From contig CAJONZ010000072.1 of assembly GCA_905236065.1 (NCBI GenBank), positions 1 to 39,521 of the forward strand: 39,521 nt of DNA, read 5' to 3'. Source of the DNA: an uncultured Bacteroidaceae bacterium (GTDB taxonomy: Bacteria; Bacteroidota; Bacteroidia; Bacteroidales; Bacteroidaceae). Shown one piece after another: positions 1-39,521 of this stretch. The position numbers and the translations under genes are program-made. Below the pieces are notes generated by a model. That model ran no database searches, was not told the DNA's origin, and worked only from the letters and a program-made list of their open reading frames with translations. Positions within the stretch are counted from its first letter, which is position 1. Each line of letters opens with the position of its first letter.

Positions 1-2174
1 CGAAGGACCACATCATCAACGGCAACAAGCACGACAACTTCTGGGAGATGGGCGACACGGGGCCCTGCGGTCCGTGCTCGGAGCTGCATGTGGATAGCCG
101 TCCGGCAGAGGAGAAAGCAAAAGTGCCTGGCCGCGAGCTGGTGAACAAGGACAACCCACAGGTGATTGAGATATGGAACCTGGTGTTCATGCAATTTAAC
201 CGCAAGGCTGACGGCAGTCTGGAGGGATTGCCCGCCAAGGTGATTGACACGGGCATGGGCTTCGAGCGCCTGGTGCGCACGTTGCAGGGCAAGTCGTCGA
301 ACTACGACACGGACGTGTTCCAACCGCTCATCAAGGTGATGGCCGACATGGCTGGTTGCCAGTATGGCGAGGACGAGAAGAAGGACGTAGCCCTGCGTGT
401 CATCGTGGATCACCTGAGAGCCATTGCGTTTGCCATTGCAGACGGTCAGCTGCCGAGCAATGCCAAGGCGGGCTACGTGATTCGCCGCATCCTGCGCCGT
501 GCCGTGCGCTATGGCTACACGTTCCTGGGACAGAAAGAGGCGTTCATCTACAAGTTAGTGCCTACGCTCGTGGCTGAGATGGGCGATGCCTTCCCCGAAT
601 TGCCTGCGCAGCAGAAGCTGATTATGAAGGTGATGCAGGAGGAGGAAAGCTCGTTCCTGCGCACGTTGGAGAATGGCATCAAGCTGTTGCAGGGTGTCAT
701 CGACGAAACAAGGGCTGCCGGAAAGACGGAGATTGACGGAGAGAAGGCTTTCACGCTGTTCGACACGTTCGGTTTCCCGCTCGACCTGACGGAACTGATT
801 TGCCGCGAGCAAAGTATGACGGTGGACGAGAAGGGCTTCGATGCTTGTATGCAGCAGCAAAAGGAGCGTGCCCGCAATGCCGCAGAGGTGAAGCTGGGCG
901 ACTGGGTGGTCGTAAACGAAGGCGAAGGCGAACAGCTGAGTGAGTTCGTGGGCTATGACTACACGGAATATCCGGCACACATCGTGAAGTACCGCGAGGT
1001 GAAGCAGAAGAAGGGTGTGGCCTACGAGATGATTCTGGACAAGACCCCGTTCTACGGCGAGATGGGCGGCGAGGTCGGCGACAAAGGCGTGCTGGTTTCG
1101 GAGTTTGAAGAGATAAAAGTGCTGGACACGAAGAAGGAGAACGGTGTTTCCATCCACATCGTCAACAAGTTGCCGGAGAATCCGGAGGCTGAGTTCATGG
1201 CCTGTGTGGATGTGGAGCTGCGCCGCGCCATCGAGGCTAACCACACGTGTACGCACTTGTTGGATGCTGCACTGCGCGAGGTGCTGGGTACCCACGTGGA
1301 GCAGAAGGGTTCGCTGGTGACGGCGGACAACCTGCGTTTCGACTTCTCGCACTTCGAGAAGGTCACCCCGGAACAAATCCGTGAGGTGGAGCACATCGTC
1401 AACGAGAAGATTCGCCAGAACATTCCGCTGGAGGAGTACCGCGACTACCCGATAGAGAAGGCCAAGGAACTGGGTGCCATTGCCTTGTTCGGCGAGAAGT
1501 ACGGCGACAAGGTGCGCGTGGTGAAGTTCGGCGACTCGGTAGAATTCTGCGGTGGCTGCCATGCGGCCAGCACGGGACAGTTGGGCATGGTGCGCATCAT
1601 GAGCGAGAGCAGCATTGCCGCCGGTGTGCGCCGCATCGAGGCCATCACGGGCAAGGAAGTGGAGGCAACGTTCGACATGATGCAGGATTTCATGAACGAC
1701 CTGCGCACGTTGCTGAACAATGCACCCGACCTGTTGACGACCATTCAGCGGGCCATTGCCGAGAATAAGGAACTGCAAAGCCAAGTAGAGGAATACAAGG
1801 CGCAAAAGGCCAAGGAGCTGAAGAACGTTCTCATTGAACGGGCAAAGAACATAAACGGTGTGAAGGTGATTTCGGGTGTGCTGCCCGTTGAGCCGCAGTA
1901 TGCCAAGGACATTGCTTTCCAGTTGCGCAGTCAGTTTACGGAAGACCTGTTGGTTGTTATCGGATGCGCACCGCAGAACAAGCCGACGCTGACCGTGGCC
2001 CTGAGCGACGACCTGGTGGCCGAGGGCAAGAATGCCGGACAGCTGGTACGCGAGGCTGCCAAGCTGATGAAGGGTGGCGGTGGCGGTCAGCCGCATTTTG
2101 CAACCGCCGGCGGCAAAGACCCGGAGGGCATGAGGGCTGCCATCGAGAAAGTGATTGAATTAGCAGAATTATAA
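1..2174 (+). CDS. alaS: Alanyl-tRNA synthetase, C-terminal part (5' end outside window)
   Basis: This class II synthetase charges tRNA-Ala with alanine in the cytoplasm. The reading frame is open from base 3, before the first ATG at 48, and the residues there ([17 protein letters not shown]) belong to the catalytic core, so the gene starts upstream of the window. The editing domain carries the paired zinc-ligand motifs HTCTH (about 1242-1256) and CGGCH (about 1549-1563), which hydrolyse mischarged Ser- or Gly-tRNA. A coiled region follows, then the C-Ala domain with a glycine-rich stretch ending in QPHFATAGG. The stop is TAA at 2172-2174. A STAS gene begins 17 bp downstream on the same strand, so the two are probably co-transcribed. 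Identification is certain; only the N-terminus is missing. Confidence 0.98.
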
Positions 2175-2191
2175 TAAAACAAACTCAGACT

Positions 2192-2491
2192 ATGGATGTG
2201 AACATTATCAAAGGCGAGAAAATCACAGTGGAAATCGCTGGTCGCCTTGACACTGCGGCAGCCCCGGAGTTCAACGAGGCCATTGCCGATATTATCTCAG
2301 AGAAGAACGACGTTGTCTTTGACTGTGCGGAGATGGACTACATTGCCAGTTCGGGCCTGAGGGTCTTCCTGATAGCCCACGACTCGCTGACGGCCAATGG
2401 CGGTACGCTCGAAGTGATCAACGTGCAGCCTTCCGTGCAGAGCGTCTTCGACATGACGGGCTTTTCCGTCATGCTGAAAATTATCTCTTAA
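2192..2491 (+). CDS. Single-domain STAS protein (anti-sigma factor antagonist type)
   Basis: The 99-residue protein is one STAS domain of the SpoIIAA/RsbV kind. It has the family pattern: an early GRLDTAAAPEF segment and the phospho-acceptor loop DYIASSGLRVFL with the serine pair at residues 53-54. In characterised relatives a kinase/anti-sigma factor phosphorylates this serine to control partner switching. No anti-sigma kinase or PP2C phosphatase lies in the window, so the partner is unknown. The gene follows alaS by 17 bp and is closed by a strong hairpin at 2531-2564, so it probably rides on the alaS transcript. The domain call is firm; a role in sigma-factor control is inferred and regulation of another target is possible. 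Confidence 0.9.
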   Translation: MDVNIIKGEKITVEIAGRLDTAAAPEFNEAIADIISEKNDVVFDCAEMDYIASSGLRVFLIAHDSLTANGGTLEVINVQPSVQSVFDMTGFSVMLKIIS

Positions 2492-2530
2492 AGGCTTGGA
2501 AAAATTGTAGAATACAAAGTGTAAAATGCA

Positions 2531-2575
2531 AGCACCGCAGCAACGGGTTCGTTACTGCGGTGCTACGTTTTTAGG
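2531..2575 (+). terminator. Intrinsic terminator after the alaS-STAS operon
   Basis: A 10-bp perfect stem (AGCACCGCAG at 2531-2540 with its complement at 2555-2564) continues past one mismatch into a 4-bp inner stem (AACG/CGTT) with a GGTT loop. It is followed on the plus strand by ACGTTTTT. It lies between two convergent genes and may also help end the minus-strand helicase transcript, although the T-run on that side is weak. Confidence 0.85.
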
Positions 2576-2583
2576 GGAATGAC

Positions 2584-4047
2584 TCAGTCCACCAACGTCT
2601 GCTCCTTCGGCCAATTCACCAGGAAGACCTGCCCTGTGGCACGGGTGATGGCGGTGTAGAGCCAACGGAAATAGTCGGGTCCCAGCATGTCCTCGGTCAT
2701 GTAGCCCTGGTCGATAAAGACGTTGGCCCATTGTCCGCCCTGCGCCTTGTGGCAAGTGATGGCGTAGGCATATTTCACTTGCAGGGCATTGAAGTAGGTG
2801 TCTTCCTTCATGGCTTTCAGCTTCTCGGACTTCGTGGCCCGTTTCCACTGCGGGCGCTCACCAGGATTGGCCACGTTGATTTCCTCATAGTCGGCCATGA
2901 CTTGGTTGAAAAGGCGGTCTTGCTGCTCACGGGTCAAGGCCGGAGCCTCGGAATGCAGGGTGTCGAGCAACAGGGTGCAATCCAGCTCATAGTTGTCGTA
3001 ATCGGGGAAGAAAAGCGTGGCATCGACAAAGCGGAAGCCATACATTTCACGTTCGTTGCGCACCCGCTGCACCCGGACGATGTCGCCATTGGCGATGAAA
3101 TCGGGGGCATCCGGCTGGTTGCCTGTCCAAAAGTAGTTGTTCTTGGCAACCATCAGCATGTCGTCGGAAGAAAGTTCCTCCTCGCGCCAGAGAATCTGGT
3201 TGCGGATACCATTATTATATATATTGGCGCGTTTGTTGCTACGGGTAATCACGATGGTGTCGTCGTAGCCGTCCCGATGGTAACAGGTTTCAAGCGTTTC
3301 GATGAGTTCCGTGCCCAGAACCACCTGAATGTCGGGAAATCCGTTCAACCGAAGCCGTGGCAATTGGAAAATATCCTCGTCCGACATTTTTTTCCGCAGA
3401 AGGGTCGCATTCCAAAGCACTCCCGACTGCTCTGCCTGACGTACCACCTGCGTCATGGTGTAGCTCATCACGCGGAGGCCGTATGCCTCCAACTCCTCAT
3501 CCTGAAGCGCAGGGCTCTCCCCCTCGCCCACTGGAGGCAACTGGGCTGTGTCACCCAGGAGAATCAACTTGCAGCCTTTTCCGTTATAGACAAAATGCAC
3601 CAAATCGTCGAGCAGTCGTCCCGTGCCGTAGATGGAGCCAGAATAGGCATCGTTGCTAATCATGGAAGCCTCGTCGCAAATAAATAGCAGGTTGGCCTTC
3701 AGGTTGTAGTTGAGCGAGAAAATGGAATCCTTGTCAATGGACTTTTGCCGATAGATGCGTTTATGGATGGTGAAAGCGGGATGGTCGGCGTAGGAGGAAA
3801 GCACTTTGGCGGCACGTCCCGTCGGAGCGATGAGCACACACTCCCGTTTCAGCGTCTCAAGACTCCGAACCAGTGCGCTGACGACGGAGGTCTTGCCCGT
3901 ACCGGCAAATCCTCTTAAGACAAACACGGAATCCTCGCCTTCCGACAACAAAAAATCGGCAAGCATGTCAATCACTTCTGCTTGCTGAGTTGTCGGTTGA
4001 AAGCCGAATTTTTCCGTGATTAGTTCTATAAAATAATCTTTTATCAT
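2584..4047 (-). CDS. RecD-like superfamily 1 DNA helicase (AAA_30/UvrD_C_2)
   Basis: The 487-residue protein is an SF1B-type ATP-dependent DNA helicase related to RecD and TraA. Motifs appear in order: Walker A GFAGTGKTS (residues 46-54), Walker B CDEASMI, motif III LGDTAQLPPVGEG, and the C-terminal UvrD_C_2 signatures YAITCHKAQGGQW and YTAITRAT. RecB and RecC are not nearby and the length is far below that of RecD2, so it is probably the short stand-alone helicase common in Bacteroidales, with a presumed role in DNA repair or recombination. The start MIKDYFIELI is preceded by an A-rich stretch with AAAAAAG. It is divergent from the gene at 4148 and convergent with the STAS gene. The helicase call is firm; the exact role is unknown. 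Confidence 0.9.
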   Translation of the reverse strand: MIKDYFIELITEKFGFQPTTQQAEVIDMLADFLLSEGEDSVFVLRGFAGTGKTSVVSALVRSLETLKRECVLIAPTGRAAKVLSSYADHPAFTIHKRIYRQKSIDKDSIFSLNYNLKANLLFICDEASMISNDAYSGSIYGTGRLLDDLVHFVYNGKGCKLILLGDTAQLPPVGEGESPALQDEELEAYGLRVMSYTMTQVVRQAEQSGVLWNATLLRKKMSDEDIFQLPRLRLNGFPDIQVVLGTELIETLETCYHRDGYDDTIVITRSNKRANIYNNGIRNQILWREEELSSDDMLMVAKNNYFWTGNQPDAPDFIANGDIVRVQRVRNEREMYGFRFVDATLFFPDYDNYELDCTLLLDTLHSEAPALTREQQDRLFNQVMADYEEINVANPGERPQWKRATKSEKLKAMKEDTYFNALQVKYAYAITCHKAQGGQWANVFIDQGYMTEDMLGPDYFRWLYTAITRATGQVFLVNWPKEQTLVD

Positions 4048-4074
4048 CTTTTTTCAAAAAAAAATGAAAATAAG

Positions 4075-4106
4075 TTGCCTCGTTTCGTTTTTATTCCTTA
4101 TTTTTG
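4075..4106 (+). promoter_or_regulatory. Bacteroidetes-type promoter for the 4148-6711 operon
   Basis: The sequence TATTTTTG at 4099-4106 fits the Bacteroidetes -7 consensus TAnnTTTG, and a TTG at 4075-4077 lies 21 bp upstream in the -33 position. The start codon follows about 40 bp later. The match is to a known consensus; no transcription start is proven. Confidence 0.65.
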
Positions 4107-4147
4107 TGGCGCAAATGTAGTAAAATAAAAAATAAAAACATAATATC

Positions 4148-4900
4148 ATGAATAAAATTGCGATTAACAGTATTCTTGCTGTTCTTACTATTGGGCTCTG
4201 CTACGCTTGTTACGTGAGCATCTATAGTAACATTGCCTTCGATGAAGAAAAGGCTGCCCGTGAGAAATTAGTCATTGAACGTCTGATGCAGATTCGAGAT
4301 GCAGAGGAGCAGTACAAAATGACATTTGGTTATTATTGCGGCACTATCGACTCTCTTATCGACTTTGTGAAAAGCGGTAAAACTGTTGACAAAATCATCA
4401 AGGAAGGTGAACTGACCGACGACCAGCTTGAAGCAGGACTGACCGAGCGTGAAGCTGTGCGTCAGGGTCTCATCAAGCGTGACACGGTTTGGATTACCGC
4501 CGCAGAGAAGCTGGGGATTCCAAATCCTGACTCCATGAAATATGTGCCCATCGGCAAAGTGGCAGACGGCACTTTCATGACGGTGAAGGCCATGTACGAC
4601 AACGAGCACCCCATTGACACGGTCTATCAGGGCATCATCCAGCTGCGCAAGAAAGACCAGTTCAACATGAAGTCGAACGAATGGGAGAATCTAGTTGAGT
4701 TCCGTGCCCGCCTGGACGACTATCTCGACGGCATGAATGCAAAGATGGTACGAAACCTGAAGGCTGAGTTGAAGAAACTTCACAAGAATCACGCCGAGCT
4801 GATGTTTGACAACGAGGACGACACGGAAGGAGAATGGTACGGCCTACGCATCGGTGACCTCAGCGACCCAAGCAACAAGATGGCCGGTAACTGGGAATAA
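4148..4900 (+). CDS. Membrane-anchored hypothetical protein, first gene of the rsmD operon
   Basis: The 250-residue protein has one N-terminal hydrophobic segment (about residues 5-25), then a soluble, charged, mostly helical region that probably faces the periplasm. I recognise no named domain. The segment DAEEQYKMTFGYYCGTIDSL shortly after the membrane helix vaguely recalls pilin-like N-termini, but there is no prepilin cleavage site. It heads a same-strand run with DUF3822 (30 bp gap), rsmD and a VanZ-like gene, preceded by a good TAnnTTTG promoter. Function cannot be assigned; it appears to be a real gene from its promoter, its codon pattern and its place in the operon. Confidence 0.8.
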   Translation: MNKIAINSILAVLTIGLCYACYVSIYSNIAFDEEKAAREKLVIERLMQIRDAEEQYKMTFGYYCGTIDSLIDFVKSGKTVDKIIKEGELTDDQLEAGLTEREAVRQGLIKRDTVWITAAEKLGIPNPDSMKYVPIGKVADGTFMTVKAMYDNEHPIDTVYQGIIQLRKKDQFNMKSNEWENLVEFRARLDDYLDGMNAKMVRNLKAELKKLHKNHAELMFDNEDDTEGEWYGLRIGDLSDPSNKMAGNWE

Positions 4901-4930
4901 TCGCTTTTTTCAAGAAAGAAAAAACAAAAA

Positions 4931-5740
4931 ATGACAGAAAAGCAATCGCTCAATAAAAGTTTGTCCATTCGCATTTGCACGAATGGACTTTCTTTTTGCT
5001 CGTACACCCCTCTGGCGAGTACACCATTTATATATAAGGAATACGATGTGCAGCCCACCATTTCATTGGCAGCCAACCTGAAGAACGCACTTCTGCATGA
5101 TCCCATGCTGAAGGAAGAATACCAGCGTGTCAATGTGCTGATAGCCACCCCACACGCCACGTTCGTTCCCGTGGTAGATTTCGATGCCGACACCGTGGAG
5201 GATGTCTATACGTACAATTTCCCGAAAGACACGGCCAAGCACGTCAGCTATAACGTCCTGCGCCGCTCTGGGGTGACCATCATCTTCGGCATCGACAAAA
5301 ACATCTACCAACTGTTGCTCGATGACTTTCCAAAGGCACGCTTCTACGCATCCTCCAGTACGCTGATTGAGTTTTTCGGGGAGAAAAGCCTCAAGGACGA
5401 AGCCAACAAGATGTTTGCCTACCTGCATGAGAAAGAAATGACACTCTACGCATTCAAAGCCGGACGGATGCAATGCGTCAACACCTACACCACAGCCACG
5501 ATGGAAGATTGCATGTACTTCATTCTGAACCTTTCGCAGCAACTGAATTTCAGCCAGTTCGACGATGTCCTCATGATTGTTGGCGACACCGGCAAAGAGA
5601 AAGAGTTGGCCAACAGAATCCAGAATTTCCAGAAAAACGTGAGCGTCATCGACCAGCAGAGCGACTTCCAATTCAGCATTACTGCCGGCAACGCCGCCAT
5701 TCCCTACGATATGCAAACCCTACTCATTTGCGGCTTCTGA
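4931..5740 (+). CDS. DUF3822 family protein
   Basis: The 269-residue protein matches the Bacteroidetes family DUF3822 as I recall it: an N-terminal NKSLSIRICTNGLSFCSY segment and alternating strands and helices throughout, resembling an actin/ASKHA-like fold. No signal peptide or membrane span is visible, so it should be cytoplasmic. It lies 30 bp after the membrane-anchored gene and 3 bp before rsmD. DUF3822 next to rsmD is an arrangement I recall from other Bacteroidetes, which hints at a link to ribosome maturation or simple co-regulation. The biochemical function is unknown. Confidence 0.85.
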   Translation: MTEKQSLNKSLSIRICTNGLSFCSYTPLASTPFIYKEYDVQPTISLAANLKNALLHDPMLKEEYQRVNVLIATPHATFVPVVDFDADTVEDVYTYNFPKDTAKHVSYNVLRRSGVTIIFGIDKNIYQLLLDDFPKARFYASSSTLIEFFGEKSLKDEANKMFAYLHEKEMTLYAFKAGRMQCVNTYTTATMEDCMYFILNLSQQLNFSQFDDVLMIVGDTGKEKELANRIQNFQKNVSVIDQQSDFQFSITAGNAAIPYDMQTLLICGF

Positions 5741-5743
5741 CCC

Positions 5744-6304
5744 ATGCGAATCATCCGAGGAAAATACAAAGGACGCCATTTCCCCACCCCGTCCCATTTC
5801 AAGGCGCGTCCCACGACCGACTTTGCCAAGGAGGGGCTTTTCAACATTCTCGAAAACAACTATATCGACTTCGAGGGCGACGAACCCACAGCCCTCGACT
5901 TGTTTGCCGGCACTGGCAGCATCAGCCTGGAATTACTCAGCCGTGGCTGCCGCCGAGTCGTAAGCGTAGAGAAAGACTTCAAGCACTGGCAATTCCTGCA
6001 ACGCCTTTCCAAAGACCTGAAAGACCCTGCATGGCTTCCGCTCCATGCCGACGCCTTCAAGTTCTGTCAGCAAAGCAACGAGCACTACGACATCATCTTT
6101 GCCGACCCTCCATACGCCTTGGAAAACCTGAAGGACATTCCCGATGCCGTGTTCGGACGGCCCGATGCTTCCGAGGATTCCCTCCTGGCTCCCGGCGGCC
6201 TCTTTATCCTGGAACACGGAAAAGACTACGATTTCAGTCAACACCCCTACTTCCTGACCCATCGCAACTACGGAAGCGTAAACTTCAGTTTCTTTAGTTC
6301 TTAA
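5744..6304 (+). CDS. rsmD: 16S rRNA (guanine(966)-N(2))-methyltransferase RsmD
   Basis: RsmD methylates N2 of G966 in 16S rRNA during 30S assembly, using S-adenosylmethionine. The 186-residue length is normal for the family. The start MRIIRGKYKGRHFPTP and the following RPTTDFAKEGLFNIL are family hallmarks. The SAM-binding motif I DLFAGTGSISLELLSRG lies near residues 48-64, and the catalytic IIFADPPYAL (DPPY) near residues 115-124. It starts 3 bp after the DUF3822 stop, so the two are probably translationally coupled. Identification is secure. Confidence 0.95.
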   Translation: MRIIRGKYKGRHFPTPSHFKARPTTDFAKEGLFNILENNYIDFEGDEPTALDLFAGTGSISLELLSRGCRRVVSVEKDFKHWQFLQRLSKDLKDPAWLPLHADAFKFCQQSNEHYDIIFADPPYALENLKDIPDAVFGRPDASEDSLLAPGGLFILEHGKDYDFSQHPYFLTHRNYGSVNFSFFSS

Positions 6305-6327
6305 AATAACAGCCTTTTCAACTTTCA

Positions 6328-6711
6328 ATGATTAAACTGATAAAAAAATGGTTATGGACTGCCCTTGCAACCATAACCCTTTCCGTTCTTTCCCTTGCAC
6401 CCATTCCCGACAATCCCCCGTTGGAGGACGTTCCCTTGATTGACAAATGGGTACACTTTGTCATGTATGGTGGCGTCGTCTGTGCCGCATGGCTCGACCG
6501 TTACCTCAACCGCTCAAAGACCCATCCTTTGGCCTTTGCCGCCACCATCTTCCTCTACGCAGCCTTCTTCGGCGGCCTGATGGAACTTTTGCAAAGCCTG
6601 ACAGGCTACCGCAGTGGCGAGTGGCTCGACTTCGTGGCCGACAGCCTCGGCGCACTCTTGGCCACCTTTATCTGCCTTCCACTCAGCAAACTGTTTCCAT
6701 CGAAGGCTTAA
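6328..6711 (+). CDS. VanZ-like family membrane protein
   Basis: The 127-residue protein has about four hydrophobic segments and the VanZ-like pattern: LAPIP near the first helix, DKWVHFVMYGG in the second, and a polar GLMELLQSLTGYRSGEWLDFVADSLGALLA segment. VanZ relatives are inner-membrane proteins; VanZ itself lowers teicoplanin sensitivity, but the role of most homologues is unknown. It follows rsmD by 23 bp and closes the operon. Its TAA stop overlaps the stop of the convergent outer-membrane gene in a shared TTAA at 6708-6711. The family call is good; the function is open. Confidence 0.85.
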   Translation: MIKLIKKWLWTALATITLSVLSLAPIPDNPPLEDVPLIDKWVHFVMYGGVVCAAWLDRYLNRSKTHPLAFAATIFLYAAFFGGLMELLQSLTGYRSGEWLDFVADSLGALLATFICLPLSKLFPSKA

Positions 6712-9686
6712 CGTCTTCCTGGTCCGCCGCCGCCCGCTCTTCCACCGCCGCCAAAGCTGGGCCGTCCGCCGAAGTTGCCACGGTCGGCATTCGCCGTACC
6801 CATCGCATTCTTACCGCCGAAAATGTTCAGCTTGTAAATGATGTGAATCATGCCGTAGCTGTAGATGGAATTGTATTCACTATCGCTCGACTGCATGGCG
6901 GTCAGCGTACGGCTGATGTTCGAGCGGTTCTGCAAAATATCATTCCATTCCAGCGAGATGGTCAGCGCATTTCCCTTCAGGAACGACTGGCTGAGTTTCG
7001 CATTCCACAAAAACTCATTCGTATTCATGGCTGCCGTCGAATAACCCCTTCTGCTGCTCTCGCTCACGTCCGTCGTGAAGCTCAGGCCGAAAGGAAAATT
7101 CAGGTTCATCTCGGCTCCATAGGAGAAGTTCCACGTGTCCAGGTTGCTCGTCGTCACCACATTGTTGCGCGAGTGGTTGTAGTTCATGTTTCCGTTCACG
7201 CTGATTTCAAACCAATCCTTGCGGAAGCCGAACGACAGGCGCTCGTTGATGCCAAACTGGTTGGTAGCCGCAATCTCGTCCTCATACATTCGCGGATCCA
7301 GGTAGCTCACCTGGTGGTTGTAGTTCAGCGACGTGAACGTGTTCACCGTGAAATACTTCTTCTCGCCCAGTCCACGGTTGAAGCCGCCACCCAGATACGT
7401 GTTCCAGTTGCCGTTGATATTTTCCGGCTGCGTGGTTCTTACACCCGTCGTCTCGTTATACCAGGTTCGGTTCGAGATGGCGTTCTGCGTCAGGCCGATG
7501 CCACCCCAGGCAAAAATGCCCTGCTGCAAATCCGCGTTGTACGTGTTGAAGTTCATGCGGAAGTTGTGGTTGAACGAAGGCTTCAAGCCCGGATTACCCT
7601 TCGAGATGTTCAGCGGATCTGAGTCGTCGGTAATGTCCAGCAAGTTCGTCATCGACGGCTGGTTCGTCCGTCCCCGGTAGAACGTCCTGAACTGCGTCTG
7701 CTTGTTGAAGTCATACCTGAAATCCAGGCTTGGGGCAAAGTTATACACCGTGCGCGTCACCTCCGGGTAGTCCGTGCCCATGTACTTGTAGTCCAGCGTC
7801 GTGTGCTGCGGCAGGAAGTCCACGCCGAAGCTCAGGTTATACTTCTCGCCCACCTTGCGGAAGCTCACGCTCGCCGTGTGGTTGTCGTTACGGTACTCCG
7901 AGTACTGCGACAGTCGGTTGGCCACCGAGTCCGTATAGGCATCCGCATTCGCTGGGAACAGCTGGAGCATCTGGTCCAGGGCGCCCGCCACGTTGTAGCG
8001 GTTGGTTTCCAGGGCATCCTTCAGCGCATAGTACTGCACGATGTCGTCCGCCCACACATTCGCCTGTCGGTCGTTCTTCGAGTAGCTGTGGTTGTAGCGG
8101 TAGCTGAACTGCAGATACGTCTTGTAGGCAATCGGCTCCGAGTAGGTCAGCTGCAACGAATAGTTCCACGAGTTTGCCGGCGTATTGTAGTATCGGTTGT
8201 TGCTCGTTGACGACAGCGTCTGCCGGTAGCCGATGTTCGAGGCCGAAAGCTGCTTGCTCTCCGAGTCGGAGAAACCGCCCGTCGCCCTGAACGTAATGTT
8301 CCTACCCTCGTTGTTCAGGCGTCGGTTGGCCTGGAACTCGCCGTTCGCATTTTTGCTCGTGCTGTAGCTCTGCTGGTAGCTCGTGTTCTTGTTCACAATC
8401 AGTTGGTAGATGGAGTCCGCATCCAGCACATGGTCCTCCGCGAACTTCAGCGGGTCGCTGCTCGCCCTTTCGTAGTCGTCGGGATTGTCCGTGAACGTAG
8501 CCCGTCGGCTGGTGTTGTATCCCCGGTTCCTCTGGTAGCCCCCGCTGGGTCGGAAGATGATGTTCGTCATCGAGTCCGGTTTCCACTCAAAGCGGAAGTC
8601 CATGTTCACCGAGATGTTGCTCGTCTTGTTCACGCTCTGCGAACGGGTGAAGGCTCCCGTGCGGGTCACGAAACTCTGGATGCTCTGCTGGTTCTGCACG
8701 TCCGAGCCATTGTAGCGGAAACGCACGTTACCGCCCGTCTCCAGCTTGTCCGACGTCGTGGCAAAATCAAAGCCCAGGTCTTTATACGCCTGCAAACCAT
8801 TGCCGCCACGGCCCCATCCACGGCCACCACCGCCGCCGAAGCCCCGGTCGCCCGTATTGTTGGCCGACCCAATCAGCGTGGCCCGCTTCGTGTCCGTGTA
8901 TCGGTTCACCATCAGCTTCTCGCTGTAGCGGTGCTCCGTACCGATGGCCGCGTCGAAATTGCCGAACCATCCTTGGTTCATGCCCTTCTTGAACGTCAGG
9001 TCGAGCACCGTCTCCTCCTCGCCGTCGTCGATGCCCGTCACACGCGCCAGGTCGCTCTTGCGGTCATACGACTTGATGCGGTCGATAATCTTCGTGGGGA
9101 TATTCTTCAGGGCGATATTCTTGTCCGTCAGGAAAAACTCCTTGCCATCCACCAGGATTTTCGACACCGTCTTGCCGTTGATGGTGATGTTTCCCTCGTC
9201 GTCAATCTCCGCGCCCGGCAGCTTCTTCACCAGTTCCTCCAGGGCCGAACCCTCCGACGTGCGGAACGCCGAGGCATTATACACCAGCGAGTCGCCGCTC
9301 ACCTGCACCTGTGCCGCGTTGGTACTCACCACGGCCTCCTTCAGCATCTTCACGTCGTCGCTCAGGGTGACGTAGCCGATGTTCACGTTCCGTTCCTTCT
9401 CGTTGGTCAGATCCAGCGGCAGCACATGGTCGGTATAGCCGATGAACGTCACCTTCAGGGCATACTTGCCCTTCTTCACGTTCTGAATCCTGAAGGCACC
9501 CTTCGCGTCCGTCGCCGCACCCGCCACCATGACGCTGTCGGGCAGCGAGAGCACCCGCACCGTGGCCGAAATCACAGCCTCGTTCGTGCTCTTCTCCATG
9601 ACGATACCCGACACATTGAACTTGCTCTGCGCCACAGCGGCCAGCGACAAGGCGCAGAGCAAAACTTGAAGTAGAAATCTTTTCAT
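6708..9686 (-). CDS. Outer-membrane beta-barrel protein, TonB-receptor-like, with carboxypeptidase-regulatory-like N-domain
   Basis: The 992-residue protein starts with a signal peptide (MKRFLLQVLLCALSLAAVAQ). A carboxypeptidase-regulatory-like beta-sandwich follows (GIVMEKSTNEAVISATVRV to about residue 110), then a plug-like region (KKLPGAEIDDEGNITINGK, ILVDGKEFFL), and a long run of aromatic alternating strands typical of the Omp_b-brl_3 barrel. It should sit in the outer membrane and may take up a nutrient or act in surface assembly; the substrate is unknown. There is no SusD partner, so it is not a classical Sus pair. The chain ends not on a barrel strand but on a tail of about 30 residues rich in Gly and Arg. 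A TAnnTTTG box lies about 95 bp upstream. Confidence 0.9.
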   Translation of the reverse strand: MKRFLLQVLLCALSLAAVAQSKFNVSGIVMEKSTNEAVISATVRVLSLPDSVMVAGAATDAKGAFRIQNVKKGKYALKVTFIGYTDHVLPLDLTNEKERNVNIGYVTLSDDVKMLKEAVVSTNAAQVQVSGDSLVYNASAFRTSEGSALEELVKKLPGAEIDDEGNITINGKTVSKILVDGKEFFLTDKNIALKNIPTKIIDRIKSYDRKSDLARVTGIDDGEEETVLDLTFKKGMNQGWFGNFDAAIGTEHRYSEKLMVNRYTDTKRATLIGSANNTGDRGFGGGGGRGWGRGGNGLQAYKDLGFDFATTSDKLETGGNVRFRYNGSDVQNQQSIQSFVTRTGAFTRSQSVNKTSNISVNMDFRFEWKPDSMTNIIFRPSGGYQRNRGYNTSRRATFTDNPDDYERASSDPLKFAEDHVLDADSIYQLIVNKNTSYQQSYSTSKNANGEFQANRRLNNEGRNITFRATGGFSDSESKQLSASNIGYRQTLSSTSNNRYYNTPANSWNYSLQLTYSEPIAYKTYLQFSYRYNHSYSKNDRQANVWADDIVQYYALKDALETNRYNVAGALDQMLQLFPANADAYTDSVANRLSQYSEYRNDNHTASVSFRKVGEKYNLSFGVDFLPQHTTLDYKYMGTDYPEVTRTVYNFAPSLDFRYDFNKQTQFRTFYRGRTNQPSMTNLLDITDDSDPLNISKGNPGLKPSFNHNFRMNFNTYNADLQQGIFAWGGIGLTQNAISNRTWYNETTGVRTTQPENINGNWNTYLGGGFNRGLGEKKYFTVNTFTSLNYNHQVSYLDPRMYEDEIAATNQFGINERLSFGFRKDWFEISVNGNMNYNHSRNNVVTTSNLDTWNFSYGAEMNLNFPFGLSFTTDVSESSRRGYSTAAMNTNEFLWNAKLSQSFLKGNALTISLEWNDILQNRSNISRTLTAMQSSDSEYNSIYSYGMIHIIYKLNIFGGKNAMGTANADRGNFGGRPSFGGGGRAGGGGPGRR

Positions 9687-9778
9687 TATGATTGTTTGGG
9701 ATAAATTACAATTTCAGAATAATACGTCGTACTCGCTATTTTGTGCATGTTATACTCGCTTTTACATCTTTTTGATGA

Positions 9779-9786
9779 CAAAGTTA
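9779..9786 (-). promoter_or_regulatory. -7 box for the outer-membrane protein gene
   Basis: On the minus strand the sequence reads TAACTTTG, an exact TAnnTTTG match, 93 bp upstream of the ATG at 9686. No clear -33 TTG is visible. This implies an untranslated leader of about 85 nt. Confidence 0.5.
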
Positions 9787-9965
9787 CGCAAACGTTTAAT
9801 CAGGAATTTTATTTTTTGACAGAAATATACGTTTTTTTGGCAAATTTTATAATATATAGAGCCTTATTAACGCTTTTCCCACCCCATGCGCCTCCATTTA
9901 GCCACCCCTCACTCCCCTCCGTCGGAAAAAAGGAGCAAGGAATCCCTGTTTCTGAACCAGTTACA

Positions 9966-10043
9966 ACGCTGAACTCTTTCGGAGATGACGCAGTACTCTA
10001 TTCAACTCAACGCAGAACTCTTTTCGTGAATAGAGTACTGCGT
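9966..10043 (+). repeat. 78-bp palindromic element, copy A
   Basis: The element has four 11-bp cores: ACGCTGAACTC (9966), ACGCAGTACTC (9988), ACGCAGAACTC (10010) and the inverted GAGTACTGCGT (10033). The forward cores repeat every 22 bp, and a 12-bp spacer separates the third core from the inverted one. A perfect 17-bp inverted repeat (9987-10003 with 10028-10044) can form a large hairpin. A weak fifth core (GAGTTCGGTGG, 10055) keeps the 22-bp period. Copies B (18890-18967) and C (39303-39380) share length and order. The surrounding 9687-10321 stretch holds no convincing gene. Confidence 0.9.
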
Positions 10044-10265
10044 CGTTTTGGAATGAGTTCGGTGGCTTTCAAGAAGCAGGGGGGCACAAATGAGACACAT
10101 TATTATATATATACAAAAAAAGAAAGTGGGAATCGCCTGATTTCTTAGGTGTTTTGCCTGTAATGTTGCCATTGGGAACACGTTTGTGGAAATTTAGGAC
10201 ACAGGGGTTATAAAAAAATGTACTTTTATCGGAAAAAACCAAAAGATTTTGCGTAAAAAGTTTTT

Positions 10266-10292
10266 TTGGTCAAAAATATCTTTATAACTTTG
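10266..10292 (+). promoter_or_regulatory. Promoter of the HU gene
   Basis: The sequence TAACTTTG at 10285-10292 matches the -7 box TAnnTTTG exactly. A T-tract ending in TTG (10266-10268) lies 16 bp upstream, slightly close for a -33 element. The HU start codon follows 29 bp after the box. Confidence 0.6.
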
Positions 10293-10321
10293 CAACACAA
10301 AACTTTAAATTTACCAAAACT

Positions 10322-10600
10322 ATGACAAAAGCAGAGATTGTTGCTAACATTAGCAAAGAGACTGGAATTGAAAGCAAGAAGGTTCTTGCAGTTGTAGAGG
10401 CATTCATGGTTACCATTAAGGACACCATCGCAAAGGACGAGGACATTTTCCTCCGTGGTTTCGGTACATTCACGACTAAGACCCGCAAGGAGAAGATTGG
10501 CCGCCTCATCAAGGAGAACAAGTCGGTCGTTGTGCCAGAGCACAAGATTCCGTACTTCAAGCCTGCGGACGTGTTCAAAGATGTACTCGTTAAGAAGTAA
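10322..10600 (+). CDS. HU/IHF-family DNA-binding protein
   Basis: The 92-residue protein is a small basic histone-like protein that bends DNA as a dimer and compacts the nucleoid. The family pattern is clear: helical N-terminus MTKAEIVANISKETG, central beta-arm entry DIFLRGFGTFTTKTRKEK, and the arm and C-terminal helix ending HKIPYFKPADVFKDVL. The usual R-x-G-R-N-P arm motif is replaced by an IGRLIKENKSVVVPEH segment without the canonical N-P, a divergent arm that could change DNA intercalation. The gene has its own promoter and is followed by a long inverted repeat, so it is likely monocistronic. HU and IHF subclasses cannot be separated here. Confidence 0.93.
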   Translation: MTKAEIVANISKETGIESKKVLAVVEAFMVTIKDTIAKDEDIFLRGFGTFTTKTRKEKIGRLIKENKSVVVPEHKIPYFKPADVFKDVLVKK

Positions 10601-10628
10601 TCCAAAACACCCTTTTAGGTGAAAGAGG

Positions 10629-10712
10629 AAAAGTGAAAAATGAAAAATCCAAGTAGGTTGCTTGCAGCATACGCCCTTGCGTGGAAACTTGGATTTTTCA
10701 TTCTTCACTTTT
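10629..10712 (+). terminator. Long hairpin after the HU gene
   Basis: Two 25-bp arms (10629-10653 and 10688-10712) are complementary except at one position, with a 34-nt loop. The arms are A-rich then T-rich, so the hairpin could terminate HU transcription. It may also be two oppositely oriented copies of the T-rich spacer repeat seen before several genes here. Confidence 0.55.
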
Positions 10713-10787
10713 CATTTCGTCCCTTGCCCTCTTTCCGATGACCTTCCTCCCCCGATGGAGGGGACGGTCAGGAGGGGGCGGTTTTTC

Positions 10788-11609
10788 ATGTTCAACGCTA
10801 TACTTCCAACCTCTTTGACGCTTGACATTCTCATCTGCACCATCGACGACCGCATTGGCAGGGTCGTTGATGTTCTTCTCCCCCCCATGGAGGGAGTAAG
10901 ATGGGTTGTGTCCATGCAATACACGGACGAGCGGATGCTGGAGCGGGTGCCCACGGTGCTCAGGGAACGGACGGACGTGACGCTGTGTTTCCTGCCGGGA
11001 AGAGGACTCTGCCGCAACCGCAACCACGCCCTGCGACAGGCTCAGGGCGACATCGTGCTGATTGCCGACGACGACTGCCGCTACACCGCCGAGGGGCTGC
11101 AAAGCGTGGTCAGGAAGTTTGAGATGCGTCCCGACGTGGATATCATCTGCTTTGCAGCGGAAAGCCACGAAGGCGTTCCGCTAAAGGCCTACCCGGCGAC
11201 GCCCCAGAGCTACGAGACGGCCAGGAAGGAAGGATATTTCCCCGCATCGGTGGAAATGAGCATGAGAAGGGGGCTGGGCATCCTGTTCGACGAGCGTTTC
11301 GGCCTGGGCAGCGAGCGACTTTGCGCCGGCGAAGAGGAAGTCTTCATGAAGGATGCCACCAGCTGCGGCTACAGGGCTTTGGTCTGTCCGACGGTGATTG
11401 TGCGCACCTGCGGCGACACGACGGGAAGCCGCTTCGTGGGCAACCGACGGATGCAACTGACCAAGGGAGCCACGTTCCGCTATGTGTTCGGAACGTATGG
11501 GGCCATCTGGCGCACGGTGAAGGAAGCAGGCTGGTGGCTGGTGAAGGAGAAAGCCAATCCGATACCCATACTCTATAACATGCTGAGGGGAATATGGATA
11601 TTACAATAG
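10788..11609 (+). CDS. GT2-like glycosyltransferase (first of the glycan cluster)
   Basis: From the ATG at 10788 the protein has 273 residues. The fold is GT-A: LDILICTIDDRIGRV at the nucleotide-binding start, GRGLCRNRNHALRQAQGDIVLIADDDCRY carrying the metal-binding DDD at residues 94-96, and a later GLGSERLCAGEEEVFMKDA segment with an acidic site. The frame stays open upstream to an ATG at 10662, but that stretch runs through the hairpin and GC-rich repeat after HU, so I reject the longer start. It overlaps the next glycosyltransferase by 16 bp, which implies translational coupling. The sugar donor and acceptor are unknown; a role in surface polysaccharide or LPS synthesis follows from the neighbours. 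Confidence 0.85.
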   Translation: MFNAILPTSLTLDILICTIDDRIGRVVDVLLPPMEGVRWVVSMQYTDERMLERVPTVLRERTDVTLCFLPGRGLCRNRNHALRQAQGDIVLIADDDCRYTAEGLQSVVRKFEMRPDVDIICFAAESHEGVPLKAYPATPQSYETARKEGYFPASVEMSMRRGLGILFDERFGLGSERLCAGEEEVFMKDATSCGYRALVCPTVIVRTCGDTTGSRFVGNRRMQLTKGATFRYVFGTYGAIWRTVKEAGWWLVKEKANPIPILYNMLRGIWILQ

Positions 11610-12505
11610 TCATCCCTGCACTGAATCGCAAGGAATATCTGCGGCGGACGCTGGAGAGCATTCCTGAGACGTATGCCGTCATCGTGGTCGATAATGGCAG
11701 CACGGACGGAAGCTATGCGTGGTGTCAGGAATACGCCAAGCGACGGAGCAACCTGTACGTGGCTTCCTGTTCAAAAGCCGGTGCCGCCGCCGCCAGGAAC
11801 CAAGGACTGGGCCTGTGCCAAAGCAAGTGGATCTACTTTTTCGACTCCGACGATTTGTTTACGGGACTGCCGGATGGCTGGGACGAACAGGCTGACCTTG
11901 TCTGTATTCCCACCCGACAGCAGAGAAACGGGAGAATCAAGACCCGTGCATACGAAGCGGTGGCTACGCCCCACACGCACATCCTGAACCTGATGCTGAA
12001 TACGCAGGGGATGATTTTTCGCACGGCTTTCCTGCAAGCCATTGGCGGATGGGACGAGCGATGCCTGATTTGGGACGACTGGGAACTGGGCGCAAGGGCG
12101 TTGCTCCATCGTCCTCGCGTACAATGGATTACCAAGGAGGCATACCACACCATCTTCGTTCATGCCAACAGTCTGACGGGCTCTGACTACTCTTCCCGAA
12201 TCGACAAAATCATTGAGACGTTGCGCATTGTCTTTGAGGACATCTACGATGCAGAAAAGAACGCATCGCTGTCCTCCGGGCTCTGCAACAAAGCCTTTGC
12301 AGCCTTGTTCTACCGCTGCCACATCCTGTGTGGGCAGGTGCAGCGGGAAGGTGACGAGGAGGCCGCACGAAAGGTTCGCCATTTCATTTCCGAAAGATTT
12401 CAGGTGAATCGGCAGAGCCAACAAATGGGGCAGTTGCTGGAATGGGGTGCGAAGAAAGGTGTCAGGGGAATGTGGAGAATCGCCCTGTGGGCAATGCCTC
12501 AATGA
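11594..12505 (+). CDS. Glycosyltransferase family 2
   Basis: The 303-residue protein begins MDITIVIPALNRKEYLRRTL, the classic GT2 opening. VVDNGSTDGS follows at residues 31-40, and the metal-binding motif FFDSDDLF at 83-90. The second half carries WDERCLIWDDWELGARAL, the usual acceptor-side acidic region. It should be a cytoplasmic or membrane-associated inverting sugar transferase. It overlaps the preceding glycosyltransferase by 16 bp and ends 8 bp before the stop of a convergent glycosyltransferase. Its substrate cannot be read from the sequence. Confidence 0.9.
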   Translation: MDITIVIPALNRKEYLRRTLESIPETYAVIVVDNGSTDGSYAWCQEYAKRRSNLYVASCSKAGAAAARNQGLGLCQSKWIYFFDSDDLFTGLPDGWDEQADLVCIPTRQQRNGRIKTRAYEAVATPHTHILNLMLNTQGMIFRTAFLQAIGGWDERCLIWDDWELGARALLHRPRVQWITKEAYHTIFVHANSLTGSDYSSRIDKIIETLRIVFEDIYDAEKNASLSSGLCNKAFAALFYRCHILCGQVQREGDEEAARKVRHFISERFQVNRQSQQMGQLLEWGAKKGVRGMWRIALWAMPQ

Positions 12506-12513
12506 AAGAGGCA

Positions 12514-13620
12514 CTAAACGCCCAGCGTTTTGTAGAAATCCAAATATTGTTTTGCAACCTTGAGGTAATCGTGATGCTTCTTCACGTATTCCACGCTTTC
12601 ACGTTTCAACTGTGGGATACGTTCCGGATGCAGCACCAGTTGCTCGATTTCGTGGAAGCAACTTTCGTAGGTAGGTTGCACGTTGATGATGGGACGAAGG
12701 ACACGCTCGTCCAGGATGGCATAATTCTCCGGTTCTCCCCCACCGATGTCGATGATGCCTTTCGACATGGCCAAAAGGGAGTTCATGGCCGGCGTGTAGC
12801 TGTAGAGTTGGTCGAGAAGGGCGTCGGAGGCATCCATCATCTTCTGGTATTGGGCAAACGGTACACCTTCGGCGATTTTCAGCTCCAGACGACCGGGGTA
12901 TTTCTCGCAGACCGCCTTCGCCGCCGCAAGCATAATGTCCAGTCCCTTGTAGGCGACACGGTCGGGCGTGAGACCGACGAAGAGACGAAGGGGGCCAGTC
13001 CCTCGCCCTGGGACGGAGGGAAGGGGCTGCATTTTGATGGGGAAAGGAATGAACTTCAATTTTTCCCGTAACGTCGGTACTGCGTCATACGTGGCCCAAT
13101 ACTCATAGAGTCCCGCCACGATGCCGTCGCAATCTTCCGCCACCAGACGACAAAGCGCCTCCTTCGACGTTCCGACCATGTCCCTGCGGAAAACTTCGGC
13201 AGCCTCGTCATGGCGGATTTCGTCGCCGAAGTTGAAGTCACTATAACGCAGGGGACGAAGCTCGGTGTTCACCTGTGCCCAGTAGTAATCCATCCCGAAA
13301 GCCCCCATCACCACCTTGCCGTTGTGACGGCGGATGTAGTTGTAGAGCGGGGCAATGCGTTCGGCCTTCAGCTCCACGAAAACGGGATTGATGAGTTGCA
13401 CGACATCGTAGCCACGGAACTGCGGCAGGGCTTTCAGCAATCGCCACAGAAACGAAGTGTTGTTCTTCCAACCGAAGTCGCGCCGCAGGTCAATGTCCCG
13501 GGGATATGCCTTCCAGTGGTCGCCGTCGCTGGCCACCACGCATTCATGTCCCAACGCCTTGAACCCCTCGGCCAAGGTGCTGTGAACATTGGAATAGTCG
13601 CCCAGAAGAAGTATTTTCAT
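12514..13620 (-). CDS. GT4-like glycosyltransferase (GT-B fold)
   Basis: The 368-residue protein starts MKILLLGDYSNVHSTLAEGFKALGH, a Rossmann-type GT-B opening. Its C-terminal half carries FVGLTPDRVAYKGLDIMLAAAK and a late glutamate-rich IDIGGGEPENYAI that resembles the E-x7-E nucleotide-sugar site of GT4 enzymes. It lies in opposite orientation to the flanking glycosyltransferases, from which it is separated by 8 bp on one side and a divergent promoter region on the other. The linker between the two halves (PLPSVPGRGTGPL, DNA about 12990-13030) is GC-rich and slightly palindromic. The substrate is unknown; a place in the same surface-glycan cluster is likely. Confidence 0.85.
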   Translation of the reverse strand: MKILLLGDYSNVHSTLAEGFKALGHECVVASDGDHWKAYPRDIDLRRDFGWKNNTSFLWRLLKALPQFRGYDVVQLINPVFVELKAERIAPLYNYIRRHNGKVVMGAFGMDYYWAQVNTELRPLRYSDFNFGDEIRHDEAAEVFRRDMVGTSKEALCRLVAEDCDGIVAGLYEYWATYDAVPTLREKLKFIPFPIKMQPLPSVPGRGTGPLRLFVGLTPDRVAYKGLDIMLAAAKAVCEKYPGRLELKIAEGVPFAQYQKMMDASDALLDQLYSYTPAMNSLLAMSKGIIDIGGGEPENYAILDERVLRPIINVQPTYESCFHEIEQLVLHPERIPQLKRESVEYVKKHHDYLKVAKQYLDFYKTLGV

Positions 13621-13642
13621 CGTCGTCTGCCAAATTTTGACA

Positions 13643-13650
13643 CAAAGTTA
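13643..13650 (-). promoter_or_regulatory. -7 box for the GT4-like gene
   Basis: The minus strand reads TAACTTTG, an exact TAnnTTTG match, 22 bp before the ATG. The region 13621-13753 is very AT-rich and separates two divergent transcripts; no clear -7 box was found for the plus-strand genes. Confidence 0.5.
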
Positions 13651-13753
13651 ATACTTTTAATAATAATACACCTTCTGTTACGTTATTATTAATAATTATT
13701 AAATTTCCCATTTCTTCTTTTTTGCAGAAAAAGGGAAGGATTCAAGTACGTCT

Positions 13754-14647
13754 ATGCCGATTCTGAAAAAGATAAAATCCATGATTGAGACCCTTCGACC
13801 TCCGCAGTCTGCCTCCGTCATGAAGATGAACGCTGAATACTTTTTAAGGCGTCAGCTACTCACGCAACTGACGCTGAACGCAACGACGCAGGGAATCGCA
13901 AAGGAGAGGAAGGGAGAGGAGGAAGTCATCGTCTCGCTGACAAGCTATGGACGACGCATCCAGGAGGTGTTCCTGCCGATTGAAAGCATCATGCAGGGGA
14001 CGGTCAAAGCCGACAGAATCATCCTGTGGGTCGATGAGCGCCTAAAAACAGCGGCATTGCCCATCACGCTTTTGAGGCAACAGGAGAGAGGGTTGGAAAT
14101 CCGATTCACGAAAGACATCCGTTCCTACACAAAACTCATTCCCGCCTTGAAAGCCTTTCCTGAGAGCCTCATCGTCACCATTGACGACGACGTGATTTAC
14201 CCGTATGACTTCCTTGAAAACCTGATGAACGTCCACCGCCAACATTCTGAAAGCATCTGTGCCAATGTCGTCTTGAAAATGGAGAAAGACCGTGACGGCA
14301 AGTTCCTACCCATCAAGGAGTGGCCCTACATCACGGAGGACATGGAGGGGGAAGCGCTGTTTTTCGAAGGGTTCGGTGGCGTACTGTACCCAGCGCACTG
14401 CTTTACGGAAGAGATTCTGAATGAGGAAGTCTTCACAGCCCTTTGTCCAACGGCAGACGACGTTTGGTTCAACGCCATGGCTAAAAAGGCTGGCCGCAGC
14501 ATCCGCTTGGTGGACATCCATCCTTACGACTACATTGCGAATGTCAACCCGAACGTACAGGACACGGCGTTGTACCTTGTCAACAACAATGACGAGCAGA
14601 ACAACGACAAACAGATTATTGCCGTCTGGGAGAAATATCTAAGATGA
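13754..14647 (+). CDS. Glycosyltransferase, DDD type
   Basis: The 297-residue protein belongs to a glycosyltransferase group recognisable by VIVSLTSYGRRIQEVFLPIESIM (residues 58-80), RIILWVDE, and the metal-binding VTIDDDVIYP at 141-150. A conserved FFEGFGGVLYPAHCF segment and a later CPTADDVWFNAMAKKAG follow. It is probably cytoplasmic or peripheral to the inner membrane. The stop overlaps the start of the flippase gene in ATGA (14644-14647), so the two are coupled. It opens a three-gene plus-strand operon with the flippase and another GT2. The sugar specificity is unknown. Confidence 0.85.
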   Translation: MPILKKIKSMIETLRPPQSASVMKMNAEYFLRRQLLTQLTLNATTQGIAKERKGEEEVIVSLTSYGRRIQEVFLPIESIMQGTVKADRIILWVDERLKTAALPITLLRQQERGLEIRFTKDIRSYTKLIPALKAFPESLIVTIDDDVIYPYDFLENLMNVHRQHSESICANVVLKMEKDRDGKFLPIKEWPYITEDMEGEALFFEGFGGVLYPAHCFTEEILNEEVFTALCPTADDVWFNAMAKKAGRSIRLVDIHPYDYIANVNPNVQDTALYLVNNNDEQNNDKQIIAVWEKYLR

Positions 14648-16164
14648 AAGAGAGCAACAACACGGCACCTTCCGGCCAAACGACCACCTACGACCACGTG
14701 TTGAAATATACGTGGCTTTTCGGCGGTGTACAAGGCATCAACATGCTGGTAGGCGTTGTGCGCAATAAGATTGTCGCCTTGTTGTTAGGCCCGGAAGGGA
14801 CGGGACTCATCAATCTGTTCAACAACATCACAAAACTCATCAACGAGATTACCAGTTTTGGCATCTCCTTCAGCGCCGTCAAGCATATTGCCGAACTGAG
14901 GGACGAGGAAACGCCTTCCGACGAGCAAAAGCAACTCCTTCAACACTACATCAACGTGGTTCGCACCTGGAGCGTCACCACGGGTCTTTTGGGACTGTTC
15001 ATCACCCTGCTGCTGGCACCGTTCATCAGCCGGGCAACCTTTGGCAGCGAGCAATACACCGCCGACATCGCCATCCTTTGCCCCCTGAGCCTCTGCCTCA
15101 CCATCACGGGCGGAGAACTTGCCATTCTGAAAGGTATCCGGCGCTTGAAAGAAATTGCCATTGCCTCCGTGCTTGGAGCCATCGCCGCCCTGCTCATCTG
15201 TACACCGATCTATTATTATTGGCGCATGAGTGGCATCCCCGCCTCCCTGGTACTTTGCTCGACGGCCACCACCCTCATCACCTGCCATTTCTCCAACAAG
15301 GCTGCCTCATGGCGCTCGTTCAACATCTCCAAGCAACTCTATGCCGACGGAATTCCCATGATAAAACTGGGCATTGGATTCATCTGTGCTGGCGTGATGG
15401 GCGAAGGAACGGCCTACATTACCCGTGCCTTCATCATTCGGTTGGGCGACTTGGCCGACGTCGGACTGTACAACTCCGGCTACATGATGGCCGTCACCTA
15501 TGCCAGTGTCGTTTTCATTGCCATTGAGGCCGACTATTTTCCCCGCCTTTCTGCTGCAAAATCTGACGTTCGGAGCCAGAACTTCACCGTGAACCAACAG
15601 ATTGAGGTCTGCACCTTGCTCATCGCTCCCTGCCTGGTCGTCTTCGTCACCCTGATGCCCTTCATTGTGCCGTTGCTGTTCTCCTCACAGTTCATCAATG
15701 CCGTCCCCATGTCCATCGCCGCATCCTTTTACATGCTTTTCCGGGCATTCAGTCTGCCCACCGCCTACCTCTCCCTGGCACACGGCGATTCGTTTGTCTA
15801 TATGCTGACGGAATTTGTCTATGACCTGCTCGTCGCCATCTGCACACCCCTTGCCTTCTACTACTGGGGCCTGCAGGGTTGCGGCTTTGCCCTCTCCTTT
15901 GCGGGACTCATCTATCTGATAGTCATTCAGACGCTCTACCACCGAATCTACGGTTTTACCCTCGACCGCCAACTGCTTCCGCTCTGCCTGCTCCAGCTCT
16001 TTTTGCTCACCGTCACCGTCTGCATCTCCCTGCAAGCCGACGGCCCCATCCGCTGGGGCATCAACGCCATTGCCGTCGTCGTTTCCGTTTTCTGCTCACT
16101 GCGCATGATACAACGCAAAACCACCTTGGCCCGTCAATTGCTCAAAAAGTTCAGAAGAAGATGA
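14644..16164 (+). CDS. O-antigen/polysaccharide translocase (Wzx-type flippase)
   Basis: The 506-residue protein is almost entirely hydrophobic, with about 12-14 predicted membrane helices, and matches the MOP/polysaccharide-export superfamily. The opening VLKYTWLFGGVQGINMLVGVVRNKIVALLLGPEGTG is typical of O-antigen translocases. It would flip undecaprenyl-linked oligosaccharide across the inner membrane. It overlaps the preceding glycosyltransferase and the following GT2 by 4 bp each (ATGA), showing tight coupling. No Wzy polymerase or O-antigen ligase is present in the window. Confidence 0.9.
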   Translation: MKESNNTAPSGQTTTYDHVLKYTWLFGGVQGINMLVGVVRNKIVALLLGPEGTGLINLFNNITKLINEITSFGISFSAVKHIAELRDEETPSDEQKQLLQHYINVVRTWSVTTGLLGLFITLLLAPFISRATFGSEQYTADIAILCPLSLCLTITGGELAILKGIRRLKEIAIASVLGAIAALLICTPIYYYWRMSGIPASLVLCSTATTLITCHFSNKAASWRSFNISKQLYADGIPMIKLGIGFICAGVMGEGTAYITRAFIIRLGDLADVGLYNSGYMMAVTYASVVFIAIEADYFPRLSAAKSDVRSQNFTVNQQIEVCTLLIAPCLVVFVTLMPFIVPLLFSSQFINAVPMSIAASFYMLFRAFSLPTAYLSLAHGDSFVYMLTEFVYDLLVAICTPLAFYYWGLQGCGFALSFAGLIYLIVIQTLYHRIYGFTLDRQLLPLCLLQLFLLTVTVCISLQADGPIRWGINAIAVVVSVFCSLRMIQRKTTLARQLLKKFRRR

Positions 16165-17150
16165 AAGTCACTGTCCTTGTCGCCGTCTATAACACAGAGA
16201 AATACCTGCACAAAAGCCTGGACTCGCTGCTTGCCCAGACCTATACCGACTTGGAGATTCTCTGTGTCGATGATGGCTCCAGCGACGGTTCCTTGGAGAT
16301 TCTCCACGAATATGCCGAGCGGGACAAACGCATCCAGGTGTTTCATCTGAACGAAAACAAAGGACCAGCCGTGGCACGCAACACCGCCATCAGCCACAGC
16401 ACCGGCGACCTTGTCGCCTTCCTCGACAGTGACGACTGGTTGTCGCCAACGTCCATTGCCCAGACCGTCGAAGTGTTCCAACGTCATCCCGAGACCGACT
16501 GCGTACTGATGCGCCTCGTCAAGGTACAAGCCGACGGAACGGAGAAGGAATACACCATGGACGCCCATTTTCCCATGACGGGGAAGGAAGCCTTTGAACG
16601 TTCGCTCAACTGGCGCATCCACGGCGTGTATATGGTCAGGGGCGACATCCAACGTCGCATTCCCTACGACGACACCTGCCGCAGCTACAGCGACGACAAC
16701 ACCACACGCCTCCACTATCTCAGCGCACGGCAGGTTGACCTTTCTCCCGGCACCTATTTCTATCGTCAGCATCCACAGAGCATCAGCCACGTTTCCGACA
16801 TCAGCCAGTTCGACTTCCTCAAAGCCAACGAACACATGCAACAGCTACTCACCGAACTCGGCGTGGAGCCACGCCTGCTGGACATGCACGAGGAAGTACG
16901 CTGGCGCAACCTGATTGCCTGCTATCTGTTCTACTTTCAGCACCGCACCCACTTCTCCCCCGCAGACAGGCAGTACGCCCTCGGCCAAATGCGACACGCT
17001 TGGCAGCAGATAGAAACAAAAAACTTGCCACGCAGCCTGCGCAGCAAGTTTGGTCACATTCCCACTCCTTGGTGGTGGCTCTTCCGTGTAGAGGAAGAAA
17101 TCTATTTTTCTCTTCGTCGCCTGTTCTCCACTAATACAGGGGCACGTTGA
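16161..17150 (+). CDS. Glycosyltransferase family 2
   Basis: From the ATG at 16161 the protein has 329 residues. It begins MKVTVLVAVYNTEKYLHKSL, then VDDGSSDGSLEIL (about 36-48), VARNTAISHSTGD and the metal site LDSDDW (88-93), a textbook GT2 domain. The frame is open further upstream, but that stretch lies inside the flippase gene in another frame, so the ATG overlapping the flippase stop is the start. The C-terminal 130 residues are helical and basic. The last 20 bp overlap the convergent rfbC gene. It completes the glycan operon; the donor sugar is unknown. Confidence 0.9.
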   Translation: MKVTVLVAVYNTEKYLHKSLDSLLAQTYTDLEILCVDDGSSDGSLEILHEYAERDKRIQVFHLNENKGPAVARNTAISHSTGDLVAFLDSDDWLSPTSIAQTVEVFQRHPETDCVLMRLVKVQADGTEKEYTMDAHFPMTGKEAFERSLNWRIHGVYMVRGDIQRRIPYDDTCRSYSDDNTTRLHYLSARQVDLSPGTYFYRQHPQSISHVSDISQFDFLKANEHMQQLLTELGVEPRLLDMHEEVRWRNLIACYLFYFQHRTHFSPADRQYALGQMRHAWQQIETKNLPRSLRSKFGHIPTPWWWLFRVEEEIYFSLRRLFSTNTGAR

Positions 17151-17703
17151 TGTCGAACACCAGTTCCGCATCCTTCAGGCGGGGATGGTGGGCGTCTTTC
17201 TCACTCAGAATCCTGTTTTCTTTTGGCACCCGCCAGTCGATGCCCAAATCCGGGTCATCCCAGGCAATGGCCCCCTCGCTCTGCGGCGCATAGTAGTTGT
17301 CACACTTATACTGGAACACAGCCTCGTCGCTCAACACCGCAAAGCCGTGGGCAAAGCCACGGGGCACAAAGAACTGGCGATGGTTCTCTGCCGTCAGTTC
17401 CACGGCCACATGCTGGCCAAACGTCGGGCTGCCCTTGCGAATATCTACGGCCACATCCAGCACTGCACCCTTCACCACACGCACCAGTTTCGACTGCGTG
17501 AACGGCGGTTTCTGGAAGTGCAGACCGCGCACCACGCCTGCCGTTGACATGCTTTCATTGTCCTGCACAAACTGTGTCTTGCAGACTTTCTCCTCAAACT
17601 CACGCTGCGAGAAACTCTCAAAAAAATAGCCACGGGCATCCCCGAACAGACGGGGCTCGATAATCTTTACGCCCTCTATCGCTGTGTCAATTACATTAAT
17701 CAT
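17131..17703 (-). CDS. rfbC: dTDP-4-dehydrorhamnose 3,5-epimerase
   Basis: RfbC (RmlC) epimerises dTDP-4-keto-6-deoxyglucose at C3 and C5, the third step of dTDP-L-rhamnose synthesis. The 190-residue length is normal. Visible hallmarks are GYFFESF, the catalytic base in VVRGLHFQ (His62), the FFVPRGFAHGFAVLSDEA cupin core, and the catalytic tyrosine in VFQYKCDNYY (Tyr132). The other rhamnose genes (rmlA, rmlB, rmlD) are not in this window, so the pathway must be completed elsewhere. The 3' end overlaps the convergent GT2 by 20 bp. Its presence suggests rhamnose or a related 6-deoxyhexose in the surface glycan. Confidence 0.95.
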   Translation of the reverse strand: MINVIDTAIEGVKIIEPRLFGDARGYFFESFSQREFEEKVCKTQFVQDNESMSTAGVVRGLHFQKPPFTQSKLVRVVKGAVLDVAVDIRKGSPTFGQHVAVELTAENHRQFFVPRGFAHGFAVLSDEAVFQYKCDNYYAPQSEGAIAWDDPDLGIDWRVPKENRILSEKDAHHPRLKDAELVFDINVPLY

Positions 17704-17721
17704 AAAGATTCATCTTGATAA

Positions 17722-17756
17722 TTTGCCGCAAAATTACGGAAAAATATCTACCTTTG
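17722..17756 (+). promoter_or_regulatory. Promoter of aroB
   Basis: TACCTTTG at 17749-17756 matches the -7 consensus exactly and TTTG at 17722-17725 lies 23 bp upstream. The aroB ATG follows 31 bp after the box. Confidence 0.7.
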
Positions 17757-17787
17757 CAACGAAAAACAGATAAAAATATAGATACAC

Positions 17788-18831
17788 ATGCACAACGTCA
17801 TCATCTCCACCAATATTCACGACACTTTGACACAAGCCATCGCCGCAGTTGAACACGACAAACTTTTCCTGCTCTGCGACGAGACCACCCGCCAGCTCTG
17901 CTTTCCCCTCGTCCAAGATATTCCCACTCTCGCGGCGGCCATTCCCATTACCATCGGAGCCACCGACACACACAAGACCCTGGACACACTCTCCGACGTA
18001 TGGACAGCCCTCAGTCAGGGCGGCGGCACCCGCCACTCCCTCCTCATCAACCTGGGCGGCGGCATGGTGACCGACCTTGGCGGCTTTGCTGCCAGCACCT
18101 TCAAGCGCGGCATCGCCTACATCAACATCCCCACCACCCTGCTCTCTATGGTTGATGCCAGCGTGGGCGGAAAGACGGGCATCAACTTCAACGGACTGAA
18201 AAACGAGGTGGGTGTCTTCAGCCAGCCCCGCACCGTCCTCATCGACACGCACTTCCTCCGTACCCTCGACCGCCCCAACATCCTCTCCGGCTATGCCGAA
18301 ATGCTGAAGCACGGTCTGATTTCCACCCCCGAACACTTTGCCGCCCTGCTCAACTTCGACCTCGATTCCATCGACTACCCCCTTCTGGGTCGCATGGTCG
18401 GCGACAGCGTAGCCGTCAAGGAACGCATCGTGACCGAAGACCCCCTGGAGCACGGCATCCGCAAGGCCCTCAACCTGGGCCACACCGCCGGCCATGCCCT
18501 TGAAAGCTGGGCCCTCAGCCGCCAACCCATCCTCCACGGTTACGCCGTGGCGTGGGGACTCATCTGCGAGCTCTATCTCTGTTGCACAAAAACCAACTTC
18601 CCCACGGAGCCCATGCGCCAGGCCGTCCGCTTCATCCGGGAACACTACGGCATCCTGCCCATCACCTGCGACGACTATCCCGAACTCCACCAACTGATGA
18701 CCCACGACAAAAAGAACACCGCCGACACCATCAACTTCACCCTCCTCGGTGGCATCGGCGACATTCGCATCAACCAGACCGCCACCCGCGAGGAAATCTA
18801 CGAATCCCTCGACTTCTTGCGCGAAGGTTAA
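17788..18831 (+). CDS. aroB: 3-dehydroquinate synthase
   Basis: AroB converts DAHP to 3-dehydroquinate, the second step of the shikimate pathway, using NAD and a divalent metal. The 347-residue length is typical. The NAD/substrate segment NLGGGMVTDLGGFAASTFKRG, the IPTTLLSMVDASVGGKTGIN core and the metal ligands in GYAEMLKHGLI (Glu) and NLGHTAGHALES (two His) are all present. It has its own promoter and no co-directional neighbour, so it is probably monocistronic. A repeat-rich non-coding stretch follows it. Confidence 0.97.
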   Translation: MHNVIISTNIHDTLTQAIAAVEHDKLFLLCDETTRQLCFPLVQDIPTLAAAIPITIGATDTHKTLDTLSDVWTALSQGGGTRHSLLINLGGGMVTDLGGFAASTFKRGIAYINIPTTLLSMVDASVGGKTGINFNGLKNEVGVFSQPRTVLIDTHFLRTLDRPNILSGYAEMLKHGLISTPEHFAALLNFDLDSIDYPLLGRMVGDSVAVKERIVTEDPLEHGIRKALNLGHTAGHALESWALSRQPILHGYAVAWGLICELYLCCTKTNFPTEPMRQAVRFIREHYGILPITCDDYPELHQLMTHDKKNTADTINFTLLGGIGDIRINQTATREEIYESLDFLREG

Positions 18832-18889
18832 GCCCTCTCCGGCTCACGGTATTCTCCTTTTACAAGCGGATTGAACTGCTTCCGATTTC

Positions 18890-18967
18890 ACGCAGAACTC
18901 TTCTCGTCAGTAGAGTTCTGCGTGAAATCGAATAGAGTACTGCGTCATCTCCGATAGAGTTCTGCGT
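18890..18967 (-). repeat. 78-bp palindromic element, copy B (reverse orientation)
   Basis: Read on the minus strand, this copy has the same order as copies A and C. On the plus strand the cores are ACGCAGAACTC (18890) and inverted cores at 18913, 18935 and 18957, the last three exactly 22 bp apart. Here the innermost pair (18890-18900 with 18913-18923) is perfectly complementary. It begins 59 bp after aroB. Confidence 0.9.
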
Positions 18968-19003
18968 GATTTTAGCCCCTTCCGAACCTCCTTGACTCCT
19001 TGG

Positions 19004-19085
19004 AAAAATTGTCCCGCAGAAATGGCAGAAATGGCAGAAAAGACTTCGCATGGCGAAGCCCTCCCTTAGCTCCTTGGCTCCGTAG
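19004..19085 (+). repeat. 82-bp inverted repeat, left arm
   Basis: This arm matches the reverse complement of 19799-19880 at 77 of 82 positions by hand alignment; the five differences cluster in the first half. It contains a small hairpin (CTTCGC-ATG-GCGAAG). The region 18968-19301 has no credible gene and is made of such repeat modules. Confidence 0.85.
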
Positions 19086-19097
19086 CCATAAAAAAAT

Positions 19098-19144
19098 CTA
19101 AGGAGGAAAGGAGGAAAAGGAGCGTCGGCGCAACACGCCGATGG
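19098..19144 (+). repeat. Second inverted module, left copy
   Basis: This GGAGGAAAAGGAGCGTCGGCG-type module ends in a hairpin around CGCCGA. It recurs inverted at 19920-19960, with one T/C change, and the left copy carries an extra 8-bp GGAGGAAA duplication. Its partner lies outside the 82-bp repeat on the right, so the two pairs are not simply nested. Confidence 0.75.
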
Positions 19145-19199
19145 AAACTCCTTGGCTCTTTAGCAAAAGTCTCATGGAAACAGGAAAAAAGAGCAGAAA

Positions 19200-19297
19200 G
19201 GACTTCGCATGGCGAAGTGAAAAATTTCTTTTATTTCTTTCATTTCTGCGGGACTTTAAAAAAATGTCACACTGAAAGCACAGATATACACAGAAAT
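19200..19297 (+). repeat. Direct repeat module (hairpin, CATTTCTGCGGGAC, CACAGAAAGCACAGA)
   Basis: The same three motifs occur in the same order and orientation at about 19827-19916: the CTTCGC/GCGAAG hairpin, CATTTCTGCGGGAC, and a CACACTGAAAGCACAGATA-like segment. The two blocks therefore form a direct repeat superimposed on the inverted one. Confidence 0.7.
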
Positions 19298-19301
19298 AAA
19301 A

Positions 19302-19345
19302 ATCCGCCGGGGCATCGTGTGGATGTCTCGGCGGATATTTTTCTT
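19302..19345 (-). terminator. Intrinsic terminator of the small two-gene cassette
   Basis: The stem ATCCGCCG (19302-19309) pairs with CGGCGGAT (19329-19336), with further pairing toward the loop. On the minus strand the stem is followed by TTTTTATTT. It lies 28 bp after the stop of the 55-residue gene. Confidence 0.8.
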
Positions 19346-19363
19346 GGGGAAATAAAGTCGGTG

Positions 19364-19531
19364 TTAGCCTTTCTTCACAGCTTCGGTGAAGTCCGACCAT
19401 TCCTCTACACGGTAGCCGCGGATGTCGCGGACAGACTTGCGGAACCATTCGATTTCCTTCAAGGCATTGATAGCGTTGAAGAGGTTCAGCAGATTGTCGG
19501 CAATGGTCATGTCGAAACTCAGTGCATACAT
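19364..19531 (-). CDS. Small hypothetical protein, 55 residues
   Basis: This minus-strand reading frame was found by eye. The ATG is at 19531-19529 and the TAA at 19366-19364. The protein starts MYALSFDMTIADNLLNLFNA and includes EIEWFRKSVRDIRGYRVEEW. It is mostly helical, with no signal peptide or clear domain. Its start lies 3 bp after the stop of the 60-residue gene, and a good terminator follows, so both genes look like a designed bicistron rather than a chance frame. Function is unknown; a small toxin-antitoxin-like or structural role is only speculation. Confidence 0.7.
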   Translation of the reverse strand: MYALSFDMTIADNLLNLFNAINALKEIEWFRKSVRDIRGYRVEEWSDFTEAVKKG

Positions 19532-19534
19532 AGG

Positions 19535-19717
19535 CTACATGGCGGGTTTAAAGAGATATCCCTTCTCAAAGTAGATCTCTCCGTCGGCAGTCTTGGCCGA
19601 GATGACCGTACCCACGAAGGGGTTTGCTTCCACGTCAATCACTGTGCCTAGTGTCCAGTCGCTCTTGTGCGTCACCTCAGGCGAAATCAGCACGTTGTCT
19701 CCTAATCTTGCTTCCAT
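19535..19717 (-). CDS. Small hypothetical protein, 60 residues, beta-rich
   Basis: The protein begins MEARLGDNVLISPEVTHKSD and continues through GTVIDVEANPFVGTVISAKT to GYLFKPAM. The alternating hydrophobic pattern suggests a small all-beta domain such as an SH3/KOW-like barrel. It looks genuinely coding: a TAnnTTTG box (TAGCTTTG on the minus strand) lies 29 bp upstream and a second small gene follows by 3 bp. No family is recognised with confidence. The two genes sit between the arms of an 82-bp inverted repeat. Confidence 0.75.
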   Translation of the reverse strand: MEARLGDNVLISPEVTHKSDWTLGTVIDVEANPFVGTVISAKTADGEIYFEKGYLFKPAM

Positions 19718-19745
19718 AATTCTCGTCGTTTATACGTTACGGCTG

Positions 19746-19753
19746 CAAAGCTA
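19746..19753 (-). promoter_or_regulatory. -7 box of the small two-gene cassette
   Basis: The minus strand reads TAGCTTTG, an exact TAnnTTTG match, 28 bp before the ATG at 19717. A TTG is 23-26 bp further upstream. Confidence 0.6.
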
Positions 19754-19798
19754 CAACAAATTTCCGATATTCGCGCCAAGGAGGGCACTTTTTTTATT

Positions 19799-19880
19799 CT
19801 ACGGAGCCAAGGAGCTAAGGGAGGGCTTCGCCATGCGAAGTCTTTTTTACCATTTCCTTCATTTCTGCGGGACAATTTTT
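19799..19880 (-). repeat. 82-bp inverted repeat, right arm
   Basis: This is the reverse complement of 19004-19085 with five differences. The non-coding stretch 19718-20053 also holds the direct module (about 19827-19916) and the second inverted module (19920-19960). No gene is seen in it. Confidence 0.85.
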
Positions 19881-19919
19881 TCAAAGGCACACAGAAAGCA
19901 CAGAGATGCACAGAAATTT

Positions 19920-19960
19920 TCCATCGGCGTGTTACGCCGACGCTCCTTTTCCTCCTTAGA
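19920..19960 (-). repeat. Second inverted module, right copy
   Basis: This is the inverted partner of 19098-19144. It contains the TCGGCG-TGTTA-CGCCGA hairpin. Confidence 0.75.
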
Positions 19961-20053
19961 CAAAAATTTCCGCAGAGGTAAAAATATCCGTTTGTCTCAG
20001 TATGTCAAAGAACGATTGTTGATTTGGGGTCGCCTGTCGGCGAGTCCGAAATG

Positions 20054-21244
20054 TTAGAACCCGAGAACAGGTCTTACCTTGTATTGAGTCGTCTTATCCC
20101 TGGCGCCCCAGTAGTTAGAGTATGAGAAGCGCCAAGCGTTGGTATCATTATATCCGGTTGAAGACCAGTTTTCGCCAGAGATGGCCGTGCCGCCTGCACC
20201 GGTGATATAGGCATTCACGTTGTCATCGTAGGTTTTTCCATCACTATCAGATCTTGTCGAGCCGAGGTTCGTGAATATCGCCGTGTAGTCGGCCCTCGTC
20301 GCTACAGCCCAGTTGGAGACGGTGGTGCTTCCAAGCGTGGTGTAGCTGGGCAGGTTGCTGCCGCGGGCATCATCGTCGGGCAACACTTTCAGTGTGGTGC
20401 CGGCGTAGTTGGTCTCGGATGCCCAGCCATTGATGGTAGCCCATACCTGCTTCGGTGCGTCCTCCAGTGACATAATCAGGCCATGGCCAGTCTCCGTCAC
20501 CTTGCCCACAATGCCCACGACGGTCGTCACCTTGTTTGCCTGAGCGGCGGTGGCATACACGTTTCCGTCGGCGCCGATGACATTGCCCACATGCTCGCTC
20601 GTCACTTCTGACAGTGCGCAGAGCGAAATGCGCGTCACCGTCACGCTGGCCGGGGCGAAGAGGCTGTTGGTCACGCTGCACGTGCCCTCCTTGTAGCCGA
20701 GGAAGCCGCCGAATGCGTTGCCGCTGCCATCGTTTTTGCCTGCTGCCGGCAGGAAGACGCAGCCCTCGGCCTCCAGCGTGGTTCACTGCGAGGTGCTGAT
20801 GGTGTTCGTCGTGTAGTTGGCGGTAGTCACCGTGAGGCTCACGCTGCCAGCCGTCCAGCCGTCGGGCATCAGGATGAGGCCCTTCACGTCGCAGACCGTG
20901 GCCTTGGTGCGCAGACTACTACTGCTGCGTCCGAGCAGATACGTCCACTCGTCCTTGGTCAGTACCGACCAGCCCGTGGTGCCGCCGACGGAAATGCTGC
21001 TGTTGGCCGACTGCCAGTTGAACAAGTCCTTGTTATCGTCGGCCTGGCTCGCGCCGATGTAGTCGTACTGATTCGTGGCGAAACTGTAGGTGCTGCCGTT
21101 GTACTTCAGGTTGCCCTGCGAGAACACCACCTTCTTCACGGCGCTGACGGAGAACTGGCCGTTCATGGCCCCGTTCGTCCACGCCCATGCGCCCTGCGCT
21201 ATTGTCAGCAGGGTGGCAAAGATGAATAGTAGTTTCTTTTTCAT
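20054..21244 (-). pseudogene. Secreted FISUMP/C-type-lectin-like surface protein, interrupted by one TGA
   Basis: A single reading frame of 396 codons runs from ATG 21244 to TAA 20054, broken only by TGA at 20785-20783 (codon 154). The N-terminus is a signal peptide (MKKKLLFIFATLLTIAQGAWA). The body has the Bacteroidetes surface pattern FSQGNLKY, TGWSVLTKDEWTYLLG, LILMPDGW, then, after the stop, VFLPAAG, and ends WSSTGYNDTNAW and VRPVLGF, as in FISUMP/DUF1566 proteins with a formylglycine-enzyme-like or lectin-like fold. In relatives the interrupted position is often a tryptophan before VFLPAAG, so TGG to TGA is the likely change. It may be a decayed gene, a phase of variation or a sequencing error. 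Confidence 0.8.
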
Positions 21245-21318
21245 TTGCAATTTGTTTTTTAAAGGGTTAATAAGATAATGATTAAAATAAGCTTGTAGGA
21301 ATCTTTGTAGCTGGGTAC

Positions 21319-21540
21319 AAAAAACAATCAGGCTTCCCTTGCCCGAAAGCAAAGAAAGCCGTATCTTGGCGCGGGTGCCCGCGCCTCTTCATTCGCACGT
21401 AGTTTAGAGAATAATAGTGAGTGAGTGAGTGTTCAAATTATCGAGACCGTCAAACAATCGGGCAACAATCTGCTGCCCGTTAACATAGTTTACGGCATGT
21501 CCGTTTTGGTGGTGCATTATTATCTCTTATACAAAAACGG
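21319..21540 (-). ncRNA. Candidate structured RNA or long leader upstream of the secreted protein
   Basis: On the minus strand a promoter-like TACCTTTG (21551-21544) is followed by about 215 nt without a credible reading frame. The stretch contains a CGGGCA/TGCCCG hairpin (21459-21479), a GGCGCGGG/CCCGCGCC hairpin (21368-21385), possible long-range pairing of AGAG-AATAAT with ATTATT-CTCT, and a 12-bp stem at 21331-21360 followed by a T-run (TTGTTTTTT). The terminator lies 75 nt before the start of the secreted protein gene, so this is either an independent small RNA or an attenuating leader. No match to tmRNA, RNase P, SRP or 6S RNA is evident. Confidence 0.5.
21331..21360 (-). terminator. 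Terminator or attenuator hairpin
   Basis: Twelve base pairs (two of them G-U) form between GGCTTTCTTTGC and GCAAGGGAAGCC on the minus strand. A short gap and TTGTTTTTT follow (plus-strand 21319-21330). Confidence 0.65.
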
Positions 21541-21543
21541 CTA

Positions 21544-21551
21544 CAAAGGTA
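21544..21551 (-). promoter_or_regulatory. -7 box of the candidate RNA
   Basis: The minus strand reads TACCTTTG with a TTG 23 bp upstream, the same spacing as in the aroB promoter. Confidence 0.6.
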
Positions 21552-21601
21552 CGAAATAATCCGCAAAATATTCGCAACCGCACGGAAAAATTTACAGAAG
21601 G

Positions 21602-21735
21602 TCGCCGCAAGCGGCGATGGCCCCGACCTCGCCCTTTTCCGAAGCCTCGGCTTTAAAGTGCTTAAAGCCGACACCTTCGGAGGGCTGAGGCCAACGACCG
21701 AGGCAAAATGACATACTCACATTTTGCCTCGGTCG
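21602..21735. other. Cluster of strong hairpins in a non-coding stretch
   Basis: Three hairpins follow one another: TCGCCGC/GCGGCGA (21602-21617), CGGCTTTAA/TTAAAGCCG with an outer CCGAAG/CTTCGG (about 21639-21680), and a perfect 16-bp stem CGACCGAGGCAAAATG with its complement (21695-21735). The last is followed by CTTTTAT on the plus strand but by no T-run on the minus strand, so it is a poor terminator for the GH97 gene. Together with the candidate RNA this fills the gene-free 21245-21764 region. Confidence 0.65.
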
Positions 21736-21764
21736 CTTTTATGCGCTATTGATTATCAGAACTG

Positions 21765-23819
21765 TCAAGGAAGGTTGGTTACGATGATGAAACCACCCTG
21801 GTCGGCCATGGTGACTTTCACCTTCTGAGGATTGGAAACCTTGAGTGCGGTTTGCTGGGGCTCACGAGTCTTGGGGTTGTCGCTGTAGAGCGTGGCGCTC
21901 ATGCCTTTCTCCAGCATGGGGAGAGAGAGCGTGAGAGTGAGCGGTGCGCCCGTGGCATTGTTGCCGGCGATGTACCATTGTGCACCGTGGCGACGGGCAA
22001 GGACACAGTACTTGCCGGGATAGCCGTCGATGAAAACCGTTTCGTCCCAGGTGGTGGGAACCTGACGCAGGAAGTCCATGCTGAGTGGCGGGGCAATGGC
22101 GCCCTTGGCATTGAAATCGTATTTGGCCGGGAGTGGCTGCGCGTCGGTGCCGGCAGCGGGCAGGTTTTCGGGCGTGATGGCAAAGTTCTGGATGGGGTTC
22201 TGGAAGAGGACGCAGGTGGCCAGCTCGTGGCAGTCGGTCGTGCGACGTGTGTTGCCGCCCGTGTTGCCCCGGTTGATGTGGCGGTTCATGAAGCAGCCGC
22301 CGAACTCCATGCAGCCGATGGTGTTGCGGATGAAGGGGTGCGTGGCCGCATCCTTGGCCTCCTTGTCGGCTGCGCCTTGGCTGAAGTAGATGTTCTCACT
22401 GGCCAGCACGGCCTCGCTGCCTACGTAGTTGGGGTACATACGCTCCCAGCCACGCGGAATGGTGCAGCCGTGGAAGATGACCATGATGCCGCAGTCGTCG
22501 GCGTCGGTGAGAATCTGCTCGTAGAGGCGCAGGGTCTCCTGCTTGTCGCCGCCGAAGAAATCGACCTTGATGCCCTTCACGCCGAGCTGCTGCATCCAGC
22601 GCATGTACTGCTTGCGGATGATGGGGTCGGACATGATGTTGATGGGGCCCTGCTCAATGTCGTTCCACCAGCCACTGGAGCTGTACCACAGGAAGACATC
22701 GACGCCCTGGCTCTGAGCATAGCGGATGAGGTCGGCCATGCGCTCCTTGCCGATGTTGTTGTCCCACCAGTTGTCGATGAGCACATACTGGAAGCCCATG
22801 CGCTTGGCCAGTTCGATGTACTTCACCTGGTCGTCCCAGCAAATGGAATTATCTTGCCAAACAATCCACGACCACGTGCCTTTACCATATTTATAATTAT
22901 GGGCCGTTTCGTAGCGTGGCTCCACATAGTCCCAGGGCACGGTGGTCTCGACAATGGGTTTCAGCGAATGGCCAACGGTGATGGTGCGCCAAGGCGTTGC
23001 GCCAGGCAAGGCGAAGGCGGGCTCGATGGTGCCGTTGCCGTTGTTTTCCTCTGGCATGGGGAACTCCAGCGTGTAAAGTCCGTCGCCCTTCATGTCGGAA
23101 AGGCGGGATGCGCAGTAACGGCTATCGACCCCCGTTTCTGAAATCAGCACCCAACCGTTCTGTGTGCCCTGCGGAACACGGAACAGGCAGGGGAAGGTGT
23201 AGCCGTGGCCATAGCCGGAACGAGTTGCCATTGGCTCATCGTATTTGTATTCCTCCTCATAGCTGGGTTTGGTGCCCTTCCAGCCAATCATGGCATGGGA
23301 CTGCGGCGTGAGGAAGGTGGTGGTCTGCGAGGGGAAGTCGAAGCCTGTGACCTCCTTCATGATGCGGATAGAGAATTTCTTTTCGTTCACCCGATCCTCC
23401 TGATTCGGTATTCTGTAACGGAAAGCTATGTCGTTATTGCTGACACGGAACTCCACATCAAAATACTGGTTACGGTTGTTTTTCAACTGAATAACCAACT
23501 GGTTGGAATTGACCTGAACTTTGCTGAACTTACTGGCACGGAGGTCATAATCATATTGAAACGTGGCCGTACCCTTGCCCACCCATTTCAGGTTCTGGGA
23601 GAAGTCGCCGATGTTGGCCACGAAGCCAAGGGGAGAGTCGTCGAGCATCTGCTGGCCGTCGTAGGTAACGGAATAGACGGGCTTGCCGTCTTTCAAGTCG
23701 AAGTTGAGTTTCAACTTACCATCTGGGCCAGAGACGGTTACCGTCTGGGCAAAGGATGTGGCACAGAAAGTGAAGAATGCGAGAAGCGAAAAGTGGAAAG
23801 TGAGAAATTTACGTTTCAT
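21765..23819 (-). CDS. Glycoside hydrolase family 97 protein (alpha-galactosidase-like subgroup)
   Basis: The 684-residue protein starts with a signal peptide (MKRKFLTFHFSLLAFFTFCATSFAQ), followed by an N-terminal beta-sandwich (to about 270), a TIM barrel beginning at YKYGKGTWSWIVW, and a C-terminal beta-domain, the GH97 layout. In the barrel, GIKVDFFGGDKQE places Asp420 where the retaining GH97 enzymes have their nucleophile; Glu469 or Glu474 in VGSEAVLASEN are candidates for acid/base. This suggests the retaining (alpha-galactosidase) branch rather than inverting SusB, by analogy only. It should act in the periplasm. It starts 12 bp after the stop of the DHH gene, so the two probably share a transcript. 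No other polysaccharide-utilisation genes are adjacent. Confidence 0.9.
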   Translation of the reverse strand: MKRKFLTFHFSLLAFFTFCATSFAQTVTVSGPDGKLKLNFDLKDGKPVYSVTYDGQQMLDDSPLGFVANIGDFSQNLKWVGKGTATFQYDYDLRASKFSKVQVNSNQLVIQLKNNRNQYFDVEFRVSNNDIAFRYRIPNQEDRVNEKKFSIRIMKEVTGFDFPSQTTTFLTPQSHAMIGWKGTKPSYEEEYKYDEPMATRSGYGHGYTFPCLFRVPQGTQNGWVLISETGVDSRYCASRLSDMKGDGLYTLEFPMPEENNGNGTIEPAFALPGATPWRTITVGHSLKPIVETTVPWDYVEPRYETAHNYKYGKGTWSWIVWQDNSICWDDQVKYIELAKRMGFQYVLIDNWWDNNIGKERMADLIRYAQSQGVDVFLWYSSSGWWNDIEQGPINIMSDPIIRKQYMRWMQQLGVKGIKVDFFGGDKQETLRLYEQILTDADDCGIMVIFHGCTIPRGWERMYPNYVGSEAVLASENIYFSQGAADKEAKDAATHPFIRNTIGCMEFGGCFMNRHINRGNTGGNTRRTTDCHELATCVLFQNPIQNFAITPENLPAAGTDAQPLPAKYDFNAKGAIAPPLSMDFLRQVPTTWDETVFIDGYPGKYCVLARRHGAQWYIAGNNATGAPLTLTLSLPMLEKGMSATLYSDNPKTREPQQTALKVSNPQKVKVTMADQGGFIIVTNLP

Positions 23820-23831
23820 GGCTATTATAAA

Positions 23832-24890
23832 TTATGTATTAGGATTCGTCAGGGGTTCGCGGAAGGCTTCGATGGCCTGTTTTGCCACGTCGATGGCCTG
23901 CTCCATCGTCATGTTCTCCAACCGACCGCCCGCAGCATTGAAGTGGCCGCCGCCATTAAAGAAGCGGGCAGCCATGTCCTTGGCCGAGACGTCGTCATAA
24001 GAGCGGATGGAAACCCAAATCAGGGGTTTCTCGGAGTCTTCGCGCAGGGAGATGGAAAGCCGATGTCCCCGAATAGCCAGCGGCATGTTGACCACCCCCT
24101 CCATGTCGCCCTTCAGGTAGTTGAAGCGTTTCAGTTCCTCCTTGGTGAGGCTGAAGATGGAGGCATGGAGCTCGGGGAAGACCTGTAGCTTCTCGTAGAG
24201 CACGTAGCCCATCAGGCGGAAGCGGTCGGCGGTGAAGAAGTTATTGATGTTGCGCACGATGCGGTCTTTGTCAATGCCTTTGCGAAGCAGTTCGGCCACA
24301 ATCAGGAAGATGTCGGGGTCGTTGCTGTTGAAGGAGAAGCCACCCGTGTCGGTGTACATGCCTGCATAGATATCCTCGGCGGCATGGAGGCTCAGATGGT
24401 CAACGGCACCGATGGCCGTAAACAGGCGGTAAAGCAATTCGCAGGTGCTGCTGCATTCGGGACGCGAGATGACCGTATCGAACAGTTTACGCTCGGGCTC
24501 GATGTGGTGGTCAACCATCAGTTTCTTGCAACGGCGAAGGCCGGTAAAGACCCGTCCCAACTCCTCGCCCATGCGAAAAGCCATGTTGAGGTCGAGCACA
24601 CAGACCAAGTCGGCCATGTTCAACAGATTGTAGGAAAGCGACTTCTGCCGCTCGAACAGCACGATTTTGTCTGCCCCGCTCATCCACTTCAAAAAATCGG
24701 GGAAATAATTGGGCACGATGACGGTGGCGTTTTTCCCCTTCCGTGTCAGGTACTCCCACAAGGCAAGCGTGGAACCAATGGCGTCGCCATCGGGCGACTG
24801 ATGGGCAAGAATCACGACATTTTTGCAATCGTCGAAAAGCTTCTTCACCTGCATTGCCTCCTGGGCTGATATTTTTGTTTTCAGTGTCAT
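23832..24890 (-). CDS. DHH-family phosphoesterase, NrnA-like
   Basis: The 352-residue cytoplasmic protein has both halves of a DHH/DHHA1 phosphoesterase. The manganese-binding motifs are AHQSPDGDAIGS (residues 29-40), VCVLDLN (about 97-102) and the DHH signature VDHHIEP (126-132). A DHHA1 domain ends in GGGHFNAAGG (about 313-322). This is the layout of NrnA, which degrades oligoribonucleotides and 3'-phosphoadenosine 5'-phosphate. It is first in a likely two-gene transcript with GH97 and has a TACCTTTG box just upstream. The family is certain; the precise substrate is not. Confidence 0.92.
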   Translation of the reverse strand: MTLKTKISAQEAMQVKKLFDDCKNVVILAHQSPDGDAIGSTLALWEYLTRKGKNATVIVPNYFPDFLKWMSGADKIVLFERQKSLSYNLLNMADLVCVLDLNMAFRMGEELGRVFTGLRRCKKLMVDHHIEPERKLFDTVISRPECSSTCELLYRLFTAIGAVDHLSLHAAEDIYAGMYTDTGGFSFNSNDPDIFLIVAELLRKGIDKDRIVRNINNFFTADRFRLMGYVLYEKLQVFPELHASIFSLTKEELKRFNYLKGDMEGVVNMPLAIRGHRLSISLREDSEKPLIWVSIRSYDDVSAKDMAARFFNGGGHFNAAGGRLENMTMEQAIDVAKQAIEAFREPLTNPNT

Positions 24891-24910
24891 TGTCAGTCTG
24901 TATTTTCAGG

Positions 24911-24918
24911 CAAAGGTA
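24911..24918 (-). promoter_or_regulatory. -7 box for the DHH-GH97 transcript
   Basis: The minus strand reads TACCTTTG, an exact consensus match, 20 bp before the ATG at 24890. Confidence 0.6.
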
Positions 24919-24992
24919 AAAAGTTTTTGATAACATTGGGCGTTTATTACGTTTTTTAATAAAAATAAAGTGGATTTTCCGTGGTTTTTCCG

Positions 24993-25000
24993 TAATTTTG
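24993..25000 (+). promoter_or_regulatory. -7 box for the coiled-coil protein gene
   Basis: TAATTTTG fits TAnnTTTG and lies 40 bp before the ATG at 25041. No clear -33 element is seen. Confidence 0.5.
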
Positions 25001-25040
25001 CCGCAAAAATAGTATTTAAACCACCGATATATTCATCATT

Positions 25041-25910
25041 ATGAAGAAGTCAAACCTTGTTCTCTCCGTAATTATCGTCCTGCTCATTGCGGGACTGGGC
25101 TTCATCGCCTTCTTGCTGATTGAACAACGCAACGCCAACGAAGAACTGCAAGAACTGGCCGAACTGGACAAAAAGGAAATGGAGGACCAGTACAGGGAGT
25201 TCGACTTGCAATACGGAGAATTACAGAAACAACTGAAAAACGACTCCCTGATTGCACAAATAGAGGAAGAACGCCGCCACACCCAGGAGCTGCTGGAGGA
25301 GTTGGAACGGACAAAAGCCACCGATGCGGCAGAAATCACACGCCTGAAAAAGGAAATCGCCTCGCTCAGAAAGGTGCTGAAAAGCTACATCATGCAGGTG
25401 GATTCGCTAAACAGATTGAACGAGACGCTGGTGGCAGAGAACACCGAAATGAAGAACCAGGTGACGGAGGCCAACACGCAAATCAGTCATTTGTCGAGCG
25501 CTAACACCCAGTTGAAAGACAAAGTGAACATTGCGGCACAGCTGGATGCCACGGGCTTCTGGGTAACGCCAAGGAACAAGAAAGGCAAGGATGCCAAGAA
25601 GGCCAAGGACGTGAAGAAGTTTGCTTTCGGCTTCACCATCGTGAAAAACGTGACGGCAAGCAACGGCGAGCGCGTGGTCTATGCCCGCATCCTGAAGCCG
25701 GACAACTCGGTGATGGGCTCAAAGGGTTCATTCAGCTACGAGAACACCAACCTGGAATACACCGAGAAGAAATATATAGAATATAACGGAGAGGAGCAGA
25801 AAATCACCATGTACAGCGACGTGGAGGAATTTATCGAGGGCGGCACCTACAAGCTGTTTGTCTTCTGCGACAAGCAGATGATTGGGCAGACCTCCTTCAC
25901 CCTGGAATAG
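25041..25910 (+). CDS. Membrane-anchored coiled-coil hypothetical protein
   Basis: The 289-residue protein has an N-terminal membrane helix (about residues 6-27), a long heptad-rich coiled coil (about 28-165; many E, K, L and Q residues), and a C-terminal beta-rich domain from GFWVTPRNKKGKDAK to the end. The topology suggests a single-pass inner-membrane protein with a periplasmic coiled coil. The last domain (FGFTIVKNVTASNGERVVYARIL, YVEFIEGGTYKLFVF-like pattern) is typical of Bacteroidetes proteins of unknown function. It may be co-transcribed with rpe, which follows by 78 bp. No function is assigned. Confidence 0.8.
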   Translation: MKKSNLVLSVIIVLLIAGLGFIAFLLIEQRNANEELQELAELDKKEMEDQYREFDLQYGELQKQLKNDSLIAQIEEERRHTQELLEELERTKATDAAEITRLKKEIASLRKVLKSYIMQVDSLNRLNETLVAENTEMKNQVTEANTQISHLSSANTQLKDKVNIAAQLDATGFWVTPRNKKGKDAKKAKDVKKFAFGFTIVKNVTASNGERVVYARILKPDNSVMGSKGSFSYENTNLEYTEKKYIEYNGEEQKITMYSDVEEFIEGGTYKLFVFCDKQMIGQTSFTLE

Positions 25911-25988
25911 AGGCAGCGCCCTTCCTGTCATTCAAAGCGGTAGCAAATTCTTCATTCTTCATTTTTAACTTTTAATTTTCCCAAAAGA

Positions 25989-26639
25989 ATGCCCATCGTA
26001 TCTCCATCTTTATTGGCTGCCAATTTCGCCGATTTGAAAAGCGACATTGCAATGATAAACCGTTCAGAGGCCGAGTGGCTTCACTTAGACGTGATGGACG
26101 GTGTGTTTGTCCCGAACATCAGTTTTGGTTTCCCCGTACTGGAGGCCGTGGCCAAGCTCTGTGAGAAAAAGCTGGACGTCCACCTGATGATTGTCGAGCC
26201 TGAGAAATTCATCAAGCAAGTAAAGGCACTGGGTGCGTACATGATGAATGTCCACTACGAGGCATGTCCCCACTTGCACCGCGTCATTCAGCAAATTCAC
26301 GAGGCAGGCATGAAAGCAGGCGTCACGCTCAATCCCCATACGCCGGTCTGCGTACTGGAAGACATCATACAGGATGTCGATATGGTGTTGCTGATGACGG
26401 TCAACCCGGGCTTTGGCGGGCAGAAATTCATTGAACATTCCATTGAGAAAGTAAAAGCACTCCGGGCCCTGATTGAGCGCACCAAGTCGAATGCCCTGAT
26501 TGAAGTCGATGGCGGCGTGAACGGAGAAACCGGCAAGCGGCTGGTCGAGGCTGGCACCGACGTGTTGGTGGCTGGCAGCTACGTCTTCAAGGCCGACAAT
26601 CCAGAGGAAAAAATCATTGAGCTAAAAAGTTTGTCATGA
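25989..26639 (+). CDS. rpe: Ribulose-phosphate 3-epimerase
   Basis: Rpe interconverts ribulose 5-phosphate and xylulose 5-phosphate in the pentose phosphate pathway. The 216-residue TIM barrel starts MPIVSPSLLAANFADL. Metal ligands are His32 and Asp34 in WLHLDVMDG and His65 in DVHLMIVEP; the last ligand is the Asp in ALIEVDGGVNG. The phosphate-binding MTVNPGFGGQKF is intact. A T-rich spacer repeat lies directly before the start. The stop overlaps the next gene in ATGA (26636-26639). Identification is certain. Confidence 0.97.
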   Translation: MPIVSPSLLAANFADLKSDIAMINRSEAEWLHLDVMDGVFVPNISFGFPVLEAVAKLCEKKLDVHLMIVEPEKFIKQVKALGAYMMNVHYEACPHLHRVIQQIHEAGMKAGVTLNPHTPVCVLEDIIQDVDMVLLMTVNPGFGGQKFIEHSIEKVKALRALIERTKSNALIEVDGGVNGETGKRLVEAGTDVLVAGSYVFKADNPEEKIIELKSLS

Positions 26640-27301
26640 CAAGAAACATATTTCATTTTTTAGTCTTTATTCTCTGTCTCTTCTGCACCTCTTGCAAAAA
26701 GGGAGAGACGTATGCCGACATGAAAGAGAAAGAAAAAGACGCCATCCAGAATTTCATTGCGAACAATACTTTCGTCGGCCCCATCAACGTCATCAGCGAG
26801 GCCACGTTCAATGCACAAGGGCAGACAACCGACTTGACAAGCAACCAGTTCGTGCTTTTTGAGGACGACGGCATCTACATGCAGATTGTTCGGAAAGGCA
26901 TTGGCAAGACGATGGCCGAGATGGCCATGGAACAGCCCGACAGCACCATCAGCAAAGTCATCCTCTGCCGTTTCCTGGAATACGACATCGAAAACGCCTA
27001 CCAGACAGCCTCAAGCTACAAATCGGGTATCGTGGACAAGATGCTTTGCACCTACACCCATCAGGGGCGCAGCTACACAGCCTATTTCTATGAAGGGGAA
27101 ATGATAAAGACCTACCCTTCCAACACCGCCGTACTAAAAGGCTGGCTGAAGCCGTTGGACTACATCAACCTGGCCAAAACCGCTGGCTCTGGTGAGATTG
27201 CCAAGGTGCGCCTCATCGTCCCCCACTCTTCCGGCACGGCCAACGCCGGTACTTACGTGCTCCCTTTCTACTACGAAATATCCTATCAGTTAGGAAAGTA
27301 G
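26636..27301 (+). CDS. DUF4827 family lipoprotein
   Basis: The 221-residue protein has an N-terminal hydrophobic segment ending in LFCTSC, a plausible lipobox, so it is probably a periplasmic or outer-membrane lipoprotein. The mature part matches my memory of the Bacteroidales family DUF4827, usually found beside glmM, and may have an FKBP-like fold. It overlaps rpe by 4 bp and precedes glmM by 123 bp. The family call is moderately sure; the function is unknown, although the steady neighbourhood with glmM suggests an envelope role. Confidence 0.8.
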   Translation: MTRNIFHFLVFILCLFCTSCKKGETYADMKEKEKDAIQNFIANNTFVGPINVISEATFNAQGQTTDLTSNQFVLFEDDGIYMQIVRKGIGKTMAEMAMEQPDSTISKVILCRFLEYDIENAYQTASSYKSGIVDKMLCTYTHQGRSYTAYFYEGEMIKTYPSNTAVLKGWLKPLDYINLAKTAGSGEIAKVRLIVPHSSGTANAGTYVLPFYYEISYQLGK

Positions 27302-27424
27302 ATTCTGTCCCCCCCCTCTTCCTTTTAGGGCGTGGGGAAAACCATTCGGCTGGACTCTTCCCCTACTGGGAGGAGAGGCTGAAAGGAACTGTACTGCAAC
27401 TATAATCACTTTAAAAAACTATAG

Positions 27425-28834
27425 ATGAGCTTAATCAAATCCATTTCCGGCATCCGTGGAACTATTGGCGGACAAGCCGGTGAGGGTCTCAATCCCCTCG
27501 ACATCGTGAAGTTTACCAGTGCGTATGCCACACTCATACGCCGAACCACACAGGTAAAGTCAAACAAAATCGTCGTAGGCCGCGACGCTCGCATTTCGGG
27601 CGAGATGGTGAAAAACGTGGTTTGCGGCACATTGATGGGCATGGGCTTCGACGTTGTGAACATCGGCCTGGCCTCAACACCCACCACCGAGATTGCCGTC
27701 ACCATGGAAGGTGCCTGTGGTGGCATCATCATCACAGCCAGCCACAACCCGCGCCACTGGAACGCCCTGAAGCTGCTCAACCAGAACGGCGAGTTCCTGA
27801 ACGCAGCCGAAGGTAATGAGGTGCTCCGCATCGCCGAGGCCGAAGACTTCGACTTTGCCGACGTTGACCACCTTGGCAAATACATCGAGGACAATACCTA
27901 CGACCAAAAGCACGTCGAATTGGTGCTCGGCCTCGATTTGGTGGATGTTCCCGCCATCAAAGCCGCAAACTTCAAGGTAGCCTTCGACTCCGTCAACTCT
28001 GTCGGCGGCGTGGTGCTGCCCAAACTGTTCAAGGCGCTGGGCGTCGAGGATGTCACACCGCTCTATGCAGAGCCGACGGGCGACTTCCAGCACAATCCCG
28101 AGCCACTGGAGAAGAACCTCGGCGACATCATGGGCCTCATGGCAAAGGGTGGCAAGGACGTGGCCTTCGTGGTTGACCCTGACGTGGATCGCCTCGCTTT
28201 CATCTGTGAAGACGGTAAAATGTACGGCGAGGAATACACACTGGTCACCGTGGCCGACTACATTCTGAAGCATACTCCCGGTAACACCGTGAGCAACCTT
28301 TCTTCCACCCGTGCCCTGCGCGACGTGACCCGCAAGTACGGCAAGGAATACAACGCCGGTGCCGTGGGCGAAGTCAACGTGGTCACTAAGATGAAGGACA
28401 CCAACGCCGTCATCGGCGGCGAAGGCAATGGCGGTGTCATCTATCCTGCTGCCCACTATGGCCGCGACGCCCTCGTTGGTATCGCCCTCTTCCTGAGCCA
28501 CCTGGCCCATGAGCGTCAGCAGCGTCCGGGACTCACCGTCAGTCAGCTACGTGCGGACTACCCTGCCTACCAGATTGCCAAGAACCGCATCGACCTCGAC
28601 CCAACAACCGACGTGGATGCCATTCTCCTGAAGGTAAAGGCCATGTACGAAAACGAGCCAGGCACAGAGGTCAACGACATCGACGGCGTGAAAATAGACT
28701 TCCCTGACAAGTGGGTACACCTGCGTAAGTCAAATACCGAGCCCATCATCCGCGTCTATTCTGAGGCCAGCACCATGGAGGCCGCCGACGAAATCGGCAA
28801 GAAAATCATGGACGTGGTCTATGCCATGAAATAA
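27425..28834 (+). CDS. glmM: Phosphoglucosamine mutase
   Basis: GlmM converts glucosamine 6-phosphate to glucosamine 1-phosphate for UDP-GlcNAc, feeding peptidoglycan and LPS. The 469-residue protein has all four hexose-phosphate-mutase hallmarks: the phospho-serine loop IITASHNP (Ser106), the metal loop DPDVDRLAF, the sugar-binding GEGNGGVIYP, and the phosphate-binding RKSNTEPIIRVY. The start MSLIKSISGIRGT is the usual Bacteroidetes form. A GC-rich palindromic spacer lies upstream (27305-27385) and a terminator downstream. A few family members act on mannose or glucose phosphates; the sequence pattern favours GlmM. Confidence 0.94.
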   Translation: MSLIKSISGIRGTIGGQAGEGLNPLDIVKFTSAYATLIRRTTQVKSNKIVVGRDARISGEMVKNVVCGTLMGMGFDVVNIGLASTPTTEIAVTMEGACGGIIITASHNPRHWNALKLLNQNGEFLNAAEGNEVLRIAEAEDFDFADVDHLGKYIEDNTYDQKHVELVLGLDLVDVPAIKAANFKVAFDSVNSVGGVVLPKLFKALGVEDVTPLYAEPTGDFQHNPEPLEKNLGDIMGLMAKGGKDVAFVVDPDVDRLAFICEDGKMYGEEYTLVTVADYILKHTPGNTVSNLSSTRALRDVTRKYGKEYNAGAVGEVNVVTKMKDTNAVIGGEGNGGVIYPAAHYGRDALVGIALFLSHLAHERQQRPGLTVSQLRADYPAYQIAKNRIDLDPTTDVDAILLKVKAMYENEPGTEVNDIDGVKIDFPDKWVHLRKSNTEPIIRVYSEASTMEAADEIGKKIMDVVYAMK

Positions 28835-28863
28835 GATTCTACAACATCTTTTTCAGTGTACAA

Positions 28864-28897
28864 AAAATCCGACAACTTTTGTTGCCGGATTTTTATA
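28864..28897. terminator. Bidirectional intrinsic terminator between glmM and plsC
   Basis: The stem AAAATCCG-A-CAAC pairs with GTTG-C-CGGATTTT around a TTTT loop, with one A-C mismatch. It has A and T runs on both sides, so it can stop transcripts from both convergent genes. Confidence 0.85.
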
Positions 28898-28917
28898 TGT
28901 ATATGTAGGTGTCACTG

Positions 28918-29649
28918 TCAGCTTCTGTATTTTTCCACCAGTCCGCCGTTGATGATGTCGTGTACCTGCTGCATCAGTTCCTTGGTGGGCACTTTCTCGT
29001 ACTCTTCGGGAGAGATGGGACGGTGGATAATCATCTGGAGCGTACCTTGGCTGACACTGTAATCGTTGCGAGAGAAAATATCAAAGGAGCCGTTGATGGT
29101 GATGGGTACAATCGGCAGACCGATTTGTCCAGCCAGCATAAAGGCACCGCGCTTGAAATCTCCCATCTTTCCTGTTCGGGTGCGGGTACCTTCAGGGAAG
29201 ATGGCCATGGAGGTGCCGGCCTGTAGCGTAGCTTCGGCCTGACGCACGGCATGGGTGATGCTGGCACGACTCTCGCCCACGAAAATCTGCTTGCTGCGGG
29301 CGCAGGCCAAGCCGATGAAGGGCATCTTACGCAGGTACTCCTTCATCATCCATTTGAAAGGGTTAGGCAGGTAGCCATAGAGCAGGAAGATGTCGAAGTA
29401 GCCCTGATGGTTGGCCAGAAAGACATAGCTCTGATTGCGGTCGAGCTGTTCCATGCCCTCTATCTTCACTTTATGCAGGCAGATGCGACAGGTGAAGCGG
29501 CTCCACCAACGGGGCAGGTACCAAGAGACGTAGCGGGTGTCGCCCAACATGGCAGCGATGACGACCGAGAGTGCCACAAAGATTGTCACCACCACAAACA
29601 AGGGCAACGGAATCAAGTAGGAATATATTTTGTAGAGAACTTTTTTCAT
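28918..29649 (-). CDS. plsC: 1-acyl-sn-glycerol-3-phosphate acyltransferase
   Basis: PlsC acylates lysophosphatidic acid to phosphatidic acid at the inner membrane. The 243-residue protein has an N-terminal membrane segment (about 12-34), the catalytic NHQGYFD (His81, Asp86, the H-x4-D motif) and the substrate-binding FPEGTRTRTG (151-160), followed by GLPIVPITINGSF. It overlaps the upstream metallophosphoesterase in ATGA (29646-29649), so it is last in a tightly coupled operon. An acyltransferase with another acceptor, such as a lyso-ornithine lipid, cannot be excluded. Confidence 0.92.
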   Translation of the reverse strand: MKKVLYKIYSYLIPLPLFVVVTIFVALSVVIAAMLGDTRYVSWYLPRWWSRFTCRICLHKVKIEGMEQLDRNQSYVFLANHQGYFDIFLLYGYLPNPFKWMMKEYLRKMPFIGLACARSKQIFVGESRASITHAVRQAEATLQAGTSMAIFPEGTRTRTGKMGDFKRGAFMLAGQIGLPIVPITINGSFDIFSRNDYSVSQGTLQMIIHRPISPEEYEKVPTKELMQQVHDIINGGLVEKYRS

Positions 29650-30560
29650 TTACTATTTATCATTTTATGATTGGCCCTGCGTAGGGTAATGACATTGATT
29701 TCTGGCCATGCACCAAAGCGGAAGGGAATGAGACAGCCGACTCCCTCGCTGACGCTGAGCACCTGCGAACCCTCGACGAAGGTGCCCGACCATTCGGAAT
29801 AGACCATTTGGACGGGAGACCAGCCGAAGACCTTGAACTGCCCGGCATGGGAATGGCCGGAAAGGGTGAGCTGGACGGAAGTCTGCGGGACAATGTCGTG
29901 CCGCCAATGAGTGGGGTCGTGGGAAAGGAGGACGGTAAAATCCGAACGACGGACACCGCTCAAAGCTTTCGACAGGTCAGCCCGTTTGGGGAAACGCATC
30001 TTAGAATAGCCCTGATTCTCGACACCGGCCAGACAAAGGTGGCTCTTACCACGTCGGATGGTCGTGTGGTCGTTCAGGAGTACGTTCCAGCCATAGCTGC
30101 GCTGACGGCGGATGAGTTCCTGCACATCGTCGGCCCGCTCCCGGTCGGTTAGCGAACGGGCATACAGAGCATAGTCGTGGTTTCCGAGGATGGAATAGAC
30201 ACCGTCGGGGGCTTTCAATTCGGAAAGCATACACTGGAAGCCATCCAACTCAGCAGAGCGAAAGTTCACCAAGTCGCCCGTAAAGACGATGAGGTCTGGG
30301 TGCTGGGCATTGATGAGGTCCATGATTCGCTGTACTTCCATCTCATGCCCGCCCCGGAACGTACCGACATGGAGGTCGGAGAATTGCACAATTTTGTAAC
30401 CATCGAAGTCCAGGGGAAGGTCGTAGAAACAGATGGTCTGCTCATGTACCTGATAGCGGAAACGCCCATAGTGGTAGCCGTATGTCCAAAGGAAGATGAA
30501 GAACAGCAGGAAAGCCATTCCGATGATGAGGGTCATTCTATGTTTCTTTGCTCGTTTCAT
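29646..30560 (-). CDS. Membrane-anchored metallophosphoesterase
   Basis: From the ATG at 30560 (behind CGAGGA) the protein has 304 residues. The frame is open upstream to 30674 but that stretch runs into the T-rich spacer and the end of pyrC, so I prefer the later start. One membrane helix lies near the N-terminus (LIIGMAFLLFFIFLW). The calcineurin-like metal-binding motifs then appear in order: FSDLHVG, FTGDLV, LGNHDY, LLSHDPTH and SGHSHAGQ. It belongs to the YaeI/Icc-like group that includes UDP-2,3-diacylglucosamine hydrolase relatives, but the substrate is unknown. The stop overlaps the plsC start. Confidence 0.88.
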   Translation of the reverse strand: MKRAKKHRMTLIIGMAFLLFFIFLWTYGYHYGRFRYQVHEQTICFYDLPLDFDGYKIVQFSDLHVGTFRGGHEMEVQRIMDLINAQHPDLIVFTGDLVNFRSAELDGFQCMLSELKAPDGVYSILGNHDYALYARSLTDRERADDVQELIRRQRSYGWNVLLNDHTTIRRGKSHLCLAGVENQGYSKMRFPKRADLSKALSGVRRSDFTVLLSHDPTHWRHDIVPQTSVQLTLSGHSHAGQFKVFGWSPVQMVYSEWSGTFVEGSQVLSVSEGVGCLIPFRFGAWPEINVITLRRANHKMINSK

Positions 30561-30618
30561 TCCTCGGTTGGGATGCAGCGGGGCTTTGAAAAGTGATAAG
30601 TAAAAAGTGAAAAATATG

Positions 30619-31971
30619 CTATTGCATGAAGGAGTCGTCGAACACCAGTTCCTTGCCTCGAATGCCATCGACAACGATGCCGTCGCAGAAGGCGGTCTTG
30701 CCGTTCACGATGGTACGGCGGACACGCCAATTGAACGTGCGTTCGTCCATCGGAGTCCAACCACACTTCGTATAGTAACGTCCCGAAATAACCTGCCAGT
30801 TAGCGTTCGGCTCCACCAGCACCAAGTCAGCATAATAGCCCGGGCGGATGAAACCGCGCTTTGAAACGTGGAACAGTATGGCCGGATTGTGGCTCATCAA
30901 CTGCGGAACACGCTCCACGGGCATCACGCCCTGATCAACCATTTCCAGCATGGAGATAAGCGAAAACTGAATCATGGGCATTCCCGACATGGCCTTGAGC
31001 GCACCGCCCTCCTTCTCGTTCAGCAGGTGGGGGGCGTGGTCGGTGGCCACCACGTCAATCAAGCCACTGGTCAAGGCATTCCGAAGCGCTTGTCTGTCCT
31101 CGGGAGTTTTCACCGAAGGATTGCATTTTATCTTCGTGCCCAAACGGTCGTAGTCCTCGGTGGAGAACATCAAATGGGCAATGACGGCCTCAGCAGTGAT
31201 TTTCTTCTCCGTCAGCGGCTTGTTCTCAAAGAGGGAAAGCTCCCTTGCCGTGGAGACATGGGCGATGTGCAAACGGGCACCCGTCTCCTTGGCCAGACGG
31301 ACGGCCAGGGCTGAAGACTCGTAGCAGGCTTCCACACTGCGAATGCGGGAATGGTAGCGGACGGGGAAATCGTTCTGCCCCTTGTACTTCTTACGGAACA
31401 TCCGAATGTTTTGCTCAATGATGCGCGTGTCCTCACAGTGAGCCATAATTAAGAGAGGCGAAGTCTGGAACAGTTGATAAAGCGCCTCTTCCCTATCCAC
31501 CAGCATGTTGCCCGTGCTGCTACCCATGAACACCTTCACACCGGGCACACGACTGCGGTCGAGCTGTGGCAATAGCCCGACATTGTCATTGGTGGCCCCG
31601 AAATAGAAACTGTAGTTCACACGGCTCTTATTGCGGGCAATATTGAACTTATGATTCAAATTCTCCAGCGTCGTTGTCTGGGGAATCGTGTTTGGCATTT
31701 CCATGTAAGACGTGACACCACCTGCCGCAGCCGTCCGGCTCTCACTGGCCATATCCGCCTTGTATTCCATTCCTGGTTCGCGGAAATGCACGTGGTCGTC
31801 AATCACACCGGGGAAGAGATACAGTCCCGTGGCATCAATCTCATTCTCGTAAGCCTGCGTGGAGTCATCGCCTTCAATTACACTTTGGATGACTTCATCC
31901 TCAATGACCACGGAGCCCTGAAACTTCCGTCCTTCGTTTACAATGGTTGCATTCCTGATGATTGTTCTCAT
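30619..31971 (-). CDS. pyrC: Dihydroorotase (class I type)
   Basis: Dihydroorotase closes carbamoyl aspartate to dihydroorotate in pyrimidine synthesis. The 450-residue amidohydrolase has the zinc-binding DDHVHFREPG (His60, His62), the GVKVFMGSSTGN loop, MAHCED, HIAHVST and the catalytic VATDHAPH. A C-terminal beta-domain ends GKELVFDDSFMQ. The length and motifs fit the larger class I enzymes common in Bacteroidetes. It sits between a polyprenyl-phosphate glycosyltransferase (24 bp) and the metallophosphoesterase (58 bp), all on the same strand. Confidence 0.95.
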   Translation of the reverse strand: MRTIIRNATIVNEGRKFQGSVVIEDEVIQSVIEGDDSTQAYENEIDATGLYLFPGVIDDHVHFREPGMEYKADMASESRTAAAGGVTSYMEMPNTIPQTTTLENLNHKFNIARNKSRVNYSFYFGATNDNVGLLPQLDRSRVPGVKVFMGSSTGNMLVDREEALYQLFQTSPLLIMAHCEDTRIIEQNIRMFRKKYKGQNDFPVRYHSRIRSVEACYESSALAVRLAKETGARLHIAHVSTARELSLFENKPLTEKKITAEAVIAHLMFSTEDYDRLGTKIKCNPSVKTPEDRQALRNALTSGLIDVVATDHAPHLLNEKEGGALKAMSGMPMIQFSLISMLEMVDQGVMPVERVPQLMSHNPAILFHVSKRGFIRPGYYADLVLVEPNANWQVISGRYYTKCGWTPMDERTFNWRVRRTIVNGKTAFCDGIVVDGIRGKELVFDDSFMQ

Positions 31972-31995
31972 CTTTCAATCTTCAATTTTCAATCT

Positions 31996-32742
31996 TCAAT
32001 TCGCTTTTGGGTATTTCTTAAACCAACCGTCCAGGCGCAGACGAATGACGCCGAAGAAGGCTTCTCCGAAGATGCTGCCATTCATCTTGCTTACGCCTTC
32101 AACCCGGTTCACGAATATCACGGGCACCTCCTTGATGCGGAAGCCACACTTGTAGGTGGTATATTTCATCTCTATCTGGAAGGCATAGCCCTTGAAACGG
32201 ATGGAGTCGAGGTCGATGGTCTCCAGCACTCGCCGTTTGTAGCACTTGAAGCCCGCCGTCGTGTCGTGTACCTTAAAGCCCGTAATGAAACGTACATACT
32301 TGCTGGCAAAATAAGACATCAACACCCGACCGATGGGCCAGTTGACGACATTCACGCCTGTAATGTACCGTGAACCGATGGCCAAGTCATAACCCTCGTC
32401 TGCACAAGCACTGTAGAGCCGTGGCAAATCCGATGGTGCATGGCTGAAGTCTGCATCCATCTCAAAGATATAGTCATAGCCATTCTTCAAGCCCCATTTG
32501 AAACCTGCGATGTAGGCCGTGCCCAAGCCCAGTTTTCCCGAACGCTCCATCAAAAACAGGCGCTCGGAAAACTCTTCCTGCATCAGCCGCTTCACAATCG
32601 CCGCCGTACCGTCGGGAGAGCCATCGTCAATGACAAGAATGTGGAAACACTTCTCAAGGGCAAAAACCGCACGGATAATCTTCTCGATATTCTCCTTCTC
32701 GTTGTAGGTGGGGATGATTACGATACTGTCACTCTGATTCAT
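31996..32742 (-). CDS. Polyprenol-phosphate glycosyltransferase (DPM1-like GT2)
   Basis: The 248-residue protein is a soluble or peripheral GT2 with SIVIIPTYNEKENIEKII, VIDDGSPDGTAAI (38-50) and the metal-binding FEMDADFSH (93-101). The later DTTAGFKCYKR and QIEMKY are typical of dolichol-phosphate-mannose-synthase-like enzymes. It would transfer mannose or another sugar from a nucleotide donor to a polyprenyl phosphate, giving a lipid-linked sugar for periplasmic glycosylation. No C-terminal membrane helices are present. It heads a minus-strand operon with pyrC, the metallophosphoesterase and plsC. Confidence 0.9.
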   Translation of the reverse strand: MNQSDSIVIIPTYNEKENIEKIIRAVFALEKCFHILVIDDGSPDGTAAIVKRLMQEEFSERLFLMERSGKLGLGTAYIAGFKWGLKNGYDYIFEMDADFSHAPSDLPRLYSACADEGYDLAIGSRYITGVNVVNWPIGRVLMSYFASKYVRFITGFKVHDTTAGFKCYKRRVLETIDLDSIRFKGYAFQIEMKYTTYKCGFRIKEVPVIFVNRVEGVSKMNGSIFGEAFFGVIRLRLDGWFKKYPKAN

Positions 32743-32854
32743 ATTGTTAAAAACACACGATTTTCACATTCGAATAGTATCTGGCAAAACCACTCCCCTC
32801 AAACGGGAAATCTCGCTAAAAGCCATCATGGTACTATTATACATTATTATAATG

Positions 32855-32862
32855 CAAAGATA
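32855..32862 (-). promoter_or_regulatory. -7 box of the 32742-28918 operon
   Basis: The minus strand reads TATCTTTG, an exact TAnnTTTG match, with TTG 17 bp upstream. The leader would be about 105 nt. Confidence 0.55.
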
Positions 32863-32894
32863 AGGCAATAATTTCAATCCAAGCCCCTAACCCG

Positions 32895-35800
32895 TCACTT
32901 TTTTTCTATTTCATTCAATATTTTCACAGCCTCGGCCATTGTTTTAACATCTTTTACAAGCAAAGAGCGCCGCTCGCCGTCACGAAGCCTCGTGCGTTTC
33001 GGTTGCCAAGAGGCGTAGGCTATGATTTTGCTGAACGCCTCGCTTTGATAGTAGAGGCTGCTGAAATTGCCAGGCATATACAAGGCCATGTTGCCCTGCT
33101 TCAAAGTAATCTTCTCGATGCCCAGACGCTTGCCGGCCCATTTCAGTTCCATCACCCGCAACAGTTCCTCGCCTACGGTCGGAATCGGCCCGAAACGGTC
33201 CACCAGGCGGTTTCGGTAACCTTCCAGTTGTCGCATTTCCGTGAATCCGTCCAACTCCCGGTACAGCGCCATCCGCTCTCCACTGCTCGGCACGTATTCC
33301 TCGGGCAGGAAGGCAGGAATGTCGCTTTCGATGCCCGTCTCGTCCACGAACGTCTCGCCCGTCACTTTCCCTTCCTCGTTCCGGGAGTCTTCGGCATAGA
33401 TGTCTGCAAATTCTGTCTCACGCAACTCCGCCACCGCCTCGTTCAACACTTTTTGGTAGGTCTCGTAGCCCAGGTCGGCAATGAAGCCCGACTGCTCGGC
33501 ACCCAACATGTTCCCCGCGCCACGGATATCCAAGTCCTGCATGGCAATGTGGATGCCACTGCCCAGGTCGGAGAAATTCTCGATGGCTTGCAAACGACGG
33601 CGGGCATCGTCGGGCAGGACGGCCAACGGCGGCGCAATCAGGTAGCAGAAAGCTTTTCGGTTGCCACGACCCACGCGCCCTCTCATTTGGTGTAAGTCGC
33701 TCAGTCCATAAGTATGGGCGGCATTCACGATGATGGTGTTGGCATTGGGCACATCGACGCCGTTCTCTACAATCGTGGTGGAAACCAGCACATCGTAGTC
33801 GTAGTTCATGAAATCCAGCACGATTTTCTCCAGTTCCTCGGGGTTCATCCTACCATGACCAACGGCAATCCTTGCGTCGGGCACGGCCTTCTGAATCATG
33901 TCGGCAATCTCCTGCAAGTTGTTGATGCGGTTGTGTACGACGAACACCTGTCCGTTGCGGCTCATCTCGAAATTCACAGCCTCGGCGAAAACCTCCGGGG
34001 AGAATGTATGTATCTCCGTCTGAATGGGGTAGCGATTGGGCGGCGGCGTCTGGATGCACGACAAGTCTCTGGCTCCCATCAGCGAGAATTGCAACGTTCG
34101 CGGAATGGGGGTGGCCGTCAGGGTCAGCGTATCGACATTCACCTTCATCTGTCGCAATTTCTCCTTCACGGCCACGCCGAACTTCTGCTCCTCGTCAATA
34201 ATCAGCAGTCCCAAGTCCTTAAACCTGACAGTCTTGCCTATCAGTTTGTGGGTGCCGATGAGAATGTCTATCTGTCCCGTGGCAAGCTCCTCCAAAATCT
34301 GCTTTTGCTGTTTGGCCGAACGTGCCCGACTGAGATATTCCACCTTGACGGGAAAATCTTTCAGACGTTTCGTGAAAGTCTGGTAATGCTGATAAGCCAG
34401 CACCGTCGTTGGCACCAGCACGGCCACCTGCTTGCCGTCGGTCGCAGCCTTGAAAGCCGCACGGATGGCTACTTCCGTCTTGCCGAAGCCCACGTCACCA
34501 CAGACCAGACGATCCATGGGGCGTTCCCGTTCCATGTCGGCCTTCACTTCCTGCGTGGCCTTCAACTGGTCGGGCGTGTCCTCATAGACGAAACTGGCCT
34601 CCAGTTCATGCTGCATATAGCCGTCGGGACTGTAGGCAAATCCTTTCTCTTTCCGGCGTTGGGCATACAGGCGAATCAGGTCGCGGGCAATGTCCTTCAC
34701 CTTGGTCTTCACCCGCTCCTTCACCCGTTCCCAGGCACCGCTTCCCAGTTTGCTCACCCGGGGCGGTTCACCCTCCTTGCCCTTGTACTTCGACACCTTG
34801 TGCAGGGCGTGGATGCTGACATAGATGGTGCCGCCACCCTGATAGACAATCTTGATCTTCTCCACCATCGCACCGTTCTCCGGCACCCGCACCAGTCCGC
34901 CAAAACAACCGATGCCGTGGTCGATGTGTACCACGTAGTCACCCACCTCAAACTGCTGTATCTCCTTCAGCGTCAAGGCAACTTTTCCTTTCCGGGCCTT
35001 GTCAGACTTCAGGTTGTACTTATGGAAACGGTCGAATATCTGGTGGTCGGTGAAATAGCAGCATTTCTGTTCCTCGTCAATGAATCCCTCATGAATCGCC
35101 TTGTTTACGGCATCAAAGTGGATTTGCTCGAATTCCGTCTCTGCTTTCGATTGGAAGATGTCTTGCAGACGTTCTATCTGTTTCTCCGAGTCGGCAAAAA
35201 TCGTAATCTGAAAGCCCTCGCCCTGCAAGCGCAAAAACTCCGCCTTGGCCAGGTCGAAATTCTTATGGAACAACGGTTGGGGCGAGGTATGGAACTGGAT
35301 GTCGCCCTGTCCCTTCAGCTCGACCATGCGGAAGGCACTGATGCCCCGCACAAAATCCTCACCTCTTACAATGACGTGTTCCACGTCCATGTCGTTGCCC
35401 GTCGTCCGTACCTTTTCCTCCGAGACGGCTTGGTCTGAGAATCCTTCCTGATAAATCTGCCCCACCTTGTCGCACACATACACCATGTCGTGGCTCAACA
35501 GCACGGCCTCCTTCGGCAGGAATTCGTAGAAAGGCACATACTCCACCTCCGACTGCGCCATCTCCGGCACCACGGCCATTGCCGTCACCCGCTCCAGCGA
35601 AAGCTGCGACTGGACGTCGAACGTTCGGATGCTATCTACTTCGTCGCCAAAGAAATCCACGCGATACGGCAGTTCATTCGAAAAGGAGTAAATATCCAGG
35701 ATGCTTCCACGCACGGCAAACTGACCCGGCTCATAGACATAGTCCGTCCGTTGCATTCCCAATTCCACCAGCTTCTGCTCCAACTGGTTTAAATCCACTA

Positions 35801-36275
35801 CGTCGCCCACTGCAATCGGAATGGTCATGGCCGACAGTTCACGGCGCGACACCACCTTCTCGGCCAGGGCATCGGGGTAACTCACCACCCACACCGGTTC
35901 CGAGTTCTGCAAGCGGGTCAGCACCTCCGTGCGGAGAATGCCGTTGGCTGCGTCTTTCTGGTTGAATTTGATGGCTCTCCTGTACGAAGACGGAAAGAAA
36001 AGCACCTTGTCCTCGCCCAGCATCTGCACCATATCGTGGTACAGGTAGCCGGCCTCGTCCTGGTCGTCCAGCACAAAAAAAAGCGTCGGGGCCTTTTCCG
36101 CCCACTCCTGACGCAGAGCCGAAAAAAACATTGCAGTTGACGAACCTTTTAATCCGCCAACCTGCAAACGTTTTGTCTTACTGTCCGATAGAGCCTTTTT
36201 CAGAGCCTTCGCTTCCGCACTAGAAGCCAGGCGTTTAAGAAGAATGTTTGTAAGCACGAGCAAAAAGTTGAACAA
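32895..36275 (-). CDS. mfd: Transcription-repair coupling factor
   Basis: Mfd removes RNA polymerase stalled at lesions and recruits UvrA. The 1126-residue length fits. Visible parts in order are the UvrB-like N-terminal module (FFPSSYRRAIKF, VRGSILDIYSF), the CarD-like polymerase-interaction domain (FEVGDYVVHIDHGIGCFGGL), the translocase Walker A VCGDVGFGKTEVAIRAAF, Walker B LIIDEEQKFGV, the TATPIPRTL motif, the QMRGRVGRG motif VI, and the C-terminal UvrA-binding module. The annotated N-terminus is uncertain: no good ribosome-binding site precedes the ATG, and a GTG at codon 7 is an alternative. It is probably transcribed alone. Confidence 0.97.
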   Translation of the reverse strand: MFNFLLVLTNILLKRLASSAEAKALKKALSDSKTKRLQVGGLKGSSTAMFFSALRQEWAEKAPTLFFVLDDQDEAGYLYHDMVQMLGEDKVLFFPSSYRRAIKFNQKDAANGILRTEVLTRLQNSEPVWVVSYPDALAEKVVSRRELSAMTIPIAVGDVVDLNQLEQKLVELGMQRTDYVYEPGQFAVRGSILDIYSFSNELPYRVDFFGDEVDSIRTFDVQSQLSLERVTAMAVVPEMAQSEVEYVPFYEFLPKEAVLLSHDMVYVCDKVGQIYQEGFSDQAVSEEKVRTTGNDMDVEHVIVRGEDFVRGISAFRMVELKGQGDIQFHTSPQPLFHKNFDLAKAEFLRLQGEGFQITIFADSEKQIERLQDIFQSKAETEFEQIHFDAVNKAIHEGFIDEEQKCCYFTDHQIFDRFHKYNLKSDKARKGKVALTLKEIQQFEVGDYVVHIDHGIGCFGGLVRVPENGAMVEKIKIVYQGGGTIYVSIHALHKVSKYKGKEGEPPRVSKLGSGAWERVKERVKTKVKDIARDLIRLYAQRRKEKGFAYSPDGYMQHELEASFVYEDTPDQLKATQEVKADMERERPMDRLVCGDVGFGKTEVAIRAAFKAATDGKQVAVLVPTTVLAYQHYQTFTKRLKDFPVKVEYLSRARSAKQQKQILEELATGQIDILIGTHKLIGKTVRFKDLGLLIIDEEQKFGVAVKEKLRQMKVNVDTLTLTATPIPRTLQFSLMGARDLSCIQTPPPNRYPIQTEIHTFSPEVFAEAVNFEMSRNGQVFVVHNRINNLQEIADMIQKAVPDARIAVGHGRMNPEELEKIVLDFMNYDYDVLVSTTIVENGVDVPNANTIIVNAAHTYGLSDLHQMRGRVGRGNRKAFCYLIAPPLAVLPDDARRRLQAIENFSDLGSGIHIAMQDLDIRGAGNMLGAEQSGFIADLGYETYQKVLNEAVAELRETEFADIYAEDSRNEEGKVTGETFVDETGIESDIPAFLPEEYVPSSGERMALYRELDGFTEMRQLEGYRNRLVDRFGPIPTVGEELLRVMELKWAGKRLGIEKITLKQGNMALYMPGNFSSLYYQSEAFSKIIAYASWQPKRTRLRDGERRSLLVKDVKTMAEAVKILNEIEKK

Positions 36276-36409
36276 AGAGCAACACTTCAGGTCTGGGCGC
36301 TGCCACCTTTGGTTTCAGTTGAATCACTTTCGACTGTCTTTGTCGCGGCTGAGTAGGAGTAGAATACGTCATAGGCTGCTCATTTTTAATTTTTCACTTT
36401 AACCGCCGC

Positions 36410-36450
36410 CTCTCCCATCACCCTGTAGGGGGGGACAGAGGGGAGGGGCT
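36410..36450. repeat. GC-rich palindromic spacer element
   Basis: A CTCTCCCATCACCCTG half faces a G-rich AGGGG-type half. The first 23 bases match an in-frame stretch of mtaB (38238 onward) at 19 positions, and related C-rich/G-rich pairs occur near 10747-10780 and 27305-27385. The 36276-36479 stretch otherwise holds only a T-rich spacer and no gene. Confidence 0.55.
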
Positions 36451-36479
36451 ATTTTATTACCTATAACGTCTCTCAGCCC

Positions 36480-37691
36480 CTAATTATTATTCAGTCTGAT
36501 AAAATATTTTACCCTTGGTGCATTCAGCAGTTCCTCACGCCACTTTTCCAGGTATGCAAACCACGCCTCCGGCGAGTGGAAACCATCTACCTGCTCCATG
36601 TCCGCAGCGAACGTGACATAGTACTTCAGGAAGTTACGCTTGTCCATCTTCAGACGGCACATATATTGCAGGGAGTCCTCTGCCGTACCCGCAAAATACG
36701 CCGCCGGCACATAGACTCCCAGTCCCACCGCAGCCGGTTCGTACAGCTCCTTCTTGCCATAGTCGGGATAGTCCGAGCCCCACGACGCGGCCAGTCCGTT
36801 GCCCTTGGCCCAGCCCTGCGGATTGCTTCCAACTTTCTGCACACCCGTACACAACTCCAGGTGGCTCAACGCAGCATCGCTCCGCACCTCCACTTCCATC
36901 TCGCGGTGTCCGGCATACAGAATGTAGCGGGTCGTCACGTTGTTGCCATTCCAACCCAAGTCCCTCATCTCCACCACCGTGCGCAGCGGCCCATAGGCCA
37001 ACACCCGCTGACCGCGTACCCTCACCTTGTCAATCAGCACAGGACTACCCTTCTCCATGCCACGCAGAGTGCCGCAGCCCAAGCTGCCACCCGCCCAAAG
37101 CACGTCGTTGCCATAGCCTGCCTCCAAGTCCTCCTTCACACTGTAGAAATGCGTCTTCTCCAATTCCAACCGCCGCTGCCGCTTGCCATACAAGTCAATG
37201 TTCTGACGGTTATCCACATACACCCGGTAGGCGGTGTATTCACTCTCGAACTCTGCCCCGTGGGGAAACACGTCCTTGAACACATAGCTGTCGCCCGGCA
37301 CCTCAATGCTATGAATGGCAGGAAATTTGCCATACTTGTCGTTCAGGCCCAGATGGGCATACACCCGTGCCGGATATTCCTTCTGCGTACCTTTTGCACT
37401 GATTCTCACCTTATACTTATTCTCCTTCGACGCTTTCACGTCGGCCAGGAACACCACCTCGTCCGTTCTCGTGTCCCCATCCAGGTCGTCCAGTTGGCAA
37501 GGAACTTCCCTGCCATTCAGCATCACCGTCGCCGTCTTCACAGGGAAATGCACCCGTCGCATATCCAGCACCACAGGCACATCCTTGCGGTCTTCACCGC
37601 CATCATTATTCACATACACATAAAAAGTCTTTTGCTGGGCCCACAACGGTAATCCTACCGCCAGCAACCATATCCAGAGTGTTTTTTTCAT
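36480..37691 (-). CDS. DUF4861 family secreted protein
   Basis: The 403-residue protein has a signal peptide (MKKTLWIWLLAVGLPLWAQQ) and a beta-rich mature part, with DDLDGDTRTDEVVFLADV early and FHSPEAWFAYLEKWREEL near the end. It matches the DUF4861 family as I recall it. Members are periplasmic or secreted and often lie in carbohydrate-utilisation loci, where some are thought to act on uronic-acid-containing glycans; no catalytic residue is proven here. No SusC/SusD, lyase or sulfatase is adjacent, so this copy is an orphan. A TAATTTTG box lies just upstream on the minus strand. Confidence 0.8.
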   Translation of the reverse strand: MKKTLWIWLLAVGLPLWAQQKTFYVYVNNDGGEDRKDVPVVLDMRRVHFPVKTATVMLNGREVPCQLDDLDGDTRTDEVVFLADVKASKENKYKVRISAKGTQKEYPARVYAHLGLNDKYGKFPAIHSIEVPGDSYVFKDVFPHGAEFESEYTAYRVYVDNRQNIDLYGKRQRRLELEKTHFYSVKEDLEAGYGNDVLWAGGSLGCGTLRGMEKGSPVLIDKVRVRGQRVLAYGPLRTVVEMRDLGWNGNNVTTRYILYAGHREMEVEVRSDAALSHLELCTGVQKVGSNPQGWAKGNGLAASWGSDYPDYGKKELYEPAAVGLGVYVPAAYFAGTAEDSLQYMCRLKMDKRNFLKYYVTFAADMEQVDGFHSPEAWFAYLEKWREELLNAPRVKYFIRLNNN

Positions 37692-37711
37692 AGCAAAACC
37701 ATTTTATGCCG

Positions 37712-37719
37712 CAAAATTA
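37712..37719 (-). promoter_or_regulatory. -7 box for the DUF4861 gene
   Basis: The minus strand reads TAATTTTG, a TAnnTTTG match, 20 bp before the ATG at 37691. Confidence 0.5.
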
Positions 37720-37762
37720 ACACATTTATCTTAAACCACCGTAAAAAACCAATGAAAAACCG

Positions 37763-37770
37763 TACCTTTG
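37763..37770 (+). promoter_or_regulatory. -7 box for mtaB
   Basis: TACCTTTG is an exact consensus match. A T-rich spacer repeat (about 37800-37830) separates it from the mtaB ATG at 37838. Confidence 0.6.
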
Positions 37771-37837
37771 TCGGAAAAACTTTTCATTTTCAACGCTCAT
37801 CCGTTTTAACTTTTAACTTTCAACTTTTCGTTTCAGA

Positions 37838-39229
37838 ATGATTGACTCCTCCATCCTACAAGGCAAGAAAGCAGCATACTTCACACTCGGTTGCAAACTC
37901 AACTTCGCAGAAACTTCATCCATCGGCCAGTCCCTCAAAGCCTACGGCGTCCGAACCGTCCAAAAAGACGAGGTCGCCGACATCTGCATCATCAACACCT
38001 GCTCCGTCACCGAAGTAGCCGACCACAAATGCCGGCAAGCCATCCACCGCCTCGTCAAGCGCCATCCTGGTGCTCTCGTCGTTGTCACCGGCTGCTACGC
38101 CCAGCTCCAGCCGCAACAGATTCAGGACACGCCCGGTGTCTCCCTCGTCATGGGCACCAACCAGAAAGGCGACATCATCCCCGCCATCATGGAACGGATG
38201 AGTCAGGAGTCTTCCCCTGCCGAAACACTCCGGCAAACTCTCCCCACACCTTGCAGGGGGAAGGAGGACGAGGGCAAAGGGCTATTCTTCCCCTCCTGTT
38301 CCCACGGTTCCCGCACCCGCTATTTCCTGAAAGTGCAGGACGGCTGCAACTACTTCTGCACCTACTGCACCATTCCCCTTGCCCGGGGCCGTTCACGCAA
38401 CGGCAGCATTGAGTCCATGGTCGCACAAGCCCAGCAAGTGGCCGCCGAAGGAGGTAGGGAAATCGTCATCACCGGTGTCAACATCGGTGACTTCGGCCAC
38501 TCCACCGGCGAAACCTTCCTCGACCTCATCCGAGCCCTCGACCAGGTGGATGGCATCGAGCGCTACCGCATCTCCAGCATCGAGCCCAACCTGCTCACCG
38601 ACGAAATCATCGACTTCTGCGCCAACTCCCGCCGCTTCATGCCCCATTTTCACATACCCCTCCAATCTGGCTCCGACACTGTGCTGAAACTCATGCACCG
38701 CCACTACGACACAGCCCTCTTCCAACACCGCATCGAGCGCATCAAACAGCTCACGCCCGACTGCTTCATCGGGGTCGATGTCATCGTAGGCACCCGTGGC
38801 GAAACCGCCGACTGTTTTGAGGAATCCTACCGCTTCATCCAATCCCTACCCATCTCCCAGCTCCACGTCTTCTCCTACTCCGAGCGACCCGGCACCCGTG
38901 CCCTCCAAATTCCCCACGTCGTCACCCCACAGGAGAAACACGCCCGCAGCCAGCGCCTCATCGCCCTCTCCGACGAGAAATTGCGCCACTTCTACACCTC
39001 CCAAATCGGACAGGTGCGCCCCGTTCTCTTCGAGCACGCCCCTCGCACCAAACCCATGCACGGCTTCACCGACAACTACATCCGCGTGGAAATCCCCAAC
39101 ACCCCCACCCTGGACAACCAAATCGTCCCCGTCCGCCTCGGTGACCTCACTCCGCAGGGCGACGCTCTGCAGGGCCAACTTCTTTCCTCCGGATTTCAAG
39201 TTTGTTCTCCTTGCCAGAACAGCCAATAA
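37838..39229 (+). CDS. mtaB: tRNA (N6-threonylcarbamoyladenosine(37)-C2)-methylthiotransferase
   Basis: MtaB adds a methylthio group to t6A37 of ANN-decoding tRNAs, using two iron-sulfur clusters and SAM. The 463-residue protein has the UPF0004 domain with cluster ligands Cys19, Cys55 and Cys86, the radical-SAM motif CNYFCTYC (Cys170, Cys174, Cys177), and a TRAM-like C-terminal region. Between the two domains (about residues 122-150) lies an unusual linker, LPTPCRGKEDEGKGLFF, encoded by a GC-rich palindrome like the one at 36410. In relatives as I remember them this linker is different and not GC-rich. The reading frame is kept, so the enzyme is probably active. Confidence 0.95.
   Translation: MIDSSILQGKKAAYFTLGCKLNFAETSSIGQSLKAYGVRTVQKDEVADICIINTCSVTEVADHKCRQAIHRLVKRHPGALVVVTGCYAQLQPQQIQDTPGVSLVMGTNQKGDIIPAIMERMSQESSPAETLRQTLPTPCRGKEDEGKGLFFPSCSHGSRTRYFLKVQDGCNYFCTYCTIPLARGRSRNGSIESMVAQAQQVAAEGGREIVITGVNIGDFGHSTGETFLDLIRALDQVDGIERYRISSIEPNLLTDEIIDFCANSRRFMPHFHIPLQSGSDTVLKLMHRHYDTALFQHRIERIKQLTPDCFIGVDVIVGTRGETADCFEESYRFIQSLPISQLHVFSYSERPGTRALQIPHVVTPQEKHARSQRLIALSDEKLRHFYTSQIGQVRPVLFEHAPRTKPMHGFTDNYIRVEIPNTPTLDNQIVPVRLGDLTPQGDALQGQLLSSGFQVCSPCQNSQ
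38238..38283 (+). repeat. GC-rich palindromic element inside mtaB
   Basis: CTCTCCCCACACCTTG is followed by AGGGGG and more G-rich sequence. The first 23 bases match the intergenic element at 36410 at 19 positions. It falls in the linker between the two domains of MtaB and does not break the frame. Confidence 0.5.
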
Positions 39230-39302
39230 TATCCTCTTTTACAGTTTGTTACAATCCAAGCATTTTAACTTTTAACTCTTAACTTTTAACTTTCCAAAAA
39301 TG

Positions 39303-39380
39303 ACGCAGTACTCTATCGGAGACGACGCAGAACTCTATTCGATTTCACGCAGTACTCTATTCACGAAAAGAGTTCTGCGT
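39303..39380 (+). repeat. 78-bp palindromic element, copy C
   Basis: The cores are ACGCAGTACTC (39303), ACGCAGAACTC (39325), ACGCAGTACTC (39347) and the inverted GAGTTCTGCGT (39370). The spacers TATCGGAGACG and TATTCGATTTC also recur in copy B. It starts 74 bp after mtaB, behind a T-rich spacer. The rest of the window end (39381-39521) shows no convincing gene. Confidence 0.9.
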
Positions 39381-39521
39381 CACATTTGAAAAACTTCGGT
39401 GCCAACATCAAACGAGTTCGTTCGTCTTGCAGAATATGACTATCCGCAAAGATACCACCAACAAGACCGCAGCGCGGTCACCGCTCCGTAACCGAGGGTA
39501 CGAGCGTAGCGAGCACCCCCG

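Follow-up and report, generated by a model that had tools for sequence, protein, structure and literature searches.

A dispersed intergenic element with cores two helix turns apart in a Bacteroidaceae genome, and arrays of similar period in its relatives

Direct repeats about two DNA turns apart, which a protein reads on one face, are found in plasmid iteron arrays and in multi-site transposon ends. Among the cases found in print, the nearest described relative of the element reported here is, as far as its accessible text goes, the BrickBuilt MITE of Porphyromonas gingivalis. According to that text, BrickBuilt has 19 scattered intergenic copies built of a 23-nt repeat that is imperfect, one half being conserved and the other less so; P. 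gingivalis alone gave BLASTn matches, homologues occur in P. gulae, and segments of the element have promoter activity (PMC4596501), another possible role for the arrays described below. Repeats of the heptamer TAACTGA are described, in the accessible part of the report, from Beggiatoaceae, cyanobacteria and five Bacteroidetes (PMC4679880).

We analysed a stretch of 39,521 nucleotides (the window), which is contig C72 of an uncultured Bacteroidaceae bacterium; the genome searched comprised 2.73 Mb and was 88% complete. The original prediction, made from the window alone, had placed three copies of a 78-bp element in it, and re-reading the window confirmed their coordinates, strands and order of units. 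Each copy consists of three forward 11-bp cores (F1 to F3) at 22-bp steps, a 12-bp interval and one inverted core (R1). The copies and the positions of a second inverted unit (R2) are as follows.

9966 to 10043, plus strand: element copy 1, with F1 (ACGCTGAACTC), F2, F3, the 12-bp interval and R1; flanked by divergent genes
10055 to 10065, plus strand: R2 of copy 1, a degenerate inverted unit with 3 mismatches, on the 22-bp grid
18890 to 18967, minus strand: element copy 2, reversed, 58 bp past a gene end
18868 to 18878, minus strand: R2 position of copy 2, weak, with 6 mismatches
39293 to 39302, plus strand: left edge motif of copy 3 (CCAAAAATG), placed from the sequence and the column profile of the family
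39303 to 39380, plus strand: element copy 3, 73 bp past an MtaB-like gene
39392 to 39402, plus strand: R2 position of copy 3, weak, with 5 mismatches

Eleven of the 12 cores in the window are exact, the deviant one being F1 of copy 1 (ACGCTGAACTC). The spacers, predicted to be shared, are so in part; those of copy 1 depart from the other copies and read TTTCGGAGATG and TATTCAACTCA. A palindromic sequence, GACTTCGCATGGCGAAG, is repeated near copy 2 (19042-19058 and 19201-19217), with similar sequences beside some other elements, and is likely a third repeat family. A tandem of the heptamer TTTTAAC was seen at 39263-39293, and two adjoining minus-strand frames at 20054-21352 are apparent pieces of one gene.

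Exact matches to the core ACGCAGWACTC numbered 281 genome-wide versus 2 for the reversed control pattern, and the hairpin pattern, a forward followed by an inverted core (F-R), occurred in 55 places versus 0 for its control, indicating that the element is not due to chance. At 3.42 exact cores per element, the 281 cores correspond to an estimated total of ~82 elements; together with the period kept in relatives, this contradicts the possibility that only three copies exist and that the period is not conserved. Among the matches listed, the F-R interval was 12 bp in 50/50 places, though 9-14 bp was allowed. We took 59 distinct elements among the matches listed, the criterion being an F-R pair at a distance of 23 bp and with ≤3 mismatches, so that this distance is set by the selection itself. 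With ≤3 mismatches, F2 stood on the grid in 59/59 elements and F1 in 57/59. In sampled loci, the distances of ≤120 bp between neighbouring exact cores were on the 22-bp grid in 137/137 cases: same-strand cores were 22 bp (81) or 44 bp (4) apart and F-to-R cores 23 bp (47) or 45 bp (5) apart, and R-to-F neighbours within 120 bp numbered 0.

No two of the 59 sequences were identical, the median pairwise difference being 13 of 78 positions. The column profile of these elements revealed cores that were near-invariant except for the central W and, in F1, the fifth base (A/T), and spacers that were less constant; deviating cells made up 2.3% of the core bases without W compared with 19.7% of the spacers and interval. 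The left edge of the element lay ~10 bp ahead of F1, which was directly preceded by AAAAAT in 18/59 elements, and on the right side there were traces of a second and a third inverted unit, with SAGTTCAGCGT kept at +22. The second inverted unit was decayed (≤3 mismatches in 14/59 elements, exact in 5). Thus, of the fifth, inverted core that had been ascribed to all copies, a family-wide trace on the grid was recovered, but in the window itself R2 carries 3, 6 and 5 mismatches. Likewise, the noted alternation of T and A at the central base was seen in the window, where neighbours differ in 8/9 pairs, but not in the family, where 76/176 neighbouring pairs differ and 82/177 are expected if the bases are independent; the alternation is a feature of the window and no family rule. 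REP palindromes bear a GTAG or CGTC tag at one end; here GTAG was present within 30/59 elements, for example at the interval, and CTGCGTC at R1 in 30/59, and neither was constant. A CRISPR, which has unique spacers and had been doubted from the start, was rejected, as the spacers between the cores are shared among dispersed copies.

Since BrickBuilt has been proposed to be a MITE moved by a DDE transposase, the present element might be another, with its outer units as terminal inverted repeats. The 78-bp unit is constant and its flanks are mostly unrelated, although some of the 59 loci share longer flanks as subfamilies; its outermost cores are inverted, and its left edge is ~10 bp before F1. 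The accessible description of BrickBuilt, in which each 23-nt repeat has one conserved and one variable half and the ends are IS5-like (PMC4596501), fits this explanation as well. However, no clear signal of a target site duplication was obtained from the 59 elements, whose true edges are uncertain: the best of 1014 combinations of length and offset gave 10/59, compared with 4.6 expected. A full-length parent element was not found either, as the flanks of the 59 loci had only short stretches in common, none of them gene-sized within 1.4 kb, and the loci shared no match longer than 365 bp within 1.4 kb to either side. We regard a MITE of this kind as rather unlikely.

The copies had been noted to lie between genes, and this held throughout the genome, where 58/59 elements overlapped no gene call of a heuristic gene caller (≤25 bp overlap tolerated); the remaining one overlaps an ORF called by the same heuristic, on the side of its start. 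The sites were codirectional in 21 cases, convergent in 13 and divergent in 13, with 11 at contig or locus edges and 1 on the ORF start. Distances from the elements to gene 3' ends were shorter than those to gene starts (medians 78 bp versus 217 bp, n = 47 each, p 2e-9, as compared without a random-placement null). This placement would suit a 3' UTR hairpin that protects or terminates transcripts. F3 and R1 are pairable at most positions, which are positions that hardly vary in the 59 elements, and in the 30/59 elements that were folded the F3/R1 hairpin was strong, with a mean z of -4.8 on one strand and -4.4 on the other; a run of TTTT followed R1 within 12 nt in 13/59 elements, and past F1 on the opposite strand such a run was present in 28/59. 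On the other hand, the element strand ignores the gene strand, being the same in 11 codirectional sites and opposite in 10, and the hairpin is without a T-run behind it in 46/59 elements. No covariation was seen between the central W positions of F3 and R1 (paired in 36/59 elements, shuffle mean 35.2, p 0.52), and at 4/5 of the inner positions of the interval pairing was less frequent than in shuffled elements. The constant 22-bp step has no reason in RNA, and an Rfam search of the window gave 0 matches at the gathering score. An RNA-level role is thus very unlikely, and it is possible that a minority of copies serve as intrinsic terminators. Since W does not covary and strand is ignored, the element is considered to act at the level of DNA rather than RNA; the strength of the F3/R1 hairpin makes a role in single-stranded DNA or RNA possible.

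The spacing in relatives was examined without presetting any core, by scanning for three units that share a 10-base core, with ≤1 mismatch between neighbours, at any period of 15-60 bp. The scan is strict and counts 1 of the 3 window copies. Arrays with a shorter tandem unit (<15 bp, including heptamer runs) and arrays overlapping ORFs of ≥130 aa by ≥30% were dropped before counting. Heptamer runs other than that of the window were seen in congeners, for example ATTCCTA, CTCTTCA and AGAGGTT, and were excluded from the array counts. In the window and 31 congeners (1.96 Mb), 30 non-coding arrays were detected, 24 of which had a period of 21-23 bp (6 at 21 bp, 7 at 22 bp and 11 at 23 bp); periods of 15, 16, 24, 25, 44 and 50 bp occurred once each. 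We also scanned 80 loci surrounding relatives of MtaB, whose titles are mostly Bacteroidaceae/Prevotellaceae, with one MAG titled Roseburia; two of them (L300 and L301) may coincide with contigs of congeners G028 and G020. These loci contained 33 arrays, of which 20 had a period of 21-23 bp (18 at exactly 22 bp, 21 and 23 bp one each), nine had 15 bp, and 30, 31, 33 and 36 bp occurred once each. The nine 15-bp arrays look like missed coding repeats. When ORF-overlapping arrays were kept, the period was 21-23 bp in 40/59 arrays of the congeners and 28/51 of the 80 loci. Hosts of 22-bp arrays include records of Bacteroides nordii, B. stercorirosoris, B. luti, B. propionicigenes and Phocaeicola oris; in the last, a culturable species, locus L350 has such an array with 7 units. 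Block-shuffled congener sequence gave 0 arrays, as did E. coli K-12 (5 x 50 kb), which is modest evidence because, at the density of the family, the non-coding part of this control should contain ~3 arrays; 0 arrays in 65 kb from other families of the order came from a sample too small to be informative.

These results support the significance ascribed to the 22-bp period, and it was the period, not the core, that proved to be conserved in relatives, drifting between 21 and 25 bp among species. In arrays with ≥4 units (n = 26), the best 11-base window was 92% conserved and the rest 72%, a contrast that is partly due to ascertainment. A dyad at p < 0.05 was present in 17/45 unit consensuses, with ~2 expected (3 of 46 arrays excluded; the commonest base taken at variable positions), which suggests that many units, though not all, could bind a dimer; the source species' own core had no significant dyad. 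None of the 39 re-examined arrays of period 21-23 overlapped a gene call, partly as an effect of the prior ORF filter. The preference for 3' ends was weaker in relatives than in the source genome (medians 232 bp to 3' ends and 314 bp to 5' ends, p 0.03), and of the 32 arrays with both neighbours 21 were codirectional, 8 convergent and 3 divergent. In G004, two stretches that are paralogous, in L140 (from 382) and L143 (from 5585), have ATCTGTCAT sites in both directions, partly at 10-bp steps, and adjoin 22-bp arrays. The units in relatives resemble diverged tandem copies, as expected of a minisatellite that arises by replication slippage, has no function and owes its two-turn period to a mutational quirk. 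Yet the scan covered periods of 15-60 bp and mostly 21-23 bp turned up, entire 78-bp units are dispersed in the source genome, and cores vary less than spacers, all of which leave slippage only a slim probability.

The core itself was searched for separately. ACGCAGWACTC occurred 0-8 times per genome in 36 other congeners and 24 other-family genomes, and the control 0-6 times. Pairs of CAGWACTC at 22 bp numbered 120 in the source genome and were found once each in 2/44 congeners. In 398 other family genomes, this octamer at 22-bp spacing gave 66 matches in 18 genomes, with a maximum of 24 in one, compared with 20 matches in 9 genomes for the reversed octamer. The matches were mostly in G225 (24), G311 (14), G133 (7) and G185 (4), where the remainder of the unit differs; these genomes belong to other genera of the family and have 22-bp arrays whose unit differs but contains the octamer CAGTACTC. 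The core pair pattern gave 0 matches in viral_contigs, and the T/T pair pattern 0 in genome_contigs, a search of one W variant only from which records near the own genome were perhaps omitted. Judged by sequence matches in the congener, other-family and 399-genome searches, the full core is species-restricted within the genomes searched, whereas the octamer is not. Arrays of congeners have other cores, which differ between species or small clades: pairs of CTCCTTGC at 22 bp numbered 64 in G029 and were absent from the other 44 genomes, and pairs of AACTGTGC numbered 30 in G004, 6 in G063 and 0 in the other 43. Some congeners have common cores (G004 and G063; by eye also G016 and G025, and G008 and G062). 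The nearest species have ~80% protein identity in MtaB.

The original prediction had offered a REP/BIME-type element, a small non-autonomous element or a phased binding array; the dispersed element and the importance of the period hold, and the RAYT partner does not. For a REP or REPIN mobilised by this genome's Y1 (RAYT-like) transposase, it may be argued that there is one Y1_Tnp match in the genome (E 5e-21), the product of which resembles subclass 1.2 in the accessible text of PMC6006769 by the motif YIIHQKEHH, and that an array lies ~0.9 kb away. The immediate flanks of the gene, however, are a different hairpin repeat, which occurs in 19 genomic places. In favour of a link, this repeat is found ≤320 bp from 7/59 elements, one of them with a second at 838 bp; 4 of those 7 elements have homologous flanks in common. 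Among 45 genomes, a Y1 match at E ≤ 1e-3 was obtained in 20 and a match above the cut-off in 14. The scan of 25 Y1 loci detected a 22-bp array in three (own, G004 and G029), at ~0.5 kb (G004) and ~0.2 kb (G029) from the Y1 gene and of the local kind, as well as a 21-bp array in G019 and a 24-bp array in G036. Against this, other hairpin repeats were in the immediate flanks of the 4 Y1 loci examined in part (own, G004, G029 and G065), intergenic space is crowded by both kinds of repeat, and no Y1 match was found in 9/18 sampled genomes with 21-25 bp arrays, which are drafts, 3 of the 9 being ≥90% complete. A plain RAYT-REP pair was thus rejected, and RAYT as the defining partner was not supported. 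With half of the sampled array-bearing genomes giving no Y1 match, we read the proximity of arrays and Y1 as crowding or shared mobility, yet mobilisation by RAYT stays alive as an improbable alternative. The same flanking repeat, GACCGCAGCGCGGTC plus GGTACGAGCGTAGCGAGCACC, forms a second repeat family at the right end of the window (39455-39521); 6 of its 19 places are ≤60 bp from a contig end, which may explain why this contig stops here. In L217 (G029), a Y1-type gene at ~900-2110 has several near-perfect hairpins, GGATAATCAAGGGGTCTGACCCCTTGATTATCC, in frame and flanks.

Many dispersed copies, rigid spacing and intergenic placement characterise the element, and the spacing is kept in relatives while the cores differ. 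The best explanation, to which we give a probability of about 0.5, is that the element represents, in this species, a class of intergenic repeats that is widespread in Bacteroidaceae/Prevotellaceae and works at the DNA level as a two-turn-phased array. The class has a core motif every two turns of the helix (21-23 bp), with inverted units sometimes present. The cores would be the sites at which a sequence-specific DNA-binding protein attaches; by sitting on one face of the helix, this protein may constrain the spacing. The unit would spread as a non-autonomous element and survive mainly near gene 3' ends, and its core may change fast because the protein, or the transposase of a mobile element, and its sites change together. 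A binding array is consistent with the grid distances (137/137), the period of 21-23 bp in both congeners and the 80 loci and the 0 arrays in controls, although copying alone would likewise hold the lengths constant. More tentatively, and with somewhat less confidence than the phased array itself, we propose that this is an unrecognised array class of Bacteroidaceae and relatives, in which a putative family of DNA-binding proteins (or transposases) reads two-turn sites on one face, the ruler being conserved and the site sequences species- or clade-specific. No description of a family-wide 22-bp class was found in a literature search that mostly excluded subscription papers. If true, a conserved ruler with species- or clade-specific sites implies fast coevolution of protein and DNA. 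Short intergenic repeats are usually described species by species on the basis of their sequence, whereas here the spacing stays and the sequence changes, and this in many species of a group that is abundant in gut and rumen. The two-turn ruler is also a concrete handle for finding the protein that reads it.

Comparison with known systems places the element as follows. Like the TAACTGA heptamers, it consists of short direct repeats that are intergenic and present at many loci; as far as the accessible report describes them, the heptamers differ in their 7-bp unit, in having one sequence across lineages and, in the main genome, in lying mostly immediately upstream of start codons (PMC4679880). 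REP, BIME and REPIN sequences with RAYT are, in the accessible texts, also short, intergenic, palindromic, species-specific and present in high copy number and in both orientations (PMC3733652, PMC6006769). Compared with the REP and REPIN described there, the present element shows no consistent tag at the hairpin foot and no dependence on a Y1 gene, and has a fixed two-turn spacing (PMC3733652, PMC6006769). It is set apart from iterons and transposon ends by its dozens of chromosomal loci and by the absence of an attached replication or transposase gene. BrickBuilt resembles it in belonging to Bacteroidales, in being intergenic and scattered, and in its repeat of about two turns with a conserved half; the accessible text describes repeats that run head-to-tail without spacers, 1 to 22.8 in number, between a leader and a tail with IS5-like ends, and mentions neither an inverted core within the array nor a family-wide class (PMC4596501). 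One mechanism may unite BrickBuilt and the unnamed repeats of the Bacteroidaceae/Prevotellaceae group.
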